64,000 bases of DNA from positions 1,736,001 through 1,800,000 of the forward strand of contig NZ_VLPK01000001.1 in the NCBI RefSeq assembly GCF_007558865.1, read 5' to 3'. The notes beneath the pieces were generated by a model, which saw only the letters and a program-made list of their open reading frames with translations, ran no database searches and was not told the DNA's origin. Made by a program: the position numbers and the translations under genes. This document shows, piece after piece, positions 1-64,000 of this stretch. The first letter of the stretch is position 1, and every line of letters begins with the position of its first letter. Source of the stretch: Mucilaginibacter corticis (GTDB lineage Bacteria; Bacteroidota; Bacteroidia; Sphingobacteriales; Sphingobacteriaceae).

Positions 1-333
1 AGTAACGATACCCATTACCAGGCCACTGCGTACAATACCCTGAACTTTGCACCGGGCGCGCTTGCCGAAACAGCGGTGTCTACCAGCGCGCGGACATTTT
101 TGCCAACCACAGGCGGGCAGTCGTTAATTGAGGACCTTGTTGCGCAGGGCATAACCGGCGTTAAAGGTTATACCGACGAGCCATTATTGCAAGGCATAGC
201 TTCGCCAAGTATCCTGTTTAACCGCTATACCCAAGGCTGGACACTGGCAGAAAGTTTCTACGCCGCGTCGCGATTAGAGGGCTGGATGGGCATAGTAATA
301 GGCGACCCGATATGTAGGGCGTACGGAGAATGA
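1..333 (+). CDS. TIGR03790 family protein, C-terminal part (5' end outside window)
   Basis: The reading frame is open from base 1 and ends at TGA 331-333. It encodes the last 110 residues of a protein whose stretch from AETAVSTSAR to GDPIC differs from the C-terminus of the next gene at only three positions in about 87. It is therefore a tandem paralogue of that TIGR03790 protein. Only the conserved C-terminal part (TTGGQSLIEDL, KGYTDEPLLQG, SRLEGWMGIVIGDP) is visible, so nothing can be said about its signal peptide or start. Function unknown. Confidence 0.85.
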   Translation, partial: SNDTHYQATAYNTLNFAPGALAETAVSTSARTFLPTTGGQSLIEDLVAQGITGVKGYTDEPLLQGIASPSILFNRYTQGWTLAESFYAASRLEGWMGIVIGDPICRAYGE

Positions 334-638
334 GAAGATAATTGAATTTTATTGTTTATTCAGAGATTCAGTTTTTATATATCTTCAATCTGGTTTAATA
401 AGCTCTACAAGAGCTAGCGAAAATATTTTTGTAGTTTTTAAAATGAATTGGATTAAAAGTGCAAAATAATTACTTCCATTTTGTGCTTTTATAGATGCCT
501 CCTAACACATATATCAAATGCTTCCTCTGTCGCTCCCGCAAGCGTTCTCGCCTGTGGCGGCGTGCAGCTATAAGATTATTATAATTATTGTTAGTTTTAT
601 AAATGTAAGTTTCAAGAAAAACAATAATAATGTAGTGT
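334..638. other. Intergenic spacer between the two TIGR03790 genes
   Basis: This 305-base gap is AT-rich except for a GC-rich patch around 523-570. No conserved gene, hairpin terminator or canonical TAnnTTTG promoter was recognised. An antisense reading frame running through it into the next gene looks spurious. Confidence 0.4.
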
Positions 639-1910
639 ATGCAAACTAAAATTTTATTATTTCTCCTCGCATCTTTAACGATGTCATGTTCAAAGCAGCA
701 TTCAAGTTCAAAAGCAACTGCACCTGCAACTGGAACTGAGCAAAACCCGTCACTAATTAGTAGAGTTTTAGTGGTAAAAAATGCAAATAGCCCTATTTCC
801 GTCGCCATAGCAGATGACTATATGAAACGCCGTGGGGTTACCAATTCTATAAGTATCAATTGTCCGGATGGCGCTGTAAGCCAGTATCGGGAAACTATTG
901 CTTATCCTGATTATGTTACCGCTATCGAAACGCCGTTACTGGCTTATCTTAATACCCATAGTAATATTGATTTTATTGTTTTTACCAAAGGTGTACCCAT
1001 GAGGATAAGTAATGTGCCGAATAAGCCTTATGAGGGTGACTGTTCGTTAGATAGCCGGGTGGCCACCCTTGGCTACGAAAAAAACGCAGCCTCAAGTGTG
1101 GTTAATGTGAGTGACCCCAATTATGGCTCTACTTACGTCGGGACAGCCTGGGTCAATAAATTTTTTAACAGCGAAACCCGGTTCAGCCATAAAGCCTTTG
1201 GCGGTTATATGGTTACCCGGCTTGATGGCTACACGCTGGCCGACGCTATCGCCGTCACCACGCGTTCATTAGCGGCAGAAAATAATTTGAAGAACGGAGT
1301 TAAAAACGAGGGCCAGATCTTGCTGGATGCCTGTTCTGATTTCGACTTTCTGAATAAGGCCGCACAGCCATACACTTTACTTCCGGCAAATTATAAGCCA
1401 GGCCAAAGCCTCACAATTGTAAAAGAAAGTGCTTATGGCGAATATAATTCAGACATGGGTGTAGCTTATAATTATCTCAAATCAAAAAATATCCCTGTAC
1501 TGTATGATACTACGGCTGATTTTATTGGCCATAAAAATAACCTTGCCGGTTATGTTTCATGGGGCAGTAATGACGGTCATTATAGCGCGGCCAATTACAA
1601 TTCACTATATTTTTCACCCGGGGCCATTGCAGAAACTGCGGTATCTACCAGTGCACGTACATTGTTACCAACTACCGGCGGGCAATCGCTGATTGAAGAC
1701 CTTGTAGCGCAGGGCGTAACCGGCGTTAAAGGCTATACCGACGAGCCCTTATTGCAGGGGATAGCCTCGCCAAGCATCTTATTTAACCGCTACACCCGTG
1801 GCTGGACCCTGGCCGAAAGTTTCTACGCCGCGTCGCGCTTAGAAGGCTGGATGGGCATAGTAATTGGCGATCCGATATGTACGGCGTATGCTTCTTCGTC
1901 AAACAAATAA
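639..1910 (+). CDS. TIGR03790 family lipoprotein
   Basis: This is a 423-residue protein with a lipoprotein signal peptide: a short hydrophobic stretch ending in the lipobox LTMSC, so Cys17 is probably lipidated and the protein membrane-anchored. The mature part matches the TIGR03790 family by eye: an N-terminal SRVLVVKNANSPIS segment, an IDFIVFTKGVPMRI strand and a C-terminal GYTDEPLLQG/GDPI block. The biochemical role of this family is not known to me. It follows a truncated paralogue at the window start and converges with a fucosidase gene whose stop lies only 5 bases away. The start is the only ATG that gives a complete signal peptide. Confidence 0.85.
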   Translation: MQTKILLFLLASLTMSCSKQHSSSKATAPATGTEQNPSLISRVLVVKNANSPISVAIADDYMKRRGVTNSISINCPDGAVSQYRETIAYPDYVTAIETPLLAYLNTHSNIDFIVFTKGVPMRISNVPNKPYEGDCSLDSRVATLGYEKNAASSVVNVSDPNYGSTYVGTAWVNKFFNSETRFSHKAFGGYMVTRLDGYTLADAIAVTTRSLAAENNLKNGVKNEGQILLDACSDFDFLNKAAQPYTLLPANYKPGQSLTIVKESAYGEYNSDMGVAYNYLKSKNIPVLYDTTADFIGHKNNLAGYVSWGSNDGHYSAANYNSLYFSPGAIAETAVSTSARTLLPTTGGQSLIEDLVAQGVTGVKGYTDEPLLQGIASPSILFNRYTRGWTLAESFYAASRLEGWMGIVIGDPICTAYASSSNK

Positions 1911-1915
1911 CTGAT

Positions 1916-3262
1916 CTACGAAACCACTATTGGCGCACCGCCGATCATTTCTTTTGATGCATTGTCGCCCAGTTCAAGTGTAATGATGGTATCGATATTG
2001 TCTTGCTGGGCGGGTGGTAAAGTGATAGTTAAGTATTTACCATCACGTGTAAGTGCCGGTTTGTTTTGCGGATTGGTAAGGTTGCCGCATTTTAAAATTT
2101 TAGCTTTCAAATCAGGTAAGCGTAATTGATTACCGTTCCATTTGGCAATGTGCAGGTACACTTTGTTCTCTTTAAAGGTAGCGCCGCCCCACTGGTCGTT
2201 TTTATACGGTCCGCCTTTAGTACCATAAATACTTTCCCCATATTTTTTTAACCAGGTACCCATCTCTGTTAACCTGTTGGCCTGGTCGGCAGGAATGATC
2301 CCGGTTGCGTCTGGGCCTACATCCAGTAAAAGATTACCGTCGCCGGTAGCGCAATTGATAAGCCCTTTAATGCATTCTTCATAAGAGCGGATCTTACCAT
2401 CCGGGCGATAAGACCAGCCGCCGCCATCGGGCGTTGCCACAATAGACATACAGCTTTCCCATGGGCGTGTATTTTGAAAGCTGCCTATGTTTTGTTCAGG
2501 GGTGTCCCAATCGCCAACGTAGGGTGCCGGCTGTTTATTATAGTCACCAAGTACGGCAAGCCTGTTATTCATAACAATGTTGGGTTGTAGTTTTTTCACC
2601 AGGTCAAATGTTTCGCTTATGTTCCAGAAATTTACCAGGTCGCCTTTGCCATAACTATCCCACCAAATAATGTCAACCTTGCCATAGTTGGTCAGCAGTT
2701 CTTTCACCTGGCCGTTCATGTAGCTTACATATGCTTTGTTATCACCAATGCCATATTGTGGATTATGCCAATCGCGCGGCGAATAATAGATGCCAAACTT
2801 AATACCGGCTTTGTGGCAGGCATCGGCTAACTGTTTTATAACATCTTTTCCATAAGGAGTATGCATGATCGAATAGCCGGTAAGTTTGGTGTCCCACATA
2901 CAAAAACCACCATGATGCTTTGCGGTGAAAACTATATATTTCATACCTGCCGCTTTTGCCAGGTTAACCCATGCGGTCGCATTAAAGCTTGTCGGGTTAA
3001 ATTTTTCATACAGATGATCATAAACGGGATCTTCTACATAACCTGCCGGATCACCGAAAATATCTAAAGGTTTTGATCCTTTACGCGACCAGCTGATCTC
3101 TGTACCGGCAATGCTCGACATATCCCAATGGATAAACATACCAAACCGGGCATCTGTAAACCATTTTAATTGTTGCTTTTCTGTTGCAGCAGTGCTGTTT
3201 TGTCCTTTTGCTGTAAGCGATACGGATATCAGAATGATCAAAAATGCGGTGATTTTTTGCAT
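1916..3262 (-). CDS. Secreted alpha-L-fucosidase, GH29
   Basis: Glycoside hydrolase family 29 enzyme (448 aa) expected to release terminal alpha-L-fucose from glycans in the periplasm or outside the cell. A signal peptide (MQKITAFLIILISVSLTAKG) is followed by GH29 landmarks: RFGMFIHWD near the N-terminus, AKHHGGFCMWD, IKFGIYYSPRDWH and KVDIIWWDSYG, whose Asp fits the family nucleophile. An upstream in-frame ATG at 3334 exists, but ATG 3262 is preferred because it opens the signal peptide and has an AAGGAG sequence five bases upstream. No sugar-utilisation operon surrounds it; the neighbours are a lipoprotein gene (convergent) and a small secreted protein. Confidence 0.93.
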   Translation of the reverse strand: MQKITAFLIILISVSLTAKGQNSTAATEKQQLKWFTDARFGMFIHWDMSSIAGTEISWSRKGSKPLDIFGDPAGYVEDPVYDHLYEKFNPTSFNATAWVNLAKAAGMKYIVFTAKHHGGFCMWDTKLTGYSIMHTPYGKDVIKQLADACHKAGIKFGIYYSPRDWHNPQYGIGDNKAYVSYMNGQVKELLTNYGKVDIIWWDSYGKGDLVNFWNISETFDLVKKLQPNIVMNNRLAVLGDYNKQPAPYVGDWDTPEQNIGSFQNTRPWESCMSIVATPDGGGWSYRPDGKIRSYEECIKGLINCATGDGNLLLDVGPDATGIIPADQANRLTEMGTWLKKYGESIYGTKGGPYKNDQWGGATFKENKVYLHIAKWNGNQLRLPDLKAKILKCGNLTNPQNKPALTRDGKYLTITLPPAQQDNIDTIITLELGDNASKEMIGGAPIVVS

Positions 3263-3267
3263 AACAA

Positions 3268-3273
3268 CTCCTT
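3268..3273 (-). promoter_or_regulatory. Shine-Dalgarno that fixes the fucosidase start
   Basis: AAGGAG on the minus strand, five bases before ATG 3262. Strong Shine-Dalgarno sequences are rare in this window, so this one decides between the two in-frame start codons. Confidence 0.7.
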
Positions 3274-3569
3274 GTAGATTTATTGGCTGTAATAATTGGA
3301 TAGATAAATAAACGAATAAATTATTAATAATCACCTCATTGATCGCACGAAACCGGAAAATTAGCGATGAGAGATTGGCTGTGGTTTAGGGGATAAGATC
3401 TCTTAAAAAGTCGCAGGTATATAGCAATCACAATAGGGCAAGTGTAGCATGTTTTAATTAAACACTGATTAAAAAAATATACACTCTAACAGTAATAGGT
3501 TAAAATACAACTGTAAAAATCTATTGGCAGTAAAATTGTAATACAAAGCCTACACAACAAACAATACCC

Positions 3570-3914
3570 ATGAAAACTAAAAATAAATTCACAATCGCTT
3601 TATTGTCTGCAGGGATCTTCTCTGTGACATTGGTAAATGCCCAGGATCATAGCGTGGGTCATAAAATTGGTAGTGCCGCAAAAGATGCGGGCCATGCAAC
3701 CGCAGTAGCTGCAAAAGATGTAGGCCATAAAACATCAGAAGTAAGTGTAAAAGGCGCCGCCGCCGTTACCGGTAAAAGGTATAAAAACCACTGGGCGCCA
3801 ACCGGCGAATTGGTATATATTGACAAGCATTCGCGCTATTATTATGTTGATAAACGCGGTCATTATCAATACCTGAAAAAATCTGAATTAAGAACTAAAC
3901 CTTTAAAACACTAA
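3570..3914 (+). CDS. Small secreted protein with LEA-like repeats
   Basis: This is a 114-residue protein I cannot assign to a named family. A signal peptide ends near VNAQD (residues 22-26). Residues 27-65 contain repeated units of the type HKIGSAAKDAGHAT and AVAAKDVGHKTSE, a polar Ala/Lys/Gly helix pattern reminiscent of late-embryogenesis-abundant stress proteins. The basic C-terminus is rich in Tyr, His and Lys (SRYYYVDKRGHYQYLKK). It stands alone and is followed by a possible 21-residue peptide and a terminator. A periplasmic stress or surface role is only a guess. Confidence 0.7.
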   Translation: MKTKNKFTIALLSAGIFSVTLVNAQDHSVGHKIGSAAKDAGHATAVAAKDVGHKTSEVSVKGAAAVTGKRYKNHWAPTGELVYIDKHSRYYYVDKRGHYQYLKKSELRTKPLKH

Positions 3915-3947
3915 AAGGTCATATACACACAAACTACCATCTGCATT

Positions 3948-4013
3948 ATGAAAACATATGCATTAATAGCCGTGCACGTACTTACTGCTATCTTGCTTTT
4001 AAGTATGTCGTAA
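3948..4013 (+). CDS. Possible 21-residue membrane peptide
   Basis: A very short frame, MKTYALIAVHVLTAILLLSMS, begins 33 bases after the preceding stop and ends 30 bases before a rho-independent terminator. It is almost wholly hydrophobic and could be a single-span membrane peptide co-transcribed with the secreted protein. No Shine-Dalgarno is visible, and chance cannot be excluded at this length. Confidence 0.3.
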   Translation: MKTYALIAVHVLTAILLLSMS

Positions 4014-4042
4014 TTTAAAGGATTTGACGAAAGTCAAAATAA

Positions 4043-4092
4043 AGATCAAAAACCGGTTTTCACAATTGTTCGCCGGCTTTTGGTCTTTTTTT
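4043..4092 (+). terminator. Rho-independent terminator
   Basis: AGATCAAAAACCGG at 4043-4056 pairs with CCGGCTTTTGGTCT at 4073-4086 (14 pairs including a G-U), followed by a run of T to 4092. It ends the transcript of the small secreted protein. Confidence 0.8.
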
Positions 4093-4110
4093 GTTTACGA
4101 TAATTACTCC

Positions 4111-4144
4111 CAAAACAAAAGCCCCTCCGATTAATCGAAGAGGC
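4111..4144 (-). terminator. Rho-independent terminator of the helicase gene
   Basis: On the minus strand GCCTCTTCGAT pairs over 11 positions (two G-U) with ATCGGAGGGGC and is followed by TTTTGTTTTG. It lies about 110 bases past the helicase stop, beyond a word palindrome. Confidence 0.7.
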
Positions 4145-4182
4145 CCTGTAACTAAAACTAAACTAAAAACTATTTTTTTGAG

Positions 4183-4252
4183 TGATCAGAGGTTAGTTAA
4201 TCAGAGATTAGTCAAATTGGGTCTAACTAATCTCTGATCTCTAATCACAAAT
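4183..4252. repeat. Word palindrome (ATCTCTGAT type)
   Basis: ATCAGAGATTAGT (4200-4212) is perfectly complementary to ACTAATCTCTGAT (4226-4238). Outer copies of the same word (GATCAGAGGTTAG, GATCTCTAATCAC) extend the element up to the helicase stop codon. It shares its words with the element at 8388-8462. Confidence 0.75.
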
Positions 4253-4256
4253 TAAC

Positions 4257-6110
4257 TTAAAACCTGCGTCTGCGTTCCGGGCGATCTTCACGGCGTTTGC
4301 CTGAAAAATCGCGGAAACCGGCGTTGTTAGGATTGCTGTTACCTCTGTAACCGCCTTCGCGACGCTCGCCACCACCACCACCACTACGGTTGTAGCCACC
4401 GCCACCTTCGCGACGTTCGCCACCACGGTAACCGCCTTCACGACGGTCGCCACCACTACGGCTGGTGCTTGTACCTTCGCCTGATACTTCTATCCTTACT
4501 TCACGGCCTTTAAATTCAACACCTTTAAAAGCTTCCATCACTTTTGCAGACTCATCATTAGGTACTTCAAAGAAAGAGTAAACACCCTTAACATCTATTT
4601 TACCTACTGTACGGCCGCTAATTTTGGCATTGTTGCAAATGTAACCTAACAGGTCGCCACGGTTAAATTCATCAACAGAACCTAAGTTTATAAATAAACG
4701 GGTATATTCTGATTTGCCGCCAAAATCACGTGGTGCGCGATCTCCGCGTTCGCCACGGTCACGGTCAAAACGACCTTCTTCAACAGGAGCGTTCAGATCA
4801 GGCGCGTTTTTGTAATAATCTAAGAAGCGGTTAAACTCGATAGATGCAAAACGTTTAATGAAATCTTCTTTAGTAAGATCTTTAAACTCTTCCATAATGC
4901 GCGGAAGATATTGTTCTATCTGCTGCTCATTAACCTCAACGTCATGTATTTTATGTACGATAGAGAATAATTGTTTTTCGCAAACGTCAAAACCTGTAGG
5001 GATATCAGCTTTAACAAATTTTTTGCCTATGCTTCTTTCTATTTGGCGGATCTTGCCTAATTCTTTAGCGTTGATGATAGAGATAGATACACCTGTTTTA
5101 CCGGCACGTGCTGTACGGCCACTACGGTGGGTGTAATTCTCAACCTCGTCAGGTAATGAATAGTTAATAACGTGTGTTACGTCGTTAACGTCAATACCAC
5201 GTGCGGCAACGTCAGTAGCAATTAATAATTGCAGGTTACGCTCGCGGTAGCGTTTCATTACTTTATCGCGTTGTTGTTGTGACAGGTCACCGTGTAATGA
5301 ATCGGCATTGTAACCATCTTTCATTAACGCTTCGGCAATGTCCTGAGTTTCGATCTTGGTACGGCAAAATACAATACCAAAGATATCGGGGTTAAAATCA
5401 ACAATGCGTTTAAATGCGGCGTACTTATCACGGGCACGTACAATGTAGTACTCGTGCTCAATGTTAGCGTTGCCGGTGTTTTTAGTACCCATGGTAAGCT
5501 CAAACGGCTCATTCATGTACTTTTTAGCTATGCGCCTAACTTCGGCCGGCATAGTTGCAGAAAACAACCATGTTTTCTTGGTTTCCGGTGTAGTAGACAG
5601 GATACTGTCAATATCTTCCTGAAAGCCCATATTGAGCATTTCATCAGCTTCATCCAATACTACAAATTTTACCTGTGTAAAATCAATAGCCTTACGGTTG
5701 ATGATATCAAGCATACGGCCAGGTGTAGCAACAACAATTTGTACACCACGACGGATCTGGCGTAACTGGTCAGAAATACTGGCTCCGCCATAAACGGCAA
5801 CAACGTTAACGTTGTCCATTTTTTTGGAGTAGTTCTTTATGTCATTAGCAATTTGCAAGCAAAGCTCGCGTGTTGGGCATAAAACAAGTGCCTGTGGATG
5901 ATTTTCTTCGAAATCCAACAGTTCTAATAGTGGCAGGCCAAAGGCAGCAGTCTTACCGGTCCCGGTTTGGGCTAATCCGACAAAATCGTTGCTGCCTGTT
6001 AACAATACCGGGATTGACTGTTCCTGGATTGGTGTAGGGTTTTCGAACCCTAACTCAGAGATGGCATTAACAATATCATGACGGATTCCCAGATTTAAAA
6101 ATGGGTTCAT
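4257..6110 (-). CDS. deaD: DEAD-box RNA helicase with C-terminal RNA-binding and RGG tail
   Basis: ATP-dependent RNA helicase (617 aa), likely acting in ribosome assembly, mRNA decay or cold adaptation. All core motifs are present in order: Q motif (GFENPTPIQEQ), motif I AQTGTGKT, Ia PTRELCLQIA, TPGR, DEAD, SAT, ATDVAARGIDV and HRSGRTARAG, within residues 1-370. Residues about 480-555 look like the RRM-type DbpA/CsdA RNA-binding domain (RLFINLGSVDEF), and the last 60 residues are an Arg/Gly-rich tail. This architecture fits DeaD/CsdA-type enzymes of Bacteroidetes. It is monocistronic with its own promoter and terminator. The exact orthologue within the DEAD family is uncertain. Confidence 0.95.
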   Translation of the reverse strand: MNPFLNLGIRHDIVNAISELGFENPTPIQEQSIPVLLTGSNDFVGLAQTGTGKTAAFGLPLLELLDFEENHPQALVLCPTRELCLQIANDIKNYSKKMDNVNVVAVYGGASISDQLRQIRRGVQIVVATPGRMLDIINRKAIDFTQVKFVVLDEADEMLNMGFQEDIDSILSTTPETKKTWLFSATMPAEVRRIAKKYMNEPFELTMGTKNTGNANIEHEYYIVRARDKYAAFKRIVDFNPDIFGIVFCRTKIETQDIAEALMKDGYNADSLHGDLSQQQRDKVMKRYRERNLQLLIATDVAARGIDVNDVTHVINYSLPDEVENYTHRSGRTARAGKTGVSISIINAKELGKIRQIERSIGKKFVKADIPTGFDVCEKQLFSIVHKIHDVEVNEQQIEQYLPRIMEEFKDLTKEDFIKRFASIEFNRFLDYYKNAPDLNAPVEEGRFDRDRGERGDRAPRDFGGKSEYTRLFINLGSVDEFNRGDLLGYICNNAKISGRTVGKIDVKGVYSFFEVPNDESAKVMEAFKGVEFKGREVRIEVSGEGTSTSRSGGDRREGGYRGGERREGGGGYNRSGGGGGERREGGYRGNSNPNNAGFRDFSGKRREDRPERRRRF

Positions 6111-6151
6111 GATTTAAAATAACGTATTTGGCTACATCGCCAAATCGGGCG

Positions 6152-6182
6152 CAAAGGTAGGGTTTATTATTGAGTATTGCAA
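6152..6182 (-). promoter_or_regulatory. Bacteroidetes-type promoter of the helicase gene
   Basis: Minus strand: TTG (6180-6182), a 20-base spacer, then TACCTTTG (6152-6159). This matches the sigma-ABfr consensus (TTTG ... TAnnTTTG). The predicted transcript start is near 6147, giving a leader of roughly 37 bases before ATG 6110. Confidence 0.7.
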
Positions 6183-6255
6183 GTGTGCATTATGTTTAAA
6201 AAAATAGGTTTGTGAAAGAAGTTTTTTTAATTTTATGTTTAATAGATAAGTTGTT

Positions 6256-6489
6256 ATGGATATTCAGGCTGAAAAATTAGATTTAATAAGGTGGCTTACG
6301 GAAGTGACTGAACCATCGGTAATTAAAAGTTTTATAGCTTTAAAAGAAAAAGAGCAGAACGATTGGTGGGATGATATAAGCGAAATAGAAAAAGAACAAA
6401 TTGCAGAAGGCTTGGCTCAGGCCGATAGGGGCGAGGTAATACCTCATAAAGAAGTGATGGCTAAATATCAAAAATGGCTTTCGAAATAG
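6256..6489 (+). CDS. Antitoxin of a type II toxin-antitoxin pair
   Basis: This is a 77-residue, highly acidic protein rich in Glu, Asp and Trp (EKEQNDWWDDISEIEKEQ). It precedes and overlaps a ParE-like toxin gene by 16 bases, the usual antitoxin-first order. The C-terminal EVIPHKEVMAKYQKWL resembles the toxin-binding end of small antitoxins found beside ParE toxins in Bacteroidetes. No DNA-binding domain is obvious at the N-terminus, so autoregulation is uncertain. It is assigned mainly by its partner. Confidence 0.75.
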   Translation: MDIQAEKLDLIRWLTEVTEPSVIKSFIALKEKEQNDWWDDISEIEKEQIAEGLAQADRGEVIPHKEVMAKYQKWLSK

Positions 6490-6767
6490 TCTGGACCAAG
6501 CGGGCTGTAAAGGGATACGATAACATAATAAATTATCTCGAAAGTAATTGGTCGGACAGAGAGATTTCAAGATTTGTAATTGAAACCAATAGGTTTTTTG
6601 AAAGCTTGATGCTGCATCCCGAGTTATTAAGGAAGTCTGTCAGGCACAAAAATCTTCACAGAGGCCCAATAAATCCGCTTACGATATTAACCTATCGTAT
6701 CAAACCACGCAAAAAGCAAATCGAACTTATTAATATCAGGGGCGCTAGACAAAAGCCGTTGCCCTAA
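6474..6767 (+). CDS. RelE/ParE-family toxin
   Basis: This is a 97-residue basic protein with the ParE/RelE fold signature: an N-terminal strand FEIVWTKRAVKGYDNIINYLE, a central helix, then LTILTYRIKPRKKQIELINIRGARQ with the terminal strand and Arg typical of the family. ParE members poison DNA gyrase and RelE members cleave mRNA; which applies here cannot be read from the sequence. It is translationally coupled to the antitoxin and its stop overlaps the lspA stop by four bases on the opposite strand. Confidence 0.85.
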   Translation: MAFEIVWTKRAVKGYDNIINYLESNWSDREISRFVIETNRFFESLMLHPELLRKSVRHKNLHRGPINPLTILTYRIKPRKKQIELINIRGARQKPLP

Positions 6768-7276
6768 ACATTATCCGGCTTTAACAGCCCTTTATTCTTA
6801 CTGTTATAAACAATAAATAAACCGATAACACCTGCGGTAATATACATATCGGCTACGTTGAAAATGCCGGTGCGGAGGTCGCTGATACCCATGTTCATGA
6901 AATCGGTCACGTGGCGATCGTACGCAATGCGGTCGATGATATTGCCAAGCCCGCCGGCTATGATCAGTGTAAAAAGAAATAATTTAAACGTGGTAAAGTT
7001 GTTGATCTGCCTGATCACGTAAATAAATAATGCGATCATTATTAACAACGGCACTATGCTTAGCAGCCAAAAACTTGCGGCTTTGGGTAAGTCGTCGCCA
7101 AAGCTTAGGGCCGCGCCGGTATTCTCTACATACTCAAAACGAAAGGTATCATGAAAGTATGATTTAGGCTCTGCATACATTAAATGTTCTTTGGCCAGTT
7201 GCTTGGTTATACGGTCTATACCAATAAACGCCACGCACGTAAGGCTGAACAGTACTATTTTTTGCCAGGTTTTCAT
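6764..7276 (-). CDS. lspA: Lipoprotein signal peptidase (signal peptidase II)
   Basis: Inner-membrane aspartic protease (170 aa) that removes signal peptides from diacylglyceryl-prolipoproteins. Four membrane segments are visible, with the conserved DRITKQLA, VENTGAALSFG, GNIIDR, VTDFMN and FNVADMYITAG blocks. Asp125 (VTDF) and Asp143 (NVAD) fit the catalytic pair. The protein is of normal length. It lies 8 bases downstream of the DUF4293 gene and is probably co-transcribed with it. Substrates would include the many lipoproteins encoded in this window. Confidence 0.96.
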   Translation of the reverse strand: MKTWQKIVLFSLTCVAFIGIDRITKQLAKEHLMYAEPKSYFHDTFRFEYVENTGAALSFGDDLPKAASFWLLSIVPLLIMIALFIYVIRQINNFTTFKLFLFTLIIAGGLGNIIDRIAYDRHVTDFMNMGISDLRTGIFNVADMYITAGVIGLFIVYNSKNKGLLKPDNV

Positions 7277-7284
7277 ATTGGAAA

Positions 7285-7752
7285 TTAACGCAGTCTGTCA
7301 GCAGAACGTACCAGCTTCTCGTCTTTTTGTATGGATTTTTGCGCCAGTACGATCAATAGCAGGCTTAATGAGAGTAAAATAATGCCGATACCGAAATTAC
7401 TCATATTAACATAAGCGGTACCAATAACATTCTTAACCGCCTGCGACACCCAGTAGCTATACCCAATTATAATCAGTAATAAGCCATAGCAAAAGTAGAT
7501 CTGCTTTTTGCGGTTCTTGTAAAAAAAGATGGTAGCAACAGGCAATAGCGCAACTAATGCCGTGCCTATGCTAAGCAGTGTGAAGAAATCCGTGTGGACG
7601 GATTGCCCGTTCACATCCTGGAAAATGCCTGTTACCATAATGGTTACCGGCTTACCGTTTACATAAACGCCGTGTACCAGCGGAAAAAGAAACAGGGCCG
7701 CCAATACCAGCCCGGCAAATAAAAGATATATAGTTTGGATACGTTGTAACAT
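7285..7752 (-). CDS. DUF4293 family membrane protein
   Basis: This is a 155-residue integral membrane protein with four hydrophobic segments; its start MLQRIQTIYLLFAG is characteristic of DUF4293, a Bacteroidetes-specific family of unknown function. ATG 7752 is chosen over the upstream ATG 7773 because family members begin at this motif. The basic C-terminus (QKDEKLVRSADRLR) is likely cytoplasmic. It is probably in an operon with lspA. Confidence 0.88.
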   Translation of the reverse strand: MLQRIQTIYLLFAGLVLAALFLFPLVHGVYVNGKPVTIMVTGIFQDVNGQSVHTDFFTLLSIGTALVALLPVATIFFYKNRKKQIYFCYGLLLIIIGYSYWVSQAVKNVIGTAYVNMSNFGIGIILLSLSLLLIVLAQKSIQKDEKLVRSADRLR

Positions 7753-7868
7753 GATAGATAAAATATGTGGCAAATATAATTGCGGCTTTTGATATAATTA
7801 TCATGCAGGCAGTACATTATTATATTATAAATAAAATCGTAGCTTTAGGGTACTAATTAGTACAGTAC

Positions 7869-8387
7869 ATGGCCGATACCCCTGGAGCTTCAATCTCTCC
7901 GAAAGATGTGAAGATTGAAGACAATCACCTGAAACGAATTTTTCTTGAACATTTAAACGGCATTTACTTCGGTAAACAGCACCTGCTTGAATTTTTTAAC
8001 GAGATCGAAATAATCGCGTCGCTGCAGCAGTTAAAATTAGCTGTTGACGAGTTGCGCAACGACACCAATAACCAGATCCTGCAGATGGACGAGATCTACC
8101 GGTCTGTCCATAGTGCGCCCGCAAAAACAAGTGTGCTGGGGATGAAAGCCATGACGCTGGAAGCCTATTTGTCGGTCATAAAATCAGGCAAGACACCCGC
8201 CGAACGTGATGTGTTCATCTTATTTTATATCCAGATCATTGAGGGTATTGAAGTAACCTATTTTAAAGTTTTAAAAAACCTGGCCAAATCAATCGGATAT
8301 AGTAACACCTTCCTTGATCAGCCTTTTGATACGGCGGTTGAGAATAAGTTTCTGTTTGAAACTATTTACAAGGAATACATTTCTTAG
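7869..8387 (+). CDS. YciE/YciF-like ferritin-like protein (DUF892)
   Basis: This is a 172-residue helical protein. LKRIFLEHLNGIYFGKQHLLEFF near the N-terminus and GMKAMTLEAYLSVIKSG in the middle match the DUF892/YciE-YciF family, small ferritin-like four-helix bundles induced by stress in enterobacteria. Glu and His residues that could bind a metal are present in helices 1 and 4 (FIQIIEGIEVTYF region), but the set cannot be verified by eye. TAGCTTTA about 25 bases upstream may be its -7 element. Function not established. Confidence 0.8.
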   Translation: MADTPGASISPKDVKIEDNHLKRIFLEHLNGIYFGKQHLLEFFNEIEIIASLQQLKLAVDELRNDTNNQILQMDEIYRSVHSAPAKTSVLGMKAMTLEAYLSVIKSGKTPAERDVFILFYIQIIEGIEVTYFKVLKNLAKSIGYSNTFLDQPFDTAVENKFLFETIYKEYIS

Positions 8388-8462
8388 AGATTAGAGGCTG
8401 GAGATCAGAGATTAGGTATAATGCTTTAACTAATCTCTGATCACTAATTAACTAATCACTAT
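8388..8462. repeat. Word palindrome (GATCAGAGATTAG type)
   Basis: GATCAGAGATTAG (8403-8415) pairs perfectly with CTAATCTCTGATC (8430-8442). Further copies of the word flank it (AGAGATTAGAGG; CACTAATTAACTAATCAC). The element fills the gap between the YciE-like stop and truA, and shares words with 4183-4252. Confidence 0.75.
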
Positions 8463-8471
8463 TTTTGCCCG

Positions 8472-9263
8472 ATGGCAAAAATGAGGCGCTACTTTATTGA
8501 ACTCTCTTACGACGGTACCAACTACCATGGCTGGCAAACACAGCCTAATGCGGTTACTGTGCAGGAGGTATTGGATAAAGCGCTATCGACCGTGTTGCGT
8601 GAGCCTATTGAAACGGTTGGTTGCGGCCGTACGGATACCGGGGTACATGCTAAAGAGTTTTTCGCGCATTTTACCCCCCAGCCCCCTGAAGGGGGAGCTT
8701 TTGACGGGCATGTTTTGACTACAATGGATCGTAGTTTAAATTCGATCCTGCCTCGTGATATTGCTGTAAAGAATATTTTTGAAGTAGATGACGAGATGCA
8801 TGCGCGCTTTAGCGCCACGCTGCGCTCATATCAATATCATATCCATTTTAATAAAGATCCGTTTAAAAATAATTACTCGTGGTTGCTGCGTGATGAGCCA
8901 GATCTGGAACTGATGAACCAGGCGGCTAAGATCATGATGGAATATACCGATTTTAGCTGTTTCAGCAAATCAAATACGCAGGTTAAAACCAACAACTGCA
9001 AAATAAACAGGGCCGAATGGTTAAAGACCGATGATGGCAGTATCATCTTCCATATCTCGGCAGATCGCTTTTTGCGTAACATGGTACGAGCTATAGTGGG
9101 CACCTTACTTATGGTGGGCAGGCAAGAGATGGCCCCCGAAGCGGTACGAAATATCATTGAAAGCAAAAATCGCAGCAATGCCGGCACTTCTGTACCTGCA
9201 TGCGGGTTATATTTAACGGAGGTGAAGTATCCGCCCCCTAACCTCCTAAAGGGGGAACAATAG
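8472..9263 (+). CDS. truA: tRNA pseudouridine(38-40) synthase
   Basis: Converts uridines 38-40 of tRNA anticodon stems to pseudouridine. The N-terminal RRYFIELSYDGTNYHGWQ and the catalytic loop GCGRTDTGVHA (Asp55) are intact, as are the C-terminal FLRNMVRAIVGTLL and NAGTSVPACGLYLTEV blocks. Two odd features come from a C/G-rich repeat: residues about 68-77 (TPQPPEGGAF) are an insertion just after the catalytic loop, and the last ten codons (PPPNLLKGEQ) are read from another repeat copy. The start could also be ATG 8481 (MRRYF). Confidence 0.95.
   Translation: MAKMRRYFIELSYDGTNYHGWQTQPNAVTVQEVLDKALSTVLREPIETVGCGRTDTGVHAKEFFAHFTPQPPEGGAFDGHVLTTMDRSLNSILPRDIAVKNIFEVDDEMHARFSATLRSYQYHIHFNKDPFKNNYSWLLRDEPDLELMNQAAKIMMEYTDFSCFSKSNTQVKTNNCKINRAEWLKTDDGSIIFHISADRFLRNMVRAIVGTLLMVGRQEMAPEAVRNIIESKNRSNAGTSVPACGLYLTEVKYPPPNLLKGEQ
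8675..8700. repeat. CCCCCT..AGGGGG palindromic repeat inside truA
   Basis: CCCCCAGCCCCCTGAAGGGGGAGC lies in frame inside truA and encodes PQPPEGG. The same sequence family recurs at 9233, 9356, 14052, 30952 and 31057. Confidence 0.8.
9233..9260. repeat. CCCCCT..AGGGGG repeat forming the truA 3' end
   Basis: GCCCCCTAACCTCCTAAAGG and the following GGGAAC form the last codons of truA; the TAG stop follows immediately. Confidence 0.75.
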
Positions 9264-9270
9264 TTACAAG

Positions 9271-9303
9271 TTTGAATTGTTTTAAAATTAAGCACTACCT
9301 TTG
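9271..9303 (+). promoter_or_regulatory. Promoter of the ABC exporter gene
   Basis: TTTG at 9271-9274, a 21-base spacer, then TACCTTTG at 9296-9303. Only five bases separate the -7 element from the GTG start at 9309, so the transcript would start at or very near the initiation codon. Confidence 0.65.
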
Positions 9304-9308
9304 ATTTA

Positions 9309-11171
9309 GTGAGCGACGATAAAGAAAAAGATCCTAAAAAAGATACTTCAAAAGTACCCCCTTCAGGGGGCGGAGGGGGCGTAACCGGTAAGGCATTCGA
9401 CTGGAAATTACTTAAACGGGTAATGCATTACGTTAAGCCGTATAATACCACGTTTGTGGTGTCCGCGTTTTTAACCGTGTTTTTGGCCGTAAGTGCCCTG
9501 GCCCAGCCTATCCTGATCAAACAAACGCTTGACGATCATATCATGCTGAATGATTATAACGGCCTGCTGTTTATGGTCGAGCTGATGATCGGCCTGCTGA
9601 TTATCCAAACTGTGGCCCAATATTATCAAACGTACTTAACCAACGCGCTTGGCCAGTCGGTGATCCGTGATCTGCGGATAGATATTTTTAATCATATCAC
9701 CAGTCTGCGTTTAAAGTACTTTGACCGTACCCCGATAGGTATGCTGATTACCCGCACGGTTTCTGACCTGGAAACCATTGCCGATATTTTCTCGGAAGGA
9801 TTGATATCCATTATCGGCGATTTGCTGCTGGTGTTTGTGGTTATTATTTATATGCTGGTGCAGGATTGGAAGCTGGCGCTGATCACCCTGATACCAATGC
9901 CGTTTTTGTTTGCATCAACTTACGTTTTTAAAGAGGCTATTAAATCGTCTTTCCAGGAGGTGCGTACACAGGTTGCGCATTTGAATACTTTTTTAGCCGA
10001 GCATATCTCGGGCATCAGCATCATTCAAAACTTTGCACGCGAAGAGCAGGAGATGCGCAAGTTTAAAGCTGTCAACTTAAAATATAGGGATGCCAACATT
10101 CGGTCTAACTGGTATTACTCTATATTTTTCCCGGTGGTCGAGATCTTGTTTGCCTTGTGTATTGGTTTGTTAGTTTGGTATGGCTGCAAACGCATCCTGT
10201 CCGACCAGCAGCTGGCGTCGCTGTCTGCATCAAATAAAATTATTACGCCCGGTGTAATAACCGAGTTTATTTTATTGCTGAATATTCTGTTCCGTCCTAT
10301 CCGCCAGCTGGCAGATAAATTTAATACGCTGCAAATGGGTATGGTTGGTGCCGACAGGATCTTTAAAGTTTTAGATACTGATGAAGTAGCCGTTAACACC
10401 GGTACGTTAAGACCGGAAAGGTTACATGGCGAAATAGCTTTTAAAAATGTATGGTTTGCTTATAATGATGAAAATTGGGTGCTAAAGAACATCAATTTCC
10501 ATGTAAAGCCCGGCGAAACTTTGGCGCTGGTGGGTGCTACCGGCGCAGGTAAATCATCTACCATAAACATCCTGAACCGTTTTTATGAGATAGGGAAGGG
10601 TGAAGTGGAGGTTGATGGCGTAAACATCATGAAATATGATGTGAACTATCTGCGTTCGCAAATTGCAACGGTGATACAGGATGTGTTTTTGTTTACAGAT
10701 ACCATTGCTAACAACATCAGCCTGAATAATGAACAGATAAACCGTGAGCAGATCATCGCGGCAGCAAAAGATGTGGGCGCGCATGACTTTATTGAGCGCC
10801 TGCCCGGCGGTTATGATTACAATGTGATGGAACGCGGTGCTACCTTATCTGCCGGACAGGCACAGCTGATCTCCTTTATCCGCGCGCTGGTTTATGACCC
10901 CGCAATTTTAGTATTGGACGAGGCTACTTCATCCGTAGATACAGAAACCGAAATATTGATCCAAAACGCCATTAACAAGCTGATGCAAGGCCGTACGGCC
11001 ATAGTTATCGCTCACCGTTTGTCGACCATCCAAAACGCCGACAAGATCATCGTATTGGATCACGGCGAGATCAAAGAAATGGGTACTCACCAGGAACTGC
11101 TGCGCATTGAACACGGCTACTACCGCAAACTGTACGATCTGCAGTTTAACTCGACGGGGATAGCGCGTTAG
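9309..11171 (+). CDS. ABC exporter, fused permease and ATPase (MsbA-like)
   Basis: Half-transporter (620 aa) that dimerises and exports a lipid, peptide or drug. The N-terminal 350 residues carry six membrane helices of the ABC exporter fold. The ATPase domain has Walker A GATGAGKSS, signature LSAGQ, Walker B ILVLDEATSS and the H-loop AHRLS. The signature is LSAGQ instead of LSGGQ, a tolerated variant. The start is GTG, directly after a promoter. A repeat copy encodes VPPSGGGGGV at residues 17-26, inside the non-conserved N-terminal tail. The substrate cannot be told from sequence. Confidence 0.93.
   Translation: MSDDKEKDPKKDTSKVPPSGGGGGVTGKAFDWKLLKRVMHYVKPYNTTFVVSAFLTVFLAVSALAQPILIKQTLDDHIMLNDYNGLLFMVELMIGLLIIQTVAQYYQTYLTNALGQSVIRDLRIDIFNHITSLRLKYFDRTPIGMLITRTVSDLETIADIFSEGLISIIGDLLLVFVVIIYMLVQDWKLALITLIPMPFLFASTYVFKEAIKSSFQEVRTQVAHLNTFLAEHISGISIIQNFAREEQEMRKFKAVNLKYRDANIRSNWYYSIFFPVVEILFALCIGLLVWYGCKRILSDQQLASLSASNKIITPGVITEFILLLNILFRPIRQLADKFNTLQMGMVGADRIFKVLDTDEVAVNTGTLRPERLHGEIAFKNVWFAYNDENWVLKNINFHVKPGETLALVGATGAGKSSTINILNRFYEIGKGEVEVDGVNIMKYDVNYLRSQIATVIQDVFLFTDTIANNISLNNEQINREQIIAAAKDVGAHDFIERLPGGYDYNVMERGATLSAGQAQLISFIRALVYDPAILVLDEATSSVDTETEILIQNAINKLMQGRTAIVIAHRLSTIQNADKIIVLDHGEIKEMGTHQELLRIEHGYYRKLYDLQFNSTGIAR
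9356..9381. repeat. CCCCCT..AGGGGG repeat inside the ABC exporter N-terminus
   Basis: CCCCCTTCAGGGGGCGGAGG followed by GGGC, the inverted orientation of the copy in truA. It encodes the run PPSGGGGG. Confidence 0.8.
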
Positions 11172-11282
11172 TTGGCAATTTGCAGTGGGCAGTTGTCAGT
11201 TAGCAGTGAACAGTTATCAGCAGGCAATTTTACTTTGTATTAAACTTTATTAGCTGCCCACTGCAAACTAAAAACTGCCAAC
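11172..11282. repeat. Word palindrome (GCAGTTGGCAGTT type)
   Basis: The left arm is built from GTTGGCAATTTGCAGTGGGC, CAGTTGTCAGTTAGCAGTG and so on. The right arm CTGCCCACTGCAAACT...CTGCCAAC is complementary to it, including a perfect 14-base TTTGCAGTGGGCAG pairing. It spans the whole gap between the ABC exporter stop and the stop of the next gene. Confidence 0.75.
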
Positions 11283-11474
11283 TCAACCCTTACCCGGCCC
11301 TACGGGTTGCTCTTCCTTTTCGTGCTTATTGGCGATGTCGCCGCCGTGCGGATTTTTTGCATCGTATTCTTTGTCGGCTGCGCGCACTTTGCTTTTGCCG
11401 CCGTTATCGTTTGGCCTGTGGGTTGGTGTATCCGCAGGCGATGCTTTATCTGTTGAGTTTGCTGGCTTTGTCAT
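11283..11474 (-). CDS. Small hydrophilic protein of unknown function
   Basis: This is a 63-residue polar protein (Lys, Asp, Pro, Gly rich; no hydrophobic core) that is probably disordered. The central segment SKVRAADKEYDAKNPHGGDI looks more constrained than the rest. I do not recognise a family. The ATG start is followed by a frame ending exactly at the edge of a word palindrome. It is kept because the composition and codon use resemble neighbouring genes; a chance frame remains possible. Confidence 0.5.
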   Translation of the reverse strand: MTKPANSTDKASPADTPTHRPNDNGGKSKVRAADKEYDAKNPHGGDIANKHEKEEQPVGPGKG

Positions 11475-11518
11475 AAGGTAATAACAGGTGGCAAACGGTT
11501 TTGTTTATTAACCGGCTT

Positions 11519-11604
11519 GTCATTTCGAACGAGGAACGAGGAGAAATCTTTTACGCTTTACTACTAAGCACTTGTTTAAGTTTTCTCGCTATGCTTAAAA
11601 TGGC
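11519..11604. repeat. REP-like palindrome (GTCATTTCGAACGAGG family)
   Basis: The left arm GTCATTTCGAACGAGGAACG continues with AGGAGAAATCTT. The degenerate right arm AAGTTTTCTCGCTATGCTTA, then AAATGGCA, is its imperfect complement. It lies in the gap before ftsX and is related to the element at 44100-44204. Confidence 0.65.
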
Positions 11605-11726
11605 AGCAAAGCCAAGATAACAAAGGCGTTAAATTATGTTAAACTCCCTCTAAAACCCAATTAATAAAATATAAACTTTTACCTTTAGGCAGGGTTTCTT
11701 AATTTCGCAGAAACTAATAGCATGCT

Positions 11727-12605
11727 ATGGAAGAATTTGAAGTAAGCGAATCGGCAAATAAAACAAAGACCATTTACATATCAACCGTATTTGGTATAGC
11801 TATGGTATTGCTGATGATTGGTTTACTGGGCCTGATACTGGTGCATGCTAATAACCTGTCGCGTTACGTAAAAGAAAATATCGTCCTTAATATTTTTGTT
11901 GACGATGCCGCTCACGAAACCGACGTACGTCAGTTACAAACCCAACTGGAAAGTAACCCTGCTGTTAAACAGGCTATTTACGTAAGTAAAGAACTGGCCG
12001 CCCGCAATCTGCAAAAAGACCTGGGTGAAGACTTTGTGAAATTTTTGGGCTATAACCCCTTGTCTCAATCGCTGGATGTTTACCTGAATGCCGATTATGC
12101 CAATAATGCCAAGATCACTAAGTTTAAGGATCAGCTGCTAAAAAATCCATTGGTAAAAGAGGTTAAATACCAACAGTCGCTGGTCGACCAGATGAACGCC
12201 AATTTAACTTCGATCACACTGGTAATTTTAGCCTTTACCGGCATATTTGTAGTAGTATCTGTAGCGCTGATCAATAATACCATCAGGCTGGCAATTTACT
12301 CACAGCGGTTTTTAATTAAGTCGATGCAATTGGTAGGGGCGACTAAAGGATTTATCCGCAAGCCGTTTTTATTATACGGATTATGGCATGGTTTGTTAGG
12401 CGGCTTAATTGCCGTAATTATATTGGTAGGCACATTGTACCTGGCTAATGTAGAGATACCCGACCTGGTGATATTGCAAAACCGTACCGAGTTTGGTATT
12501 GTGTTTTTAGGCGTAATCGGTCTCGGTATATTTATATCAGCCTTTAGCACCTACCTTGCGGTAAACAAATTTTTAAGATTAAAAATATACGATTTATACA
12601 GATAA
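11727..12605 (+). CDS. ftsX: Cell division permease-like protein FtsX
   Basis: Membrane subunit of the FtsEX complex that couples ATP hydrolysis to activation of peptidoglycan hydrolases at the septum. The 292-residue protein has one N-terminal membrane helix (residues 18-40), an extracellular domain (about 45-165, NIFVDDAAHETDVRQL) and three C-terminal helices with the FtsX permease signature SMQLVGATKGFIRKPFLLYG. ftsE is not adjacent in this window, as is common in Bacteroidetes. Confidence 0.93.
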   Translation: MEEFEVSESANKTKTIYISTVFGIAMVLLMIGLLGLILVHANNLSRYVKENIVLNIFVDDAAHETDVRQLQTQLESNPAVKQAIYVSKELAARNLQKDLGEDFVKFLGYNPLSQSLDVYLNADYANNAKITKFKDQLLKNPLVKEVKYQQSLVDQMNANLTSITLVILAFTGIFVVVSVALINNTIRLAIYSQRFLIKSMQLVGATKGFIRKPFLLYGLWHGLLGGLIAVIILVGTLYLANVEIPDLVILQNRTEFGIVFLGVIGLGIFISAFSTYLAVNKFLRLKIYDLYR

Positions 12606-12698
12606 GCGGTCAATGATTTCGGATTTCGGAAGTTCAATTTCTGATTTGTTTCAGATGTCATCGCTCAATCACTAATTCAATAATTCACTCATTAAGAT
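12606..12698. repeat. Degenerate word element between ftsX and the DUF3098 gene
   Basis: The gap consists of related short words: ATTTCGGATTTCGGAAGTTC, then TTTCTGATTTG, then AATCACTAATTCAATAATTC and ACTCATT. Palindromic pairing is weak compared with other gaps, so it may be a decayed member of the same class. Confidence 0.45.
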
Positions 12699-12953
12699 AT
12701 GGCAAAGACCACTCAACCGGCAGCAAAAGCAGCAACAAAAACACAGGCAACTACACCTGTTAAATTTATATTCGAAAAAAGCAATTACACCTGGTTCATC
12801 ATCAGCATAGCTGTTGTGGCATTTGGTTTTGTACTGATGTCTGGCACTACTGATATTTACAGCACTACCAAAATAGTTATAGCCCCGATAGTTGTATTGG
12901 CCGGTTTCGGTATTGGATTTTACGCTATCTTGAAAAAGCCCGAGACGAAGTAG
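12699..12953 (+). CDS. DUF3098 family small membrane protein
   Basis: This is an 84-residue protein with a 24-residue Ala/Thr/Lys-rich N-terminus, then FIFEKSNYTWFIISIAVVAF and a second hydrophobic segment ending FYAILKKP. This two-helix layout and the ExSNYxWF motif match DUF3098, a Bacteroidetes family found beside ftsX and uppP. Its position between division and cell-wall lipid genes suggests an envelope role, but function is unknown. Confidence 0.88.
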   Translation: MAKTTQPAAKAATKTQATTPVKFIFEKSNYTWFIISIAVVAFGFVLMSGTTDIYSTTKIVIAPIVVLAGFGIGFYAILKKPETK

Positions 12954-12987
12954 TATTTTATAGCTTTACCACAAACCTTACCCCACA

Positions 12988-13791
12988 ATGAATATTATTC
13001 ACGTAATCGTCCTTGCAATAATTGAAGGACTGACCGAGTTTTTGCCGGTGTCGTCAACAGGGCACCTGGTAGTTGCCAGTGCTTTAATGGGCATAGGCAA
13101 AGACGAATTTGTTAAACTTTTTGAGATCGTTATCCAGTTAGGCGCTATCCTGGCGGTAGTGGTGTTATATTTTAAAAGATTTTTTCGCTCTATTGATTTT
13201 TATGTAAAGCTGGTCATTGGCGTTATCCCTGCGGTGATCTTTGGGTTGCTGCTGAAAAAGAAAATAGATATGCTTTTAGAAAGCCCACTAATTGTGGCTG
13301 TTGCTTTTGTTGTGGGCGGTGTTATCCTGTTGTTTGTTGACGAATGGTTCAATAAACCAACCATTGACGACGAAAAGCAGATCTCGCATTTGACAGCGCT
13401 TAAAATCGGCTTTTTTCAATGCCTTGCCATGGTGCCGGGTGTATCGCGCTCTGGTGCTTCAATAGTTGGTGGTATGACCCAAAAGCTAAGCCGCAAGGCC
13501 GCTGCCGAGTTCTCTTTCTTTTTAGCCGTACCTACCATGTTTGGCGCGACAATAAAAGACTTGTACGATTTTTATAAACATAATACGATAAGCGCTGCCG
13601 AGATGCACCAGGACATAGTGACCTTACTAATTGGCAGTGCAATAGCATTTGTTGTGGCATTGTTAGCCATTAAATCATTCATTACATTTTTAGAGCAAAA
13701 AGGCTTTAAGCTTTTCGGTTTTTACCGCATACTTGCAGGCATAGTTATTATTATATTGTACTATTCTACAAACGTACTGCACACAGTTTAA
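12988..13791 (+). CDS. uppP: Undecaprenyl-diphosphatase (BacA/UppP)
   Basis: Inner-membrane enzyme (267 aa) that dephosphorylates undecaprenyl diphosphate to recycle the lipid carrier for peptidoglycan and other surface polymers; also gives bacitracin tolerance. The two signature loops are intact: [15 protein letters not shown] (residues 11-25) and [14 protein letters not shown] (about 150), together with seven to eight membrane helices. It follows the DUF3098 gene by 34 bases and ends before a strong terminator. Confidence 0.96.
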
Positions 13792-13810
13792 GACACTTAT
13801 AAAAATATTG

Positions 13811-13846
13811 AAAGAGCGCCTTGTTGTAAAACAGGCGCTCTTTTTT
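13811..13846 (+). terminator. Rho-independent terminator after uppP
   Basis: AGAGCGCCTTGT pairs with ACAGGCGCTCT and is followed by TTTTTT. It closes the ftsX-DUF3098-uppP unit. Confidence 0.85.
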
Positions 13847-13938
13847 ATGCGTAACCATGTGTATGTAACAAACGTGTTATGTGTACAATAAGCTACAATT
13901 TTTTTGTTCGGCACAACGTTTGTATACTGTTATTCAAC

Positions 13939-14050
13939 AACACGATCTAACGTAATGTGCTGATTGATGAAATTCAAAAAGCATATCTTTCTCATATATT
14001 GGTTTATAATTGGTTAGTAAGAGCTCCTGCCCATCAGGAGCTCTTCTTTT
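13939..14050 (+). ncRNA. Candidate small RNA, copy A
   Basis: GGTTTATAATTGGTTAGTAA is followed by an 11-bp stem AAGAGCTCCTG/CAGGAGCTCTT with loop CCCAT, then CTTTTTG. The same upstream sequence and loop occur in copy B at 46709-46815 with a different but equally paired stem. It lies between convergent genes after the uppP terminator, so it cannot be the terminator of uppP. A possible but weak promoter is TATACTGT at 13923-13930. The 5' end is a guess from alignment with copy B. Confidence 0.55.
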
Positions 14051-14051
14051 T

Positions 14052-14077
14052 GCCCCCTAACCCCCTAAAGGGGGAAT
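14052..14077. repeat. CCCCCT..AGGGGG repeat
   Basis: GCCCCCTAACCCCCTAAAGG followed by GGGAAT, an intergenic copy of the family, directly after the stem-loop of RNA candidate A. Confidence 0.8.
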
Positions 14078-14097
14078 TAATAGCAAAGTCTTTTACT

Positions 14098-14182
14098 AAT
14101 ACCGAATCATGAATTTTGAATACAGAATATAGAAGTGGATGCTTTTGTTCATTATTCTTTATTCGACATTCGGTGTTCGATA
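14098..14182. repeat. Word palindrome (ACCGAATCATGAATTTTGAAT type)
   Basis: The left words AATACCGAATCATGAATTTT and GAATACAGAATATAG are imperfectly complementary to the right words CATTATTCTTTATTCGACAT and TCGGTGTTCGATATT. The element ends at the stop codon of the sigma factor gene. Confidence 0.65.
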
Positions 14183-15418
14183 TTAGTTTTCCAACTCCTC
14201 AATATTCTTTTTGATCCGGTTCTTTTCAGCTTGATTTTTTGTGAGCTTTAAGGCGGATTGTAAATGTTGCAGGGCTTTTTGCTGATCAATGCCTGTGTAC
14301 AGGTGGGCCAGTAATGAGTGGTATAAATGATTATCTGCCAGTTGGGTTAGTTTTTCGGCCTCAATAATGGCCTCTGCTTTTCCCCTGGCTTTGGCCAAGG
14401 CGTAGGTGCGGTTAAGTGCTGCCATGGGCGAGTATTCAAGTATAAGTAGCTTGTTGTATAGCTGTAAAACATTGTCCCATTTTTCGGGGCTATCCTGCTT
14501 TTGGGTGTGCCAGTAGGCAATGGTAGCCTCTATATGGTAACGGGTTAATTGCGGGCCTTTGGCGCCGCGAACCAGGTAATAAGTGCCGCGCGATATCAGT
14601 TCATCATTCCACAAGCTGCTGTCCTGGTCATCGTAAAGAATGATCTCGCCATCCTTATCCATCCGTGCGTCAAACCGCGAAGCATGAAAACACATCAATG
14701 AAAATAAGGCGTTTACAATGGGCAGATCGGTAGCGTGATTTTGGATCAGCAAATAATTTAAACGCATGGCCTCAAGGCACAGTTCCCTGCGCAGGTTAGT
14801 ATTGCCGCTGCTTGAATAATAGCCCTCGTTAAATAGCAGGTACAAAGTAAGCAGTACTGTATCCAACCGTTTGTTTATCTCTTTACTATCCGGGAACTCG
14901 ATCTTGACGTTTTGTTCACGTAATTTCTCCTTCGCCCTGAAAAGGCGTTTGTTGATGGTTTCTTTGTTGGATAAAAAAGCGTCGGCAATTTCATCTATCC
15001 CAAAACCGCAAAGAATGCGCAACGCCAAACCTATCTGCGCTTCGGCTGGGATCAGGGGCTGGCAAATGGCAAACATCATTTGCAACTGGCTGTCATTTAT
15101 GCTTTCTTCGGATAGATCTATCTCAACATCTTCGGTTTGCTGAATTTCATTTTTTATCTGGGTGGCAACCTTTTCATTGAAAATGGCATTATGCTTTAAA
15201 TAGTCCTTCGCCTTATTTTTGGCTACGGTGTAAAGCCATGCGGCCGGGTTATCTGGTAACCGGGTTTTACCCCATGTCTCTGAGGCCAGCAAAAAAGTAT
15301 CGCTGGCAATATCTTCGGCTATCTGGATATGCTCAAAACCAAACAGGCGCGCCAGTACGGCAATTATTTTGCGATACTCGGTCCGGTATAAATGTGGTAT
15401 AAGCTGATCTTGTTGCAT
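14183..15418 (-). CDS. ECF42-type RNA polymerase sigma factor with C-terminal TPR-like domain
   Basis: This 411-residue sigma-70 protein has region 2 in residues about 10-80 (AEDIASDTFLLASETW, NPAAWLYTVAKNKAKDYLK) and region 4 at about 115-175 (ALRILCGFGIDEIADAFLSNKETINKRLFRAKEKLRE). A long helical C-terminal extension (residues 185-411) resembles the TPR-containing tail of the ECF42 group. Its neighbour 39 bases upstream encodes a DGPF/YCII protein, the standard partner of ECF42 factors. No anti-sigma factor is present, which also fits the group; the tail may regulate activity. Confidence 0.9.
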   Translation of the reverse strand: MQQDQLIPHLYRTEYRKIIAVLARLFGFEHIQIAEDIASDTFLLASETWGKTRLPDNPAAWLYTVAKNKAKDYLKHNAIFNEKVATQIKNEIQQTEDVEIDLSEESINDSQLQMMFAICQPLIPAEAQIGLALRILCGFGIDEIADAFLSNKETINKRLFRAKEKLREQNVKIEFPDSKEINKRLDTVLLTLYLLFNEGYYSSSGNTNLRRELCLEAMRLNYLLIQNHATDLPIVNALFSLMCFHASRFDARMDKDGEIILYDDQDSSLWNDELISRGTYYLVRGAKGPQLTRYHIEATIAYWHTQKQDSPEKWDNVLQLYNKLLILEYSPMAALNRTYALAKARGKAEAIIEAEKLTQLADNHLYHSLLAHLYTGIDQQKALQHLQSALKLTKNQAEKNRIKKNIEELEN

Positions 15419-15457
15419 AATATAAGTAATGCCCCTGCAATTGCAGGGACATTAAAT

Positions 15458-15805
15458 TTAGCGCTGCATAGGTAAAATTTGCCTTACCTCGACATTGCCG
15501 CCTGTGGCTAATATCGGGCAGTCTTTTGATAGCTCGGCAGCCTCTTCAAGCGAAGAAGCGCGGATCACGATGTAGCCGCCTATGGATTCTTTAACTTCCA
15601 CATAGGGGCCATCGGTAATGATGCTGCCCGGTTTAACTACTTTACCGTCGGTAGCCAATCGGTTGCCGCTGTCGGCTAATTTGTTTTGGGCAGCAAGGCT
15701 ACCCATCCAGTCTTGCCATGGTTTAGTAACTTCCTGCATTTGTGCAGGTGTTAATTGCGCGTCGAAGTTGGCATCGCGTCTGAAGATCAATAAGAAGTCG
15801 TTCAT
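15458..15805 (-). CDS. YCII-related DGPF-domain protein
   Basis: This is a 115-residue alpha/beta-barrel protein of the YCII superfamily, with the DGPF-type motif IITDGPYVEVKESIGGYIVI and an N-terminal NDFLLIFRRD strand. Genes of this kind accompany ECF42 sigma factors. Their biochemical role is unclear; some YCII proteins act as small enzymes or binding domains. It is probably the first gene of the pair, upstream of and co-transcribed with the sigma factor gene. Confidence 0.9.
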   Translation of the reverse strand: MNDFLLIFRRDANFDAQLTPAQMQEVTKPWQDWMGSLAAQNKLADSGNRLATDGKVVKPGSIITDGPYVEVKESIGGYIVIRASSLEEAAELSKDCPILATGGNVEVRQILPMQR

Positions 15806-15917
15806 TTTATTTGAGTTTAGTGATTAAAAACTAATGACGATCCATCCATTTAAAACTGGACAGATCGCCATGATTTTTTTATAACTCTATAAAATGAAGT
15901 TAGAAAAAATATTAGTG

Positions 15918-16646
15918 TTATTGGTTAATGGCATTAAAAGCATCAACCGGCGACAGACTGTAAATTTGAGCTGTATTACCTACGTGGATCTCATATGTGT
16001 CGTTTTCAAACGCATTGATCAGGTCGTCGGCAACCTGGCTTGGCGGGATACCGTTTTCGCCGCCAATATCTTTTGAAAAATCAGTATTTACCAACGGCGG
16101 CATCAATTCAAATACTTTGATCCCGGTTGTTTTTGCCAATTCAAAACGCAAAGACTGAGTGTACGAATGTAAAGCTGCTTTACTAGCCGAATAAGTTGGC
16201 AGGGTACTACGTGGTGTTAATGCCAGTATGGATGTAACGGTAACGATAGCAGCTTCTGGCGATGCGGTTAATGCAGGCAAAAGTTGATCGGTTAAGCTCA
16301 ATACCGAAAAGAAATTGGTGTTAAATTCGTCAATCGCTATTTGTGTCGAGTTGGCATTTTGGCCAAGCTTATATACAGAAGCATTACCCGCGTTGTTGAT
16401 CAGGATATCCAATCCGCCAAAATCTGCGGTAATGGTGGTTACTAATTTTTTTACGTCGTCGGGATTATTAATATCGGCAACAATAGGGGTAACATTAGCA
16501 AGGCCTTCTGCAGCTTTTTGCAGTTTATCGGCAGTGCGGCCGGTTATAATAACTTTATTGTTTTTGGCACTTAATTGTTTGGCTATTTCTAAGCCTATGC
16601 CTGAACCACCACCGGTTACCAGCACTGTTTTGTTTGTAATATTCAT
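15918..16646 (-). CDS. Short-chain dehydrogenase/reductase (DltE-like)
   Basis: NAD(P)-dependent oxidoreductase of the classical SDR family (242 aa). The cofactor motif TGGGSGIG (residues 11-18), NNAG (84-87) and the catalytic Ser139, Tyr152 and Lys156 (YSASK) are all present. ELMPPLVNTDFSKDIGG in the C-terminal part is typical of the DltE-like subgroup. The substrate is unknown. It lies 35 bases downstream of a drug efflux gene and is probably under the same TetR regulator, suggesting a role in detoxifying the inducing compound. Confidence 0.88.
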   Translation of the reverse strand: MNITNKTVLVTGGGSGIGLEIAKQLSAKNNKVIITGRTADKLQKAAEGLANVTPIVADINNPDDVKKLVTTITADFGGLDILINNAGNASVYKLGQNANSTQIAIDEFNTNFFSVLSLTDQLLPALTASPEAAIVTVTSILALTPRSTLPTYSASKAALHSYTQSLRFELAKTTGIKVFELMPPLVNTDFSKDIGGENGIPPSQVADDLINAFENDTYEIHVGNTAQIYSLSPVDAFNAINQ

Positions 16647-16681
16647 TTTGTTGTTTATTTAAATTGATTTAACAATTATGA

Positions 16682-18229
16682 TTAATGGTCATTCAATACC
16701 AGTTTTGGCGGCCCGGCTTTGCGTTTCATTACCAGTAAAAGCAGAGGCAGTGCCAAGGCAAATAATAAGCCTATCAGCATATAAGAATCTATATAACTTA
16801 ATAAGGTTGATTGCTTTACCACAGTTACATCTACCATTTTTATAGCTTTTTGATGTGCGTCTAATAGCCCTATACCTTTATGTTGAAAATAGCTGGTGAA
16901 ACGGTTTACTCTTTCTGTTACCTGGGGATTACCGGCTGTGATATTGCTGATCAGGTCAACCCTGTGCGATGCTGTTCTGCGGGTAGAGTAGGTAGTGATG
17001 GCAGAGATACCGAATGAACCACCCAACTGCCGCATCATGTTGTTTAAAGCTGTCCCCTGCGGCATATCTTTAGCGGGCAAACTTGATACGGCCAACGAGC
17101 TTAATGGTACGGTTAACAAAGCCATCCCAACCGCGCGGAAGATCAATCGTGTGGTAATATAACTTGCAGATGTATCAAGGCTGATCTGCGACATAGACCA
17201 GTTAAAGAATATAAAACTGATAAAGCCGACTAAAATCACAATAACCGGCGATACACCGCTCTGCAGGATCTTCCCCGTAAATATCAGCGCGAACACAGCT
17301 ATGATGGCGCCGGGTAATAAAAGTAAACCGGTTTCTGTAGGGGTAAAGCCCAGCAATCTTTGCGCTATTACCGGCGTTAAAAATATCGAGGTAAACATAC
17401 CCACTCCGGTTATAAAGGTTAATATGGCAGCAACACTTAATGATTTACTTTTAAGCACCCGTAAGTCGACGACAGGATTTGGAGTATGCAACTCCCATAA
17501 AACAAAAGCGGTAAGGCTGATCACGGCTATTATGGTAAGCGCTAAAATGTACCCTTTGGCAAACCAGTCTTCTGCCTGACCGCGCTCTAATACAGTTTGT
17601 AATGATCCAATACCAATGGTGAGCAGGATAATGCCTGTCCAGTCAATACCGCCGGCTTTGGCTTTTACTGTAGGTTCGGCTAATAAAAAGTAGCATGAGG
17701 TCGCTGCGGCTATCCCTATGGGGATATTAATGTAGAAGATCCATGGCCACGAAAAATTTTCCGTAATGTAACCACCCAGAGTAGGGCCAATGGTTGGTCC
17801 GATAAACACGCCTATGCCAAATAAAGCGCTAGCGGTGCCGATCTTCTCTTTCGGAAATTGCTCATATACCACTGCTGCTGAAACAGAAAGCAGCGCGCCA
17901 CCGCCTAACCCCTGTAAAAACCGGAACAAAACCAGTTCGCTAATGCCCGACGCGTTACCACACATAAACGAACAAATGGTGAACAGGATGATAGACCCTA
18001 TATAATAATTACGCCTGCCCAGTTTGGTGCTTAAAAAGCTGGTCATGGGTATAATGATCACGTTTGCTATTGCGTATGACGTAATTACCCAGGCGGTATC
18101 CTCAAGCGTTGAACCAAGGTTGCCGCTCATGTAGGATAGGGCCACGTTTACGATGGAGGTATCTATCAGCTCCATTATAGCGGCGCAGATCACAGTAATT
18201 ATTAGTACTTGTCTTTTTAGCGGGCTCAT
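16682..18229 (-). CDS. DHA2-family (EmrB/QacA-type) drug efflux transporter
   Basis: Major facilitator protein (515 aa, 14 membrane helices) that exports drugs using the proton gradient. Family motifs are visible: MELIDTSIVNVALSYM in helix 1, DTAWVITSYAIANVIIIPMT in helix 2, STKLGRRNYYIGSIILF (motif A) and the helix 5 antiporter region GPTIGPTLGGYITENFSWPWIFYIN. It is flanked by tetR upstream and an SDR gene downstream, without a membrane-fusion (EmrA) or outer-membrane partner. A TetR operator lies 10 bases before its start codon. Confidence 0.93.
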   Translation of the reverse strand: MSPLKRQVLIITVICAAIMELIDTSIVNVALSYMSGNLGSTLEDTAWVITSYAIANVIIIPMTSFLSTKLGRRNYYIGSIILFTICSFMCGNASGISELVLFRFLQGLGGGALLSVSAAVVYEQFPKEKIGTASALFGIGVFIGPTIGPTLGGYITENFSWPWIFYINIPIGIAAATSCYFLLAEPTVKAKAGGIDWTGIILLTIGIGSLQTVLERGQAEDWFAKGYILALTIIAVISLTAFVLWELHTPNPVVDLRVLKSKSLSVAAILTFITGVGMFTSIFLTPVIAQRLLGFTPTETGLLLLPGAIIAVFALIFTGKILQSGVSPVIVILVGFISFIFFNWSMSQISLDTSASYITTRLIFRAVGMALLTVPLSSLAVSSLPAKDMPQGTALNNMMRQLGGSFGISAITTYSTRRTASHRVDLISNITAGNPQVTERVNRFTSYFQHKGIGLLDAHQKAIKMVDVTVVKQSTLLSYIDSYMLIGLLFALALPLLLLVMKRKAGPPKLVLNDH

Positions 18230-18238
18230 TTTTATTTT

Positions 18239-18252
18239 GTACCGATTGGTAT
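18239..18252. promoter_or_regulatory. TetR operator O1
   Basis: GTACCGATTGGTAT, dyad TACC....GGTA, located 10 bases before the efflux gene start. Confidence 0.75.
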
Positions 18253-18316
18253 ATTTTAAGTTGTGCGTTTAACTATTTATTCTTTGTTTTGATAGTGCAA
18301 TGTTAAATCATAAAAA

Positions 18317-18330
18317 ATACCGATTGGTAT
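18317..18330. promoter_or_regulatory. TetR operator O2
   Basis: ATACCGATTGGTAT, an exact ATACC....GGTAT dyad between the tetR stop and the efflux gene, 78 bases from O1. Confidence 0.8.
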
Positions 18331-18348
18331 ATTTTATGTCAAATTTTT

Positions 18349-18945
18349 TTATTTCTTCATTTGGTCTATAAGCAATTTTACAGTAGCCAGGATATGTTCA
18401 AGATTGGCTTTACTACCGGTTACCTTACCTATCATAATACCACCCTCAATTAATGCAATGATGGAGAGGGCCGATTGATTAACATCAACATCAGCCTTAA
18501 ATTCGCCTGCGGTAATACCGCCCTGTATTAGCTCTACAATGTTTTTCTTCCACCTGATTATGGCTTTGGAAGCTTTATCTTTTAGCAGATTGTTGGTGTC
18601 GTCGGCTTCAATTGCTGTGTTTAATATGGCACAGCCACCACGTTCTGCCAAGATAGAATCGCTGTAAACTTTGGTATAAACCAATAGCTTATCGTGATAA
18701 GTAGTTTCCTGATCGATTAACTGCTGGATCTTTTCCCTGACGCGGAGGGTGTTAAAATCAAAAACCGCAAGTGCCACATCTTCCTTGCTTTCAAAATTAC
18801 CATATATGCTGCCCTTGGTAAGGCCGGTAGCCTCGGTAAGGTCAGACAATGACGTACCCGCATACCCTTTCTTATTGAAAACAACCGCGGTTTTTTCAAT
18901 AATGAACTGGCGCGTACGCTCTGCTTTTGATGACTCTTTATCCAC
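18349..18945 (-). CDS. TetR/AcrR-family repressor of the efflux pump
   Basis: This 198-residue regulator has an N-terminal helix-turn-helix (residues 8-55: RTRQFIIEKTAVVFNKKGYAGTSLSDLTEATGLTKGSIYGNF) and a helical ligand-binding C-terminal domain (about 80-198). The start is GTG. It probably represses itself and the downstream efflux and SDR genes: three copies of a near-identical dyad lie at 18240, 18317 and 18955, the last overlapping its own -7 element. The ligand is unknown. Confidence 0.92.
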   Translation of the reverse strand: MDKESSKAERTRQFIIEKTAVVFNKKGYAGTSLSDLTEATGLTKGSIYGNFESKEDVALAVFDFNTLRVREKIQQLIDQETTYHDKLLVYTKVYSDSILAERGGCAILNTAIEADDTNNLLKDKASKAIIRWKKNIVELIQGGITAGEFKADVDVNQSALSIIALIEGGIMIGKVTGSKANLEHILATVKLLIDQMKK

Positions 18946-18949
18946 GATG

Positions 18950-18968
18950 CAAATATACCAATTGGTAT
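18950..18968. promoter_or_regulatory. tetR -7 element overlapped by operator O3
   Basis: Operator ATACCAATTGGTAT at 18955-18968 overlaps a minus-strand -7 element TATATTTG at 18950-18957. The GTG start at 18945 is only four bases past the element, so the mRNA would have almost no leader and the repressor would block its own promoter. Confidence 0.75.
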
Positions 18969-19046
18969 TTAATTGTGTGTTTTTATTGTGTCATAATTGA
19001 CTAAGATTTTTAAGATAGAAGGATTGTAGGTTGAATAAACGCGGTG

Positions 19047-19196
19047 GACTCACCCCGACTTAGCTTCGCTCGTCGACCCTCTCTTCGCCTTCGGCGGAAA
19101 GAGGGCAATTGTTCAATAGTAAATATAAATAGTGATAGCCTTTTTACCGCTTGCGGAAGAGAGGGCAGGTCCAGCGACGCGTAGACGGGGTGAGTA
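19047..19196. repeat. Long REP-like inverted repeat (CTCACCCCG type)
   Basis: The left arm GGACTCACCCCGACTTAGCT, then TCGCTCGTCGACCCTCTCTT, is imperfectly complementary to AAGAGAGGGCAGGTCCAGCG followed by ACGCGTAGACGGGGTGAGT. An inner hairpin TTCGCCTTCGGCGGAA lies between. It fills the gap between tetR and truB. Confidence 0.7.
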
Positions 19197-19229
19197 ATTG
19201 CTCGCGCCCAAACAACCAAGCATAATTAT

Positions 19230-19237
19230 TACCTTTG
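19230..19237 (+). promoter_or_regulatory. -7 element upstream of truB
   Basis: TACCTTTG, 20 bases before TTG 19258. Its position rules out the upstream in-frame TTG at 19198 as the start, because that codon would precede the promoter. No matching TTG element was found 20 bases further upstream. Confidence 0.55.
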
Positions 19238-19257
19238 CAGCAACAAAAACGTACACA

Positions 19258-19974
19258 TTGGATAACGCACAACCAAAAAATAAAGAATTTGATTTTGCCG
19301 CAGGCGAATTGCTGCTGGTGAATAAACCTTACCAATGGACAAGTTTTGATGTGGTGGGTAAACTGCGTAATTCATTTAAACCGCTAAAACTAAAAGTGGG
19401 CCACGCCGGCACGCTTGATCCGCTTGCTACGGGGCTGCTCATTATCTGCACCGGTAAGATGACCAAGCAGATAGATACCTTCCAGGCCGAAGAAAAAGAA
19501 TATACCGGCACCATGGTGCTGGGCGCTACCACGCCATCGTACGATATGGAAACCGAAGTTGACGAAACTTTTGATACAAGCAACCTAACCGACGACCAGA
19601 TACGTAATGCCTGTAAACAATTTATGGGCGATATACAACAATACCCACCTGCACACTCGGCCATAAAGGTTGATGGCGAACGTTTATATGAAAAAGCCCG
19701 CCGCGGCGAAGAGGTTGAACTTAAACTACGTGCGGTAACCATCAGCGAATTTGAGATAACACGTATTGAATTACCCGAAGTCGATTTTCGCGTGGTATGC
19801 AGCAAGGGCACTTACATACGGTCGTTGGTTAATGATTTTGGCAGGGCACTTAACAATGGCGCATACCTCTCAAAACTTACCCGCACCCGCAGCGGCAACT
19901 TTAAACTAACAGATGCCTGGGAGGTTATGGAACTGGTAAATGTTATTCGAGAACGTAAAGTAATGAGTGAATGA
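19258..19974 (+). CDS. truB: tRNA pseudouridine(55) synthase
   Basis: Makes pseudouridine 55 in the T-loop of tRNAs. The protein (238 aa from the chosen start) has the catalytic motif VGHAGTLDPLATGLL, the KEYTGTMVLGATTPSYD and YPPAHSAIKVDGERLYEKAR blocks and the C-terminal CSKGTYIRSLVNDFG motif. The start TTG 19258 (first residues MDNAQPKNKEF) is chosen because a -7 element lies just upstream and the extra 20 N-terminal residues of the longer frame are unlike the family. ribF follows 64 bases later. Confidence 0.93.
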   Translation: MDNAQPKNKEFDFAAGELLLVNKPYQWTSFDVVGKLRNSFKPLKLKVGHAGTLDPLATGLLIICTGKMTKQIDTFQAEEKEYTGTMVLGATTPSYDMETEVDETFDTSNLTDDQIRNACKQFMGDIQQYPPAHSAIKVDGERLYEKARRGEEVELKLRAVTISEFEITRIELPEVDFRVVCSKGTYIRSLVNDFGRALNNGAYLSKLTRTRSGNFKLTDAWEVMELVNVIRERKVMSE

Positions 19975-20038
19975 GTGATTTTTGAATGAGTGAATTCAAA
20001 CTTTGCACAAATTCGAAATTGAACATCCGACATCCGAA
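19975..20038. repeat. Short word element between truB and ribF
   Basis: GAGTGATTTTTGAATGAGTG continues the GTAATGAGTGAATGAGTGAT run at the truB 3' end, followed by ATTCGAAATTGAACATCCGA and CATCCGAAATG. The gap is made of tandem words like other gaps here, with little inverted pairing. Confidence 0.5.
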
Positions 20039-20968
20039 ATGAAAATATACCATCATATTGATGAATTTAAGCCGGTTAAAAATGCCGTTGTTACCATCGG
20101 CACTTTTGATGGCGTACACCTGGGGCACCGTAAAATAGTATCGCGCATAAAAGAACTGGCAGATGCCTGCGATGGCGAAACCGTTATTTTAACCTTCTTT
20201 CCGCATCCGCGGATGATCCTGCATCCTGAGGATGAAAATATAAAGCTGATCACTACCATCAATGAAAAGGCGCAGCTGTTAGAGCAATTAGGTGTCGATC
20301 ATTTAATTATTACACCATTTTCCAGGGATTTCTCCAACCAAAGCGCCGAGGATTATATCCGTGATGTATTAGTCAACAAGATCGGTACAAAAAAAATTGT
20401 GATAGGTTATGATCACCGCTTCGGTAAAGACCGCCGTGGCGGATTGAGCGATTTGCTGCACCTCTCGCCCATTTATGGTTTCGAGGTGATAGAGATCCCT
20501 GAGCAGGATATTAACGAGGTAGCAGTAAGCTCTACCCGCATCCGTGAAGCATTACTGGCTGCAAATATTGAACTGGCCAATACGTTTTTAGGTTACCCGT
20601 TCTTTATTACCGGCAAAGTGATCCGCGGCGACCAGATTGGCCGGCAGATAGGTTATCCTACCGCTAACATCCAGATCGAGGAAAAATACAAGCTGATCCC
20701 CGCCGATGGCATTTTCGCGGTTAAGGTACAGCATGATGGCACCGAATATAAAGGCATGGCCTATATCGGCAGCCGCCCCACCATTAACGGCATGACGCGT
20801 AATATCGAGGTTAACTTGTTCGACTTTAGTAAAGAGATCTATAACGAAACCATCCGCATGGAGTTTCACTATTTTGTGCGGGGCGATGTTAAGTTTAACG
20901 GCTTAGACGAGTTGAAAGTACAGATAGCGAAGGATAAGGAAGATGTTTTGCAGTTGCTTGGTCAATAG
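20039..20968 (+). CDS. ribF: Bifunctional riboflavin kinase/FAD synthetase
   Basis: Phosphorylates riboflavin to FMN and adenylates FMN to FAD. The N-terminal FAD synthetase domain has TIGTFDGVHLGHRKIV and FFPHPRMIL, then FSRDFSNQSAEDYI and YDHRFGKDRRG; SSTRIREAL marks its end. The C-terminal kinase domain (from about residue 185) has GKVIRGDQIGRQIGYPTANI and GMAYIGSRPTING. ATG 20039 (MKIYHHI) is preferred over an in-frame TTG at 20003, which lies inside the word element. Normal family length of about 310 residues. Confidence 0.95.
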   Translation: MKIYHHIDEFKPVKNAVVTIGTFDGVHLGHRKIVSRIKELADACDGETVILTFFPHPRMILHPEDENIKLITTINEKAQLLEQLGVDHLIITPFSRDFSNQSAEDYIRDVLVNKIGTKKIVIGYDHRFGKDRRGGLSDLLHLSPIYGFEVIEIPEQDINEVAVSSTRIREALLAANIELANTFLGYPFFITGKVIRGDQIGRQIGYPTANIQIEEKYKLIPADGIFAVKVQHDGTEYKGMAYIGSRPTINGMTRNIEVNLFDFSKEIYNETIRMEFHYFVRGDVKFNGLDELKVQIAKDKEDVLQLLGQ

Positions 20969-21090
20969 TCATTGGTCATCAGTCATTAGATTTTATTATA
21001 TTAAGTTCTTGAACTTTAATTAATAGTTTTGTTAAGTAAGTAAATCATTGTCATTGAATATCACTAATGACTAATGACAAATGCCCAATG
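20967..21090. repeat. Word palindrome (AGTCATTGGTCATCAGTCATTAG type)
   Basis: The left arm at about 20969-20992 (AGTCATTGGTCATCAGTCAT) is imperfectly complementary to CTAATGACTAATGACAAATG and CCCAATGACC at about 21064-21093. Its words contain several ATGs, which create a false longer start for the next gene. Confidence 0.75.
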
Positions 21091-22134
21091 ACCAAACTAA
21101 ACATCGATAAAGCCGAAAGTGAGTTTTTGAATAAAACCATTGCCCACTGGGAAAAAGAAAATCTGGTGAGCGATGAGCAGGCTGAAAACCTTCGTACATC
21201 ATACGAGGTAAAAGGCTTTGACTGGATGCGGCTGGCAAAATATTCGTTTTGGATAGCGCTCATTTGCGGCGGCGCATCGTTCGCGTTCCTCATCGTTAAT
21301 GATGCTGTTGTAAACTGGCTCAAGCATTTATATTATACCCCAGATATTGTCATCAGTATCATATCAGCTATTGCTGCTGCCTTGTTGTTTTACTGGGGCC
21401 GTCGCAGAGAACGGATTTATCCTGAAATGATCTTTAGTAATGAAGCCGTAATATTTACCGGCATATTATTCACCGCCTGCTGTATAGCTTATTTGGGTAA
21501 AGCGTTAGACCGGGGGTCGGGCCATTATTCTTTATTGTTTTTGCTATCGGTTTTTGTGTATGGCTTTTTAGGCTGGCGGATGCGGTCGCGCCTGATATGG
21601 CTGTTCGCGCTGGTTTCATTAGGTAGCTGGTTCGGCACAGAAACCGGTTTCCAAACCCATTGGACGGATTATTTCCTGGGGATGAATTATCCTTTGCGCT
21701 TCGTACTTTTTGGCGTGGTGCTGGTTAGCGCCTGCGCGGTTTTAAAAAAACGCAAGTGGTTTGCCTATTTCTGGGAGCATACTTACGTATCGGGCTTGTT
21801 GTACCTGTTTATGTCGTTGTGGTTGCTCAGCATTTTTGGTAACTACGGCAACCTTGATAAATGGTACCAGATCAAACAGATCAGCTTATACTATTGGGGC
21901 ATTATCTCCATGGGCGTAGCCGGGTTATTCCTGCTCTACGGCTTAAAAACCAAGGATGATATTGCCCGCGAGTTTGGCATAACCTTCCTGATCATTTTTA
22001 TCTACACCAAATACTTCGAATACTTTTGGGATAACACTAACCGCACTATTTTCTTCGCCATCCTTGCCGGTTCGTTTTGGCTTATAGGGCGAAAAGCTGA
22101 GAAGATTTGGAATTTGAAGAGTAGAAATTCTTAG
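21088..22134 (+). CDS. DUF2157-like multi-pass membrane protein
   Basis: A protein with a cytoplasmic N-terminal helix region (FLNKTIAHWEKENLVSDEQAENL, the DUF2157 start) followed by about ten membrane segments. The function of the family is unknown. ATG 21088 is chosen; the in-frame ATG at 21067 lies within the preceding word palindrome, which would add the repeat-derived residues MTNDKCP. The stop is six bases from the convergent LysE gene. Confidence 0.82.
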   Translation: MTKLNIDKAESEFLNKTIAHWEKENLVSDEQAENLRTSYEVKGFDWMRLAKYSFWIALICGGASFAFLIVNDAVVNWLKHLYYTPDIVISIISAIAAALLFYWGRRRERIYPEMIFSNEAVIFTGILFTACCIAYLGKALDRGSGHYSLLFLLSVFVYGFLGWRMRSRLIWLFALVSLGSWFGTETGFQTHWTDYFLGMNYPLRFVLFGVVLVSACAVLKKRKWFAYFWEHTYVSGLLYLFMSLWLLSIFGNYGNLDKWYQIKQISLYYWGIISMGVAGLFLLYGLKTKDDIAREFGITFLIIFIYTKYFEYFWDNTNRTIFFAILAGSFWLIGRKAEKIWNLKSRNS

Positions 22135-22140
22135 CGTTAA

Positions 22141-22785
22141 TTAATTTTTCTGTTGAATAGCAGCTTTTGGCTTCACCGCCAGGTACACCCTTTTTACCAA
22201 ATGATATCCCGCGAAAGCGAAAAATAAAATAGCGATAGCGGTATTGATAACCCTGGTGCTCAATGCAAATTTACTCTGGATATACTGGGCAAAACGGGCA
22301 TATAAAAAAAGGCATAAAAAAGCTCCGGCTGCAGAGCCAATACTAAATATTATTAAAGCGACATTGCCGTCCAATATCCATTCGTGTGTTATCAGGTAAG
22401 TGCCGGTAATGATCCAGAAAGGTACCTGCATAGGGTTTACAAACCCCAGGATAATGCCATGTTTAATACTGGCGTGCTCACTTTGTTTAGCTTGGGGCGG
22501 TTTTTTACGGTTTAGCCAGGTAATTATTCCCAACACTAAAAATAAAGCAAACATTACCCAATCAATCACCACATCAAGGTGTACCTGTGCAGACAGCCAT
22601 TTGGCCGCGTGCATAATAAAAAAGGTAAAAAAAAGCTCAACGCATGAAAAAGCGATAATAAACTGCATGGCTTGTTTAATGCCACGGTTTATGGTAATGC
22701 GTACTACGGTAAGGTTGATGTTTCCGGGTGGGATATAACCTATAAAATTGGCTATCAGCCCCAGGAAGAAAGTCAGAAAAATCAT
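22141..22785 (-). CDS. LysE/RhtB-family transporter
   Basis: Membrane protein of about 214 residues with six hydrophobic segments and the family motif GYIPPGNINL near the N-terminus, plus GIILGFVNPMQVPFWI in the middle. LysE/RhtB proteins export amino acids; the substrate here is unknown. ATG 22785 is chosen because a -7 element TATCTTTG lies at 22792-22799 on the minus strand, placing the alternative ATG at 22812 upstream of the promoter. Confidence 0.85.
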   Translation of the reverse strand: MIFLTFFLGLIANFIGYIPPGNINLTVVRITINRGIKQAMQFIIAFSCVELFFTFFIMHAAKWLSAQVHLDVVIDWVMFALFLVLGIITWLNRKKPPQAKQSEHASIKHGIILGFVNPMQVPFWIITGTYLITHEWILDGNVALIIFSIGSAAGAFLCLFLYARFAQYIQSKFALSTRVINTAIAILFFAFAGYHLVKRVYLAVKPKAAIQQKN

Positions 22786-22791
22786 TAACCC

Positions 22792-22799
22792 CAAAGATA
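22792..22799 (-). promoter_or_regulatory. -7 element of the LysE gene
   Basis: TATCTTTG on the minus strand with six bases to ATG 22785; predicts an almost leaderless mRNA. Confidence 0.55.
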
Positions 22800-22875
22800 T
22801 ACAAATGCGCAAATATGCCGTTGCGAGAATGATGTTATTAAATTATTAAATCAAATCTGCACCTTTGTAAACCGT

Positions 22876-23337
22876 ATGACAGCATTAACAGAAGAACAAC
22901 AAGAGCGCATAGACCTGATCAGACACAAGCTGAAGTTTGTTGAACAAAGACCCACAGTTGCCTGCATAACAGCTTTAGACCCATTAATATTATCAGGTGT
23001 TAAGGTTGATGAACTGGCCAATATTGCGGGTGGGGCTGCAATAGCAGGGGATGAACAAACTTTGTTAGAGCTTAACCCTGATGTGATCATCCTGATGCCT
23101 GTTGATTACTCCATTGCAGAAAGCATGGGGCATATTGATGAGTTGTTGCAGATATTTGGTTTTGTAGACCTGAAAGCGATAAAAAGCAATCGCCTTTATA
23201 TTGCTGATGCCTCCCGCTTTTTTGAAGATTCGCCCGAAAAATGGGTCGAATCTGTAGAGTTACTGGCAGAGATCATCAATCCCAAACAATTTATTTTTGG
23301 ATACGAGGGTGACGGATGGATAAGGTTTACTGTCTGA
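22876..23337 (+). CDS. Lone C-terminal lobe of a BtuF/FepB-like binding protein
   Basis: This is a 153-residue protein without a signal peptide. RPTVACITALDPLILSGVKV, then VDELANIAGGAAIAGDE, then LNPDVIILMPVDYSI and ESVELLAEIINPKQF match the second lobe of cobalamin/iron-chelate periplasmic binding proteins, but the first lobe is missing. CACCTTTG at 22860-22867 is a plausible -7 element, so the gene appears to start here instead of being a 5' truncation. It is probably cytoplasmic; a metal-chelate or corrinoid-binding role is inference. It converges with a TonB receptor gene. Confidence 0.7.
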   Translation: MTALTEEQQERIDLIRHKLKFVEQRPTVACITALDPLILSGVKVDELANIAGGAAIAGDEQTLLELNPDVIILMPVDYSIAESMGHIDELLQIFGFVDLKAIKSNRLYIADASRFFEDSPEKWVESVELLAEIINPKQFIFGYEGDGWIRFTV

Positions 23338-23390
23338 ATTATAAGCGGGCTGCCCGTGATGAAGTTCAGCATTAACTAAATGTTTTCAGG

Positions 23391-23589
23391 GTGATTCACT
23401 CCCCAAAAAAAGGTCAAAAATAGCTGTTTTTGAGTCGTTGATAATCAATAAGATAACGTTCAATTATACTTAAAATATCCTGACTTATATGGTGATTCAA
23501 AAGTGATTCACTGAAATTGTTAAAATGTTTATTTTCAATATGTTGAGCTAAAAATGTGATTCAAGTGATTCATATTTAAAGTGAATCAC
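23391..23589. repeat. Cluster of GTGATTCA words
   Basis: GTGATTCA occurs at 23391, 23492, 23503, 23556 and 23565, and its inverse GTGAATCAC at 23581-23589. All lie in the gap between two convergent genes, so they are unlikely to be operators of either promoter. Confidence 0.75.
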
Positions 23590-23603
23590 TTTCTCTTTAA
23601 ATA

Positions 23604-25685
23604 CTAAAACCTGATATTAAATCCTGCATAATAATTGCGTAATGCCGATGGGTTAAAAAAGCGGTTTCCCACGGCGTCCAGGTCATCGCCCAGGCTATAC
23701 TTTTCGTTCAGCAGGTTATCAATGCCGCCAAATATTTCCAGTCTTGATTTGTCGCTTAGTTTATGTTCCCATCCAATTTTGGTTTGTACCAGGTCATACT
23801 TTGGCGCATAAAAGGTATTGGCCTCATTTAGCGGGATGCGGGCCGTATGATTATATTGGACATACAGGTAAAAGTGTTCCGGAAATTTTACCTGTACGCT
23901 GGCTACGCTTACGTCGCGCGGTACGCCGGTTAGCTCATTACCCGCATAGCTCTTGGTAGCGTCGCTGTAATTGCCAAAAGTAAATTTGCTGATGGTTAAC
24001 GACTCGCCGATCTGAAGCCCTCTGATAAATCCGGTTTCGCGTTGTTTGATCAGCCAATCGGTAAAATACAATTCCAGGCCCGGTTGTTTGATGTCGCCCG
24101 AGTTGGTGTAATATTCTGTTTCCTGCGCGGTTAGCCTGCGCACAATGGCATTATTTAAACGATAGTAAAAGGCGGACACGTCAAACAGCATAGTTTCATC
24201 ATTATTGCGCAGGCGGAAACCGGTTTCATAGTTCCAGCCGTATTGTGCCTGTAAAGATGTGTTGATGATATTGTTTGACGGGCGAATTTCGGCTGAAGTT
24301 GGCGTAGAATATCCACGGCTTACCGATGCACGCCATACAAAGTTGTCGTTTATTTGGTAAGACAATGCCAGGCGCGGCATAACCTGCGGCGAGAAGGTTT
24401 GTTTGGTGAATGATGTCTGCTTACGCGGATAAACGTTCCTGAAATCATAGCCATAAAAGTTTAAACTTGCCGCGGCTTCTATGTGTAAACGATCATATAG
24501 TGTTTCTTCGTAACGGGCAAAGAAAAAATGCTGGCCTGTATTTACTTTGTCCAGGCTTTGGGCGGTATCACGCACGCCTGCCCGGTTGCCATAGTCGTTA
24601 TTATCTGCATTGGTTTGCGACCATTCCATACCTACGTTAGCTTTCCAGTTAAAATTGTCTTTAGGTGTGCCGGTAAATTCAAAATAGGTACGCATACCAT
24701 AAGTACGTTCATAACGTTGCTCGTAGTTGGTAATAAACGGATTGGTAAAGTTTACATACGTTCCATATACCGCGAATATATTGCGGATGTTATTAGTAAT
24801 ATGCCACTCATTCACTGCGCCGCCGTAAGTCATTTTATTGGTAATGCTGGCATGCTGTGCAATAGAACCGGGTACGGCCGGGGTTGAAGGCCTTGCAGCG
24901 GTTGGATCGGCAGCGGCCTGCGCCTGGGTTAACCCGCCCGGTGTTTCATAACTCAGGTCAGAATAAAAGCCCAGTACCTTTAAAGAATTATTATTACCGT
25001 AAGTCAATTTATCGCTTGCCTGGAAGTAGTTGCGATACATATCGCTATGTACCCTGTAACCGTGAGCTGTTTGATACGACTGGTTAAAATTGAACTGGTT
25101 ATTTTTTGATACGTTTTGCAGGCCAACGTTTTCATGCACCAACCCGTATGAACCGCCCGACAGTCCAGCGGTTACAAAATTGGTACTATCATAACGGTTA
25201 ACCGGGCTGATCAAAACCACACCGCCCGAGTTTGCACCGAACAAACTGCCGTCAGGCCCCTTTAATACTTCAATACCTTGTACACTGTTAAAATCAATGG
25301 CGTTTAAATAGGTATTACCACCTGCATCGGTAAGCGGCAACTCGTCGTAGTAAATCTTAACATCCCGTATCCCAAATGGCGACCGCAGCAAACTACCCCT
25401 TACAGACAACCGGTAACTGCCTGGCGAACGCTCTTCCATCCGTACCCCCGGCACGGTATTAACGGCTGATACCAATGAAATATCAGGCTGTACTTTTAAC
25501 TGTGCCGGAGATATTACACTTACAGATGCCGGCACACTCAACATAGGCTGATCTGATAAATAGCCCTTAACGGTTACCGTTTTTAGTTTAGTGGTATCGG
25601 TCTTTGAATTGTTGTGTTTGTTTTGAGCATTGACGGCAACGCCTATTGTCAGAAATATTATTGTAATGGGGAGAGTTTTAAACAC
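23604..25685 (-). CDS. TonB-dependent outer-membrane receptor
   Basis: 693-residue receptor with a signal peptide (cleavage near VNAQN), a plug domain at about residues 35-160 (VPASVSVISPAQL, VNTVPGVRMEERSPG, IEVLKGPDGSLFGANSGGV) and a 22-strand-type barrel ending in the aromatic YYAGFNIRF. There is no N-terminal carboxypeptidase-like domain and no SusD partner, so a siderophore, heme or cofactor ligand is more likely than a glycan. The BtuF-like lobe gene on the other side of the gap may hint at a metal chelate or corrinoid. Ligand unproven. Confidence 0.92.
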   Translation of the reverse strand: MFKTLPITIIFLTIGVAVNAQNKHNNSKTDTTKLKTVTVKGYLSDQPMLSVPASVSVISPAQLKVQPDISLVSAVNTVPGVRMEERSPGSYRLSVRGSLLRSPFGIRDVKIYYDELPLTDAGGNTYLNAIDFNSVQGIEVLKGPDGSLFGANSGGVVLISPVNRYDSTNFVTAGLSGGSYGLVHENVGLQNVSKNNQFNFNQSYQTAHGYRVHSDMYRNYFQASDKLTYGNNNSLKVLGFYSDLSYETPGGLTQAQAAADPTAARPSTPAVPGSIAQHASITNKMTYGGAVNEWHITNNIRNIFAVYGTYVNFTNPFITNYEQRYERTYGMRTYFEFTGTPKDNFNWKANVGMEWSQTNADNNDYGNRAGVRDTAQSLDKVNTGQHFFFARYEETLYDRLHIEAAASLNFYGYDFRNVYPRKQTSFTKQTFSPQVMPRLALSYQINDNFVWRASVSRGYSTPTSAEIRPSNNIINTSLQAQYGWNYETGFRLRNNDETMLFDVSAFYYRLNNAIVRRLTAQETEYYTNSGDIKQPGLELYFTDWLIKQRETGFIRGLQIGESLTISKFTFGNYSDATKSYAGNELTGVPRDVSVASVQVKFPEHFYLYVQYNHTARIPLNEANTFYAPKYDLVQTKIGWEHKLSDKSRLEIFGGIDNLLNEKYSLGDDLDAVGNRFFNPSALRNYYAGFNIRF

Positions 25686-25806
25686 GCTGTATCATATTAG
25701 GTTAAAACAAAAATAGCCCTTTATTAATATAAAAAGCTATTGTATTTGTAAGATGTTGGATACGTGATCAGATTGCGGTAATGTGTTATTAGTAAATCAG
25801 GATGAT

Positions 25807-26328
25807 CTAAAACTTAATAAATTTCTCTATCTGCTCATCGGTAAACTTCAGGGTATCTTCTTTAAACAGGTCGCTGTATTCATTAAACTCTGATTTAATA
25901 TTGGCGATATGCAGTTTTAGCGGCATAATGTTTAAATGTACATAATGGCATACACCTGTAAAATGATCGATACCGCGTATGTTGCCGTATTTGCCTGATG
26001 ATACGCCAACTAACGCTGCTTTCTTTTCATAAAAACTACTGGGAAAAGAACATGCATCAATAAATATTTTCAACGCGCCGGGAAAACTGCCGTTATATTC
26101 GGGGATGATAAATATAAATTTGTCGGTAGCGTCAACAATGTCCTGAATTTTTTGAAATTCGGGGCTGCGTTTTCCGTACAGGTCTGTTTCTAATATATTG
26201 GGAGGTAGTTGAGCTAAGGATATCAGTCCGGCCTCAATGCCTTTTTCAAGTAATTTTTTTTGATAATAACGCGCCACTTTAAGTGTCGAACTTCCGGGGC
26301 GGTTGGTGGAGGATATGATAGTGATCAT
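25807..26328 (-). CDS. NAD(P)H-dependent FMN reductase
   Basis: Flavodoxin-like oxidoreductase (173 aa). The FMN phosphate loop SSTNRPGSSTLKVA, the IIPEYNGSFPGALKIFID block and VSSGKYGNIRG are typical of the NADPH-dependent FMN reductase family (azoreductase/chromate reductase type). Family members reduce FMN or quinones in the cytoplasm. It lies behind a TonB receptor gene in the same direction with a gap of about 120 bases; a role in ferric reduction is possible but not shown. Confidence 0.9.
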   Translation of the reverse strand: MITIISSTNRPGSSTLKVARYYQKKLLEKGIEAGLISLAQLPPNILETDLYGKRSPEFQKIQDIVDATDKFIFIIPEYNGSFPGALKIFIDACSFPSSFYEKKAALVGVSSGKYGNIRGIDHFTGVCHYVHLNIMPLKLHIANIKSEFNEYSDLFKEDTLKFTDEQIEKFIKF

Positions 26329-26344
26329 TAATGACTGAATTACA

Positions 26345-26405
26345 GAATTATTGAGTTATTGAATTTAAAAATGATAAAATCAGTAATTCAATAACTCAAT
26401 AATTC
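26345..26405. repeat. Perfect 21-bp word palindrome (GAATTATTGAGTTATTGAATT)
   Basis: The 21-base left arm at 26345-26365 consists of GAATTATTGA and GTTATTGAATT. It is perfectly complementary to the right arm at 26385-26405, with a 19-base loop. No T-run follows either arm. It is the cleanest member of the word-palindrome class in the window. Confidence 0.85.
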
Positions 26406-26548
26406 ACTGACTAAATTGTTTGTAAATTGCCAAAAACTGTGGATTTTGGCGTTATTTAAATATATATCTTAGCGCTTGGTAAAAAGTTTTCCGAAGGTAG
26501 AAATTTATATTTCTATTTTTCGTTGTTAATACACCCGTTATAAAATTT

Positions 26549-26554
26549 GGAGAG
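26549..26554 (+). promoter_or_regulatory. Shine-Dalgarno of parA
   Basis: GGAGAG five bases before ATG 26560, one of the few recognisable ribosome binding sites in the window. Confidence 0.6.
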
Positions 26555-26559
26555 ATAGA

Positions 26560-27363
26560 ATGAGTAAAATTATTGCTTTAGCCAATCAAAAAGGTGGTGT
26601 GGGTAAAACTACATCGTCAATTAACCTGGCTGCAAGTTTAGCCGTATTAGAATACAGAACATTATTAGTTGATGCTGATCCGCAGGCCAATTCAACATCA
26701 GGCATTGGTTTTGACCCGCGCAATGTTAAGAATAGCATCTATGAATGCATTATCAACCAGATCGATCCGCACGAAGCTATTATAAAGACCGAAACACCTA
26801 ATCTTGACCTGTTGCCGGCGCATATTGACCTGGTAGGTGCAGAGATCGAGATGATCAACCTGGAGAACCGTGAGTATAAAATGCAGGAGGTATTCAGCAA
26901 AGTACGCGACGAATATGATTTTATCATTATTGATTGTTCACCATCATTAGGCTTAATTACCATTAATGCCTTGACCGCTGCCGATTCTGTGATCATCCCG
27001 GTACAATGCGAATACTTCGCTTTGGAAGGTTTGGGTAAATTGTTAAACACCGTTAAGATCGTACAAAATAGATTAAACCCGCAATTAGAAATTGAAGGGA
27101 TATTGCTGACTATGTATGATGTAAGGCTGCGCCTGTCAAACCAGGTGGTTGAAGAAGTGAGGACCCACTTTGAAGACATGGTATTTGATACCATTATACA
27201 GCGCAATACCCGTTTAAGCGAGGCGCCAAGCTTTGGTGTATCAGTAATTATGCATGATGCTACCTGTAAAGGCGCTATAAACTACCTTAATCTGGCCCGC
27301 GAGATCATCCGCAAAAATGGTTTGTTGAAAGACGAAGTAAAGGCAGAAACAGAAATAGTATAA
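26560..27363 (+). CDS. parA: Chromosome-partitioning ATPase ParA (Soj)
   Basis: ParA/MinD-type ATPase (267 aa) that moves the origin region together with ParB. The deviant Walker A QKGGVGKTTSS (residues 10-20), the A' motif LLVDADPQANST and Walker B IIIDCSPSLGLIT are intact. No N-terminal HTH is present, as in chromosomal Soj proteins. parB begins one base after its stop. The protein is of normal length. Confidence 0.96.
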   Translation: MSKIIALANQKGGVGKTTSSINLAASLAVLEYRTLLVDADPQANSTSGIGFDPRNVKNSIYECIINQIDPHEAIIKTETPNLDLLPAHIDLVGAEIEMINLENREYKMQEVFSKVRDEYDFIIIDCSPSLGLITINALTAADSVIIPVQCEYFALEGLGKLLNTVKIVQNRLNPQLEIEGILLTMYDVRLRLSNQVVEEVRTHFEDMVFDTIIQRNTRLSEAPSFGVSVIMHDATCKGAINYLNLAREIIRKNGLLKDEVKAETEIV

Positions 27364-27364
27364 C

Positions 27365-28285
27365 ATGAGCGCAGAGAAAAGAAACGCATTGGGCAAGGGA
27401 TTAAGCGCACTGTTAAATGATTCTGAAAATGTACTTCCCTATAAAAAACCTACCGGCAATAATACGCAGGTAAGCACATCGCCCGAGGTTAACAGCCTGG
27501 GCTCGGTAAATGAGATAAAAATAGCCGAAATAGAGGTTAACCCTTTCCAGCCACGTACTGATTTTGATGAGCAGGCATTGGCTGACCTTTCGGCTTCTAT
27601 AAAATTACAGGGGCTTATTCAGCCTATTACAGTGCGTCGCGTAAGCGCGCATCAATTTCAGTTGATATCAGGCGAACGTCGTCTGCGGGCATCAAAATTG
27701 GCGGGGTTAACAAATATCCCTGCTTATATACGCACCGCCGACGATCAGCAAATGTTGGAAATGGCGCTGATTGAGAACATTCAGCGCGAAGACCTTAACG
27801 CAATAGAGGTTGCTTTAAGTTTTCAGCGTATGCTTGATGAGTTGGACCTGAAGCAGGAAGAGCTTGGCGAACGGGTAAGTAAAAACAGGTCGACAGTGAC
27901 CAATTACTTAAGGTTATTAAAACTACCACCAACCATACAGGCATCCATACGTGACGGTGAGATCAGCATGGGCCATGCACGCGCTTTGATAACGGTGAAT
28001 GACCCTACACAACAATTATATATCCATAAGTATATCATTCAGCAGGGTTTATCCGTTCGTAAGGTAGAGGAGATGGTTCGCGACCTGCAAAAGTCGCGCA
28101 CAAAAAAGGAAGGCAAACAACCTGAACCTATATCGTTTCAATTGCAAAAGATACAGGACGACCTGGCATCAAAGTTTAGCACACAGGTTAAATTGAAGAT
28201 AGGCAGCCAGGGAAAAGGCGCTATTGAAATTCCTTTTTTATCAGAAGATGATCTTGCCCGCATCCTCGAAATGTTGGATTGGTAA
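27365..28285 (+). CDS. parB: Chromosome-partitioning protein ParB
   Basis: CTP-dependent DNA clamp (306 aa) that binds parS and recruits ParA. The start RNALGKGLSALL, the CTP-binding region ISGERRLRASKLAG, the ENIQREDLNAIE motif and the HTH (LGERVSKNRSTVTNYLRLLKLP) are present. The C-terminal dimerisation segment ends SEDDLARILEMLDW. I found no obvious parS palindrome in this window. Confidence 0.95.
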   Translation: MSAEKRNALGKGLSALLNDSENVLPYKKPTGNNTQVSTSPEVNSLGSVNEIKIAEIEVNPFQPRTDFDEQALADLSASIKLQGLIQPITVRRVSAHQFQLISGERRLRASKLAGLTNIPAYIRTADDQQMLEMALIENIQREDLNAIEVALSFQRMLDELDLKQEELGERVSKNRSTVTNYLRLLKLPPTIQASIRDGEISMGHARALITVNDPTQQLYIHKYIIQQGLSVRKVEEMVRDLQKSRTKKEGKQPEPISFQLQKIQDDLASKFSTQVKLKIGSQGKGAIEIPFLSEDDLARILEMLDW

Positions 28286-28289
28286 AAAC

Positions 28290-28985
28290 ATGCAGAGATA
28301 TATTTTAATAATTTTCTTATTAACCGGGTTCGCTTTTTCTGCGTTTGCACAAAATCCTGTATCACCAACTAACCCTGCATCGCCGCTTAAAAAAAGTAAA
28401 GCAGATAGTTTGCAGGAAAAAAAGGACTCGCTTAAGTCAAAACCCTTTGTTCCTAAAATTGGCGGTATAAAAATTTACCACCCGGATAGTACCCACAGCC
28501 CAAGTAAAGCATGGCACCGGTCTGTATTTGTACCCGGTTGGGGCCAGGTATATAACCATCAATATTGGAAGGTGCCGGTTATCTATACCGGATTAACTTT
28601 ATTAGTAGTGATGTACCGCTTTAACCAGTCAGCCTACACCGAAGATTTAGCCATAGCGAAGTACCGTGAAAGAGGAACCAGCCCAAATCCCGGCGATAAA
28701 TATTATGCCCTATACCAGGCGTATACCGGCTATAATGATCAGTCAATTAACGACGCGGTAAGAGGATATGCACGTTATCGCGACTTAAGCGTATTGCTTT
28801 TTGCTGCTGCCTGGGGCATCCAGACCATTGATGCTTATATCGATGCCAAGTTTAAACATTCTTACTCGATGGATACAGACTTTAGTGTAAAGGTTGTGCC
28901 TACGCTTATTAATCAGCAGGTTAATGTGCAAAGTTTTAGTGGCGCATTTATTCCGGGTTTAAAAGTTACCTTTACACTCCGATAA
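28290..28985 (+). CDS. DUF5683 domain protein, secreted/membrane
   Basis: This 231-residue protein starts with the signal peptide MQRYILIIFLLTGFAFSAFA; a longer frame starting at 28224 inside parB is rejected. After a Lys/Pro-rich linker, HRSVFVPGWGQVYNHQYWKV is the hallmark of DUF5683, followed by a membrane segment (VPVIYTGLTLLVVMYRF) and the C-terminal block DAYIDAKFKHSYSM. Function unknown. The order parA-parB-DUF5683-dapB-lepB is common in Bacteroidetes, suggesting an envelope or growth-linked role. Confidence 0.9.
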   Translation: MQRYILIIFLLTGFAFSAFAQNPVSPTNPASPLKKSKADSLQEKKDSLKSKPFVPKIGGIKIYHPDSTHSPSKAWHRSVFVPGWGQVYNHQYWKVPVIYTGLTLLVVMYRFNQSAYTEDLAIAKYRERGTSPNPGDKYYALYQAYTGYNDQSINDAVRGYARYRDLSVLLFAAAWGIQTIDAYIDAKFKHSYSMDTDFSVKVVPTLINQQVNVQSFSGAFIPGLKVTFTLR

Positions 28986-28992
28986 AGAGGCT

Positions 28993-29000
28993 TATATTTG
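28993..29000 (+). promoter_or_regulatory. -7 element upstream of dapB
   Basis: TATATTTG, 21 bases before ATG 29022, in the short gap after the DUF5683 gene. It excludes the in-frame TTG at 28998 as start. No clear -33 element. Confidence 0.45.
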
Positions 29001-29021
29001 CCTTGCCATAAAAACAATAAA

Positions 29022-29768
29022 ATGAAGATCGCATTATTAGGTTACGGCAAAATGGGCAAGATCATTGAAAAGATCGCGCTTGACCGTAAACACGAAATCG
29101 TATTAAAAATAGATTACGATAACCAGCACGAACTGACTATTGAAAATCTGCAAAAAGCAGATGTAGCTATTGAGTTTAGTACGCCCGCAACCGTATTAGG
29201 AAACATAGACCTTTGCTTTAACGCGGACACACCCATTGTAGTTGGTACAACCGGCTGGCACGAGCAGCTAAGCGAAATAAAACAACGTTACCAAGGCAGC
29301 GAAAAGGCATTTATGTATGGCACCAACTTTAGTGTAGGCGTAAATATATTTTTCCATATTAACAAGGTATTAGCTAAGGTTATGAACCAGCAGCCTTATT
29401 ATGATGTACAGGTTGAAGAGATCCACCATACTCAAAAATTAGATTCGCCCAGTGGCACAGCCATAACACTTGCCGAAGGCATTATTGATAACCTGGATGA
29501 TAAAAAGAACTGGGTTAATGTTTTAACAGATACTAATAACCCTGCCGATGCCAGCACAAAGGTTGAGGATGTGTTGATAGAGTCATACCGTATTGATAGC
29601 GTACCGGGTACGCATACCGTTATTTATGATTCGGAAGTTGATACCATCGAGATAAAGCATACCGCCCACAACCGCAACGGGTTTGCACTAGGCGCGGTTT
29701 TAGCAGCCGAGTGGGTTAAGGATAAGAAAGGCTTTTTCTCTGTGGCCGATATGTTTGATTTATCGTAA
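29022..29768 (+). CDS. dapB: 4-hydroxy-tetrahydrodipicolinate reductase
   Basis: Cytoplasmic NAD(P)H-dependent enzyme (248 aa) of lysine and diaminopimelate synthesis. The nucleotide-binding loop ALLGYGKMGKII, the VGTTGWHE motif and the catalytic/substrate block EIHHTQKLDSPSGTA are intact. ATG 29022 begins the Rossmann fold directly. It sits in the parAB-lepB unit, with lepB 34 bases downstream. Confidence 0.95.
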   Translation: MKIALLGYGKMGKIIEKIALDRKHEIVLKIDYDNQHELTIENLQKADVAIEFSTPATVLGNIDLCFNADTPIVVGTTGWHEQLSEIKQRYQGSEKAFMYGTNFSVGVNIFFHINKVLAKVMNQQPYYDVQVEEIHHTQKLDSPSGTAITLAEGIIDNLDDKKNWVNVLTDTNNPADASTKVEDVLIESYRIDSVPGTHTVIYDSEVDTIEIKHTAHNRNGFALGAVLAAEWVKDKKGFFSVADMFDLS

Positions 29769-29802
29769 TAATAAATTACTTTACCACAATATTTAAAAGA
29801 TA

Positions 29803-30948
29803 ATGAACTGGAAATTCTGGAACAAGAATAAAACAAATACAAAGGCCAAAGCAAAAAAGAAGACCAAAACCCGCGAGTGGGTTGATGCCGTTGTATTTGC
29901 CGTAATTGCCGCTACGCTGATAAGGACCTTTTTTATTGAGGCTTATACCATACCCACCCCATCAATGGAGCGCTCATTACTGGTTGGCGATTTCTTGTTT
30001 GTAAGTAAATTAAATTACGGCCCGCGTACACCTATGACGCCTATAGCGTTTCCGTTTGCACACCATACCATGCCGCTGATCAATACCAAAGCATATTGGG
30101 ATGGCCTTGAGTTAAACTATCACCGCTTGCCGGGTTTTGGCGAGGTTAAAAGAGGCGATGTGGTTGTTTTTAACTACCCGATGGATGCAGATTCGCCGCT
30201 TTACAGGCCTGTTGACAAACGCGAAAATTATATTAAACGCTGCCAGGGTATAGGCGGTGATACTTTAAGTGTTGTTAATGCACAAGTTTATGTAAATGGA
30301 AAGCCGGCATCAAATCCGCCGGAGAGCCAGTTGGATTATACAGTGACAGCTGCTACACCATTAAATCCGGATGTTGAAGATCAGCTTCACATAAAACGCT
30401 ATAATGGGGAGAATTCATATCCTTTCATGACTAAAGATGCTTACAATACGCTAAAAGGTTATACAGGCGTTACTATTACACCGAATATTCGCAAGCCCGG
30501 CGAACCCGACCAGGTATATCCTACAAATCCAAGTCACCCTGTGGGCCCGCCTAATTTGATGTTGCCGGGTAAACAGCATGATTATAAATGGAACGTAGAT
30601 AATTACGGCCCAATCATTATCCCTAAAAAAGGGTGGACCGTTAAACTGGATAGTGTTACTTACCCGTTGTATGAACGTTGTATCAGCGTTTATGAAAATA
30701 ACAAGGTACAGATAGTAGGCAAAGACATCCTGATAAATGGTGTAAAGACAGATAGCTACACCTTTAAAATGAACTATTACTGGATGATGGGCGATAATCG
30801 CCATGATTCTGACGACTCGCGCTACTGGGGTTTTGTACCAGAAGACCATATTGTAGGCAAGGCACTATTTGTTTGGATGAGTATAGATGATGATGCCTCT
30901 TTCTTCAGCAAAATAAGATGGAGCAGGTTATTTAAGGTGATTCATTAA
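29803..30948 (+). CDS. lepB: Signal peptidase I
   Basis: Membrane-bound serine protease (381 aa) that cleaves signal peptides of secreted proteins. One membrane helix (residues about 23-45) precedes the catalytic Ser in IPTPSMERSLL; the general base Lys lies in ENYIKRCQGIGGD, and GDNRHDSDDSRYWG is the conserved C-terminal box. It is longer than the enterobacterial enzyme because of an insertion (about residues 165-290) between the Lys box and the C-terminal box, as in other Bacteroidetes. A repeat and a terminator follow. Confidence 0.96.
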   Translation: MNWKFWNKNKTNTKAKAKKKTKTREWVDAVVFAVIAATLIRTFFIEAYTIPTPSMERSLLVGDFLFVSKLNYGPRTPMTPIAFPFAHHTMPLINTKAYWDGLELNYHRLPGFGEVKRGDVVVFNYPMDADSPLYRPVDKRENYIKRCQGIGGDTLSVVNAQVYVNGKPASNPPESQLDYTVTAATPLNPDVEDQLHIKRYNGENSYPFMTKDAYNTLKGYTGVTITPNIRKPGEPDQVYPTNPSHPVGPPNLMLPGKQHDYKWNVDNYGPIIIPKKGWTVKLDSVTYPLYERCISVYENNKVQIVGKDILINGVKTDSYTFKMNYYWMMGDNRHDSDDSRYWGFVPEDHIVGKALFVWMSIDDDASFFSKIRWSRLFKVIH

Positions 30949-30951
30949 GCG

Positions 30952-30974
30952 CCCAGCCCCCTGAAGGGGGAGCT
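30952..30974. repeat. CCCCCT..AGGGGG repeat after lepB
   Basis: CCCAGCCCCCTGAAGGGGGA, then GCT, four bases after the lepB stop; the same variant as the insertion in truA. Confidence 0.8.
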
Positions 30975-30984
30975 GATTAGCATA

Positions 30985-31026
30985 CGAAAAAGCGGCTTGG
31001 TTATTTACCAAACCGCTTTTGTTTTA
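30985..31026. terminator. Bidirectional terminator between lepB and the dehydrogenase gene
   Basis: AAAAGCGGCTTGGT pairs with ACCAAACCGCTTTT, with A-rich and T-rich flanks suitable for termination of both convergent genes. Confidence 0.75.
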
Positions 31027-31047
31027 TATACGTATTGGGATATGCTC

Positions 31048-32142
31048 TTAAAATTTCCCCTTCAGGGGGCGGAGGGGGCTAACGTTTAGCCTCTGCGCCA
31101 ACTCATTCAAATCCTCAACAACAGCGTCAACCAACGGAATCCCGTTTTTTCTCCTGTCTATTTCTGCTTCATATTCCGGTTCGCCGGGAATAATTACTTT
31201 TTGGTCCGGGTTAATGGCTGAGGCTGATTTAAATCGCGATACCCAGTTATCCAAATGATCTTTAAACTCATTAACCGGCCTAAAGCCGTCAACACGCATG
31301 GCGCCTAAAAAGTGGCCTATACCTGTCCCAACAGGATCAGCGGGCGGTTCTAAAAAAGAAACAAAAGGCGGTACCCATGGCCCGTAATTAGCGCCTGATA
31401 GTACTGCCGACAAAATATCAACAGTGGCACTCAATCCAAATCCTTTATGACTGCCATGCTCTCGGTCACTGCCTAAAGGAAGTAGCGAGCCGCCGCTTTT
31501 TAAGGCGTGCGGGTCGGTTGTGTAATTTCCTTCTGCATCCTGAATCCATCCTTCGGGAACTTGTTTGCCTGATCGTTGTGCTATTTCCAGTTTACCATTG
31601 GCTGCCGCCGAAGTAGCCATATCAACCACCACCGGCGGGTATTTGCCTGTCGGGAAAGCGTAGCACATGGGGTTAGTACCTAACATCCGCTCGTTTGAAA
31701 AAGTTGGTGCTACCAGCGGACTGGCATTGGTCATAGCAAAACCGATCATGTCTTTTTGCACCGCCATTAAGGCGTGATAGCCCGCTATACCAAAATGATT
31801 TGAATTGCGGATAGATACCCAGCCCGAACCGTATTGTTCGGCCTTTTTTATGGCTACCTGCATGGCAAAGGGTGCTACCACCAAACCCAGGCCTGCGTCG
31901 CCATCAATGGTAGCGGTTGTAGGGGTTTCATGTACTATCCCGATGTTAGGGGTAGGGTTGATACGTTGCTTTTGCCATAGGCGCACATAGCCTGTTAATC
32001 GGGCTACGCCATGCGAGTCTATCCCGCGCAGATCAGACAATAGTAAAACATCAGCTGCAAGCAAAGCATGTTCTTTGCTGCAGCCCATTGCCAGGAAAAT
32101 ATTTTCAGTGAAAGTTCTTAAGGCAGATTCTGATACAAGCAT
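31048..32142 (-). CDS. Malate/L-lactate dehydrogenase family (Ldh_2) oxidoreductase
   Basis: NAD(P)-dependent 2-hydroxyacid dehydrogenase of the Ldh_2/YlbC fold (364 aa). RGIDSHGVARL, GWVSIRNSNHFGIAGYHA, the GTNPMCYAFP block and HKGFGLSATVDILSAVLSG are characteristic; His in SNHFG is the likely catalytic acid/base. The substrate may be malate, lactate or another hydroxyacid. ATG 32142 is chosen because a -7 element TATCTTTG lies only three bases upstream. The last eight residues (PLRPLKGKF region) are encoded by a C/G-rich repeat that has replaced the native C-terminus. Confidence 0.92.
   Translation of the reverse strand: MLVSESALRTFTENIFLAMGCSKEHALLAADVLLLSDLRGIDSHGVARLTGYVRLWQKQRINPTPNIGIVHETPTTATIDGDAGLGLVVAPFAMQVAIKKAEQYGSGWVSIRNSNHFGIAGYHALMAVQKDMIGFAMTNASPLVAPTFSNERMLGTNPMCYAFPTGKYPPVVVDMATSAAANGKLEIAQRSGKQVPEGWIQDAEGNYTTDPHALKSGGSLLPLGSDREHGSHKGFGLSATVDILSAVLSGANYGPWVPPFVSFLEPPADPVGTGIGHFLGAMRVDGFRPVNEFKDHLDNWVSRFKSASAINPDQKVIIPGEPEYEAEIDRRKNGIPLVDAVVEDLNELAQRLNVSPLRPLKGKF
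31057..31081. repeat. CCCCCT..AGGGGG repeat forming the dehydrogenase 3' end
   Basis: CCCCTTCAGGGGGCGGAGGG then GGCT; on the coding strand it reads SPLRPLKG just before the stop. Confidence 0.8.
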
Positions 32143-32145
32143 CTG

Positions 32146-32153
32146 CAAAGATA
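32146..32153 (-). promoter_or_regulatory. -7 element of the dehydrogenase gene
   Basis: TATCTTTG with only CAG between it and ATG 32142. Initiation of transcription would fall on or next to the start codon. Confidence 0.6.
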
Positions 32154-32215
32154 ACAAGCAGCAATTAAGCTGTGTTTGTTATTTCAGGGTTATTTTTATG
32201 ATTCTATTAATAGTA

Positions 32216-32836
32216 TTACGGTATATAATTAAAAACCGGGCCATAAAGGGTAATGCCTGATACAATAAGCTTAATAGGCGCTGTGCCTGCATCAGAAGGA
32301 ACTATAAACGTTATTTGGGTAGTGGTAGCATCGGTAACTTTGGCATCCTTCCCATTTAATGACACCTTATTATTAGTTGCGGTAGCGCTAAATCCGGTAC
32401 CCGTGATTTTTACAACTGTACCTGCTCCACCTGAGTTTACATCAATTGACGTTACACTTATATAAGTAAAAGCTGGCCCGGTAATAGTAGCGCCGCCATT
32501 TACTGAAATGGTTATGGCTCCTGTTCCGGCATCATTGGGTACATTTACTTCTAACTGGGTGGAAGTTGCTAACGTAACGTTTGCAGCTTTACCGTTAAAA
32601 TATACTTTGTCTTCTGATTGTGCCGAACTAAAATTAGTTCCTGATATAATAACCAGGGTATTATATGTGCCGGCACTAACACTGATAGAAGTTATTGTAG
32701 GTGTATTGTCAGTTTGCGTACCATTATTACTGGGATTGGGGTCTCCGCTTTTTTTTGAACAGCTTGTTGTAATTAATACGGTTGCGATGAAAAGTATGCT
32801 TAAAGCACGGCTTAATTTTGTGTAATTGATGATCAT
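32216..32836 (-). CDS. Lipoprotein with two IPT/TIG domains
   Basis: This is a 206-residue surface or periplasmic lipoprotein: N-terminal hydrophobic segment with lipobox LITTSC (Cys26), a disordered Ser/Asn/Thr linker, then two immunoglobulin-like IPT/TIG repeats of about 80 residues (ITSISVSAGTYNTLVIISGTNF... and ITSIDVNSGGAGTVVKITGTGF..., each with NGKxAxVT). Such domains are found in glycan-binding and adhesion proteins of Bacteroidetes. No enzyme domain is attached and no SusCD neighbour is present. Ligand unknown. Confidence 0.85.
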   Translation of the reverse strand: MIINYTKLSRALSILFIATVLITTSCSKKSGDPNPSNNGTQTDNTPTITSISVSAGTYNTLVIISGTNFSSAQSEDKVYFNGKAANVTLATSTQLEVNVPNDAGTGAITISVNGGATITGPAFTYISVTSIDVNSGGAGTVVKITGTGFSATATNNKVSLNGKDAKVTDATTTQITFIVPSDAGTAPIKLIVSGITLYGPVFNYIP

Positions 32837-32902
32837 GTGGTAAGGCGTAATACTACCGTAAATATAATTAAAATTTTAAATTATATTTATGATTTTTCAG
32901 TC

Positions 32903-34525
32903 TTATGCTTCAGTCAGCACCGAAAACTCAAAATCCAGCGGCTCAAAATTGCGGATCAGTTCATTAATAAATTGCTGGCCCCACTTAACATAAAGGAGAC
33001 CAAAGTTTTCATTACGTTCCTGTAGACTATCTTTTGGGAAAAGCTCATCTTTAATTTGTTCTATCTGCTCTAAGCGGGTATGGTAATTATTTCGCTCGGC
33101 TTTAACCAGTTTCTTTTCCAGGTTATCTATGGCTTTTTTTAACCGTGCCTGAATGGCTTCTGTCGACGGGCCCAGGGTTGGGTCGATCTTAGCGGCTTTT
33201 TCTTTAAGATGGGTAAAGAGACCGGTCAATTCTTTCCACTCAGTTTGCAGGGATAAATTATGCTCGCTGTGTCTTTTTATCCAGATATTTTTTAAGATAT
33301 CGGTTGGCTTAAACAGATCGGCCGGAGTAAGTTCCATGCGTTTTATTTTAGCTGCCGATTCTTTTCGCACTACTAATCCCGAATTACGCAAGATCAGTAT
33401 CGGGAAATCAATTTGATAATGATCAAAGTTTGATTTTAATTCAAGCCAGTAAACCACCTCGGCACCGCCGCCAATGTAAGCTATGTTGGGTAAGATACAT
33501 TCCTGGTATAAGGGCCGCATCACTACGTTAGGGCTAAACCGTTCGGGATTTAAAGCTATCTCTTGTTTAAGTTCGGCCTCTGTAAAAGTGATATCCGTAT
33601 TTAATACTTTGTACAGGTTATCTTCAAAAACCAAACGCTCGCGCAAATGACCTTTCAGGTAAAAGAAATTGATCTCGCGCGGGTTAACCTGAATATGTAC
33701 GCCCTGCTTTACCAGTTCTTCGTTGGTTGTGGTGATATTTTTAAAGCTGTTTTGCTCAATAATATCCCGCTCAATAATAGGGGCGAATTGCTTTTTTAAT
33801 TGCTTGTTATCTGCATCGATTATGATCAGGCCGTATTGCCCAAATAAAGCGTTCACCATATAGCGCGTCGCGTCTGCCAAACGGTCAAAGCGAGTATAGG
33901 CAGTTTCAACAATGGCGGCAAGCTCGGGGCCGTGATGTTCCATCCCCAAAACACCTTTGTATTGATTAAGGGCTTGTCGCATGGTTTCGGGGTGGATGCG
34001 TCCTGTTGCCCCGGTAGCTTCAAACCACCAGTGAACTTTTTTACCGCCGATGGTAGTATAATTGATCTCGGCAAAGTCATGATCTTCTGATGCCATCCAA
34101 TATACCGGCACAAAATTTTTATCCGGAAATTGCGCTTTTAACTGTTGTGCAAGCTTAATAGCACTAACTATTTTATAAATAAAATAAAGCGGACCGGCAA
34201 ATATATTTAATTGATGGCCTGTTGTAATAGTATAGGTATCGGGCAGCCTCAAACGCTTGATATTTTGCTGAACGGGCTGCGGAATTGAAAATTCAGGATC
34301 CCAGATGCGGGCATATTTTTCAATCAACTGGTATTGATCATCCAGTGTATCAGCCAATAGTTCCCTATCGGCAACAACTTTTTTATGTTCTAAAAAATCA
34401 GCGAAGCCATCAAAAGTGGGGCGGTGGCTATAAAATGTTTTTAATTCCGGTTTATCTTCCAGGTAGTCAATAACCGTTGGGGAAAAGGCCCCCGTTTCTT
34501 TATAGCTTATACAGGCAACGTCCAT
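32903..34525 (-). CDS. bshC: Bacillithiol biosynthesis cysteine-adding enzyme
   Basis: BshC (540 aa) adds cysteine to glucosaminyl-malate in the last step of bacillithiol synthesis. The Rossmann-like core shows TTGHQLNIFAGPLYFIYKI and FVPVYWMASEDHDFAEIN with the putative HxGH-related and active-site residues, and the C-terminal half has a coiled coil (about residues 440-500). Normal family length. It is the last gene of the minus-strand group with rimO and ftsY, separated from rimO by a 105-base word element. bshA and bshB are not in the window. Confidence 0.95.
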   Translation of the reverse strand: MDVACISYKETGAFSPTVIDYLEDKPELKTFYSHRPTFDGFADFLEHKKVVADRELLADTLDDQYQLIEKYARIWDPEFSIPQPVQQNIKRLRLPDTYTITTGHQLNIFAGPLYFIYKIVSAIKLAQQLKAQFPDKNFVPVYWMASEDHDFAEINYTTIGGKKVHWWFEATGATGRIHPETMRQALNQYKGVLGMEHHGPELAAIVETAYTRFDRLADATRYMVNALFGQYGLIIIDADNKQLKKQFAPIIERDIIEQNSFKNITTTNEELVKQGVHIQVNPREINFFYLKGHLRERLVFEDNLYKVLNTDITFTEAELKQEIALNPERFSPNVVMRPLYQECILPNIAYIGGGAEVVYWLELKSNFDHYQIDFPILILRNSGLVVRKESAAKIKRMELTPADLFKPTDILKNIWIKRHSEHNLSLQTEWKELTGLFTHLKEKAAKIDPTLGPSTEAIQARLKKAIDNLEKKLVKAERNNYHTRLEQIEQIKDELFPKDSLQERNENFGLLYVKWGQQFINELIRNFEPLDFEFSVLTEA

Positions 34526-34630
34526 TTTTTATTTCGAATTTCGGATGTTCGATTTCGGATTTACTTTATCGTTTACATCTTTTAGAAATCGAATTTAGAG
34601 TTTAATATTATAAAATAAACTAACAGGCGC
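34526..34630. repeat. Word element between rimO and bshC
   Basis: TTCGAATTTCGGATGTTCGA, then TTTCGGATT, with a partial inverse AGAAATCGAATTTAG. Same architecture as other gaps but weakly palindromic. Confidence 0.5.
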
Positions 34631-35956
34631 TTATTTTACAATATGTCCATAAAGGTCAAAATCTTCGGCAGTATCAATCTTTACATTTACAAAGCTGCCT
34701 ACAGTAGCATAATCAATTGCGGCGTCAATTAGAACTTCATTATCCACCTCGGGCGAATCATATTCGGTACGGCCAACAAAATATTGACCATCTTTTTTAT
34801 CGATCAGCACTTTATAAGTATTGCCAATTTTCTCCTGGTTTTTCTCGAATGAAATTTCCTGTTGGATCTCCATGATGGCATCAGCGCGTTCCTGTTTTAC
34901 TTCTTCAGGTACATCATCTATCAGGGAGTGCGCGTGCGTTTTTTCTTCGTGCGAGTAAGTGAAACAACCCAGCCTGTCAAACTTGGTTTCTTCAACCCAT
35001 TGCTGCATTTCTTCAAAGTCGCGTTCGGTTTCACCCGGGTAACCGGTTATCAGCGTGGTGCGCATGGCAATGCCCGGCACGCGGTCGCGAATTTCATTTA
35101 CCAGGTCGATAGTTTTTTGTTTGGTGATACCGCGGCGCATTGATTTCAGCATATTATCACTGATGTGCTGCAACGGCATATCCATATACTTACAGATATT
35201 ATCGCGCTCATTCATCACATCCAGAATCTCCATCGGGAAACCGGAAGGATAAGCATATTGCAGCCTGATCCATTCAATGCCGTTCACATCAGAAATGCGG
35301 CGCAGCAATTCGTCCAGGTTACGTTTGCCGTACAGGTCAAGGCCGTAATAGGTCAAATCCTGCGCAATTAATATCAGTTCTTTTGTTCCGTTTTTGGCAA
35401 GTTTTTCTGCAGCTTTAACCAGGTCCTCAATAGGTGTGGTTAAGTGTTTACCACGCATCAGCGGGATAGCACAAAAAGAGCAGGGACGGTTGCAGCCCTC
35501 GGCAATTTTAAAGTATGCGAAATGCGAAGGAGTGGTTAACAGGCGTTCGCCAATCAACTCGTGCTTATAATTCGCGCCGATAGAAGTTAACAGATTTTGC
35601 AGATCATTAGTGCCAAAGTAAGCATCAACATTGGTGATCTCTGCTTCAAGCTCGGGTTTATAACGTTCAGACAGGCATCCGGTAACTATCACTTTACCCA
35701 CTTTGCCTTGGTCTTTAAGCTCACTGTATTGTAAAATGGTATCTATTGATTCCTGTTTGGCATTGTCAATAAATCCGCAGGTATTAATAACAATGATATC
35801 ATCCTTACCAACCTTCTCAGCTTCATGCACCACGTCAAATAGGTTACCCTTAAGCTGACCCATCAGGATCTCAGAATCGTAAGTATTCTTTGAGCACCCA
35901 AGAGTAACTACATTTACACGTTGTTTAGATTTCACCGATTTATATTTTGATTCCAC
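34631..35956 (-). CDS. rimO: Ribosomal protein S12 methylthiotransferase RimO
   Basis: Radical SAM enzyme (441 aa) that methylthiolates Asp of ribosomal protein S12. The N-terminal UPF0004 domain (VVTLGCSKNTYDSEILMGQL, INTCGFIDNAKQES), the radical SAM cluster CNRPCSFCAIP and the C-terminal TRAM domain (GNTYKVLIDKKDGQYFVGRT) are complete. The start is odd: GTG 35956 or GTG 35935 lie inside an inverted repeat of the GxxExxY element, so the first 8-10 residues (MESKYKSVKS) are repeat-derived. Catalytic parts are untouched. Confidence 0.95.
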   Translation of the reverse strand: MESKYKSVKSKQRVNVVTLGCSKNTYDSEILMGQLKGNLFDVVHEAEKVGKDDIIVINTCGFIDNAKQESIDTILQYSELKDQGKVGKVIVTGCLSERYKPELEAEITNVDAYFGTNDLQNLLTSIGANYKHELIGERLLTTPSHFAYFKIAEGCNRPCSFCAIPLMRGKHLTTPIEDLVKAAEKLAKNGTKELILIAQDLTYYGLDLYGKRNLDELLRRISDVNGIEWIRLQYAYPSGFPMEILDVMNERDNICKYMDMPLQHISDNMLKSMRRGITKQKTIDLVNEIRDRVPGIAMRTTLITGYPGETERDFEEMQQWVEETKFDRLGCFTYSHEEKTHAHSLIDDVPEEVKQERADAIMEIQQEISFEKNQEKIGNTYKVLIDKKDGQYFVGRTEYDSPEVDNEVLIDAAIDYATVGSFVNVKIDTAEDFDLYGHIVK

Positions 35957-35963
35957 AGATTAT
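35928..35963. repeat. Left inverted repeat of the GxxExxY element
   Basis: GATTTCACCGATTTATATTT, then TGATTCCACAGATTAT. It matches the reverse complement of 36363-36397 at about 32 of 36 positions and contains two tandem copies of the word GATTTCACCGATT. It overlaps the 5' end of rimO. Confidence 0.85.
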
Positions 35964-35986
35964 TCTTTTTTAATTTCGCCGATTAG

Positions 35987-36364
35987 TTACACCGAAAACC
36001 TTTTCACTTCACAACTTGGATTGCCGAAATTAATTAGCAACCCTACTTTTACTTTACTTGCCTTTAAATATGATAATAACTGACTTTGAAAAAGTTTAGG
36101 GATAAATCCAGTTACTGATTTAAGTTCAACGATGACCTTATTCTCAATGAACAGGTCGCATCTGAATTTCCCGACAAATTGTTCATCAAAATAAACGTTA
36201 AATTCTTTTTCTATTTCAAAGCTTAGGTCTTCTTTTGCTAATTGATGCTGTAATGCTTTAGCATAAATCTTTTCAATAAATCCCGGACCCAAAGAACTAT
36301 GAACTTTATAGCAACATCCAATAATTTTTTGAGTTAAAACATCATTTTCATAGTCGTTCGACAT
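35987..36364 (-). CDS. GxxExxY protein, PD-(D/E)XK nuclease-like
   Basis: This is a 125-residue protein of the GxxExxY family (motif GFIEKIY, residues 28-34). The core FRCDLFIENKVIVELKSV carries a PD-(D/E)XK pattern (Asp70, Glu80, Lys82) and is followed by QLLSY (Gln95, Tyr99), as in RecB/Cas4-type nucleases. All expected catalytic residues are present, so it may be active on DNA or RNA; this has not been shown for the family as far as I know. ATG 36364 lies at the inner end of the right inverted repeat. It interrupts the ftsY-rimO gene order and seems to depend on read-through transcription. Confidence 0.88.
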   Translation of the reverse strand: MSNDYENDVLTQKIIGCCYKVHSSLGPGFIEKIYAKALQHQLAKEDLSFEIEKEFNVYFDEQFVGKFRCDLFIENKVIVELKSVTGFIPKLFQSQLLSYLKASKVKVGLLINFGNPSCEVKRFSV

Positions 36365-36397
36365 AATCGGTGAAATCAAAAATCAATCGGTGAAATC
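36363..36397. repeat. Right inverted repeat of the GxxExxY element
   Basis: ATAATCGGTGAAATCAAAAA, then TCAATCGGTGAAATC; two tandem words ending five bases before the ftsY stop codon. Confidence 0.85.
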
Positions 36398-36401
36398 ATC
36401 G

Positions 36402-37367
36402 CTATTGTTTAAATAGCGAATCCACAAACGCTTTCCGATCAAACAACTGTAAATGATCCATGCCTTCGCCAACCCCTATATATTTTACCGGTATTTTAAA
36501 CTGATCTGATATGCCTATCACCACACCGCCTTTTGCTGTACCATCAAGTTTGGTCAGCGCCAGCGCGTTAACAGCAGTGGCCTCGGTAAATTGTTTGCAT
36601 TGTTCTATGGCATTTTGCCCGGTTGATGCATCCAGCACCAGCAAGATCTCGTGCGGTGCACCGGGTACTACCTTTTGCATAACGTTTTTGATCTTGGTCA
36701 ACTCGTTCATCAAGCCTACCTTGTTATGCAAACGGCCTGCAGTATCAATAATTGCTACATCATCGCCCGTAGCAACTGCCGATTTTAAGGTATCAAACGC
36801 TACAGATGCCGGGTCAGAACCCATAGCCTGCGCTACAACCTTTACACCCACACGTTCGCCCCAAAGTTTGATCTGATCAACCGCCGCAGCGCGGAAAGTG
36901 TCGGCCGCGCCCAATACTACCTGGTTGCCGGCCTCTTTTAATTTATGGGCCAGTTTTCCAATAGTGGTGGTTTTACCCACACCATTAACACCTACTACCA
37001 TAATTACATAAGGCTTATGGCTGCCATATTCAAAGCTCGAAAAATCGTTACTGTTATTTTCAGCAAGAAGCTGCTGGATCTCGTCGCGCAGTAAACCATG
37101 CAGGTCAGACGTGCTTACGTATTTATCGCGGGCAACTCGGGCCTGTATACGGTCAATGATCTTTAGCGTGGTTTTTACACCAACGTCTGATGTTACCAAT
37201 ACTTCTTCAAGCTCGTCAAGCACGTCATCGTCAACGGTTGATTTACCGGCTATTACTTTGGTGATTTTAGAAAAAAAGTTATCCTTGGTTTTTTCTAAAC
37301 CGGCATCAAGCACCTCTTGTTCTTGTGGTGTGCTTTCCTTTTTCTTAAAAAAATCAAATAGTCCCAT
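36402..37367 (-). CDS. ftsY: Signal recognition particle receptor FtsY
   Basis: SRP-type GTPase (321 aa) that delivers ribosome-nascent chains to the membrane. The NG domain is complete: helical N domain, G1 VVGVNGVGKTTTIGKLA (residues 125-140), VLGAADTFRAAAVDQ, DTAGRLHNK, TKLDGTAKGG and GVGEGMDHLQLF. The acidic A domain is absent or very short, usual for Bacteroidetes. It lies downstream of L28-L33-DUF4295, though a terminator separates them. Confidence 0.96.
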   Translation of the reverse strand: MGLFDFFKKKESTPQEQEVLDAGLEKTKDNFFSKITKVIAGKSTVDDDVLDELEEVLVTSDVGVKTTLKIIDRIQARVARDKYVSTSDLHGLLRDEIQQLLAENNSNDFSSFEYGSHKPYVIMVVGVNGVGKTTTIGKLAHKLKEAGNQVVLGAADTFRAAAVDQIKLWGERVGVKVVAQAMGSDPASVAFDTLKSAVATGDDVAIIDTAGRLHNKVGLMNELTKIKNVMQKVVPGAPHEILLVLDASTGQNAIEQCKQFTEATAVNALALTKLDGTAKGGVVIGISDQFKIPVKYIGVGEGMDHLQLFDRKAFVDSLFKQ

Positions 37368-37427
37368 GGTGTTTATATATGCAGTATGCTGTTAAAGCAA
37401 ATGTGCAGATTTAAATGTTCCGTTAAC

Positions 37428-37461
37428 AAAAAAAGCCCTCTCGTGTAAACAAGATGGCTTT
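37428..37461 (-). terminator. Terminator after the L28-L33-DUF4295 genes
   Basis: Minus strand AAAGCCATCTTG TTTA CACGAGAGGGCTTTTTTTG: AAAGCC pairs with GGGCTTT, followed by seven T. It may be partial, since ftsY starts 60 bases downstream without a clear promoter. Confidence 0.65.
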
Positions 37462-37485
37462 AATATTATATAAGGATATTCCCGG

Positions 37486-37647
37486 TTATAATTTTCCGGC
37501 AATCGCATCCTTAACGAAGTCGTTAGCTACGATTTGCTCTTTGAATGAGTAAGCACCTGTTTTAGGAGACTTAGTCATGGTTATAACTTTTGAAAACTCT
37601 TTGCCTTTACCGGCAACTTTCAGGGTTGCAACTACTTTCTTTGCCAT
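37486..37647 (-). CDS. DUF4295 small basic protein
   Basis: 53-residue Lys-rich protein, MAKKVVATLKVAGKGKEFSK at the N-terminus and IVANDFVKDAIAGKL at the C-terminus. It matches DUF4295, a Bacteroidetes-specific family encoded directly after rpmG. The context and charge suggest a ribosome-associated protein, but no function is established. 80 bases separate it from rpmG; probably one transcript. Confidence 0.9.
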   Translation of the reverse strand: MAKKVVATLKVAGKGKEFSKVITMTKSPKTGAYSFKEQIVANDFVKDAIAGKL

Positions 37648-37727
37648 TTCTTTATTTGTTGATGGTTGTAAGTTTTATGTTGTAAGCGGCACATCATGCA
37701 ACTCGCAACTTAAAGCCCGCAACTAAA

Positions 37728-37910
37728 TTATTTAATCTCTTTATGAACAGTTACTTTTCTTAAAACCGGGTTGAATTTTTTCATTTCCAGTCTTTCGGTT
37801 GTGTTCTTTTTGTTCTTGGTAGTGATGTAACGAGACATACCTGGCAAACCAGTTGCTTTATGCTCTGTACACTCTAATATTACCTGAACTCTATTACCTT
37901 TCTTAGCCAT
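37728..37910 (-). CDS. rpmG: 50S ribosomal protein L33
   Basis: 60-residue ribosomal protein with the L33 signatures [25 protein letters not shown] and the C-terminal [14 protein letters not shown]. Only one Cys (ECTEH) of the possible zinc ribbon is present, so this is a zinc-independent (C-) form. Encoded between rpmB and the DUF4295 gene. Confidence 0.96.
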
Positions 37911-37989
37911 CTCTTTATTGATTATTGGATTACTGAATTATTGATTTGGCGAAGTAAATTACTCACCAATCTCTATTCACTAATCTCTA
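37911..37989. repeat. Word element between rpmB and rpmG
   Basis: TTGATTATTGGATTACTGAA and TTATTGATTTGG on the left, with CACCAATCTCTATTCACTAA and TCTCTATTA on the right. It is a short gap built from repeated words, placed inside a ribosomal protein operon. Confidence 0.55.
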
Positions 37990-38223
37990 TTATATGTATC
38001 CTTTTTTTACAAACTTGTTAATACAAGCAGTTATTCCGTTTTTGCTGATAGTTTTAACAGCTGATGTAGATACCTTTAAGGTTATCCATTTATCTTCTTC
38101 AGGGATGTAAAACTTTTTAAGCTTAAGGTTTGGATGAAACCTGCGTTTAGTTTTGCGGTTTGAGTTAGAAACGTTGTTACCAACTATTGACGCTTTTCCT
38201 GTTAGATCACAAATTCTTGACAT
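37990..38223 (-). CDS. rpmB: 50S ribosomal protein L28
   Basis: 77-residue protein with [20 protein letters not shown] and the basic core [16 protein letters not shown] typical of L28, ending in [17 protein letters not shown]. First gene of the L28-L33-DUF4295 group, with its own promoter and a small leader hairpin. Confidence 0.96.
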
Positions 38224-38240
38224 GACAATTGTTTTTAAAA

Positions 38241-38291
38241 CCCTTTTATTAAAGGGATTGCAAATATCAGGATTTAAAGTGAAATAGACAA
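38241..38291 (-). promoter_or_regulatory. rpmB promoter and leader hairpin
   Basis: Minus strand: TTG (38289-38291), a 20-base spacer, GATATTTG (38261-38268). Downstream in the 5' leader CCCTTT-AATA-AAAGGG (38241-38256) forms a six-base-pair hairpin about 17 bases before the start codon, which could be used for autoregulation. Confidence 0.6.
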
Positions 38292-38348
38292 TAGTGTTTT
38301 TAAAATATTTGAAAAAATATCACGTATTGGCAAAAAGGCACGGTTTGA

Positions 38349-38549
38349 CTATTCTACAGGTGTTGGTTTTCTTATTTTTAAATAGATGATACGGCCGGTT
38401 ATAGCTGCAGCCATGCCTAAACAAAAGCATAGCCAAAGTTTTAGATCTAAATTGATTAGGCCGCCAAGCAAAGTTATAAATGGTGCGCTTGCTATGCCTA
38501 TAGGTATATAGATCTCTAAAAAATACTTCCTTTTAAATAGGCCTGTCAT
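38349..38549 (-). CDS. Small two-helix membrane protein of unknown function
   Basis: 66-residue protein with basic ends (MTGLFKRKYF; YLKIRKPTPVE) and two hydrophobic segments (about residues 11-31 and 36-57). I do not recognise a family. It is divergent from acs, with 91 bases between the starts, and its stop lies 125 bases from the L28 start. Confidence 0.6.
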   Translation of the reverse strand: MTGLFKRKYFLEIYIPIGIASAPFITLLGGLINLDLKLWLCFCLGMAAAITGRIIYLKIRKPTPVE

Positions 38550-38640
38550 TGTACTAAATTAGCACAATTCTCTCAAAGTGCATTTTTTCATTTACACATG
38601 CGACTAAAATCACTAATTTACACGCACCAATTACCCAATT

Positions 38641-40542
38641 ATGAAAATTACATCATTTGACCATTACAAAGAAGTTTATAAACATAGTGTTGACCAGCCC
38701 GAAGATTTTTGGGCCGGTATAGCCGATAGCTTTTTATGGAAAAAGAAATGGGACAAGGTTTTAGAGTGGAACTTTAAAGAACCAAATATTAAATGGTTCC
38801 AGGGCGCTAAGTTAAATATTACAGAAAATTGCTTGGACCGCCATTTGGAAACATTGAGGGACAAACCGGCAATAATCTGGGAACCAAACGACCCGAAAGA
38901 AGATCACCGTGTGTTAACCTACAGGCAGTTATATAAAAAAGTTTGCCAGTTTGCCAATGTGCTTAAAAACAACGGCGCTAAAAAAGGCGACCGCATTTGT
39001 ATCTATATGCCAATGGTGCCTGAGTTGGCTATTGCTTTATTGGCCTGCGCCAGGATAGGGGCTATCCATTCGGTTGTATTTGGCGGATTTTCTGCCCAGT
39101 CAATTGCCGACCGCATCCTGGATGCCGAATGTAATATAGTGATTACTGCCGATGGCGGTTTCCGTGGTAATAAGGAGACTCCGTTAAAATCCATCATTGA
39201 CGATGCTTTGGTACGTTGCCCATCTGTACAAAAAGTAATTGTATTAACCCGTACTCGCACCCCGGTGGCCATGATAAAGGGCCGTGATGTTTGGTGGGAA
39301 GACGAAATAAAGAAAGTAGAAACACAGGGTATTAAAGACTGCCCTGCCGAAGAAATGGATGCCGAGGACATGCTGTTCATCCTTTATACTTCCGGCTCAA
39401 CCGGTAAGCCTAAGGGCGTAGTACATACCTGCGGCGGCTATATGGTTTACGCGGGTTACACTTTTGATACAAGTTTTCAATATCAACCTAATGAGGTGTA
39501 TTTCTGTACGGCAGATATCGGTTGGATAACCGGGCACTCATACATTGTGTACGGACCGTTGTCGCAGGGCGCCACCTCGTTAATGTTTGAGGGTATACCT
39601 ACCTGGCCCGATGCAGGCCGTTTCTGGGATATTGTAGATAAGTTTAAAGTCAATATTATATATACCGCGCCAACGGCCATCCGCTCATTAATGAGTTTCG
39701 GCGAGGAACCTTTAAACGGTAAAGACTTAAGTTCATTAACCAAGTTAGGGTCGGTAGGTGAGCCTATTAATGAAGAGGCCTGGCACTGGTTTGACGAGAA
39801 AATAGGCCATGGCCATTGCCCGATAGTGGATACTTGGTGGCAAACAGAAAATGGTGGCCACATGATCACCCCGATTGCCGGCATTACCCCGTTAAAACCG
39901 GGCTATGCCAGCCTGCCGCTGCCGGGTGTACAGCCGGTGTTGGTCGACGAGAAAGGAACTATCATAGAAGGCAACGAAGTTAGCGGCAATTTGTGTATCC
40001 GTTTCCCATGGCCGGGAATGCTGCGTACCACCTATGGTGATCACGAACGTTGCCGCCAAACTTATTTTGCAACTTATCCTGATATGTATTTTACCGGCGA
40101 TGGCTGCTCGCGCGATGCGGATGGCTATTATCGCATTACCGGCCGCGTGGACGATGTGCTGAACGTATCAGGACACCGCATTGGCACTGCCGAGGTTGAG
40201 AATGCAATTAATATGCACAGCACCGTAGTCGAATCGGCAGTAGTAGGTTACCCGCACGATATTAAAGGACAAGGCGTTTACGCATTCGTAGTAAGCCCTA
40301 ATATGCATGATGATCCTGAACTTACCCGTAAAGATATCATGATGACTGTAGCGCGGATCATTGGCGCCATTGCCAAGCCGGACAAGATCCAGTTTGTTAG
40401 CGGCCTGCCAAAAACACGTTCAGGTAAGATTATGCGCCGGATACTGAGAAAGATAGCCGAAGGCGATACCAGCAATTTAGGCGATACGTCTACACTACTT
40501 GATCCGGCAGTGGTTGAGGAGATCAAGGCGGGAGCGTTGTAA
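38641..40542 (+). CDS. acs: Acetyl-CoA synthetase
   Basis: AMP-forming ligase (633 aa) converting acetate, ATP and CoA to acetyl-CoA. The AMP-binding loop ILYTSGSTGKPKGVVHT, the acetate pocket VDTWWQTENGGHMITP, the hinge GRVDDVLNVSGHRIGTAEVE and the C-terminal KTRSGKIMRRILR, whose Lys is the usual acetylation target, are intact. The N-terminal ACAS_N region (VYKHSVDQPEDFWAGIADSF) supports the ATG 38641 start. Monocistronic; a stem-loop element follows. Confidence 0.96.
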   Translation: MKITSFDHYKEVYKHSVDQPEDFWAGIADSFLWKKKWDKVLEWNFKEPNIKWFQGAKLNITENCLDRHLETLRDKPAIIWEPNDPKEDHRVLTYRQLYKKVCQFANVLKNNGAKKGDRICIYMPMVPELAIALLACARIGAIHSVVFGGFSAQSIADRILDAECNIVITADGGFRGNKETPLKSIIDDALVRCPSVQKVIVLTRTRTPVAMIKGRDVWWEDEIKKVETQGIKDCPAEEMDAEDMLFILYTSGSTGKPKGVVHTCGGYMVYAGYTFDTSFQYQPNEVYFCTADIGWITGHSYIVYGPLSQGATSLMFEGIPTWPDAGRFWDIVDKFKVNIIYTAPTAIRSLMSFGEEPLNGKDLSSLTKLGSVGEPINEEAWHWFDEKIGHGHCPIVDTWWQTENGGHMITPIAGITPLKPGYASLPLPGVQPVLVDEKGTIIEGNEVSGNLCIRFPWPGMLRTTYGDHERCRQTYFATYPDMYFTGDGCSRDADGYYRITGRVDDVLNVSGHRIGTAEVENAINMHSTVVESAVVGYPHDIKGQGVYAFVVSPNMHDDPELTRKDIMMTVARIIGAIAKPDKIQFVSGLPKTRSGKIMRRILRKIAEGDTSNLGDTSTLLDPAVVEEIKAGAL

Positions 40543-40543
40543 G

Positions 40544-40627
40544 GGAATAAGGAAGCAAGAGTTAAGAGCCGGGAGTCAAGACACAATTTATCTTGATTCC
40601 TGGCTCTTGTTTCTTGACTCTCATTCC
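40544..40627. repeat. Word palindrome (AGAGCCGGGAGTCAAGA type)
   Basis: AGAGCCGGGAGTCAAGA pairs with TCTTGATTCCTGGCTCT (15 of 17), with outer GGAATAAGGAAGCAAGAG and CTTGACTCTCATTCC arms. No T-run follows, so it does not look like a simple terminator. It fills the acs-surE gap. Confidence 0.7.
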
Positions 40628-40646
40628 AAACTCGTAATTTCGCCCA

Positions 40647-41420
40647 ATGACAAACTCCAAACCAAATATCCTTGTAGTAAACGACGACGGCATCACCGCG
40701 CCGGGTATCAAAGCCCTGATGCATGTAATGAAAGAGATCGGTCGCGTAGTAGTTGTAGCGCCCGACAGCCCGCAATCAGGTATGGGCCATGCCATTACTA
40801 TCGGTAAACCACTAAGGTTAGACAAAGTTGATATTTACGAAGGCATAGAAATGTACAGTTGTTCGGGCACCCCGGTTGATTGTGTGAAGGTTGCCGTTAC
40901 CAAGATCTTCAAGGGCAAAAAGCCTGATCTGTGCGTTTCTGGCATCAATCACGGATTGAACAACGGTATCAATGTGCTGTATTCAGGTACCATGTCAGCA
41001 GCAGTTGAGGGTGCTATCGAGGGTATCCCGTCCATCGGTTTTTCTTTAGATGATTACACCTGGCAGGCCGATTTTAGCCACACCTTAAAATATATCAAAG
41101 AACTTGCTTTACAGGTTTTAGCCAATGGCTTGCCTACCGCTACTTTATTAAATGTAAACTTCCCGGCAGGAGGACATATAAAAGGCATCAAGATCTGCCG
41201 GCAAGCTAACGCCAAATGGGCCGAAGATTTTGACGAACGCATGGACCCTTACAAACGCCCGTATTACTGGATAAGCGGTGTTTTCCAGGTGAATGACAAT
41301 GGCGAGGATACCGACTCATGGGCGCTTGATAACCATTATGTATCTGTAGTGCCTATCCAGTTTGATATGACCGCGCATCATGCTATCCCGGTTTTAAACA
41401 GCTGGAAGTTTGACGTTTAA
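40647..41420 (+). CDS. surE: 5'/3'-nucleotidase SurE
   Basis: Metal-dependent phosphatase (257 aa) acting on nucleoside monophosphates. The N-terminal ILVVNDDGITAPGIKAL carries the metal-binding Asp pair, VVAPDSPQSGMGHAIT and CVSGINHGLNNGINVLYSGTM complete the active site. A TAATTTCG sequence at 40635-40642, four bases before the start, is a possible -7 variant. lpxB follows 37 bases downstream. Confidence 0.95.
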   Translation: MTNSKPNILVVNDDGITAPGIKALMHVMKEIGRVVVVAPDSPQSGMGHAITIGKPLRLDKVDIYEGIEMYSCSGTPVDCVKVAVTKIFKGKKPDLCVSGINHGLNNGINVLYSGTMSAAVEGAIEGIPSIGFSLDDYTWQADFSHTLKYIKELALQVLANGLPTATLLNVNFPAGGHIKGIKICRQANAKWAEDFDERMDPYKRPYYWISGVFQVNDNGEDTDSWALDNHYVSVVPIQFDMTAHHAIPVLNSWKFDV

Positions 41421-41423
41421 TTG

Positions 41424-41431
41424 TACTTTTG
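41424..41431 (+). promoter_or_regulatory. Possible -7 element of lpxB
   Basis: TACTTTTG, 26 bases before ATG 41458; no clear TTG at the right distance upstream. Confidence 0.4.
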
Positions 41432-41457
41432 GCTATGATCACTCATAACCCAGCACA

Positions 41458-42567
41458 ATGAAATACTACCTGGTGGCCGGCGAGGCTTCGGGCGATCTGC
41501 ACGGGGCCAACTTAATGAAAGAACTGAAGAAGCTTGATCCGCAAGCTGAATTTCGTTTTTTTGGCGGCGACCTCATGCAGGCCGAAGGCGGTACTTTAGT
41601 TAAGCATTATGCCGATATGGCCTTTATGGGTTTCTTTGAAGTAGTGGCCAACCTGCGCGCCATATTGAAGAACCTGGCTTTTTGCAAGCTGGATATAGCC
41701 AATTACCATCCCGATGTTTTGATCCTGATAGATTTCCCGGGGTTCAATTTAAAGATAGCCGCCTTTGCCAAAGAAAATAACCTGCCGGTTAACTATTATA
41801 TCTCGCCCAAAGTTTGGGCCTGGAACCAGAAGCGGGTACTCAAGATCAAAAAGGTAGTTGATCACCTTTTTTGTATCCTGCCGTTCGAGGTTGATTTTTA
41901 TAAAGAATGGGGCATGGAGGTTGATTATGTAGGTAACCCTTTATTAGACGTAGTTTCTGCATTTACGCCCGATGTAGGCTTTTTACAAAAGCATAAACTC
42001 GCCGGTAAAAAGATAATTGCCCTGTTACCAGGCAGCCGCAAGCAAGAGATCAACTATTTACTGCCGGATATGATCGCCGTGGCAGATCAATATCCGGATT
42101 GCCAGTTCGTAATTGCAGGGGCGCCGTCTTTTAATGCAGATTATTATCAGCAATATTTAAAAGGCAGGCCTATCCCAGTTTTGTTTAATGCTACTTATGA
42201 TATTTTGAGCAACGCCCACGCCGCGGTAGTGGCATCGGGCACTGCTACTTTAGAAACCGCCTTGTTCAACGTCCCGCAGGTAGTGGTTTATAAGGGAAAT
42301 CCCATCTCTATTTCTATTGCCAAGATCGTAGTTAAGCTCGAATACATCTCGTTGGTCAACCTTATTGTAAACAGCGGTATTGTTAAAGAACTGATCCAGC
42401 AGGATTGTACTCCCGGAAGTATTGCAGCAGAACTGGATCCTATCCTAAACGACCCAACTTACCGCCAAACCATGCTGGACAATTATGATCAACTCGATCA
42501 AAAAATGGGCTTACCCGGTGCGTCGGCCAAAACTGCAGCTTTAATTGTAAAGTACAATTCCAAATAA
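41458..42567 (+). CDS. lpxB: Lipid-A-disaccharide synthase
   Basis: Glycosyltransferase (369 aa) that joins UDP-diacylglucosamine and lipid X to the lipid A disaccharide at the inner membrane. Diagnostic blocks: YYLVAGEASGDLHGANLMKEL, FFGGDLMQAEGG, VLIDFPGFNLKIA, YISPKVWAWNQKRV, IALLPGSRKQEI and VVASGTATLETALFNVPQVV. Its presence confirms a lipopolysaccharide outer membrane. The neighbouring surE is a frequent partner in Bacteroidetes. Confidence 0.96.
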   Translation: MKYYLVAGEASGDLHGANLMKELKKLDPQAEFRFFGGDLMQAEGGTLVKHYADMAFMGFFEVVANLRAILKNLAFCKLDIANYHPDVLILIDFPGFNLKIAAFAKENNLPVNYYISPKVWAWNQKRVLKIKKVVDHLFCILPFEVDFYKEWGMEVDYVGNPLLDVVSAFTPDVGFLQKHKLAGKKIIALLPGSRKQEINYLLPDMIAVADQYPDCQFVIAGAPSFNADYYQQYLKGRPIPVLFNATYDILSNAHAAVVASGTATLETALFNVPQVVVYKGNPISISIAKIVVKLEYISLVNLIVNSGIVKELIQQDCTPGSIAAELDPILNDPTYRQTMLDNYDQLDQKMGLPGASAKTAALIVKYNSK

Positions 42568-42592
42568 ATTATTACCGGCAAACTGTTTAATA

Positions 42593-42718
42593 CCGGTAGT
42601 AAAAAATGTCGTTTTTCGGGTATCGGTGCTTATGCCGGTAGTAAAAAGAGGCGTTTTTCAAGTATCTGGCTTGATGCCGGTAGTAAAAAATGCCATTTTT
42701 CGGGTATCAGGGCTTTTA
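42593..42718. repeat. Three-copy 42-bp tandem repeat
   Basis: Units begin CCGGTAGTAAAAA at 42593, 42635 and 42677, each 42 bases, with the form CCGGTAGTAAAAA-(6-7 variable)-TTTTTC-(G/A)-GTATC-(variable)-GCTT. Each unit contains an AAAAA..TTTTT mini-palindrome with differing middle bases. A degraded half-unit may precede (ACCGGCAAACTG, 42574) and follow (ACCGTGTTATGATTTTTG, 42718). Not coding. Confidence 0.85.
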
Positions 42719-42985
42719 CCGTGTTATGATTTTTGATTATCTGGTTGATAATCAAGTTTTTGTATGATTAAAAATTGAAAATACCGTGTTTTTCAGAGCG
42801 AGAAAAAAAATATCCTAAAGAACTTTTTGAAGGGAAGCCGCCTAAGCAGATACAAACAAATATACGAAATTTCAAGGGCCAAAAAAAGCACATTAATGCC
42901 ACCCTCATCAAAAAAGCGTCATTGCAATGAAGTGGTGGGGTTATGCAACTAAATTGCTATCATTGCGGCACCAATTAAAATATTA
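42719..42985. other. Non-coding remainder of the lpxB-acyltransferase gap
   Basis: AT-rich. It contains a short inverted repeat TTGATTATC-tgg-TTGATAATCAA around 42735-42756. No gene, canonical promoter or terminator recognised. Confidence 0.4.
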
Positions 42986-44074
42986 ATGAGTACAACACCC
43001 AATCCGGAACTCTTAAAAACCAGGCAACATTTCCAGATCTTAGATGGTTTGCGCGGCGTAGCTGCAGTAACCGTAGTGATATTCCACTTTATGGAGATTG
43101 CCCAGCCCGATTATGAAAAAAGTTTTGTTGGCCATGCTTTCCTTGCTGTAGATTTCTTTTTCTGCCTGTCGGGTTTTGTAATTGCGTATGCTTATGATAC
43201 CCGGATAAAAGAAATTGGCTTTTCAACCTTTGTAAAGCTGCGGCTCATTCGCCTGCACCCATTGGTAATTATTGGGTCAATAATTGGTTTGCTGTGCTGG
43301 TTGTTTGATCCGTTTAGCGATCTGCATACCAAATATGGTGCGGCCAAAGCTGTCATAATGTTTATCACATCTTGTTTAATGATCCCGTACCCTGTCATTC
43401 GCGAGCGGTACTTTAATCTGTTTCATTATAATCCGCCAAGTTGGTCGTTATTTTGGGAATATATTGCCAATATATTTTACGCGCTTGTTTTAGTTAAACT
43501 GCGTAATAAAATACTTTGGGTGCTGGTGGTTATCGCTGCAGGCCTAATCATTTTTGAGGCAAGCAGGTCGGGTAACTTAAGCGGCGGCTGGGGCGGCGAT
43601 AATATACCTGCCGGCTTTATCCGTGTATTTTATTCTTTTCTGGCAGGGATGCTGGTTTACAGGTTGGGTTGGATCCTTAAAACGCGGCTTGGGTTTTTAT
43701 CGGTAAGCATTTTGCTATTGGCTGTGTTGACATCTCAATACTCAAACAAATGGAATTTCATATCAGAACCGCTCATCGTGATATTTGTACTGCCTTTTTT
43801 AGTGTCGCTGGGAGCAGGGGCAACATTACGGCCGGTTTTTAACCACATTTGCAAATTCTCGGGCGAGTTATCCTATCCGCTTTATATGGTGCATTATCCT
43901 TTTATATGGATATTTTTTAGCTATATAGAGAAATGTAAACCTGCAGTAAATGAGCTGCTGATAGTAATACCTGTATCCGTAGTATTATTGGTCGTATTTG
44001 CCTGGCTGATTATGACTTTTATTGATGTGCCGATCAGGAAATATTTGAAAAGAAGAATGGAGAGGAGTTTGTAA
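42986..44074 (+). CDS. Acyltransferase 3 family membrane protein (OafA-like)
   Basis: Integral membrane O-acyltransferase (362 aa, about ten membrane helices). The N-terminal ILDGLRGVAAVTVVIFHF with the catalytic-type His and Arg, AVDFFFCLSGFVIAYAYDTR and KLRLIRLHPL are family signatures. Members acetylate or otherwise acylate sugars of LPS, peptidoglycan or exported polysaccharide; the target here is unknown. The gene lies downstream of lpxB but with a 418-base repeat-containing gap, so co-transcription is unlikely. Confidence 0.9.
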   Translation: MSTTPNPELLKTRQHFQILDGLRGVAAVTVVIFHFMEIAQPDYEKSFVGHAFLAVDFFFCLSGFVIAYAYDTRIKEIGFSTFVKLRLIRLHPLVIIGSIIGLLCWLFDPFSDLHTKYGAAKAVIMFITSCLMIPYPVIRERYFNLFHYNPPSWSLFWEYIANIFYALVLVKLRNKILWVLVVIAAGLIIFEASRSGNLSGGWGGDNIPAGFIRVFYSFLAGMLVYRLGWILKTRLGFLSVSILLLAVLTSQYSNKWNFISEPLIVIFVLPFLVSLGAGATLRPVFNHICKFSGELSYPLYMVHYPFIWIFFSYIEKCKPAVNELLIVIPVSVVLLVVFAWLIMTFIDVPIRKYLKRRMERSL

Positions 44075-44099
44075 AAAAAATCAATATCTTTTGTAAGTC

Positions 44100-44204
44100 G
44101 TCATTGCGAACGAGGAACGAGTGTGGCAATCTCTGCGCGACAGGCGGATAGTAAGTAGAGTATATCTATCGTGTAGAGATTGCCACGCTATCGCTCGCAA
44201 TGAC
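44100..44204. repeat. REP-like palindrome (GTCATTGCGAACGAGG family)
   Basis: GTCATTGCGAACGAGGAACG then AGTGTGGCAATCTCT on the left; AGAGATTGCCACGCTATCGC and TCGCAATGAC on the right. The long near-perfect arms are a widespread type of bacterial REP/MITE-like element. Full-length copy. Confidence 0.8.
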
Positions 44205-44226
44205 GTGGAGATAATTCTTTACGCAA

Positions 44227-44257
44227 AATAGCGCCTTGCAAAATTGCAGGGCGCTAT
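44227..44257 (-). terminator. Terminator downstream of the small-gene cluster
   Basis: Minus strand ATAGCGCC-(14)-GGCGCTATTTTG: an eight-base-pair stem followed by TTTTG, about 50 bases after the stop of the 49-residue gene. Confidence 0.65.
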
Positions 44258-44304
44258 CGTTTCCATAGGTAGTAGATTTTTATAGGTAGATGTGTATATG
44301 TTGA

Positions 44305-44454
44305 TCAGGCCGCTTGTTGTGCAGTTGCCTGGTTGTTGCTGGTAAACTGACCTCTTTTTTTGAAAGCTTTTAGGTCTGCCATTAACAGGTTTTTTAATTC
44401 GTTATCGTAACGGATAAGTAATTTGCTGGTTGCCGGTTTTTGTGAAGCTTTCAT
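44305..44454 (-). CDS. Small protein, paralogue 1 of a tandem pair
   Basis: 49-residue protein starting MKASQKPATSKLLIRYDNEL and ending NNQATAQQAA. It aligns with the next upstream gene over its whole N-terminal 30 residues: MK..xxPAxSKLxxxxDNELxxxxMxDLKxxK. The conserved amphipathic helix (YDNELKNLLMADLKAFKK) suggests a protein- or nucleic-acid-binding peptide, but no family is recognised. ACATCTACCT immediately precedes the start codon and recurs downstream of the gene. Confidence 0.6.
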   Translation of the reverse strand: MKASQKPATSKLLIRYDNELKNLLMADLKAFKKRGQFTSNNQATAQQAA

Positions 44455-44491
44455 AGGTAGATGTCTTTAAGGGGGTGAATGTTTTTATGGT

Positions 44492-44647
44492 TTACGCAAC
44501 AGACAGTTGCTCATTAGTTATCACTTTTAAAAATTGATTTTTAGCTGCTTTCAGCATTTTCAGATCATTCATTATGATCTCTCTTAACTCGTTGTCAAAC
44601 TTGGCTACTAATTTACTTACGGCCGGTCTTGGGTTGTGGGTTTTCAT
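44492..44647 (-). CDS. Small protein, paralogue 2 of a tandem pair
   Basis: 51-residue protein MKTHNPRPAVSKLVAKFDNE... with the helix FDNELREIIMNDLKMLKAAK, clearly related to the 49-residue gene 37 bases downstream. ATG 44647 is preferred over an in-frame ATG at 44695, because similarity with the paralogue starts there. Conservation between the two copies at protein level argues that both are real genes. Function unknown. Confidence 0.6.
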   Translation of the reverse strand: MKTHNPRPAVSKLVAKFDNELREIIMNDLKMLKAAKNQFLKVITNEQLSVA

Positions 44648-44666
44648 AATGTATGTTTTAAATGTC

Positions 44667-44843
44667 TTATTGTTCTTTTTTTGTTTCCTTATCATCTGTT
44701 AAATTATCGTGGCGGCGCTTGGCTTCTTTGTACTGTCTAAGTAACTGTTCCTTGTCGCGCTCGTCGGTTGGCTTTGCAGGATCTGCGGGGTTTTCCCATT
44801 CCTTTTCTTTAGCCTCTTCCGGTTTCTTGTTTTCAACAATCAT
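44667..44843 (-). CDS. Small charged protein of unknown function
   Basis: 58-residue hydrophilic protein, MIVENKKPEEAKEKEWENPA at the N-terminus, then DERDKEQLLRQYKEAKRRHD, ending in DDKETKKEQ. Alternating acidic and basic residues suggest a single charged helix. The longer frame from 44882 would add 13 residues without clear meaning. It precedes the two small paralogues by 19 bases and is probably in one transcript with them. Confidence 0.5.
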   Translation of the reverse strand: MIVENKKPEEAKEKEWENPADPAKPTDERDKEQLLRQYKEAKRRHDNLTDDKETKKEQ

Positions 44844-45045
44844 AACAAATAACTGATGGTTGATAAGTACTATTCCAAACAAATGCCAAGATTTTAAAAC
44901 AGGCGAAGAAAAGTCACCGATAAATCAGAAATAATTTACAATAGCGTGTAAAATGCTTATTTACAGCAGTTTGAATTATTGTAATAAAAACGTGATAAGC
45001 GTAAAAAGTGTATAGAAAAACAGAACACTAATTTTTTACCGGTAC

Positions 45046-46254
45046 TCAGGACTGTACAGTTGTAGCCTTATGCTGTATCTTTTTGCGGTTAAGCAGGTGC
45101 ATGATCAACGCGATTGCCGATAAAGCTACACCCAATATACATACACCGTTCCACTGGTAACTGTGCCATAGCTGGGTTGCTATAAAAGTACCCAGCGCTC
45201 CGCCAATAAAATAAGTAACCATATATATGGTATTGATCCTGTTCCGCGCCTCGGGCCTGGTAGCAAAAATAATGGCCTGGTTTGAGATATGCGTAGCTTG
45301 TACGCCCATATCCATTAATACAACACCGATAATTAACCCTGCCATGCTATGGCCCGAAAAAGCGAATACTACAAATGATACTATAACCAACACCAGGGTA
45401 AAGGTTGATAAATGGTACGGGTCCATTTTGTCGCTTAGCCTGCCCATTGCACCAACAGCTAAAGCGCCAAACGCACCCACCAGGCCAAACAAACCGGCAA
45501 CATCACTGCCCAGATTGAAATTTTGTTTCAATAAAAAAGTAAGTGTGCTCCAAAATGCGCTAAAACAGGCAAAACATAACGCACCGCGTAAAGAAGCTAA
45601 ACGTAAACGGGGCTCTTCTTTAATTAAATGCACCAGGGACAGCATCAGGTTTTTATAGCTGCCTTTATATTCGGGCTCAACCTCGGGCAATAAAAAGTAG
45701 ATCAATGCCCACATGATCAGCATCAGGGCTGCCGCCATGTAAAACATGCTGCGCCAGCCGAAGTGTGCAGCTACCAAACCGCTTACCGTACGCGACAGTA
45801 AGATGCCTATAAGCAGGCCGCTCATTACAAAAGCTATTTTTTTACCACGCTCATGCGGATTAGCCAGGTGTGCAGCCATGGGTATCAGCAATTGCGGTAT
45901 CATGGACGAACAGCCAATAAAAAAACTGGCTATTAATAATATATTGATATTTGGCGCTGCCCCGGCTAACACTAATGAGATCACTACAAACGCAAAATCG
46001 ATCAGCATCAATTTTTTGCGTTTGAACATATCTGCCAGCGGAATGATAAAAAACATGCCTAACGCGTACCCAATTTGAGTAAATACCGATACCTGCCCGG
46101 CTTTACCGCTATTTACATTAAAAGTATGGCTAATGTCAACCAGTAAGGGTTGGTTGTAATATAAATTTGCAACCACCAGGCCGGTAGTAATAGTCATTAC
46201 CCAAAGCGTGGTAGTAGTTAAATGAGGTGTTTCTTTTTTGGTAGCCGCAGGCAT
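45046..46254 (-). CDS. MFS transporter
   Basis: Major facilitator protein (402 aa, 12 membrane helices). VVANLYYNQPLLVDISHTF in helix 1, the motif A loop LADMFKRKKLMLIDF and ISNQAIIFATRPEARNRINT are typical of the YgaY-like group of efflux permeases. Substrate unknown. ATG 46254 (MPAATKKE) is preferred; a longer frame to 46311 adds a stretch unlike the family. A neighbouring regulator is absent. Confidence 0.88.
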   Translation of the reverse strand: MPAATKKETPHLTTTTLWVMTITTGLVVANLYYNQPLLVDISHTFNVNSGKAGQVSVFTQIGYALGMFFIIPLADMFKRKKLMLIDFAFVVISLVLAGAAPNINILLIASFFIGCSSMIPQLLIPMAAHLANPHERGKKIAFVMSGLLIGILLSRTVSGLVAAHFGWRSMFYMAAALMLIMWALIYFLLPEVEPEYKGSYKNLMLSLVHLIKEEPRLRLASLRGALCFACFSAFWSTLTFLLKQNFNLGSDVAGLFGLVGAFGALAVGAMGRLSDKMDPYHLSTFTLVLVIVSFVVFAFSGHSMAGLIIGVVLMDMGVQATHISNQAIIFATRPEARNRINTIYMVTYFIGGALGTFIATQLWHSYQWNGVCILGVALSAIALIMHLLNRKKIQHKATTVQS

Positions 46255-46671
46255 ATTAAATATTTTGACTGCAAAAATGTAAAAGCATTTTAATATTGAT
46301 GTTTGCCGCAAGTAATATTATTTAACAGCTCAGTCCATGTGTTAAATTATTGTTATTAAAATATTATCAATAGAAAAATTTGATCGTGGTAATTATCTGA
46401 ATTATTAATTTTTTAATTAAAAAAGATAAAAAATCGCCATAAAATGTAAAAATTAGATTGATTGCATGTAAATTTTTGATGATTTTTAAGAAATTAATGG
46501 TTTTTAGAGTCTAAAAATGCGGTAAAAAAAATTTTTAAGTCGAAAATGCCTGAGATGTCTTAAAAAATTACAAAAATCTATTCCAATTAACACAATGTTA
46601 ATGTTTAAGTGTATAATTTGATAATATGATAGGTGTAGATATCGTTTTTACAAAAAAATTACAAAAATAAA
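46255..46671. other. AT-rich gap upstream of RNA candidate B
   Basis: Very AT-rich (long A and T runs, several near-copies of TTAAAAAATTACAAAAA). It holds the MFS gene promoter region. No gene recognised. Confidence 0.4.
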
Positions 46672-46703
46672 TTTGCACAGTAAAAAAGTAAGTGTTACCT
46701 TTA
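46672..46703 (+). promoter_or_regulatory. Promoter of RNA candidate B
   Basis: TTTG at 46672-46675, a 20-base spacer and TACCTTTA at 46696-46703, close to the TTTG/TAnnTTTG consensus. No open reading frame follows (the first ATG at 46708 stops after four codons). Confidence 0.6.
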
Positions 46704-46708
46704 CACCA

Positions 46709-46815
46709 TGCAAACGAGATAACAACTCAACCGCATATTGAAATAGTCTTCTCATAATTTAGGTTTATAATTGGTTTAGTAAAGGCCCCTGCCCATCAGG
46801 GGCCTTACTTGTTTT
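46709..46815 (+). ncRNA. Candidate small RNA, copy B
   Basis: A promoter-like sequence is followed about 75 bases later by GGTTTATAATTGGTTTAGTA and a ten-base-pair stem AAGGCCCCTG/CAGGGGCCTT with loop CCCAT, then TTGTTTTA. Copy A at 13939-14050 has the same flank and loop and a different but matched stem. The predicted transcript is about 107 bases, non-coding, lying between the MFS gene (divergent) and the giant Ig protein gene (convergent). Confidence 0.6.
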
Positions 46816-46882
46816 ATACCTTAACCTATTTGCAGTCAAAAAGATAAGTTTGATACCTTTAAATTAATTGCTGTAGTAATAG

Positions 46883-49800
46883 TTATTTTACAAGTGTAAC
46901 ATAACCCGAGAAAGTTTTGAAAAAGAATTTTGGATCTATAACATAGTAATAGGTGCCAAATGGCAATGGCTTGCCATCATACATGCCGTCCCATGGTTTA
47001 CTGTAACCAATGCTGTGATAAATTTTTTGGCCGCTCCTGGTAAATATACTAACGTCGGCTGCGGTATAGGCTATTAAGCCCTGTATATCCCACAGATCAT
47101 TAATACCATCGCCATTAGGTGTAAAGGTATTCGGTATAATAATAGGTGGTGCAACCCTTACTGTAACACTACTGCTTGCAACACAACCCAGGCTATCGGT
47201 TACTGTTAAGGTATATACCCGGTCAACATCGCCGGTTACTGTAGGGTTTTTAAGCGTATTATCGTCAAGCAGAGTATTGGGCTGCCAGTTGTAAGTCACT
47301 TTAGGGTCGCTAACTGTAGGCGTTAACACAACCGTATTTCCTTTTAATACAAACTTAGTATCGCCGGCACTAACAGTAGGCGGTGGTAAGAAAGTTAGCT
47401 TTACCGTATCTGTAGGATAATAGCATGGGTCTGTATTGTTGGCTTTAAGTATGAGTTGAATAGTGCCGCTGGCAATATCGGCAGCGCTTGGATTATAAAC
47501 AGGACTTGCGCCTCCGTTTGCCTGTGCTGCAGATGGGCTAAAGGTACCTGTGCCCGAAGTGGACCACGTGCCATCGCCGGCCATTAATATTTTACCGCTT
47601 AAAGGCACAATAGTGGTCTGTGAGCATATAGGCTGGTCAGGTCCGGCATCCGTGCCCGGTAGCGGGTGAAATTCAATAACGACATCATCTGTTGATATAT
47701 CGCAGTTGTCGGCACTGGTTGATGATAGTGTAAGCGTTACAGAGCCTGCCAAAACATCAGCTGCCGACGGGTTATAGATTCCTTTTAAATTTGCCGGATC
47801 GGGTAGTACACCATTACCCTTGGTAACAGACCATTGGCCGGTTGTTGTACCGCCTGATACGCTGCCATCAAGTTGTACAGCTGTGGCAAGCTGGCAAACG
47901 GTTTGATCAGGCCCTGCGTTTGCCACGGGTAGTGCATCGATAGCTACATCAACAGTTGAAGACACACTTGAACAATCATTTGATACTATAGTTAAAGTAT
48001 AAGTACCGGCATTAGCTACAGTAGCATTATCAATAGTTATAGTTGGATTTGGTGATGACGATGTAAAGCCATTTGGGCCGGTCCACGAGTAAGTACCACC
48101 AACGGGAGCTATTGTAGAGGTACTTAAAGTTATTGTCTTGCCTGTACATACCGGGCTATTGGAGGTAGCCTTTGGTGTTACCGGTTGCGGATTGACTGTT
48201 ACGATGTAAAGAAAAGGAACGTTTTGACAGCCGTTAGTAATTGTGTAGATTAGATAATATACGTTGACAGGTTTAAGGGTAGTGTTGATTAAAGTTTCAT
48301 CAATGACGTTTGAAACTTTACCGGGTTCTGCGGGATTGCTTATACCGTCAAAAGCTTTCCTGCTCCAGCCATAAACAGCAGAGGGTACTGTCGAGGTAAT
48401 TACATAATTTTCCGGTACGCCGCTGCAGGCGGTATTTTTTGGTGCGCTTGTTATAGTAACTGTTGGGTTTACAGTTACCCTAAGTCTGTATGTTGAGCCC
48501 TGGCAATTGCCGTTAGTATAAGTAAAGTCATAAAATACGTCTATCGGCGCGGCAGTGTTATTAAATAAAGTCTCACGTATAGAGTTACTCACCTGGCCCT
48601 TTACAGGCTGGTTTGTAATGCCTGCCACGGCATCGCGGCTCCAGGTTGCAAGAGTACCTGCACCCGGCGTATTAAAAGTAATGGTGAAAACAGGGCTGCC
48701 TGCCGGTGCGGCGACGCCACTACATACTATTGGATGCGAGGTAGTGGTATCATTGGTAACTATAGGTGTAGGATAAACCGTAACCACGTAGTTAACAGGC
48801 GGACCGTCACAACCATTTAAGTGGGGAGTAATAATATAAGTTACATTTACCGGGACGGTAGCTGTGCTTATTAAAGATTCTGTAATAGAGGATGCGGGTA
48901 CATTAGTTACCGCCGGGTTATTGATGTTAGTTGTTAAATTACGTGTATAAGTGAACGTAGTGTTTTGCTGATCTGCCGTGATGGTATAATTTAATGCATT
49001 ACCACTACAAACATTATCTATTAGCGGGCTTGTTACATTTGGTAAGGCGCTTATATTTACATCAACCCTTGTGCGTGTAGCACTGGCACAACCTGTGCTG
49101 TTGACCGACTCTACATAATAAGTAGTGTTGGCTGTTAAAATTCCGGTAGTTAGGGGTGTTGTTATATTAGAAGCAAAGGCGCTACCACCTGTAGGTACAG
49201 TATACCAGCTATACCCCCCCGTTGAACCATGTGCTGTAATTGTAGCCTGTGTGCCGGGACATATGGCCGCAACCGGATCAACTGTCGGCGGGTCAGGCAA
49301 TGGGTTAACGGTTACTTGGAAAGCTGTACGGGTGCTGGTTACACCGGCAACTGTTGCCTGTACGTAATAGGTGGTAGTAATAGTTGGCAATATGGGGTAA
49401 TTAGCACCTGTAAATAAAAGAGTGCCTGCTGTAGGGGCGTCATACCATTTTAATGTAGCGCCTGCCGCTGCTGTTGCAGTTAATGTAACAGGCGTTCCCG
49501 CACATATAGGTAATGTCGCTGGTGTAGCATTAACCCCAGGGGGTGCAGGTTGCGGGTTAAATCTAATAAAGACGGTATTGCTGTTTATTAAACAAGGCGC
49601 GGCTGGTGCAGTAAGCGTAAGTGTAACGCTGGTTTCACCTGGACCAGGAGTATACACTGCGTTTAGCGCGGTAGTGCTTGAAAAAGATCCGGTGCCGCCG
49701 CTCCATGTTCCTGTTGCGCCGCCAGGTACGCTGCCTGCCAACTGTACCGGGGTACCTGTTGCAACAATTTGATCGGGGCCGGCATTTACATTTGCTGTTG

Positions 49801-52285
49801 GCGTTACAGTTAATGTAGCTGACGAGGCAGCTGTTGTGCAACCAACTATACCGTCTATGGTATTGGTTATGGTGTATGTGCCGGGTTTACTGTTTGACAA
49901 ATCAACATAACCTGCAGTTGGGTCACTAAAAACTAAGCCTGCGGGACTTGCTGTAAAAACCCCTGCGCTACCGGTTGGATTTGTGTAAACAGGTTTAGGC
50001 ACGCCGCTGCAATAAGTATCCGGACTGTAAGAAAAAGCAGGATCAGGGCTGGTAACAATGTTGATGGTCCGGGTGGTTATTGCACAGCCATTAGTGTAGG
50101 TTACCGTATATGATCCTAAAGGTGTGGCAGTGACATCTATTCTTCCGGTAGCAAGATTGATCACTAAACCGGCAGATGCGCTGAAGGCACCGCCGGGCGC
50201 ATTTATAACCGGCACAGGGTTTATACCGCCAAGCTTGCAATAAGTGCCCGATGCATAAGAAAATTGATTGCCTGAAAGTACGGTAACTGTAACGGGTTTG
50301 CGTTCGCTTTCGCAGGTGCCGTTAGTAGCCGATACATAATAAGTTGTTGTTTTTGATAATGTAGCCGTAGTATAAGTGCTGCCATTTCCTCCTGTAAATA
50401 TCGGGGTAGGGTTGGTTGCATCAGCATACCAGAATATGTTAGTTGCCCCTGTACTCGTAGCGGTTAGCATAGCTTTACTGCCCGAACATATACTGGTAGC
50501 GCCGGTTATAGTTGGCTGGGGTGGCAAGGCGTTTACAGTTGCCGTTACCGCCTTTCGCGGGCTTAAACAACCGTTAGCATCGGTGGTTTGTACGTAGTAA
50601 GTTGTGGTATTGGTTAATGAGGATATAGACAATGTGCTATTACCGCTAAGCTTTGTGCCTCCGGTTGGGGCATCGTACCATTCTATACTTACACCTGTGC
50701 CGATAGCCGTAAGCGTAACCGGTGATCCTGCGCAAACAGCCGGCGGGCCTATAGCAGTTGGAGCAGCCGGCGGGGCGTTAATGTTTACCGTTACCGGTGT
50801 ACGGGTGCTGCTGCAACCGTTAACCGTAGTTTGTACATAATAAATAGTAGTTGCAGTAAGTACGGGCGTAGTAAAAGTTGATGGGTCCGTAGCGGGATTA
50901 ACCAATGGAGTACCACCTGTAGACGTAGTGTACCAATTAAATGTGGCGCCTGCGGGGCCGGTGGCAGTTAAGGTTGCTACGTTGTTTGAGCAAATTGTTA
51001 CATTAGGAACCACCGGTGCAGCCGGGGCAGGGTTTACAAGTATGTTTATAGGTTTTCGCCCGCTAACACACCCGCCGGCGCTTACAACTTCTATATAATA
51101 GGTTGTAGATGCAGTTAAATTACTAATTGTATAAGTGTTACCGGTTGTAAACGGGTTGAAACTGTTAGCGGTAGCATACCATCTATAGGTACCGTTGGCT
51201 GGTGCGGGCAGATTTATGGTTAGCGGAGTGCCAAAACAGCCGGAAACATCTGTAAGTACCGGATCTGCAGGAATTGGGTTTATAGTAACAGTTACAGCGG
51301 TTCTTGAGCCTATACAATCGCCTACTGTGGCTTGTACATAATAAGTTTTACTTGAGGTTAACGCAGGTGTAGTAAAATCAGGGCTTGAAATTAATGACGT
51401 ACCGCCTGTTGGTACATCAAACCAATCAAATACAGCATTAGTTGGTCCGCTGGCATGCAGCGTAGCGCCAGAGCCAGAACATGTGCTTACTCCCGGTGCA
51501 TTTGGCGGGGCCGGCGAGGTGATAACAGTAGCCGTAGCAGTTGTTGGTAAGCTAACGCAGCCTGCGGTTATACCTATAACATAATACTTTGTAGTAACAA
51601 AAAGTGAAGGCGTTGTAAATGTAGCGGTTGTACTTAAAGGTGTACCTGTACCTGCCGGATTATCATACCATCTGTAATCTCCGGCGCCTGATGCGGTTAA
51701 AGTTACAGAAGAACCCGCGCAGGTTGAGGCCGTAGTTACACTCGGTCCGGATATGGGGAAAACATTAACTGCTGTGCGTGAACTGGTACAGCCATTAACT
51801 GTAGTTTCTACATAATAGGTTGTTTTTTGGGTAATTACGTCTGTTGTAATGGTGGCGCCCGTGCCTTTAAGATTACCACCCGTGGCAGCATCATACCACT
51901 GGTAACTGCCTGTTGATCCGCTGGCAGTAAGGGTGGTAGTAGTGTTAGGGCAGGTAATAGCATCAGTTGCCGTTGGCGCTGCCGGCGTAGGATTAGCAAT
52001 TAACGTAATGCTTTTACTTACACCCGGGCAGCTTCCGTTTTGGTCGGTTACGGTAACGGTGTAAGGTATACCGGTTTTATTAGCGCTTATGGTTTGTGTT
52101 GTCTCACCAGTACTCCATGCATATTTGTAAGGAGGCGTACCGCCCGAAACATTCGCCGTTAAAACCGCGGCAGTGCCATTACAGATTGAGGTTGTTGATG
52201 CTGTCAAATTTACAGTCACTGTACATTGGCCGTATATCCGGGCAGAAAACACCAGGAGAAGAAAAAACAGCAGTTTGTACTTCAT
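46883..52285 (-). CDS. Giant Ig-like repeat protein with T9SS type B sorting domain
   Basis: 1800-residue cell-surface protein. A signal peptide (MKYKLLFFLLLVFSARIYG) precedes at least nine Ig-like modules of about 80 residues, each with a CxGxxxxLTA strand, a WYDAPTGG turn and a TTYYVQTTVNGC strand (seven in residues about 80-680, two more near 900-1070). Further Ig/PKD-like segments with VNAGPDQ motifs follow. The C-terminal 90 residues (PNTFTPNGDGINDLWDI ... WDGMYDGKPLPFGTYYYVI) are the gliding-motility type B domain recognised by the type IX secretion system. Likely an adhesin or extracellular matrix protein. Confidence 0.93.
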   Translation of the reverse strand: MKYKLLFFLLLVFSARIYGQCTVTVNLTASTTSICNGTAAVLTANVSGGTPPYKYAWSTGETTQTISANKTGIPYTVTVTDQNGSCPGVSKSITLIANPTPAAPTATDAITCPNTTTTLTASGSTGSYQWYDAATGGNLKGTGATITTDVITQKTTYYVETTVNGCTSSRTAVNVFPISGPSVTTASTCAGSSVTLTASGAGDYRWYDNPAGTGTPLSTTATFTTPSLFVTTKYYVIGITAGCVSLPTTATATVITSPAPPNAPGVSTCSGSGATLHASGPTNAVFDWFDVPTGGTSLISSPDFTTPALTSSKTYYVQATVGDCIGSRTAVTVTINPIPADPVLTDVSGCFGTPLTINLPAPANGTYRWYATANSFNPFTTGNTYTISNLTASTTYYIEVVSAGGCVSGRKPINILVNPAPAAPVVPNVTICSNNVATLTATGPAGATFNWYTTSTGGTPLVNPATDPSTFTTPVLTATTIYYVQTTVNGCSSTRTPVTVNINAPPAAPTAIGPPAVCAGSPVTLTAIGTGVSIEWYDAPTGGTKLSGNSTLSISSLTNTTTYYVQTTDANGCLSPRKAVTATVNALPPQPTITGATSICSGSKAMLTATSTGATNIFWYADATNPTPIFTGGNGSTYTTATLSKTTTYYVSATNGTCESERKPVTVTVLSGNQFSYASGTYCKLGGINPVPVINAPGGAFSASAGLVINLATGRIDVTATPLGSYTVTYTNGCAITTRTINIVTSPDPAFSYSPDTYCSGVPKPVYTNPTGSAGVFTASPAGLVFSDPTAGYVDLSNSKPGTYTITNTIDGIVGCTTAASSATLTVTPTANVNAGPDQIVATGTPVQLAGSVPGGATGTWSGGTGSFSSTTALNAVYTPGPGETSVTLTLTAPAAPCLINSNTVFIRFNPQPAPPGVNATPATLPICAGTPVTLTATAAAGATLKWYDAPTAGTLLFTGANYPILPTITTTYYVQATVAGVTSTRTAFQVTVNPLPDPPTVDPVAAICPGTQATITAHGSTGGYSWYTVPTGGSAFASNITTPLTTGILTANTTYYVESVNSTGCASATRTRVDVNISALPNVTSPLIDNVCSGNALNYTITADQQNTTFTYTRNLTTNINNPAVTNVPASSITESLISTATVPVNVTYIITPHLNGCDGPPVNYVVTVYPTPIVTNDTTTSHPIVCSGVAAPAGSPVFTITFNTPGAGTLATWSRDAVAGITNQPVKGQVSNSIRETLFNNTAAPIDVFYDFTYTNGNCQGSTYRLRVTVNPTVTITSAPKNTACSGVPENYVITSTVPSAVYGWSRKAFDGISNPAEPGKVSNVIDETLINTTLKPVNVYYLIYTITNGCQNVPFLYIVTVNPQPVTPKATSNSPVCTGKTITLSTSTIAPVGGTYSWTGPNGFTSSSPNPTITIDNATVANAGTYTLTIVSNDCSSVSSTVDVAIDALPVANAGPDQTVCQLATAVQLDGSVSGGTTTGQWSVTKGNGVLPDPANLKGIYNPSAADVLAGSVTLTLSSTSADNCDISTDDVVIEFHPLPGTDAGPDQPICSQTTIVPLSGKILMAGDGTWSTSGTGTFSPSAAQANGGASPVYNPSAADIASGTIQLILKANNTDPCYYPTDTVKLTFLPPPTVSAGDTKFVLKGNTVVLTPTVSDPKVTYNWQPNTLLDDNTLKNPTVTGDVDRVYTLTVTDSLGCVASSSVTVRVAPPIIIPNTFTPNGDGINDLWDIQGLIAYTAADVSIFTRSGQKIYHSIGYSKPWDGMYDGKPLPFGTYYYVIDPKFFFKTFSGYVTLVK

Positions 52286-52484
52286 ACTAAACAACAACTA
52301 ATAAGGCGTAAAAATTCACAAATAATAATATCAGCTACTAAAACCTAAAAATCAATACGGTAGAGTATTTAGATCTGTTGGTTATTAAACATTAGTCGTT
52401 ATACGAATAACCCGGTAATAAAGGTTTACCCTTATTTTGTTTATTTGCAAAAATAGCTACGGATCACTGTAATAATTAACAAAT

Positions 52485-54914
52485 TTACAGTTTTACCTGC
52501 AAAGTTATATAATATCCTCTGGCATCGGCAGGAATTATGCCCGGCCCCGGATAGCTTTCTGCACGCCGGGTAAAGTAGCGTTTATCAGCCAGGTTATTAC
52601 ATGATCCAAGTATGGTGAATGTATTGTTAAATTTATAGCTGGCAGAAAGGTCCATAACGGTATAGGCCGGGATTATCCCGATGATCCCGTCAGCAGTGGG
52701 GCTTGGCGCATTTGTGGCATCGCCATACTGCATACTGGTATATGATACCTGGTAGCTGGCGGTAAATTTACTTTGACGAAAAGTTAAACCGCTTTTTAAC
52801 ACAACATCAGGTGCAAACTCTACTATCTTGCCATCAAAAGAATGATCTTTTGAACTGGTGTATTTAGCATCTATCAATGCCAGATTGCTAAATACAGATA
52901 GTTTGGTATCTGATACATTGCCGGTTATAAAATGAAGAAACTCCAGTTCGGCAAATGATTCTAAACCGATATTTCTTGAAGCGCCAATGTTGGTACGATA
53001 ACGAAATGTATTGAAACTAGCGTCCGACTCTTCTTTGCTGCCTATTCTGTTATCGTAATGGATCATAAATAAGCTAACATCATAATCCAATACGCCGTCT
53101 ATATTACCTCGGATCCCGGCATCGGCTGAATAACCGGTTTCATCCTGTAAATTAGGATCAACCTTTAAGCCCGGTATAGCTGAATTCAGGTCATTAAAGT
53201 TAATGGCCCTATAGTTTTGCGATATGTTGGCATACAATTGTATGGCTCGGTTTTGGTAATAACTAAACCCTAAACCACCAATTAAAAAATGCCTGTTGCT
53301 GTTCTTATTGTCGACACTGTCTTTACGATAATAAATATTTTGGGCCTGATCTTTCCTTACGTCTACAAAAGATCCGGTAGCTTTGGTAATTACATTCTCA
53401 AACCGTAAGCCAGGGATAACACTAAATTTAGGCGTTATGCGGAATATATTCTCGGCAAAAAAGGCAAGGTTGTAATTAGGGAACTTGTAATGCGAGTAGC
53501 CATTTACATCATCTTCAGACGTACCATAGGTAAAATCGTTACTGTTACCTGTTGATGCATTATTGCCAAACCCCTGCTGCCGGTCGGTGTGGCCGTTATA
53601 ATATCTTACCCCAACCAACAAGTTTTGCGCGTTACCGCCTAATTTATAAGTGTACAGTAAACGGCTTTCGTTGCCATAATTTTTATAATGATCTACATAA
53701 AGGTTTCTGTCGCCGTTAACGTTGGTAACATTGCTGTAATTAATTTGCCCCACAGCATCCCTGCCTGCATACAAACCAAAAAAGCGCGAGTTAAATTTCA
53801 GGTTATCATTGATCTTATAATCGACAATTGCTGCCCCTAAATTCCAGTTTACCTTAAACCAGTTGCGCGCCCTGGTAGATTGACGCGGATCATCATAAAA
53901 TTGATTATCTGTTAACCCGCCCGGCTGTTGCTCAAGGTAGTTCATGTAGGTGTACTGCAAGGTAATGGCAAACTTATCGCTTGCCTTATAAGTTACAGAA
54001 GTATAGGCAGTATTATCATTAAAATGCCCGTTTGGCCGCCATCCGTCGCCTTGTTTATGCTGGTAGTAGGCATAGTACTGCACTTTTCCCGTTGTGCCGC
54101 CAATGCTTGTAGCAGTATTAAAGAAATTCCATGATCCGGCAGTTTCATTAGCAGTTATTTCAAAGGGTTTATCTGTTGCCCCTTCTCTCAATTTAAAATT
54201 GATGATACCGCCAAATTGTGTACCATATTGCAGTGATGACGCCCCGCGCAATATTTCTATCCGGTCTGTTAACTCGGCAGGAGGGGTATAGTAACTTTCA
54301 GGGTAGCCCAAAGCATCCGCGCTGATATCATAGCCATTTTGACGTGTATTAAAGTTTGTTACCCGGTTAGGGTTTAGTCCGCGGCCGCCTATGCCCAACT
54401 GGATCCCCGCGCCATCGCTTTCCCAGATGTTCAAACCTGCAACTTTCGAGTAGATCTGCCGGGTATTGTTGGTTGCTTTGTTGGCGGTGATATCGTCCAA
54501 TACAATCACCTCGCTTTTTTTGCCGGCGGTAATGGTGGTGCCTTCAACGGCTTTCATCCGCGTAACGCCGAATGTTTTTTCTTTAGCGGTTTTTACATCA
54601 ACGTTTTTAAGCTCCTGTACGTCATCTACCAAAATAATATTGACGGTTATATCATGTTCAACGCTGATGTTGTGCGTAGCCGGCTTATAGCCAACCGCAG
54701 TTGCCGTTAATGTGTAACGGCCTTTTGATATGCTTAACTGAAAATTACCGGCGGTATCGCACCGGGTGGCATACGATGTGTTTTTTAACCGTACACTTGC
54801 GTTTGGTACGCCCTCGCCCGCTGTAGTTTTAACTGTGCCGTTTATGGTTAAGTTTTGCGCGGATAATCGGAAAACGCTGATCAATAAGAAAGAGAGTATA
54901 TATAGATATTTCAT
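52485..54914 (-). CDS. TonB-dependent receptor with carboxypeptidase-like N-terminal domain
   Basis: 809-residue outer-membrane receptor. Signal peptide (to LSAQN), a carboxypeptidase-regulatory-like beta-sandwich (residues about 22-105, INGTVKTTAGEGVPNASVRL), a plug domain (about 125-245, ending IEILRGASSLQYGTQFGGII) and a barrel ending with FxxxYYITLQVKL-type aromatic residues. The plug and barrel resemble FecA-like iron receptors. Its start overlaps the HTTM stop as ATGA, so it is the last gene of a translationally coupled four-gene operon, suggesting uptake of iron or another metal. Confidence 0.93.
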   Translation of the reverse strand: MKYLYILSFLLISVFRLSAQNLTINGTVKTTAGEGVPNASVRLKNTSYATRCDTAGNFQLSISKGRYTLTATAVGYKPATHNISVEHDITVNIILVDDVQELKNVDVKTAKEKTFGVTRMKAVEGTTITAGKKSEVIVLDDITANKATNNTRQIYSKVAGLNIWESDGAGIQLGIGGRGLNPNRVTNFNTRQNGYDISADALGYPESYYTPPAELTDRIEILRGASSLQYGTQFGGIINFKLREGATDKPFEITANETAGSWNFFNTATSIGGTTGKVQYYAYYQHKQGDGWRPNGHFNDNTAYTSVTYKASDKFAITLQYTYMNYLEQQPGGLTDNQFYDDPRQSTRARNWFKVNWNLGAAIVDYKINDNLKFNSRFFGLYAGRDAVGQINYSNVTNVNGDRNLYVDHYKNYGNESRLLYTYKLGGNAQNLLVGVRYYNGHTDRQQGFGNNASTGNSNDFTYGTSEDDVNGYSHYKFPNYNLAFFAENIFRITPKFSVIPGLRFENVITKATGSFVDVRKDQAQNIYYRKDSVDNKNSNRHFLIGGLGFSYYQNRAIQLYANISQNYRAINFNDLNSAIPGLKVDPNLQDETGYSADAGIRGNIDGVLDYDVSLFMIHYDNRIGSKEESDASFNTFRYRTNIGASRNIGLESFAELEFLHFITGNVSDTKLSVFSNLALIDAKYTSSKDHSFDGKIVEFAPDVVLKSGLTFRQSKFTASYQVSYTSMQYGDATNAPSPTADGIIGIIPAYTVMDLSASYKFNNTFTILGSCNNLADKRYFTRRAESYPGPGIIPADARGYYITLQVKL

Positions 54915-56284
54915 TGTTGTGTGCTATTAAATGGAATGATCCATTTTTTATGGTCCAGCAGTGTTTCCTGTTCTTTGGCAAGGTTTACGGTGCTGTCAAT
55001 ATATAAGCGGCTGCCGCTGCCGTTTAAGGTTACATAACTATCGGCGGTTACTATGGGGTTGTTGATCCCCTTTTTTTGATATTCGGCGGCCAGGTGATGC
55101 GCAAACTGCAAGATCATGTCCGGCTGTGTAGCCATCTGGCTTTCCTGGAAAGTGGTTAAATATTGTGAGTTGATGATCTCTGATCGTTTGCCTGTTTTGG
55201 AGTCTTTTACATAAAAAAATATGGTGCCGCCTTTGTCCATCAGCATTACGCGCCATGAAAAGCGGTAGCCTTCTTCCGTCCAGTATAATTTACCGGGGTA
55301 CAGCATAAACCTGAATGGCAACAGCAGTTGTATGATAAAGTGCAGGGCCAATACCGTATAAATAAATTGTGTTTTAAATACAGGCAGATGATAATCTTTA
55401 TTTGAAGTATAATGCTTGCTTTTGGGCAAAAAATGTGTTAATAAATTGACTATACGGATATGTGTTTTTTCTGAAAAGAAAACAATGGTAACACATATCA
55501 TGATGTATGGGAACATGCCTATCTTAAACAATACCGCTGTTGACAGGTGGAAGATAATGACCAGTGCATAGGCCCATTTACGGTATCGGCCATCTAACAG
55601 CAAAAAGCCGATAAAGAGGTCGAATATCGCCCCAAACCAGCTAAAGGCGTAGGCTACCCATGTTTGTGTGAGTAAACCGCCTATAACAGGCATTTGGCTG
55701 TTGGCCGGTAGCCAGATCTTAAGCGGCATAGCTGCTATGAGCCAGTCGTAATTTAATTTTGAGATACCCGCGAAAAAGTAAACCAGTACCAGTTGCATCT
55801 TAAATATATTAATGGTCCATGCCGGTACGCGGGTTACAGCAATTTTAGGCCTTAACTTGGTATCGACAGAAAAATAACGATGAGCAGGTACCCAGATCAT
55901 TAAAAAAGCCATTACACTTATAAAGTAGTAATGGTTTAAATAGGTGGTTTTATCAAGCAGCTCTACATAAGTAAAGCATAAAAAGAAAGTAATGATTGCC
56001 GCCCTGTAAAACAAACCGATGGTTACCATTATTGCTGCTACGGTCAGTATAGCAAACAACACGTACATACCCGCGCCGGCAGGTGGTTTTACCCAGTCAA
56101 ACCCGTAAAAAGTAAAATGGAATTGCGGTTTTATGTAGAAAGCGTAGACCCACCCCTTTAGTATAAACCTGATGGTGCTAACAAGCATAATGCTCCCAAA
56201 TGCTATCCTGAGGACAGAAAGGGGAGCAATATGTACTTGCGCTTTTACAAGCGATGAAAAATTAAGCTTTACAGAACCGGGCAT
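54911..56284 (-). CDS. HTTM-domain membrane protein
   Basis: 457-residue protein with an HTTM domain (horizontally transferred transmembrane domain, related to vitamin K-dependent gamma-carboxylase): about eight membrane helices with SVLRIAFGSIMLVSTIRFI, then FFLCFTYVELLDKTTYLNHYYF and VYFFAGISKLNYDWL. A soluble C-terminal part of about 150 residues follows. The bacterial function of HTTM proteins is not established. It begins three bases after the imelysin-like gene and overlaps the TonB receptor start, so a role in the same metal-uptake process is inferred. Confidence 0.9.
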   Translation of the reverse strand: MPGSVKLNFSSLVKAQVHIAPLSVLRIAFGSIMLVSTIRFILKGWVYAFYIKPQFHFTFYGFDWVKPPAGAGMYVLFAILTVAAIMVTIGLFYRAAIITFFLCFTYVELLDKTTYLNHYYFISVMAFLMIWVPAHRYFSVDTKLRPKIAVTRVPAWTINIFKMQLVLVYFFAGISKLNYDWLIAAMPLKIWLPANSQMPVIGGLLTQTWVAYAFSWFGAIFDLFIGFLLLDGRYRKWAYALVIIFHLSTAVLFKIGMFPYIMICVTIVFFSEKTHIRIVNLLTHFLPKSKHYTSNKDYHLPVFKTQFIYTVLALHFIIQLLLPFRFMLYPGKLYWTEEGYRFSWRVMLMDKGGTIFFYVKDSKTGKRSEIINSQYLTTFQESQMATQPDMILQFAHHLAAEYQKKGINNPIVTADSYVTLNGSGSRLYIDSTVNLAKEQETLLDHKKWIIPFNSTQQ

Positions 56285-56287
56285 TGT

Positions 56288-57388
56288 TTAGTCTCCGTCG
56301 TTATCGCCGAAAGTAATAGCAATGCCTAACGCTTGTGTCATGTCTGTTTTTAACATCACTGTTAATTTTTGCAGCTCGGTATAACTTGCGGTTACTGCGG
56401 TAGGGTTGCTAATAATGTTTGCAGATAATGGGTCGGTTAGACCTTGTAATTTTGTTGCAGCGGCGCTGAACTGTGTTTGTATACGGGTATTAAGCGCAGT
56501 GTTGTTTGCAGATATCAAATAGTCGTCAAGCCCTAAGCCTGTAGCGCCGTTATATAGATTTTGTATCGCACTCAAATGCAGTTCGGTTAATTGCAAAGAT
56601 ATTTTTGAATAATAGGCCTGAACTTTTTCAGGGAAAGTAGTACCCATTGATTGCGTACCTGCCGGGATACCTATCTCGTAATTTTTCAGGATCTCGTAAT
56701 CATAGATCAGTTGGTTAACCAGTTGACCGGTCGAGCTGCTTACGTCAGTCCCGGTGGCATTTAAAAAGGTAGTTTTATAACTGCCGTTCCAGGCTGCCAA
56801 TACGGTTGTGGCGTTTGTTTTTAACTCGGCAGATAAAGCGGCAAGATAAGTTTTGCGGTTTGCTGCTTTACTGTCAGTTGTGAACTGGGCCAGGATAGCG
56901 GCGTTATCCGCGCCGGTGCCAAATAACAAATAATCAAGCGCGGGCAAACCTTTTGCAGCAAGGTTGGCCAGCAATAATGGGTTATAAGTTCCTGAATTTA
57001 TGTTGGCAGTTATTTGCGTTACACTAACCGGGTAAGTATTGGTATTTACACCCAGGCCAGCATCCTGCGCAGGGCCGAAATTATACATGGATGTTGACTG
57101 CCATTGTTTGTAAGCAGCTATAAAGCTATTTTGTAAAGCAGTTAAATTACCGGCAGTAGGCGTAGTGTTAAATGTGGTGACCGCTGCATCAAGGCTGACG
57201 GTAGCATCATGGTATGATGTGTAAGCCGGAATGATAATGTTACTGCTGATATTTACTAGCATGGCTTTACGATCAAACGATGAGCCGGTGTTGGTGTTTT
57301 TTGATCCGCCGTCTGATGATTTTGAGCAGGATTGGATCAGTAAAAAGGTAGTAGCGGCTGTTAATGCCAGGTAGATGATCTTTTTCAT
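56288..57388 (-). CDS. Imelysin-like lipoprotein (peptidase M75 family, HxxE absent)
   Basis: 366-residue lipoprotein (lipobox LIQSC) of the imelysin family, helical periplasmic proteins tied to iron uptake (relatives of EfeO). WQSTSMYNFGPAQDAG and KGLPALDYLLFGTG match conserved regions, but the usual GxHxxE metal motif reads GLPALDY here: His is Pro and Glu is Asp. It may therefore bind metal differently or serve as a scaffold. Second gene of the DUF4856-imelysin-HTTM-TonB operon. Confidence 0.9.
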   Translation of the reverse strand: MKKIIYLALTAATTFLLIQSCSKSSDGGSKNTNTGSSFDRKAMLVNISSNIIIPAYTSYHDATVSLDAAVTTFNTTPTAGNLTALQNSFIAAYKQWQSTSMYNFGPAQDAGLGVNTNTYPVSVTQITANINSGTYNPLLLANLAAKGLPALDYLLFGTGADNAAILAQFTTDSKAANRKTYLAALSAELKTNATTVLAAWNGSYKTTFLNATGTDVSSSTGQLVNQLIYDYEILKNYEIGIPAGTQSMGTTFPEKVQAYYSKISLQLTELHLSAIQNLYNGATGLGLDDYLISANNTALNTRIQTQFSAAATKLQGLTDPLSANIISNPTAVTASYTELQKLTVMLKTDMTQALGIAITFGDNDGD

Positions 57389-57465
57389 GGTTTGCTATTT
57401 ACAGTAAAACCATCCGTACGTTTTAAGGTGCGGATGGTTAACTTGATTAATGTTTTCTTATTTAA

Positions 57466-58566
57466 TTATAATATGTCCTTCACGCTGTCAAAATCATATT
57501 GTTTAGCAACAGCATCTCTTATGGCGTTAACGTCAGTTAATGTCAGATCGTAAAAGGTTTTCGGGAACAGCGCCAGGAAAGCAGCTATCTGCGCGTCGGT
57601 AACTACTTTCTTAGGGTTGTATTTTAATGAGTTAACAAATCCGTAGCACTCAGATAAACGGCTATTTCTTGCCATGTTATCGCTGATAGATTCTTTAACT
57701 TCCTTAACTTCCTGTAAAGCGGCAGCACCGGTTAATTTTTCCATTGCTGTGATAATGATCTTAGCTTGTGCAACAAATACAGGTTTGTCTTTAGCGCTGA
57801 TTGCTGCACGGCCTTTTAAGAAAGCATCCATCAGGATCTTGTTGGCTTTAAAGCCAGAGTCGACCTGTGTGCTGTAGCTACCCCAAAGTTTAGCGCCGGT
57901 TTTGTTGGTAGGGAAATCAACAGGAACGCCCCAGTAACCAAAAGCAAGGTCCCAGGCATGCTCCATTGCTGTCGAACCATTAACTACAGTAGTGTTGTCA
58001 ATGGTTTGATTAACAACGTTATCCATAGTAGTAACTATCTGGTAAGTAATTAAACCGCCCATAAAGTTTTTGTTAAATACTTGCGCGTAGTTAACACCAA
58101 GGCTTGTTAAGGCATATTTAGATGCAGCGTTGGCAGAACTTGCACCAACACCTGCTACACCACGGCTTGCCGCTGTTGAAGCTGCCGCGCTTGCTTTAGC
58201 CAGGCTGTCAATAAAGTTACTTGCATCTGTTTTAAATGCAGGTGCAAACTGATCATTAAGCTGGATACCTGAAGTATTGTAAGCCGCAGTTGTAAAAGGT
58301 GCACCTGTATTGGTAAGCATGGCTTTTGCTTTTGCAGCATCAAAAGTACCGGTAAGCGCGTTTTTCATTAACGTTGAAATTTCTGTGTACATGCCCAGGC
58401 GGGTTGTAGCGTCAGCAAAATTTGCGTTGTCGAAATTGTATGTTGTTGGTACGGTATAAACCGGCGCCGGATCAACCGGGGTAGGCGTTTTGTCGTTTTT
58501 ACTGCAACCGGTTATCACCGAAGCTGCAATGGTTAAGGCACAGGCTATTGATAGATATTTTTTCAT
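57466..58566 (-). CDS. DUF4856 lipoprotein
   Basis: 366-residue lipoprotein: MKKYLSIACALTIAASVITG then Cys (lipobox ITGC), a Pro/Thr linker, and a helical domain with FDNANFADATTRLGMYTEI near the N-terminus and AMEHAWDLAFGYWGVPVDFP in the middle, characteristic of DUF4856. Members often occur beside imelysin genes, as here, and the HxW/WGxP segment may bind a metal; this is inference. ATG 58566 is chosen from the lipobox and the promoter at 58593. First gene of the operon. Confidence 0.9.
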   Translation of the reverse strand: MKKYLSIACALTIAASVITGCSKNDKTPTPVDPAPVYTVPTTYNFDNANFADATTRLGMYTEISTLMKNALTGTFDAAKAKAMLTNTGAPFTTAAYNTSGIQLNDQFAPAFKTDASNFIDSLAKASAAASTAASRGVAGVGASSANAASKYALTSLGVNYAQVFNKNFMGGLITYQIVTTMDNVVNQTIDNTTVVNGSTAMEHAWDLAFGYWGVPVDFPTNKTGAKLWGSYSTQVDSGFKANKILMDAFLKGRAAISAKDKPVFVAQAKIIITAMEKLTGAAALQEVKEVKESISDNMARNSRLSECYGFVNSLKYNPKKVVTDAQIAAFLALFPKTFYDLTLTDVNAIRDAVAKQYDFDSVKDIL

Positions 58567-58592
58567 GATGTTTTGATTTTGTTTATCTGTCG

Positions 58593-58623
58593 CAAAAGTA
58601 CCTTCACCGATTATAGTGGACAA
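58593..58623 (-). promoter_or_regulatory. Promoter of the DUF4856-imelysin-HTTM-TonB operon
   Basis: Minus strand: TTG (58621-58623), a 20-base spacer, TACTTTTG (58593-58600). The leader to ATG 58566 would be about 20 bases. An upstream ATG at 58623 lies in the promoter and is rejected. Confidence 0.7.
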
Positions 58624-58639
58624 TACCCCCTCGGGGGTA
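58624..58639. promoter_or_regulatory. Palindrome next to the -33 element
   Basis: TACCCCCTCGGGGGTA, arms TACCCCC/GGGGGTA, abutting the TTG of the operon promoter. A likely regulator site (activator position), although it could also act as the hairpin ending the upstream response-regulator transcript. Confidence 0.6.
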
Positions 58640-58661
58640 ATTTGTAATTAGTCTAAATAAA

Positions 58662-59288
58662 TTAATATTTTTGTAAAAGGGCGGATAGCTCGGCTGTGTT
58701 TTTAAAGGTAAAGCCCAGCTTTTTGATGATGTTTTTACGATGGGTCTTAATGGTATGGATACTCAGAAAAAGTCTTTCGGCAATATCTTTATTGGTTAAA
58801 CCGTCAGCTATCAGGCGAATAAGTTCACTCTCACGCGATGATAATTGGGGCAGGGTATCATCTTTTTCGGCAATCAGTTTATTGCCGAAAAGTGTTTCAA
58901 AAGTGTTTTTGCAGAAAAATTGTTCACCTTTGGCTGTCGAGTAAATGGCACGCACCAATTCTTCGCGGCTGCATTCTTTAAAGACATAGTTTTTAATACC
59001 AAGATCGATCAATTGCAATACTTCAGTGCGATCATGCCGGTTTGATAAAATTAAGATCCGAGTAGCCGGGTATTTTGCCTGTATGGCTTTAACATGATCA
59101 ACAGTAAATTTTTGATTATAGTTAGGATCAAATATAATAACACGGGGTTGATGTTTATTGATCAACTCATCCAGCTCGATAAAATGCATTGCATTGCCCG
59201 CAATATTCATATCTAAAATATCGGCCAGCATAGCTTTTATACCCTCGCGGGTCAAGATCTGATTATCGGCAAGTAAAATATCAATCAA
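58662..59288 (-). CDS. NarL/LuxR-type response regulator
   Basis: 208-residue response regulator: receiver domain (residues 1-120) with acidic Asp8, phosphoacceptor Asp54 (IIFDPNY) and Lys at FKE, then a LuxR-type HTH (about 145-205, LSSRESELIRLIADGLTNKDIAERLFLSIHTIKTHRKNI). The usual DD pair is Asp-Asn (ADNQ). The start is TTG 59288. No histidine kinase is adjacent, so it is an orphan. It lies 95 bases upstream of the metal-uptake-type operon in the same direction and is a candidate regulator of it. Confidence 0.93.
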   Translation of the reverse strand: MIDILLADNQILTREGIKAMLADILDMNIAGNAMHFIELDELINKHQPRVIIFDPNYNQKFTVDHVKAIQAKYPATRILILSNRHDRTEVLQLIDLGIKNYVFKECSREELVRAIYSTAKGEQFFCKNTFETLFGNKLIAEKDDTLPQLSSRESELIRLIADGLTNKDIAERLFLSIHTIKTHRKNIIKKLGFTFKNTAELSALLQKY

Positions 59289-59320
59289 TGTTATTTAGTC
59301 TAATTCTAATTAATGATACG

Positions 59321-59350
59321 CAAAAGTAATAAACGTAGTTGCCTGGCAAA
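59321..59350 (-). promoter_or_regulatory. Promoter of the response regulator gene
   Basis: Minus strand: TTTG (59347-59350), an 18-base spacer, TACTTTTG (59321-59328), about 32 bases before TTG 59288. Confidence 0.6.
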
Positions 59351-59471
59351 GAAAATAAACCTTTAAATGATACTTTTGCCGAAATATTAGAAATGTTTGA
59401 CCGTAGGCTAAAAAATGATTATGTTAGTAACAAAATCGGGGTCATCTTCGTAAAACGCAAAAAAAAGCAAA

Positions 59472-59663
59472 ATGAGTGCATTTGTCTTAATCATAGAAAT
59501 TTTATTTAGCATAGCTGTATTCCTGCTTATTATAGTAATGATACTGGCCGGATTAAAATCGTTGAAGAAAGACTATTTTCCCGACTGGAAATTCCTTGAT
59601 TATTTTAGCGTAGGATACGTTGAATACCTTTACGCTAAATTCTTTAAAAAGGATAGTAAATAA
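59472..59663 (+). CDS. Small single-helix membrane protein
   Basis: 63-residue protein with one N-terminal membrane helix (FVLIIEILFSIAVFLLIIVMILAGL) and a basic, aromatic cytoplasmic tail (KKDYFPDWKFLDYFSVGYVE). No family recognised. AAAAAAAAGCAAA precedes the ATG. TACTTTTG at 59371-59378 could be its -7 element, although about 90 bases upstream. Not linked to the neighbouring genes by function. Confidence 0.5.
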   Translation: MSAFVLIIEILFSIAVFLLIIVMILAGLKSLKKDYFPDWKFLDYFSVGYVEYLYAKFFKKDSK

Positions 59664-59854
59664 TCCCTACCCTCTTCCTTGTAATTCTCTATTTCTCAAT
59701 TTTGGATGTAATATGCGTCAAAAAAATGCAGGTATTACACGGTTTTCGTCAATAAAATTTAATAAAAGCAGACAAAATAGCAGGTAAATTATCCCCTCCG
59801 ACCATTTTATCAAAAGGGCTCATATTTTGATGGATCACCTTTGAAAGGATATTT

Positions 59855-60778
59855 ATGGATCTCTATTCGGAGACTATTATTAGCGCGGTTGAGAAAGTCG
59901 AGACCGCGGTTGTTAAAATTGAAATATTTAAAAAACAGGGAGAGAAAGAAGTTCCCGCCGGCACAGGTTCGGGATTTATGTTCTCGTCTGACGGTTACCT
60001 GTTCACCAACAGTCATGTAGTGCATGGGGCGGCCGGCATAAAAGTAAAGATGCATGACGGCGTTACCCACAGGGCAACGTTTATCGGCGAGGATCGCGAA
60101 ACCGACCTGGCCATACTTAAAATCTCGGGCGCAAGCTTTATCCCGGTTAAATTTGGCGACGGCGATCATTTACGCATAGGGCAACTGGTTATTGCCATTG
60201 GTAATCCCCTGGGCTTTCAGCATACCGTTACTGCCGGTGTGGTAAGCGCGCTGGGCCGCACACTTGAAGGACAAAACGGCCGGATGATGGATAACATGAT
60301 CCAGACAGATGCAGCTTTAAACCCGGGTAATTCGGGCGGTCCATTGATCAATGCCGATGGGGAAGTGGTGGGGGTAAATACCGCTACCATTAATGGCGCG
60401 CAGGGCCTTTGTTTTGCCATCAACATCAATACGGCAAAAGATATTGCCAGTCAGTTGATTCGTTTTGGCAAAGTTAAACGGGCTTACCTGGGCGTGGTTT
60501 TACAGCAGATTGACCTGGTGCCAAAACTGAGAACGATACACGAGATTCATAACACAAAGGCGCTATTCATATCTAAGGTAGCTGCAAAAAGCCCTGCCGA
60601 AAAAGCGGGGATCCTGGATGGTGATATTATCTACTCGTTTAATAATCAGATTATAGAAACGTCCGACCATTTATTTAAGCAGCTTTCGGAAGATAAGATA
60701 GGTCAGTTTCAATATATCGGCATTTTAAGGGATAGCCACAAAAAAGAATTCAGGATCACCCCGGCGCAGAAGAATTGA
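59855..60778 (+). CDS. HtrA/DegP-like serine protease lacking a signal peptide
   Basis: 307-residue trypsin-like protease with PDZ domain. The catalytic triad is intact: His54 (TNSHVVHG), Asp84 (RETDLAIL) and Ser160 (LNPGNSGGPL). The PDZ domain covers about residues 210-300 (AYLGVVLQQIDL, KAGILDGDIIYSFNNQII). The protein starts directly with MDLYSETIISAVEKVETAVV, so there is no signal peptide or membrane anchor, unlike periplasmic DegP/DegS. It probably works in the cytoplasm, or relies on unconventional export. Monocistronic. Confidence 0.9.
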   Translation: MDLYSETIISAVEKVETAVVKIEIFKKQGEKEVPAGTGSGFMFSSDGYLFTNSHVVHGAAGIKVKMHDGVTHRATFIGEDRETDLAILKISGASFIPVKFGDGDHLRIGQLVIAIGNPLGFQHTVTAGVVSALGRTLEGQNGRMMDNMIQTDAALNPGNSGGPLINADGEVVGVNTATINGAQGLCFAININTAKDIASQLIRFGKVKRAYLGVVLQQIDLVPKLRTIHEIHNTKALFISKVAAKSPAEKAGILDGDIIYSFNNQIIETSDHLFKQLSEDKIGQFQYIGILRDSHKKEFRITPAQKN

Positions 60779-61113
60779 TGGTGATTACTTAGCCCATAGT
60801 CAGGCCCGGCGGTTGCACTTTATAAACCTTTTTCAATTACTTTTATGGTTTAAATCAGACCGGTTTGAACGAAGAGATCAGAAATAAAGAATTGCTTTTA
60901 GCGCACATGAGTTCGGCCTTTGCCTTAACGGCCGGGAGATAGAAGAACTGATATTGCTGTTTGCCGAACGGATGTATAAGTTTTATAAATAGCGTAAGTT
61001 CAGGATAAGTGTATTCTTAAAATAATAGTAAGGGAATGTTCAATTTCCCAAAACCATCCACCATACCGCCTGTAGTATTATAAGGTAAATTATATAACCT
61101 TAATTAAAATATT
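60779..61113. other. Gap with a possible gene remnant
   Basis: No intact gene. From about 60883 to 60991 a frame without a start codon reads EFGLCLNGREIEELILLF then AERMYKFYK before a stop, which looks like the tail of a small coding sequence whose 5' part is lost. AT-rich promoter-like sequence (TAAGGTAAATTATATAACC) precedes the PfpI gene. Confidence 0.35.
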
Positions 61114-61668
61114 ATGGCAACGCTAAGCAATAAAAAAGTAGCCATCCTTACCGAAGAAGGATTTGAGCAGGTGGAGTTAACAAGCCCGGTTGAGGCTTTA
61201 AAATATGCTGGTGCTACGGTACATGTCATATCGCCCCAAGGCGGTAAAATAAAGGCATGGGATAAAACTGACTGGGGCATTACCGTAGATGTAGACAAAG
61301 AACTAAGCGAAGTAAGCCCCGACGATTACGACGCGCTGGTATTACCCGGCGGTGTACTTAACCCCGATAAATTAAGGCAGAATAAAGACGCGGTAGCTTT
61401 TGTGTCGGCTTTTTTAGATGAGGGTAAACCGCTGGCTGCCATTTGCCACGGCCCGCAAATGCTGATAGAAACCGGTATGATCAAAGGCCGCAAACTTACC
61501 TCATACCCATCGCTGCAAACCGACCTTAAAAACGCGGGTGCCCATTGGGTTGACGAAGAGGTGGTGGTTGACAATGGCCTGATAACCAGCCGCCGCCCTG
61601 CCGATCTGCCTGCATTCAATAAAAAGGTGATCGAGGAAATTACAGAAGGAGTGCATCACGAGGTGTAG
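61114..61668 (+). CDS. DJ-1/PfpI-family glutamine-amidotransferase-like protein
   Basis: 184-residue cytoplasmic protein of the PfpI/YhbO group. KVAILTEEGFEQVELTSPVE at the N-terminus, the nucleophile elbow AAICHGPQMLIE (Cys with following His) and the C-terminal LITSRRPADLPAFNKKVIEE are diagnostic. Members act as stress-induced glyoxalase/deglycase-like enzymes or proteases; the precise activity is disputed. Normal length. Confidence 0.93.
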   Translation: MATLSNKKVAILTEEGFEQVELTSPVEALKYAGATVHVISPQGGKIKAWDKTDWGITVDVDKELSEVSPDDYDALVLPGGVLNPDKLRQNKDAVAFVSAFLDEGKPLAAICHGPQMLIETGMIKGRKLTSYPSLQTDLKNAGAHWVDEEVVVDNGLITSRRPADLPAFNKKVIEEITEGVHHEV

Positions 61669-61692
61669 GCCGGTCGTTACTCTGAGTTGGGG

Positions 61693-61763
61693 TGTCATCC
61701 TGAGCTCGTCGAAGGATAGCGGGTAATGGCCTTACGCACGTGCTTCGACGGGCTCAGCATGAC
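61693..61763. repeat. REP-like palindrome (TGTCATCCTGAGCTCGTCGAAGG family)
   Basis: TGTCATCCTGAGCTCGTCGA then AGGA on the left; TGCTTCGACGGGCTCAGCAT then GACA on the right. A widespread repeat type. It runs up to the promoter region of the desaturase gene. Confidence 0.8.
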
Positions 61764-61801
61764 AACGCTTTTTTTACAGAAATGACGTTGGGCATAATCA
61801 T

Positions 61802-61809
61802 TACCTTTG
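61802..61809 (+). promoter_or_regulatory. -7 element of the desaturase gene
   Basis: TACCTTTG with five bases (CCCTT) to ATG 61815, predicting a leaderless or almost leaderless mRNA and excluding the upstream in-frame start at 61740 inside the REP element. Confidence 0.6.
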
Positions 61810-61814
61810 CCCTT

Positions 61815-63290
61815 ATGCCTTCAAAAAAAGCCATTGTAATAGGTGCGGGGATAGCCGGGATAGCGGCAGCCATCCGGTTGGCTGTTAAGGGTTATGCTGT
61901 ATCAGTTTTTGAGGCTAACGTCACGCCCGGTGGTAAACTGGCCGAAATAAAAAAAGATGGCTTTAGGTTTGATGCCGGGCCGAGTTTGTTAACGCTGCCT
62001 GGGTATATTGACGAGTTATTTGCACTGGCCGGAAAAGATCCTTCACAGTATTTTAAATACCAAGAATTGGATATCATTTGTAAGTATTTTTACGAGGATG
62101 GCACCCGCTTAACCGCTTATGCCGACGAGGCAAAGTTTATAAAAGAAATAACTACCATCACCGACGAACCTGCCGCATCGCTGAAAAAGCAACGCGCAAA
62201 CAGCAGCAAGATCTATGAATTAACTAACCCTGTTTTTTTAGAACGGGGCTTTAGCGGGCTGAATAGTTTATTTAATAAAGAAGCGTTAAAAGCCCTGGTA
62301 AACCTGCCCAAGTTGGATACAGCGCGCACCATGCACCGGGCAAATCAAAGTTTTTTTAAAGATAAGCGGCTGGTGCAGTTTTATGACAGGTATGCCACCT
62401 ACAATGGTTCAAACCCCTATACCGCGCCGGCTACGCTAAACGTGGTTCCGCACCTGGAACAGCAACTTGGTGCCTATTTCCCCCAAGGGGGCATGTACAG
62501 CATTATTAACACACTTGTAAAGCTGGCGGAAGAATTGGGGGTAAAATTTCATTATCAGTCGCCGGTTGACGAGATCGTTTTAAATAATAAAGTTATACTG
62601 GGGGTAAAGGTTAAAGGCGAGTTGATTAATGCCGATATCGTAGTATCAAACATGGATATCTGGTTCACCTATAAAAAGCTGTTAAAAGATCATCCAAAGC
62701 TTCATCCGCAAAAAACATTACAACAAGAGCGCAGCAGTTCGGCATTGGTGTTTTACTGGGGGATAAATACAACGTTCAATGAGCTCGATCTGCATAACAT
62801 TTTCTTTAGTGCCCATTATAAAGCCGAGTTTGACCACATCTGGAAAGAAAAAGATATTTACCACGACCCGACCGTTTATCTCAATATTAGTTCAAAACTA
62901 AATCCTGACGACGCGCCGCGCGGCTGCGAGAACTGGTTCGTCATGATCAACGTACCCGCCAATACCGGGCAGAATTGGGACGGCCTGACAACCCAAGCCC
63001 GAAAAAATATCCTGGCTAAATTATCCCGATTATTGAACCGGGATGTAACTCCGCTCATCATCAGCGAAAGCATATTAGATCCCCGCGGTATTGAAAGCAA
63101 AACCTCATCTTACCAGGGATCGATCTACGGTACCAGTTCAAATAGTAAGTACGCCGCGTTTATGCGTCACGCCAATAAATCGGGCCAGGTAAAAGGCCTT
63201 TATTTTTGCGGCGGCAGTGTGCACCCGGGGGGCGGTATTCCGCTTTGCCTGCTGTCGGCAAAGATCGTAAGCCAGTCGGTTGGCCGGTAA
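61815..63290 (+). CDS. crtD: FAD-dependent carotenoid desaturase (CrtD/CrtI-like)
   Basis: 491-residue flavoprotein of the phytoene-desaturase family. FAD-binding KKAIVIGAGIAGIAAAIRLA and GGKLAEIKKDGFRFDAGPSL open the protein; YATYNGSNPYTAPATLNVVP, the PQGGMYSIINTL block and a C-terminal GLYFCGGSVHPGGGIPLCLL complete it. Similarity by eye is closest to CrtD-type 3,4-desaturases acting on hydroxylated carotenoids, but other desaturase or oxidase roles are possible. No other carotenoid genes are in the window. Confidence 0.85.
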   Translation: MPSKKAIVIGAGIAGIAAAIRLAVKGYAVSVFEANVTPGGKLAEIKKDGFRFDAGPSLLTLPGYIDELFALAGKDPSQYFKYQELDIICKYFYEDGTRLTAYADEAKFIKEITTITDEPAASLKKQRANSSKIYELTNPVFLERGFSGLNSLFNKEALKALVNLPKLDTARTMHRANQSFFKDKRLVQFYDRYATYNGSNPYTAPATLNVVPHLEQQLGAYFPQGGMYSIINTLVKLAEELGVKFHYQSPVDEIVLNNKVILGVKVKGELINADIVVSNMDIWFTYKKLLKDHPKLHPQKTLQQERSSSALVFYWGINTTFNELDLHNIFFSAHYKAEFDHIWKEKDIYHDPTVYLNISSKLNPDDAPRGCENWFVMINVPANTGQNWDGLTTQARKNILAKLSRLLNRDVTPLIISESILDPRGIESKTSSYQGSIYGTSSNSKYAAFMRHANKSGQVKGLYFCGGSVHPGGGIPLCLLSAKIVSQSVGR

Positions 63291-63371
63291 AAAAAATTAC
63301 AATCTTAATCTTATTAAACTAAAAACTGTAGGCTAAAAACATTCGTAAATACATGAAAATGTGTTAAAACC

Positions 63372-63599
63372 ATGTACAACAAGAGTGCCATAGCAGCTAA
63401 CATCAGAAGGGTAAGAATGCATAAAAACTACTCGCAGGAATATCTGGGTTTAAGGCTTCATATATCGCAAAACGCGTACAGTAAAATTGAAATAGGACAA
63501 TCAAACATTACCCTGCAACGCATCTTTGAAATTGCCGAAGTATTTGAGGTTGATGTTTGCGAACTGATTGACGTACAAAGGCCGTTTGTCGTTCGGTAA
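63372..63599 (+). CDS. Small XRE-family transcriptional regulator
   Basis: 75-residue protein consisting of one Cro/C1-type HTH (residues 8-66): IAANIRRVRMHKNYSQEYLG, then HISQNAYSKIEIGQSNITLQ, then RIFEIAEVFEVDVCELID. No effector domain. It stands between the desaturase gene and a convergent LRR-like gene, with no toxin partner visible. Target unknown. Confidence 0.88.
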   Translation: MYNKSAIAANIRRVRMHKNYSQEYLGLRLHISQNAYSKIEIGQSNITLQRIFEIAEVFEVDVCELIDVQRPFVVR

Positions 63600-63681
63600 T
63601 TCTCAGTATGCTTTTATAGCAGCACACCCCACCCGGTAGAAGTGTGTGCCTCCAAAACGTAAATTCGACAAAATTATTTAC

Positions 63682-64000
63682 TTACTTAACGTTGTATGCC
63701 TGGCCATTAATATACAAGCTTGTATTCGGGAACATTTTTACAATTCGGTCTATTTCGGGCTGTTGTGTTGTTCCGTTAAGCGTAAGGTCATCTATTTTAA
63801 TTTGTCCTAATTCATCAGGTATCCTGATATTGCCAAAAAAATTGATGACCAACTTCTTTATCGGGCCTATCATCCATGTTTCAGGCGGTACATTATCTAC
63901 CTTTAAGTTTACAACCCCATTATTGTTTAATGTGGTTAACTTGTCTATTAATGCCTGCCTGAAAGGGTCTTTTTTACGGATCATCCAACCGATACGTGGT
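63682..64000 (-). CDS. Leucine-rich-repeat-like protein, C-terminal part (5' end outside window)
   Basis: The frame is open to the window edge (residues PRIGW precede the first internal Met at 63984). The visible 105 residues contain LRR-like strands spaced about 24 residues apart: VVNLKVDNVPPETWMIGPIK, LVINFFGNIRIPDEL and IKIDDLTLNGTTQQPEID, ending TSLYINGQAYNVK. The full protein and its localisation cannot be judged. Confidence 0.65.
   Translation of the reverse strand, partial: PRIGWMIRKKDPFRQALIDKLTTLNNNGVVNLKVDNVPPETWMIGPIKKLVINFFGNIRIPDELGQIKIDDLTLNGTTQQPEIDRIVKMFPNTSLYINGQAYNVK

What the first reader, a model, noticed from the sequence alone, without database searches (positions are those of the whole stretch)
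52485..58639. DUF4856-imelysin-HTTM-TonB operon: a probable metal-uptake system with an HTTM protein at its centre
Four tightly packed genes (gaps of 77 and 3 bases, then an ATGA overlap) encode two lipoproteins, an HTTM membrane protein and a FecA-like receptor. Imelysin-family proteins and such receptors are tied to iron; the role of HTTM in bacteria is unknown. Coupled translation of HTTM and receptor implies joint function, for example ligand modification or inner-membrane transfer.
Basis: partly seen in the sequence, partly recalled or inferred. Interest (0 to 1): 0.65.

Follow-up and report, generated by a model that had tools for sequence, protein, structure and literature searches.

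The report
Iron-uptake operon with vitamin-K carboxylase homologue
A soil bacterium carries a widely conserved, iron-repressed gene cluster for taking up iron, and the 'unknown' membrane protein in its middle is a close structural relative of the human vitamin-K clotting enzyme with its catalytic residues intact, so the old question of what bacteria use this enzyme for can be tested directly.

Summary
In detail: four minus-strand genes at 52485-58566 encode a DUF4856 lipoprotein, an imelysin (M75) lipoprotein, an 'HTTM' membrane protein and a FecA-like TonB receptor. Three points go beyond it.

(1) The HTTM protein is a homologue of vitamin K-dependent gamma-carboxylase (VKGC/GGCX). It has the HTTM and lumenal domains and superposes on human GGCX (Z 31.7, 442 residues). 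Catalytic Lys218, His160, Asn159 and most of the menaquinone pocket are kept in 126-128 of 128 operon homologues.

(2) Gene order is conserved: 48 of 64 VKGC loci in 247 Bacteroidota genomes lie beside imelysin and/or DUF4856; 37 have all four genes.

(3) A 19-bp Fur box precedes the operon (at least 15/19 matches in 84% of 117 loci versus 3% of 460 control regions). The window has two such sites, both here. In Riemerella anatipestifer the equivalent operon is published as iron- and Fur-regulated.

Best explanation: a Fur-controlled iron-acquisition system containing a menaquinol-dependent VKGC-type enzyme of unknown substrate. Glu carboxylation of an operon partner is plausible but undemonstrated: I found no invariant, VKGC-specific glutamate in the two lipoproteins and no VKOR in this genome. 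A C-terminal 'DGD' first taken as a VKGC tag proved general to IPPA imelysins.

The parts
57466..58566 (-). DUF4856 lipoprotein, distantly FEA1-related; first gene of the four-gene operon
   Evidence: PF16148 102.9 bits; weak NF038033 FEA1_rel_lipo E 2e-4, 26 of 49 homologues match it; AF2 pLDDT 93.5, mostly helical
56288..57388 (-). Imelysin (M75) lipoprotein of the IPPA/PA4372 type, ending in DGD-COOH
   Evidence: PF09375 144.5 bits; matches 3pf0 (IPPA) from residue 38 to its C-terminus; tail invariance
54911..56284 (-). Vitamin K-dependent gamma-carboxylase (GGCX) homologue ('HTTM'): TM domain plus first lumenal domain; K176=K218, H118=H160, N117=N159, Y340=Y395
   Evidence: PF05090 272.6 and PF22777 180.9 bits; human GGCX E 4e-35; Z 31.7 over 442 residues; residue table
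52485..54914 (-). FecA-like TonB-dependent receptor with an N-terminal CarboxypepD_reg domain
   Evidence: FecA is the nearest solved structure, E 3e-24
58640..58658 (.). Fur-box-like operator ATTTGTAATTAGTCTAAAT, between the RR stop codon and the DUF4856 start
   Evidence: 16/19 to the Riemerella box; same site conserved in 84% of 117 loci at >=15/19
59293..59311 (.). Second Fur-box-like site, just upstream of the response-regulator ORF
   Evidence: box 14-17/19 at the equivalent position in 10 of 10 related loci
58662..59288 (-). NarL/LuxR-type response regulator, syntenic with the operon in Mucilaginibacter, Pedobacter and Spirosoma relatives
   Evidence: PF00072 and PF00196; present in L100-L108 and L112
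57389..57465 (-). Intergenic hairpin between DUF4856 and imelysin (stem CCATCCG...CGGATGG), possible partial terminator or mRNA-stabilising element
   Evidence: sequence; MFE -16.2 kcal/mol; many related loci have a different strong hairpin here, median gap 79 nt

Best explanation
This is a Fur-repressed iron-acquisition operon found widely in Bacteroidota and relatives. When iron is short, Fur leaves the operators and the genes are expressed. A FecA-like receptor brings a ferric ligand across the outer membrane. Two lipoproteins, DUF4856 (distantly FEA1-related) and an IPPA-type imelysin, bind or relay iron. The 'HTTM' protein is a VKGC/GGCX-type enzyme of the inner membrane whose active site should face the periplasm. 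It takes reduced menaquinone, deprotonates it with the conserved Lys and reacts it with O2 to form a strong base. That base most likely carries out a post-translational modification, GGCX-like Glu carboxylation being the default guess, on an operon partner, raising metal affinity or allowing maturation. Shown here or in print: gene order, homology, intact catalytic residues, Fur boxes, and Fur and iron regulation of the Riemerella counterpart. Inferred: cofactor use, topology, enzyme activity, the nature and identity of the substrate, and the role of each lipoprotein.
For: Iron: Fur box >=15/19 in 84% of 117 operon upstream regions versus 3% of 460 control regions and 0.9% of shuffles; two sites in the 64-kb window, both here; the Riemerella operon RAYM_09779-09794 (TonB receptor, 'vitamin K-dependent gamma-carboxylase', imelysin, hypothetical) has iron-restriction ratios of 2.1-3.1 and is listed as Fur-regulated (PMC5609570); FecA homology; Fur itself is encoded. 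Enzyme: GGCX alignment and fold; D153, N159, H160, A214, K218, W223, F286, H287, F299, W390, W399 and M402 kept in 128/128, G259 in 127, F294 in 126, Y395 as Y in 105 and F in 23. In GGCX K218 is the catalytic base, N159/H160/Y395 hold the substrate Glu and MK-4 hydroquinone sits in the same pocket (PMC12589487). Menaquinone supply: an MqnC-like gene at 427.0 bits (cut-off 428.1) points to the futalosine route. Joint function: conserved order and overlap; imelysin is the most constant neighbour.
Against: No acceptor Glu was identified: no Glu of the imelysin is both invariant and VKGC-specific, and E306 of DUF4856 (115/115) is also kept in two of three VKGC-less relatives. Substrate-binding features of GGCX are altered: N158 to L, R436 to Q/M, H404 mostly to M, C99/C450 lost, K217 to A/S, and everything beyond human residue ~510 (rest of the propeptide claw, Arch) is missing. 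No VKOR in this genome and no VKOR-VKGC association in the phylum (11 of 56 VKGC+ versus 47 of 191 VKGC-). From memory, the Leptospira orthologue epoxidises but does not carboxylate. Regulation was measured in another genus. The own-genome MqnC hit is just under its cut-off.
Confidence: 0.6

Rival explanations
1. The VKGC homologue is a menaquinol epoxidase or oxidase without carboxylase activity; the base or the O2-dependent redox step serves iron release, reduction/oxidation or oxidative chemistry, filling the place that a di-haem peroxidase-like protein holds in other imelysin operons.
For: Catalytic base and quinone pocket kept but the Glu-backbone contacts and the 393-404 region diverge. 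IPPA-type imelysins occur in two operon types, ICMP-DHOR(di-haem)-IPPA (G182, G187, G108) and DUF4856-IPPA-VKGC-TBDR, and most VKGC-operon genomes lack the ICMP-linked DHOR. Imelysins are said to be almost always tied to such peroxidases (PMC3143127). Leptospira precedent from memory.
Against: The Glu-side residues N159, H160 and Y395(F) are also kept, which a pure quinol epoxidase would not obviously need; no haem or iron-binding motif was identified in VKGC.
Confidence: 0.25
2. The VKGC-type enzyme modifies a small-molecule iron ligand (for example a carboxylate xenosiderophore or ferric citrate) in the periplasm to release iron.
For: FecA-like receptor; enzyme and receptor genes overlap.
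Against: Solved family members act on peptide Glu residues; FecA R438 is not kept at the receptor in the alignment; no evidence on ligand identity.
Confidence: 0.1
3. VKGC is only co-regulated; the iron role rests on the receptor and lipoproteins, and VKGC does something else under low iron.
For: A second VKGC clade in Flavobacteriaceae sits between ribF and serS, outside any iron operon; some operon loci lack the receptor.
Against: Tight conservation of the imelysin-VKGC pair across genera; operon VKGCs have their own signature residues (T290, V401, L158).
Confidence: 0.12

Closest known systems
Vitamin K-dependent gamma-glutamyl carboxylase (GGCX), human
   Same: Same fold over residues ~31-510 (Z 31.7), same catalytic Lys, His, Asn and most of the quinone pocket
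   Different: Ends near human residue 510: rest of the propeptide claw and Arch domain absent; K217, N158, R436, H404 and the C99-C450 disulfide changed; bacterial, inside a Fur-boxed operon, no VKOR in the genome
Riemerella anatipestifer RAYM_09779-09794 (PMC5609570)
   Same: Receptor, VKGC, imelysin and hypothetical protein as neighbouring loci; induced by iron restriction, listed as Fur-regulated
   Different: Only transcriptomics; the VKGC is not discussed there; no response-regulator gene listed with it
Fur-regulated imelysin operons PA4370-PA4373 / Leptospira lruB operon (ICMP, di-haem protein, IPPA)
   Same: IPPA-type imelysin, iron regulation, TonB receptor nearby in Leptospira (PMC3143127, PMC13066512)
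   Different: Di-haem (DUF1111/DHOR) protein and an ICMP-type imelysin instead of VKGC and DUF4856
FecA ferric-dicitrate receptor, E. coli
   Same: Homologous from plug to barrel end (E 3e-24)
   Different: Far below the FecA equivalog cut-off (108 versus 1100 bits); citrate-ligand arginines only partly kept
FEA1-related lipoproteins (NF038033)
   Same: Weak partial match in 26 of 49 DUF4856 homologues, best E 8e-8
   Different: Far below cut-off (19.9 versus 250 bits for the window protein)

Membership tests
VKGC/HTTM superfamily | HTTM transmembrane domain (PF05090) plus VKGC lumenal domain (PF22777) | tested here: met
   272.6 and 180.9 bits, both over cut-off 27.7; 37 of 37 homologues
VKGC/HTTM superfamily | GGCX fold | tested here: met
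   Foldseek E 9e-21, TMq 0.81; VIA Z 31.7, 442 aligned, rmsd 3.2
VKGC/HTTM superfamily | Catalytic base K218 and Glu-pocket N159, H160, Y395 | tested here: met
   K218, N159, H160 128/128 each; Y395 Y105/F23
VKGC/HTTM superfamily | Quinone pocket A214, W223, G259, F286, F294, F299 | tested here: met
   126-128 of 128; M401 and N290 are V and T
Animal-type protein gamma-carboxylase (GGCX) | Complete propeptide-binding region (PBD-1 plus PBD-2) and Arch domain | tested here: not met
   Window protein ends at the position of human residue ~510
Animal-type protein gamma-carboxylase (GGCX) | Carboxylates Glu to Gla with vitamin K hydroquinone | not testable with these tools
   needs biochemistry
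Animal-type protein gamma-carboxylase (GGCX) | VKOR partner for the vitamin K cycle | tested here: not met
   No PF07884 match in own genome; no association in 247 genomes
Imelysin superfamily, IPPA/PA4372 type | Peptidase_M75 domain with variant (His-less) GxxxxE-like motif | tested here: met
   PF09375 144.5 bits; window has G147-LPAL-D152, Asp in place of the Glu; match to 3pf0 through its C-terminus
DUF4856 | PF16148 above gathering score | tested here: met
   102.9 versus 22.3 bits
FEA1-related lipoprotein NF038033 | Score above the equivalog cut-off | tested here: not met
   19.9 versus 250 bits
FecA equivalog NF041676 | Score above the equivalog cut-off | tested here: not met
   108.1 versus 1100 bits
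Imelysin superfamily fold for DUF4856 | Confident structural match to an imelysin | tested here: inconclusive
   3n8u Z 5.9, Algp7 4.8, 3pf0 4.7, EfeO 4.1: within helical-bundle noise
Fur regulon | Fur-box operator upstream | tested here: met
   58640-58658 and 59293-59311; phylum-wide conservation
Fur regulon | Iron- and Fur-dependent expression in this organism | not testable with these tools
   shown only for Riemerella (PMC5609570)

The most novel reading that the evidence does not exclude
Bacteria use menaquinone-dependent gamma-carboxylation (Gla or a related carboxylated residue) on a cell-envelope iron protein: a vitamin K-dependent protein modification outside animals, with an iron-uptake role in place of calcium binding.
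Probability: 0.27. Interest if true: 0.88.

Novelty: new variant of a known kind. Interest (0 to 1): 0.62.

Why it matters
Bacterial homologues of the vitamin K carboxylase have had no settled role. Here one with an intact catalytic core is tied by gene order and by a conserved Fur operator to iron acquisition in a large group of bacteria, many of them culturable (Flavobacterium, Pontibacter, Mucilaginibacter, Hymenobacter). That gives the enzyme a physiological setting, an inducing condition and a short list of candidate substrates (three operon partners), so the question can be settled by mass spectrometry of two or three proteins.

Tried and rejected
(a) The C-terminal DGD of the VKGC-linked imelysins as a VKGC recognition or modification tag: rejected, because IPPA-type imelysins without VKGC beside them (3pf0 from Psychrobacter; L182, L184, L187) end the same way. 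It is also not a ribosome-binding-site effect, as codons and spacing vary. (b) An operon Glu that is invariant and VKGC-specific: none found in DUF4856 or imelysin; the receptor was not compared with non-VKGC receptors. (c) A vitamin K cycle through VKOR: no association. (d) Classical menaquinone route in this genome: MenB and MenD below cut-off; the futalosine MqnC-like gene is 1 bit under cut-off. (e) DUF4856 as an imelysin fold: imelysins appear in the VIA list but at noise-level Z. (f) Literature on the system under DUF4856, HTTM or bacterial Gla: none of the papers found treats the operon as a system; only the Riemerella Fur table lists it. Flavobacterium psychrophilum and F. columnare iron papers do not mention it. 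(g) The search for papers citing the Leptospira VKGC study found nothing in the library, so that study is cited from memory.
Full report
OBSERVATION. The four genes are present as described, on the minus strand and transcribed DUF4856 -> imelysin -> HTTM -> TonB receptor, with gaps of 77 and 3 bases and a 4-base overlap. The window lies in a 5.3-Mb genome with a single HTTM gene. Its VKGC is 87% identical to that of a Mucilaginibacter MAG, so the host is probably a Mucilaginibacter.

WHAT THE HTTM PROTEIN IS. Pfam finds two domains, HTTM (272.6 bits) and VKGC_lumenal_dom (180.9 bits). A sequence search of the PDB returns human vitamin K-dependent gamma-carboxylase, E 4e-35, aligned over query residues 19-451. 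An AlphaFold2 model (pLDDT 88.8, pTM 0.89) superposes on GGCX complexes with Foldseek E 9e-21 and VIA Z 31.7 over 442 residues. It ends at human residue ~510 of 758, so the rest of the propeptide-binding claw and the Arch-like domain are missing.

ACTIVE SITE. The roles of GGCX residues are taken from PMC12589487: K218 is the base, K217 structural, N159/H160/Y395 hold the Glu side chain, N158/R436 its backbone, and F286/F294/F299/H160/V210/M401/W223 plus A214/G258/G259/V254/V255/N290 the quinone. Across 128 operon VKGCs (first seen in 48) K218, H160, N159, A214, W223, F286, H287, F299, W399 and M402 are invariant, G259 is kept in 127, F294 in 126, and Y395 is Y in 105 and F in 23. Changed are K217 (A/S), N158 (L), M401 (V), N290 (T), H404 (mostly M) and R436 (Q/M). 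So the catalytic core looks able to make the quinol-derived base and to hold a carboxylate, while backbone recognition of the substrate differs. A second VKGC clade outside iron operons (in Flavobacteriaceae between ribF and serS) also keeps K218 and H160 but has His at 395.

CONSERVATION. PF22777 occurs in 56 of 247 evenly drawn Bacteroidota genomes, giving 64 loci: 48 with M75 and/or DUF4856 upstream on the same strand, 37 with all four genes. A GTDB scan gave at least 570 relatives; of the best 80, 56 have all four genes and 71 have DUF4856-M75-VKGC. All the taxa named in the 80 records belong to Bacteroidota, Balneola/Fodinibius or Rhodothermaceae (one record is labelled only 'bacterium'). 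VKGC and receptor genes overlap or lie within a few bases in most loci. Same-genus genomes in the sample (G099, G214) lack VKGC, so distribution inside the genus is patchy.

IRON. In Riemerella anatipestifer RAYM_09779-09794 (receptor, 'vitamin K-dependent gamma-carboxylase', 'putative lipoprotein imelysin', hypothetical) show iron-restriction ratios of 2.11, 2.64, 3.07 and 2.41 and are listed among Fur-regulated genes (PMC5609570). I did not check that RAYM_09794 is DUF4856; its position fits. That paper's 19-bp Fur box was used as an independent probe: at least 15/19 matches upstream of DUF4856 in 84% of 117 loci, against 3% of 460 control upstream regions in the same loci and 0.9% of shuffles. 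In the window a relaxed box (up to 3 mismatches) occurs at two places only, 58640-58658 and 59293-59311, just before the DUF4856 and response-regulator genes (4 strand-hits versus 0.76 expected, 0 of 100 shuffles). Ten related loci with the regulator have a box at 14-17/19 at the same place before it. Caveat: the probe comes from Riemerella Fur-regulated promoters and is palindromic, so the two strand-hits at one site are not independent.

PARTNERS. The receptor's nearest solved relative is FecA (E 3e-24); ligand-site comparison is inconclusive. The imelysin is of the IPPA type and matches 3pf0 through its C-terminus. DUF4856 has a confident, mostly helical model with no clear PDB relative and a weak, sub-threshold match to FEA1-related lipoproteins. 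Imelysins usually travel with di-haem peroxidase-like proteins (PMC3143127). In this phylum the long DHOR genes sit beside ICMP-type imelysins, whereas most VKGC-operon genomes lack that pair. The suggestion that VKGC takes the redox-enzyme place in this operon type is inference.

TESTS OF THE CARBOXYLASE IDEA. No Glu in the two lipoproteins is both invariant and specific to VKGC-linked members. VKOR is absent from the genome and not associated with VKGC in the phylum (11 of 56 versus 47 of 191), so any epoxide would have to be recycled otherwise or simply replaced. Menaquinone is probably made by the futalosine route: an MqnC-like gene scores 427.0 bits against a cut-off of 428.1, while MenB and MenD are not found above cut-off. 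From memory (not in the library): the Leptospira VKGC orthologue was reported to epoxidise vitamin K without detectable carboxylation, and SdpB of Bacillus, an HTTM protein, is needed for maturation of a secreted peptide.

VERDICT. The iron-uptake reading is well supported (about 0.9), retention of VKGC catalytic chemistry likely (about 0.75), Glu carboxylation of a partner open (about 0.27). The operon is widespread and partly visible in earlier annotation, so it is not a new kind of system. The conserved link of an intact VKGC core to a Fur operator was not described in the papers I could search.

Noticed in passing
56288-57388 (C-terminus); 3pf0; L182, L184, L187: IPPA-type imelysins end exactly in Asp-Gly-Asp-COOH: 120 of 121 in the VKGC-linked set (one DAD), and also members without VKGC; none of the ICMP-type imelysins checked does. 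Residues 384-389 of 3pf0 are disordered and 'DGD' does not occur in the text of PMC3143127. Function unknown.
   Followed up: partly
57389-57465 and equivalent gaps in L100-L127: A hairpin of changing sequence lies between DUF4856 and imelysin in many loci, suggesting that DUF4856 is made in excess of the downstream genes.
   Followed up: partly
58624-58639: A palindrome TACCCCCTCGGGGGTA directly abuts the Fur box; conservation not checked.
   Followed up: no
L032, L033, L036, L042, L043, L045, L046 and others: A second VKGC clade in Flavobacteriaceae, often directly after ribF and near serS, keeps K218 and H160 but has His for Y395; no iron context.
   Followed up: partly
G000:C10:47018-49353 (L196): The same genome also has a separate ICMP-type imelysin next to a di-haem (DHOR) gene, so two imelysin systems coexist.
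   Followed up: no
58662-59288 and L100-L108, L112: A NarL-type response regulator with its own Fur-box-like site precedes the operon in Mucilaginibacter, Pedobacter and Spirosoma relatives but not in most other loci; no cognate histidine kinase was sought.
   Followed up: no
46883-52297: A 1804-aa repetitive secreted protein with a gliding-motility-type C-terminal sequence (FTPNGDGINDLW) lies downstream of the operon.
   Followed up: no
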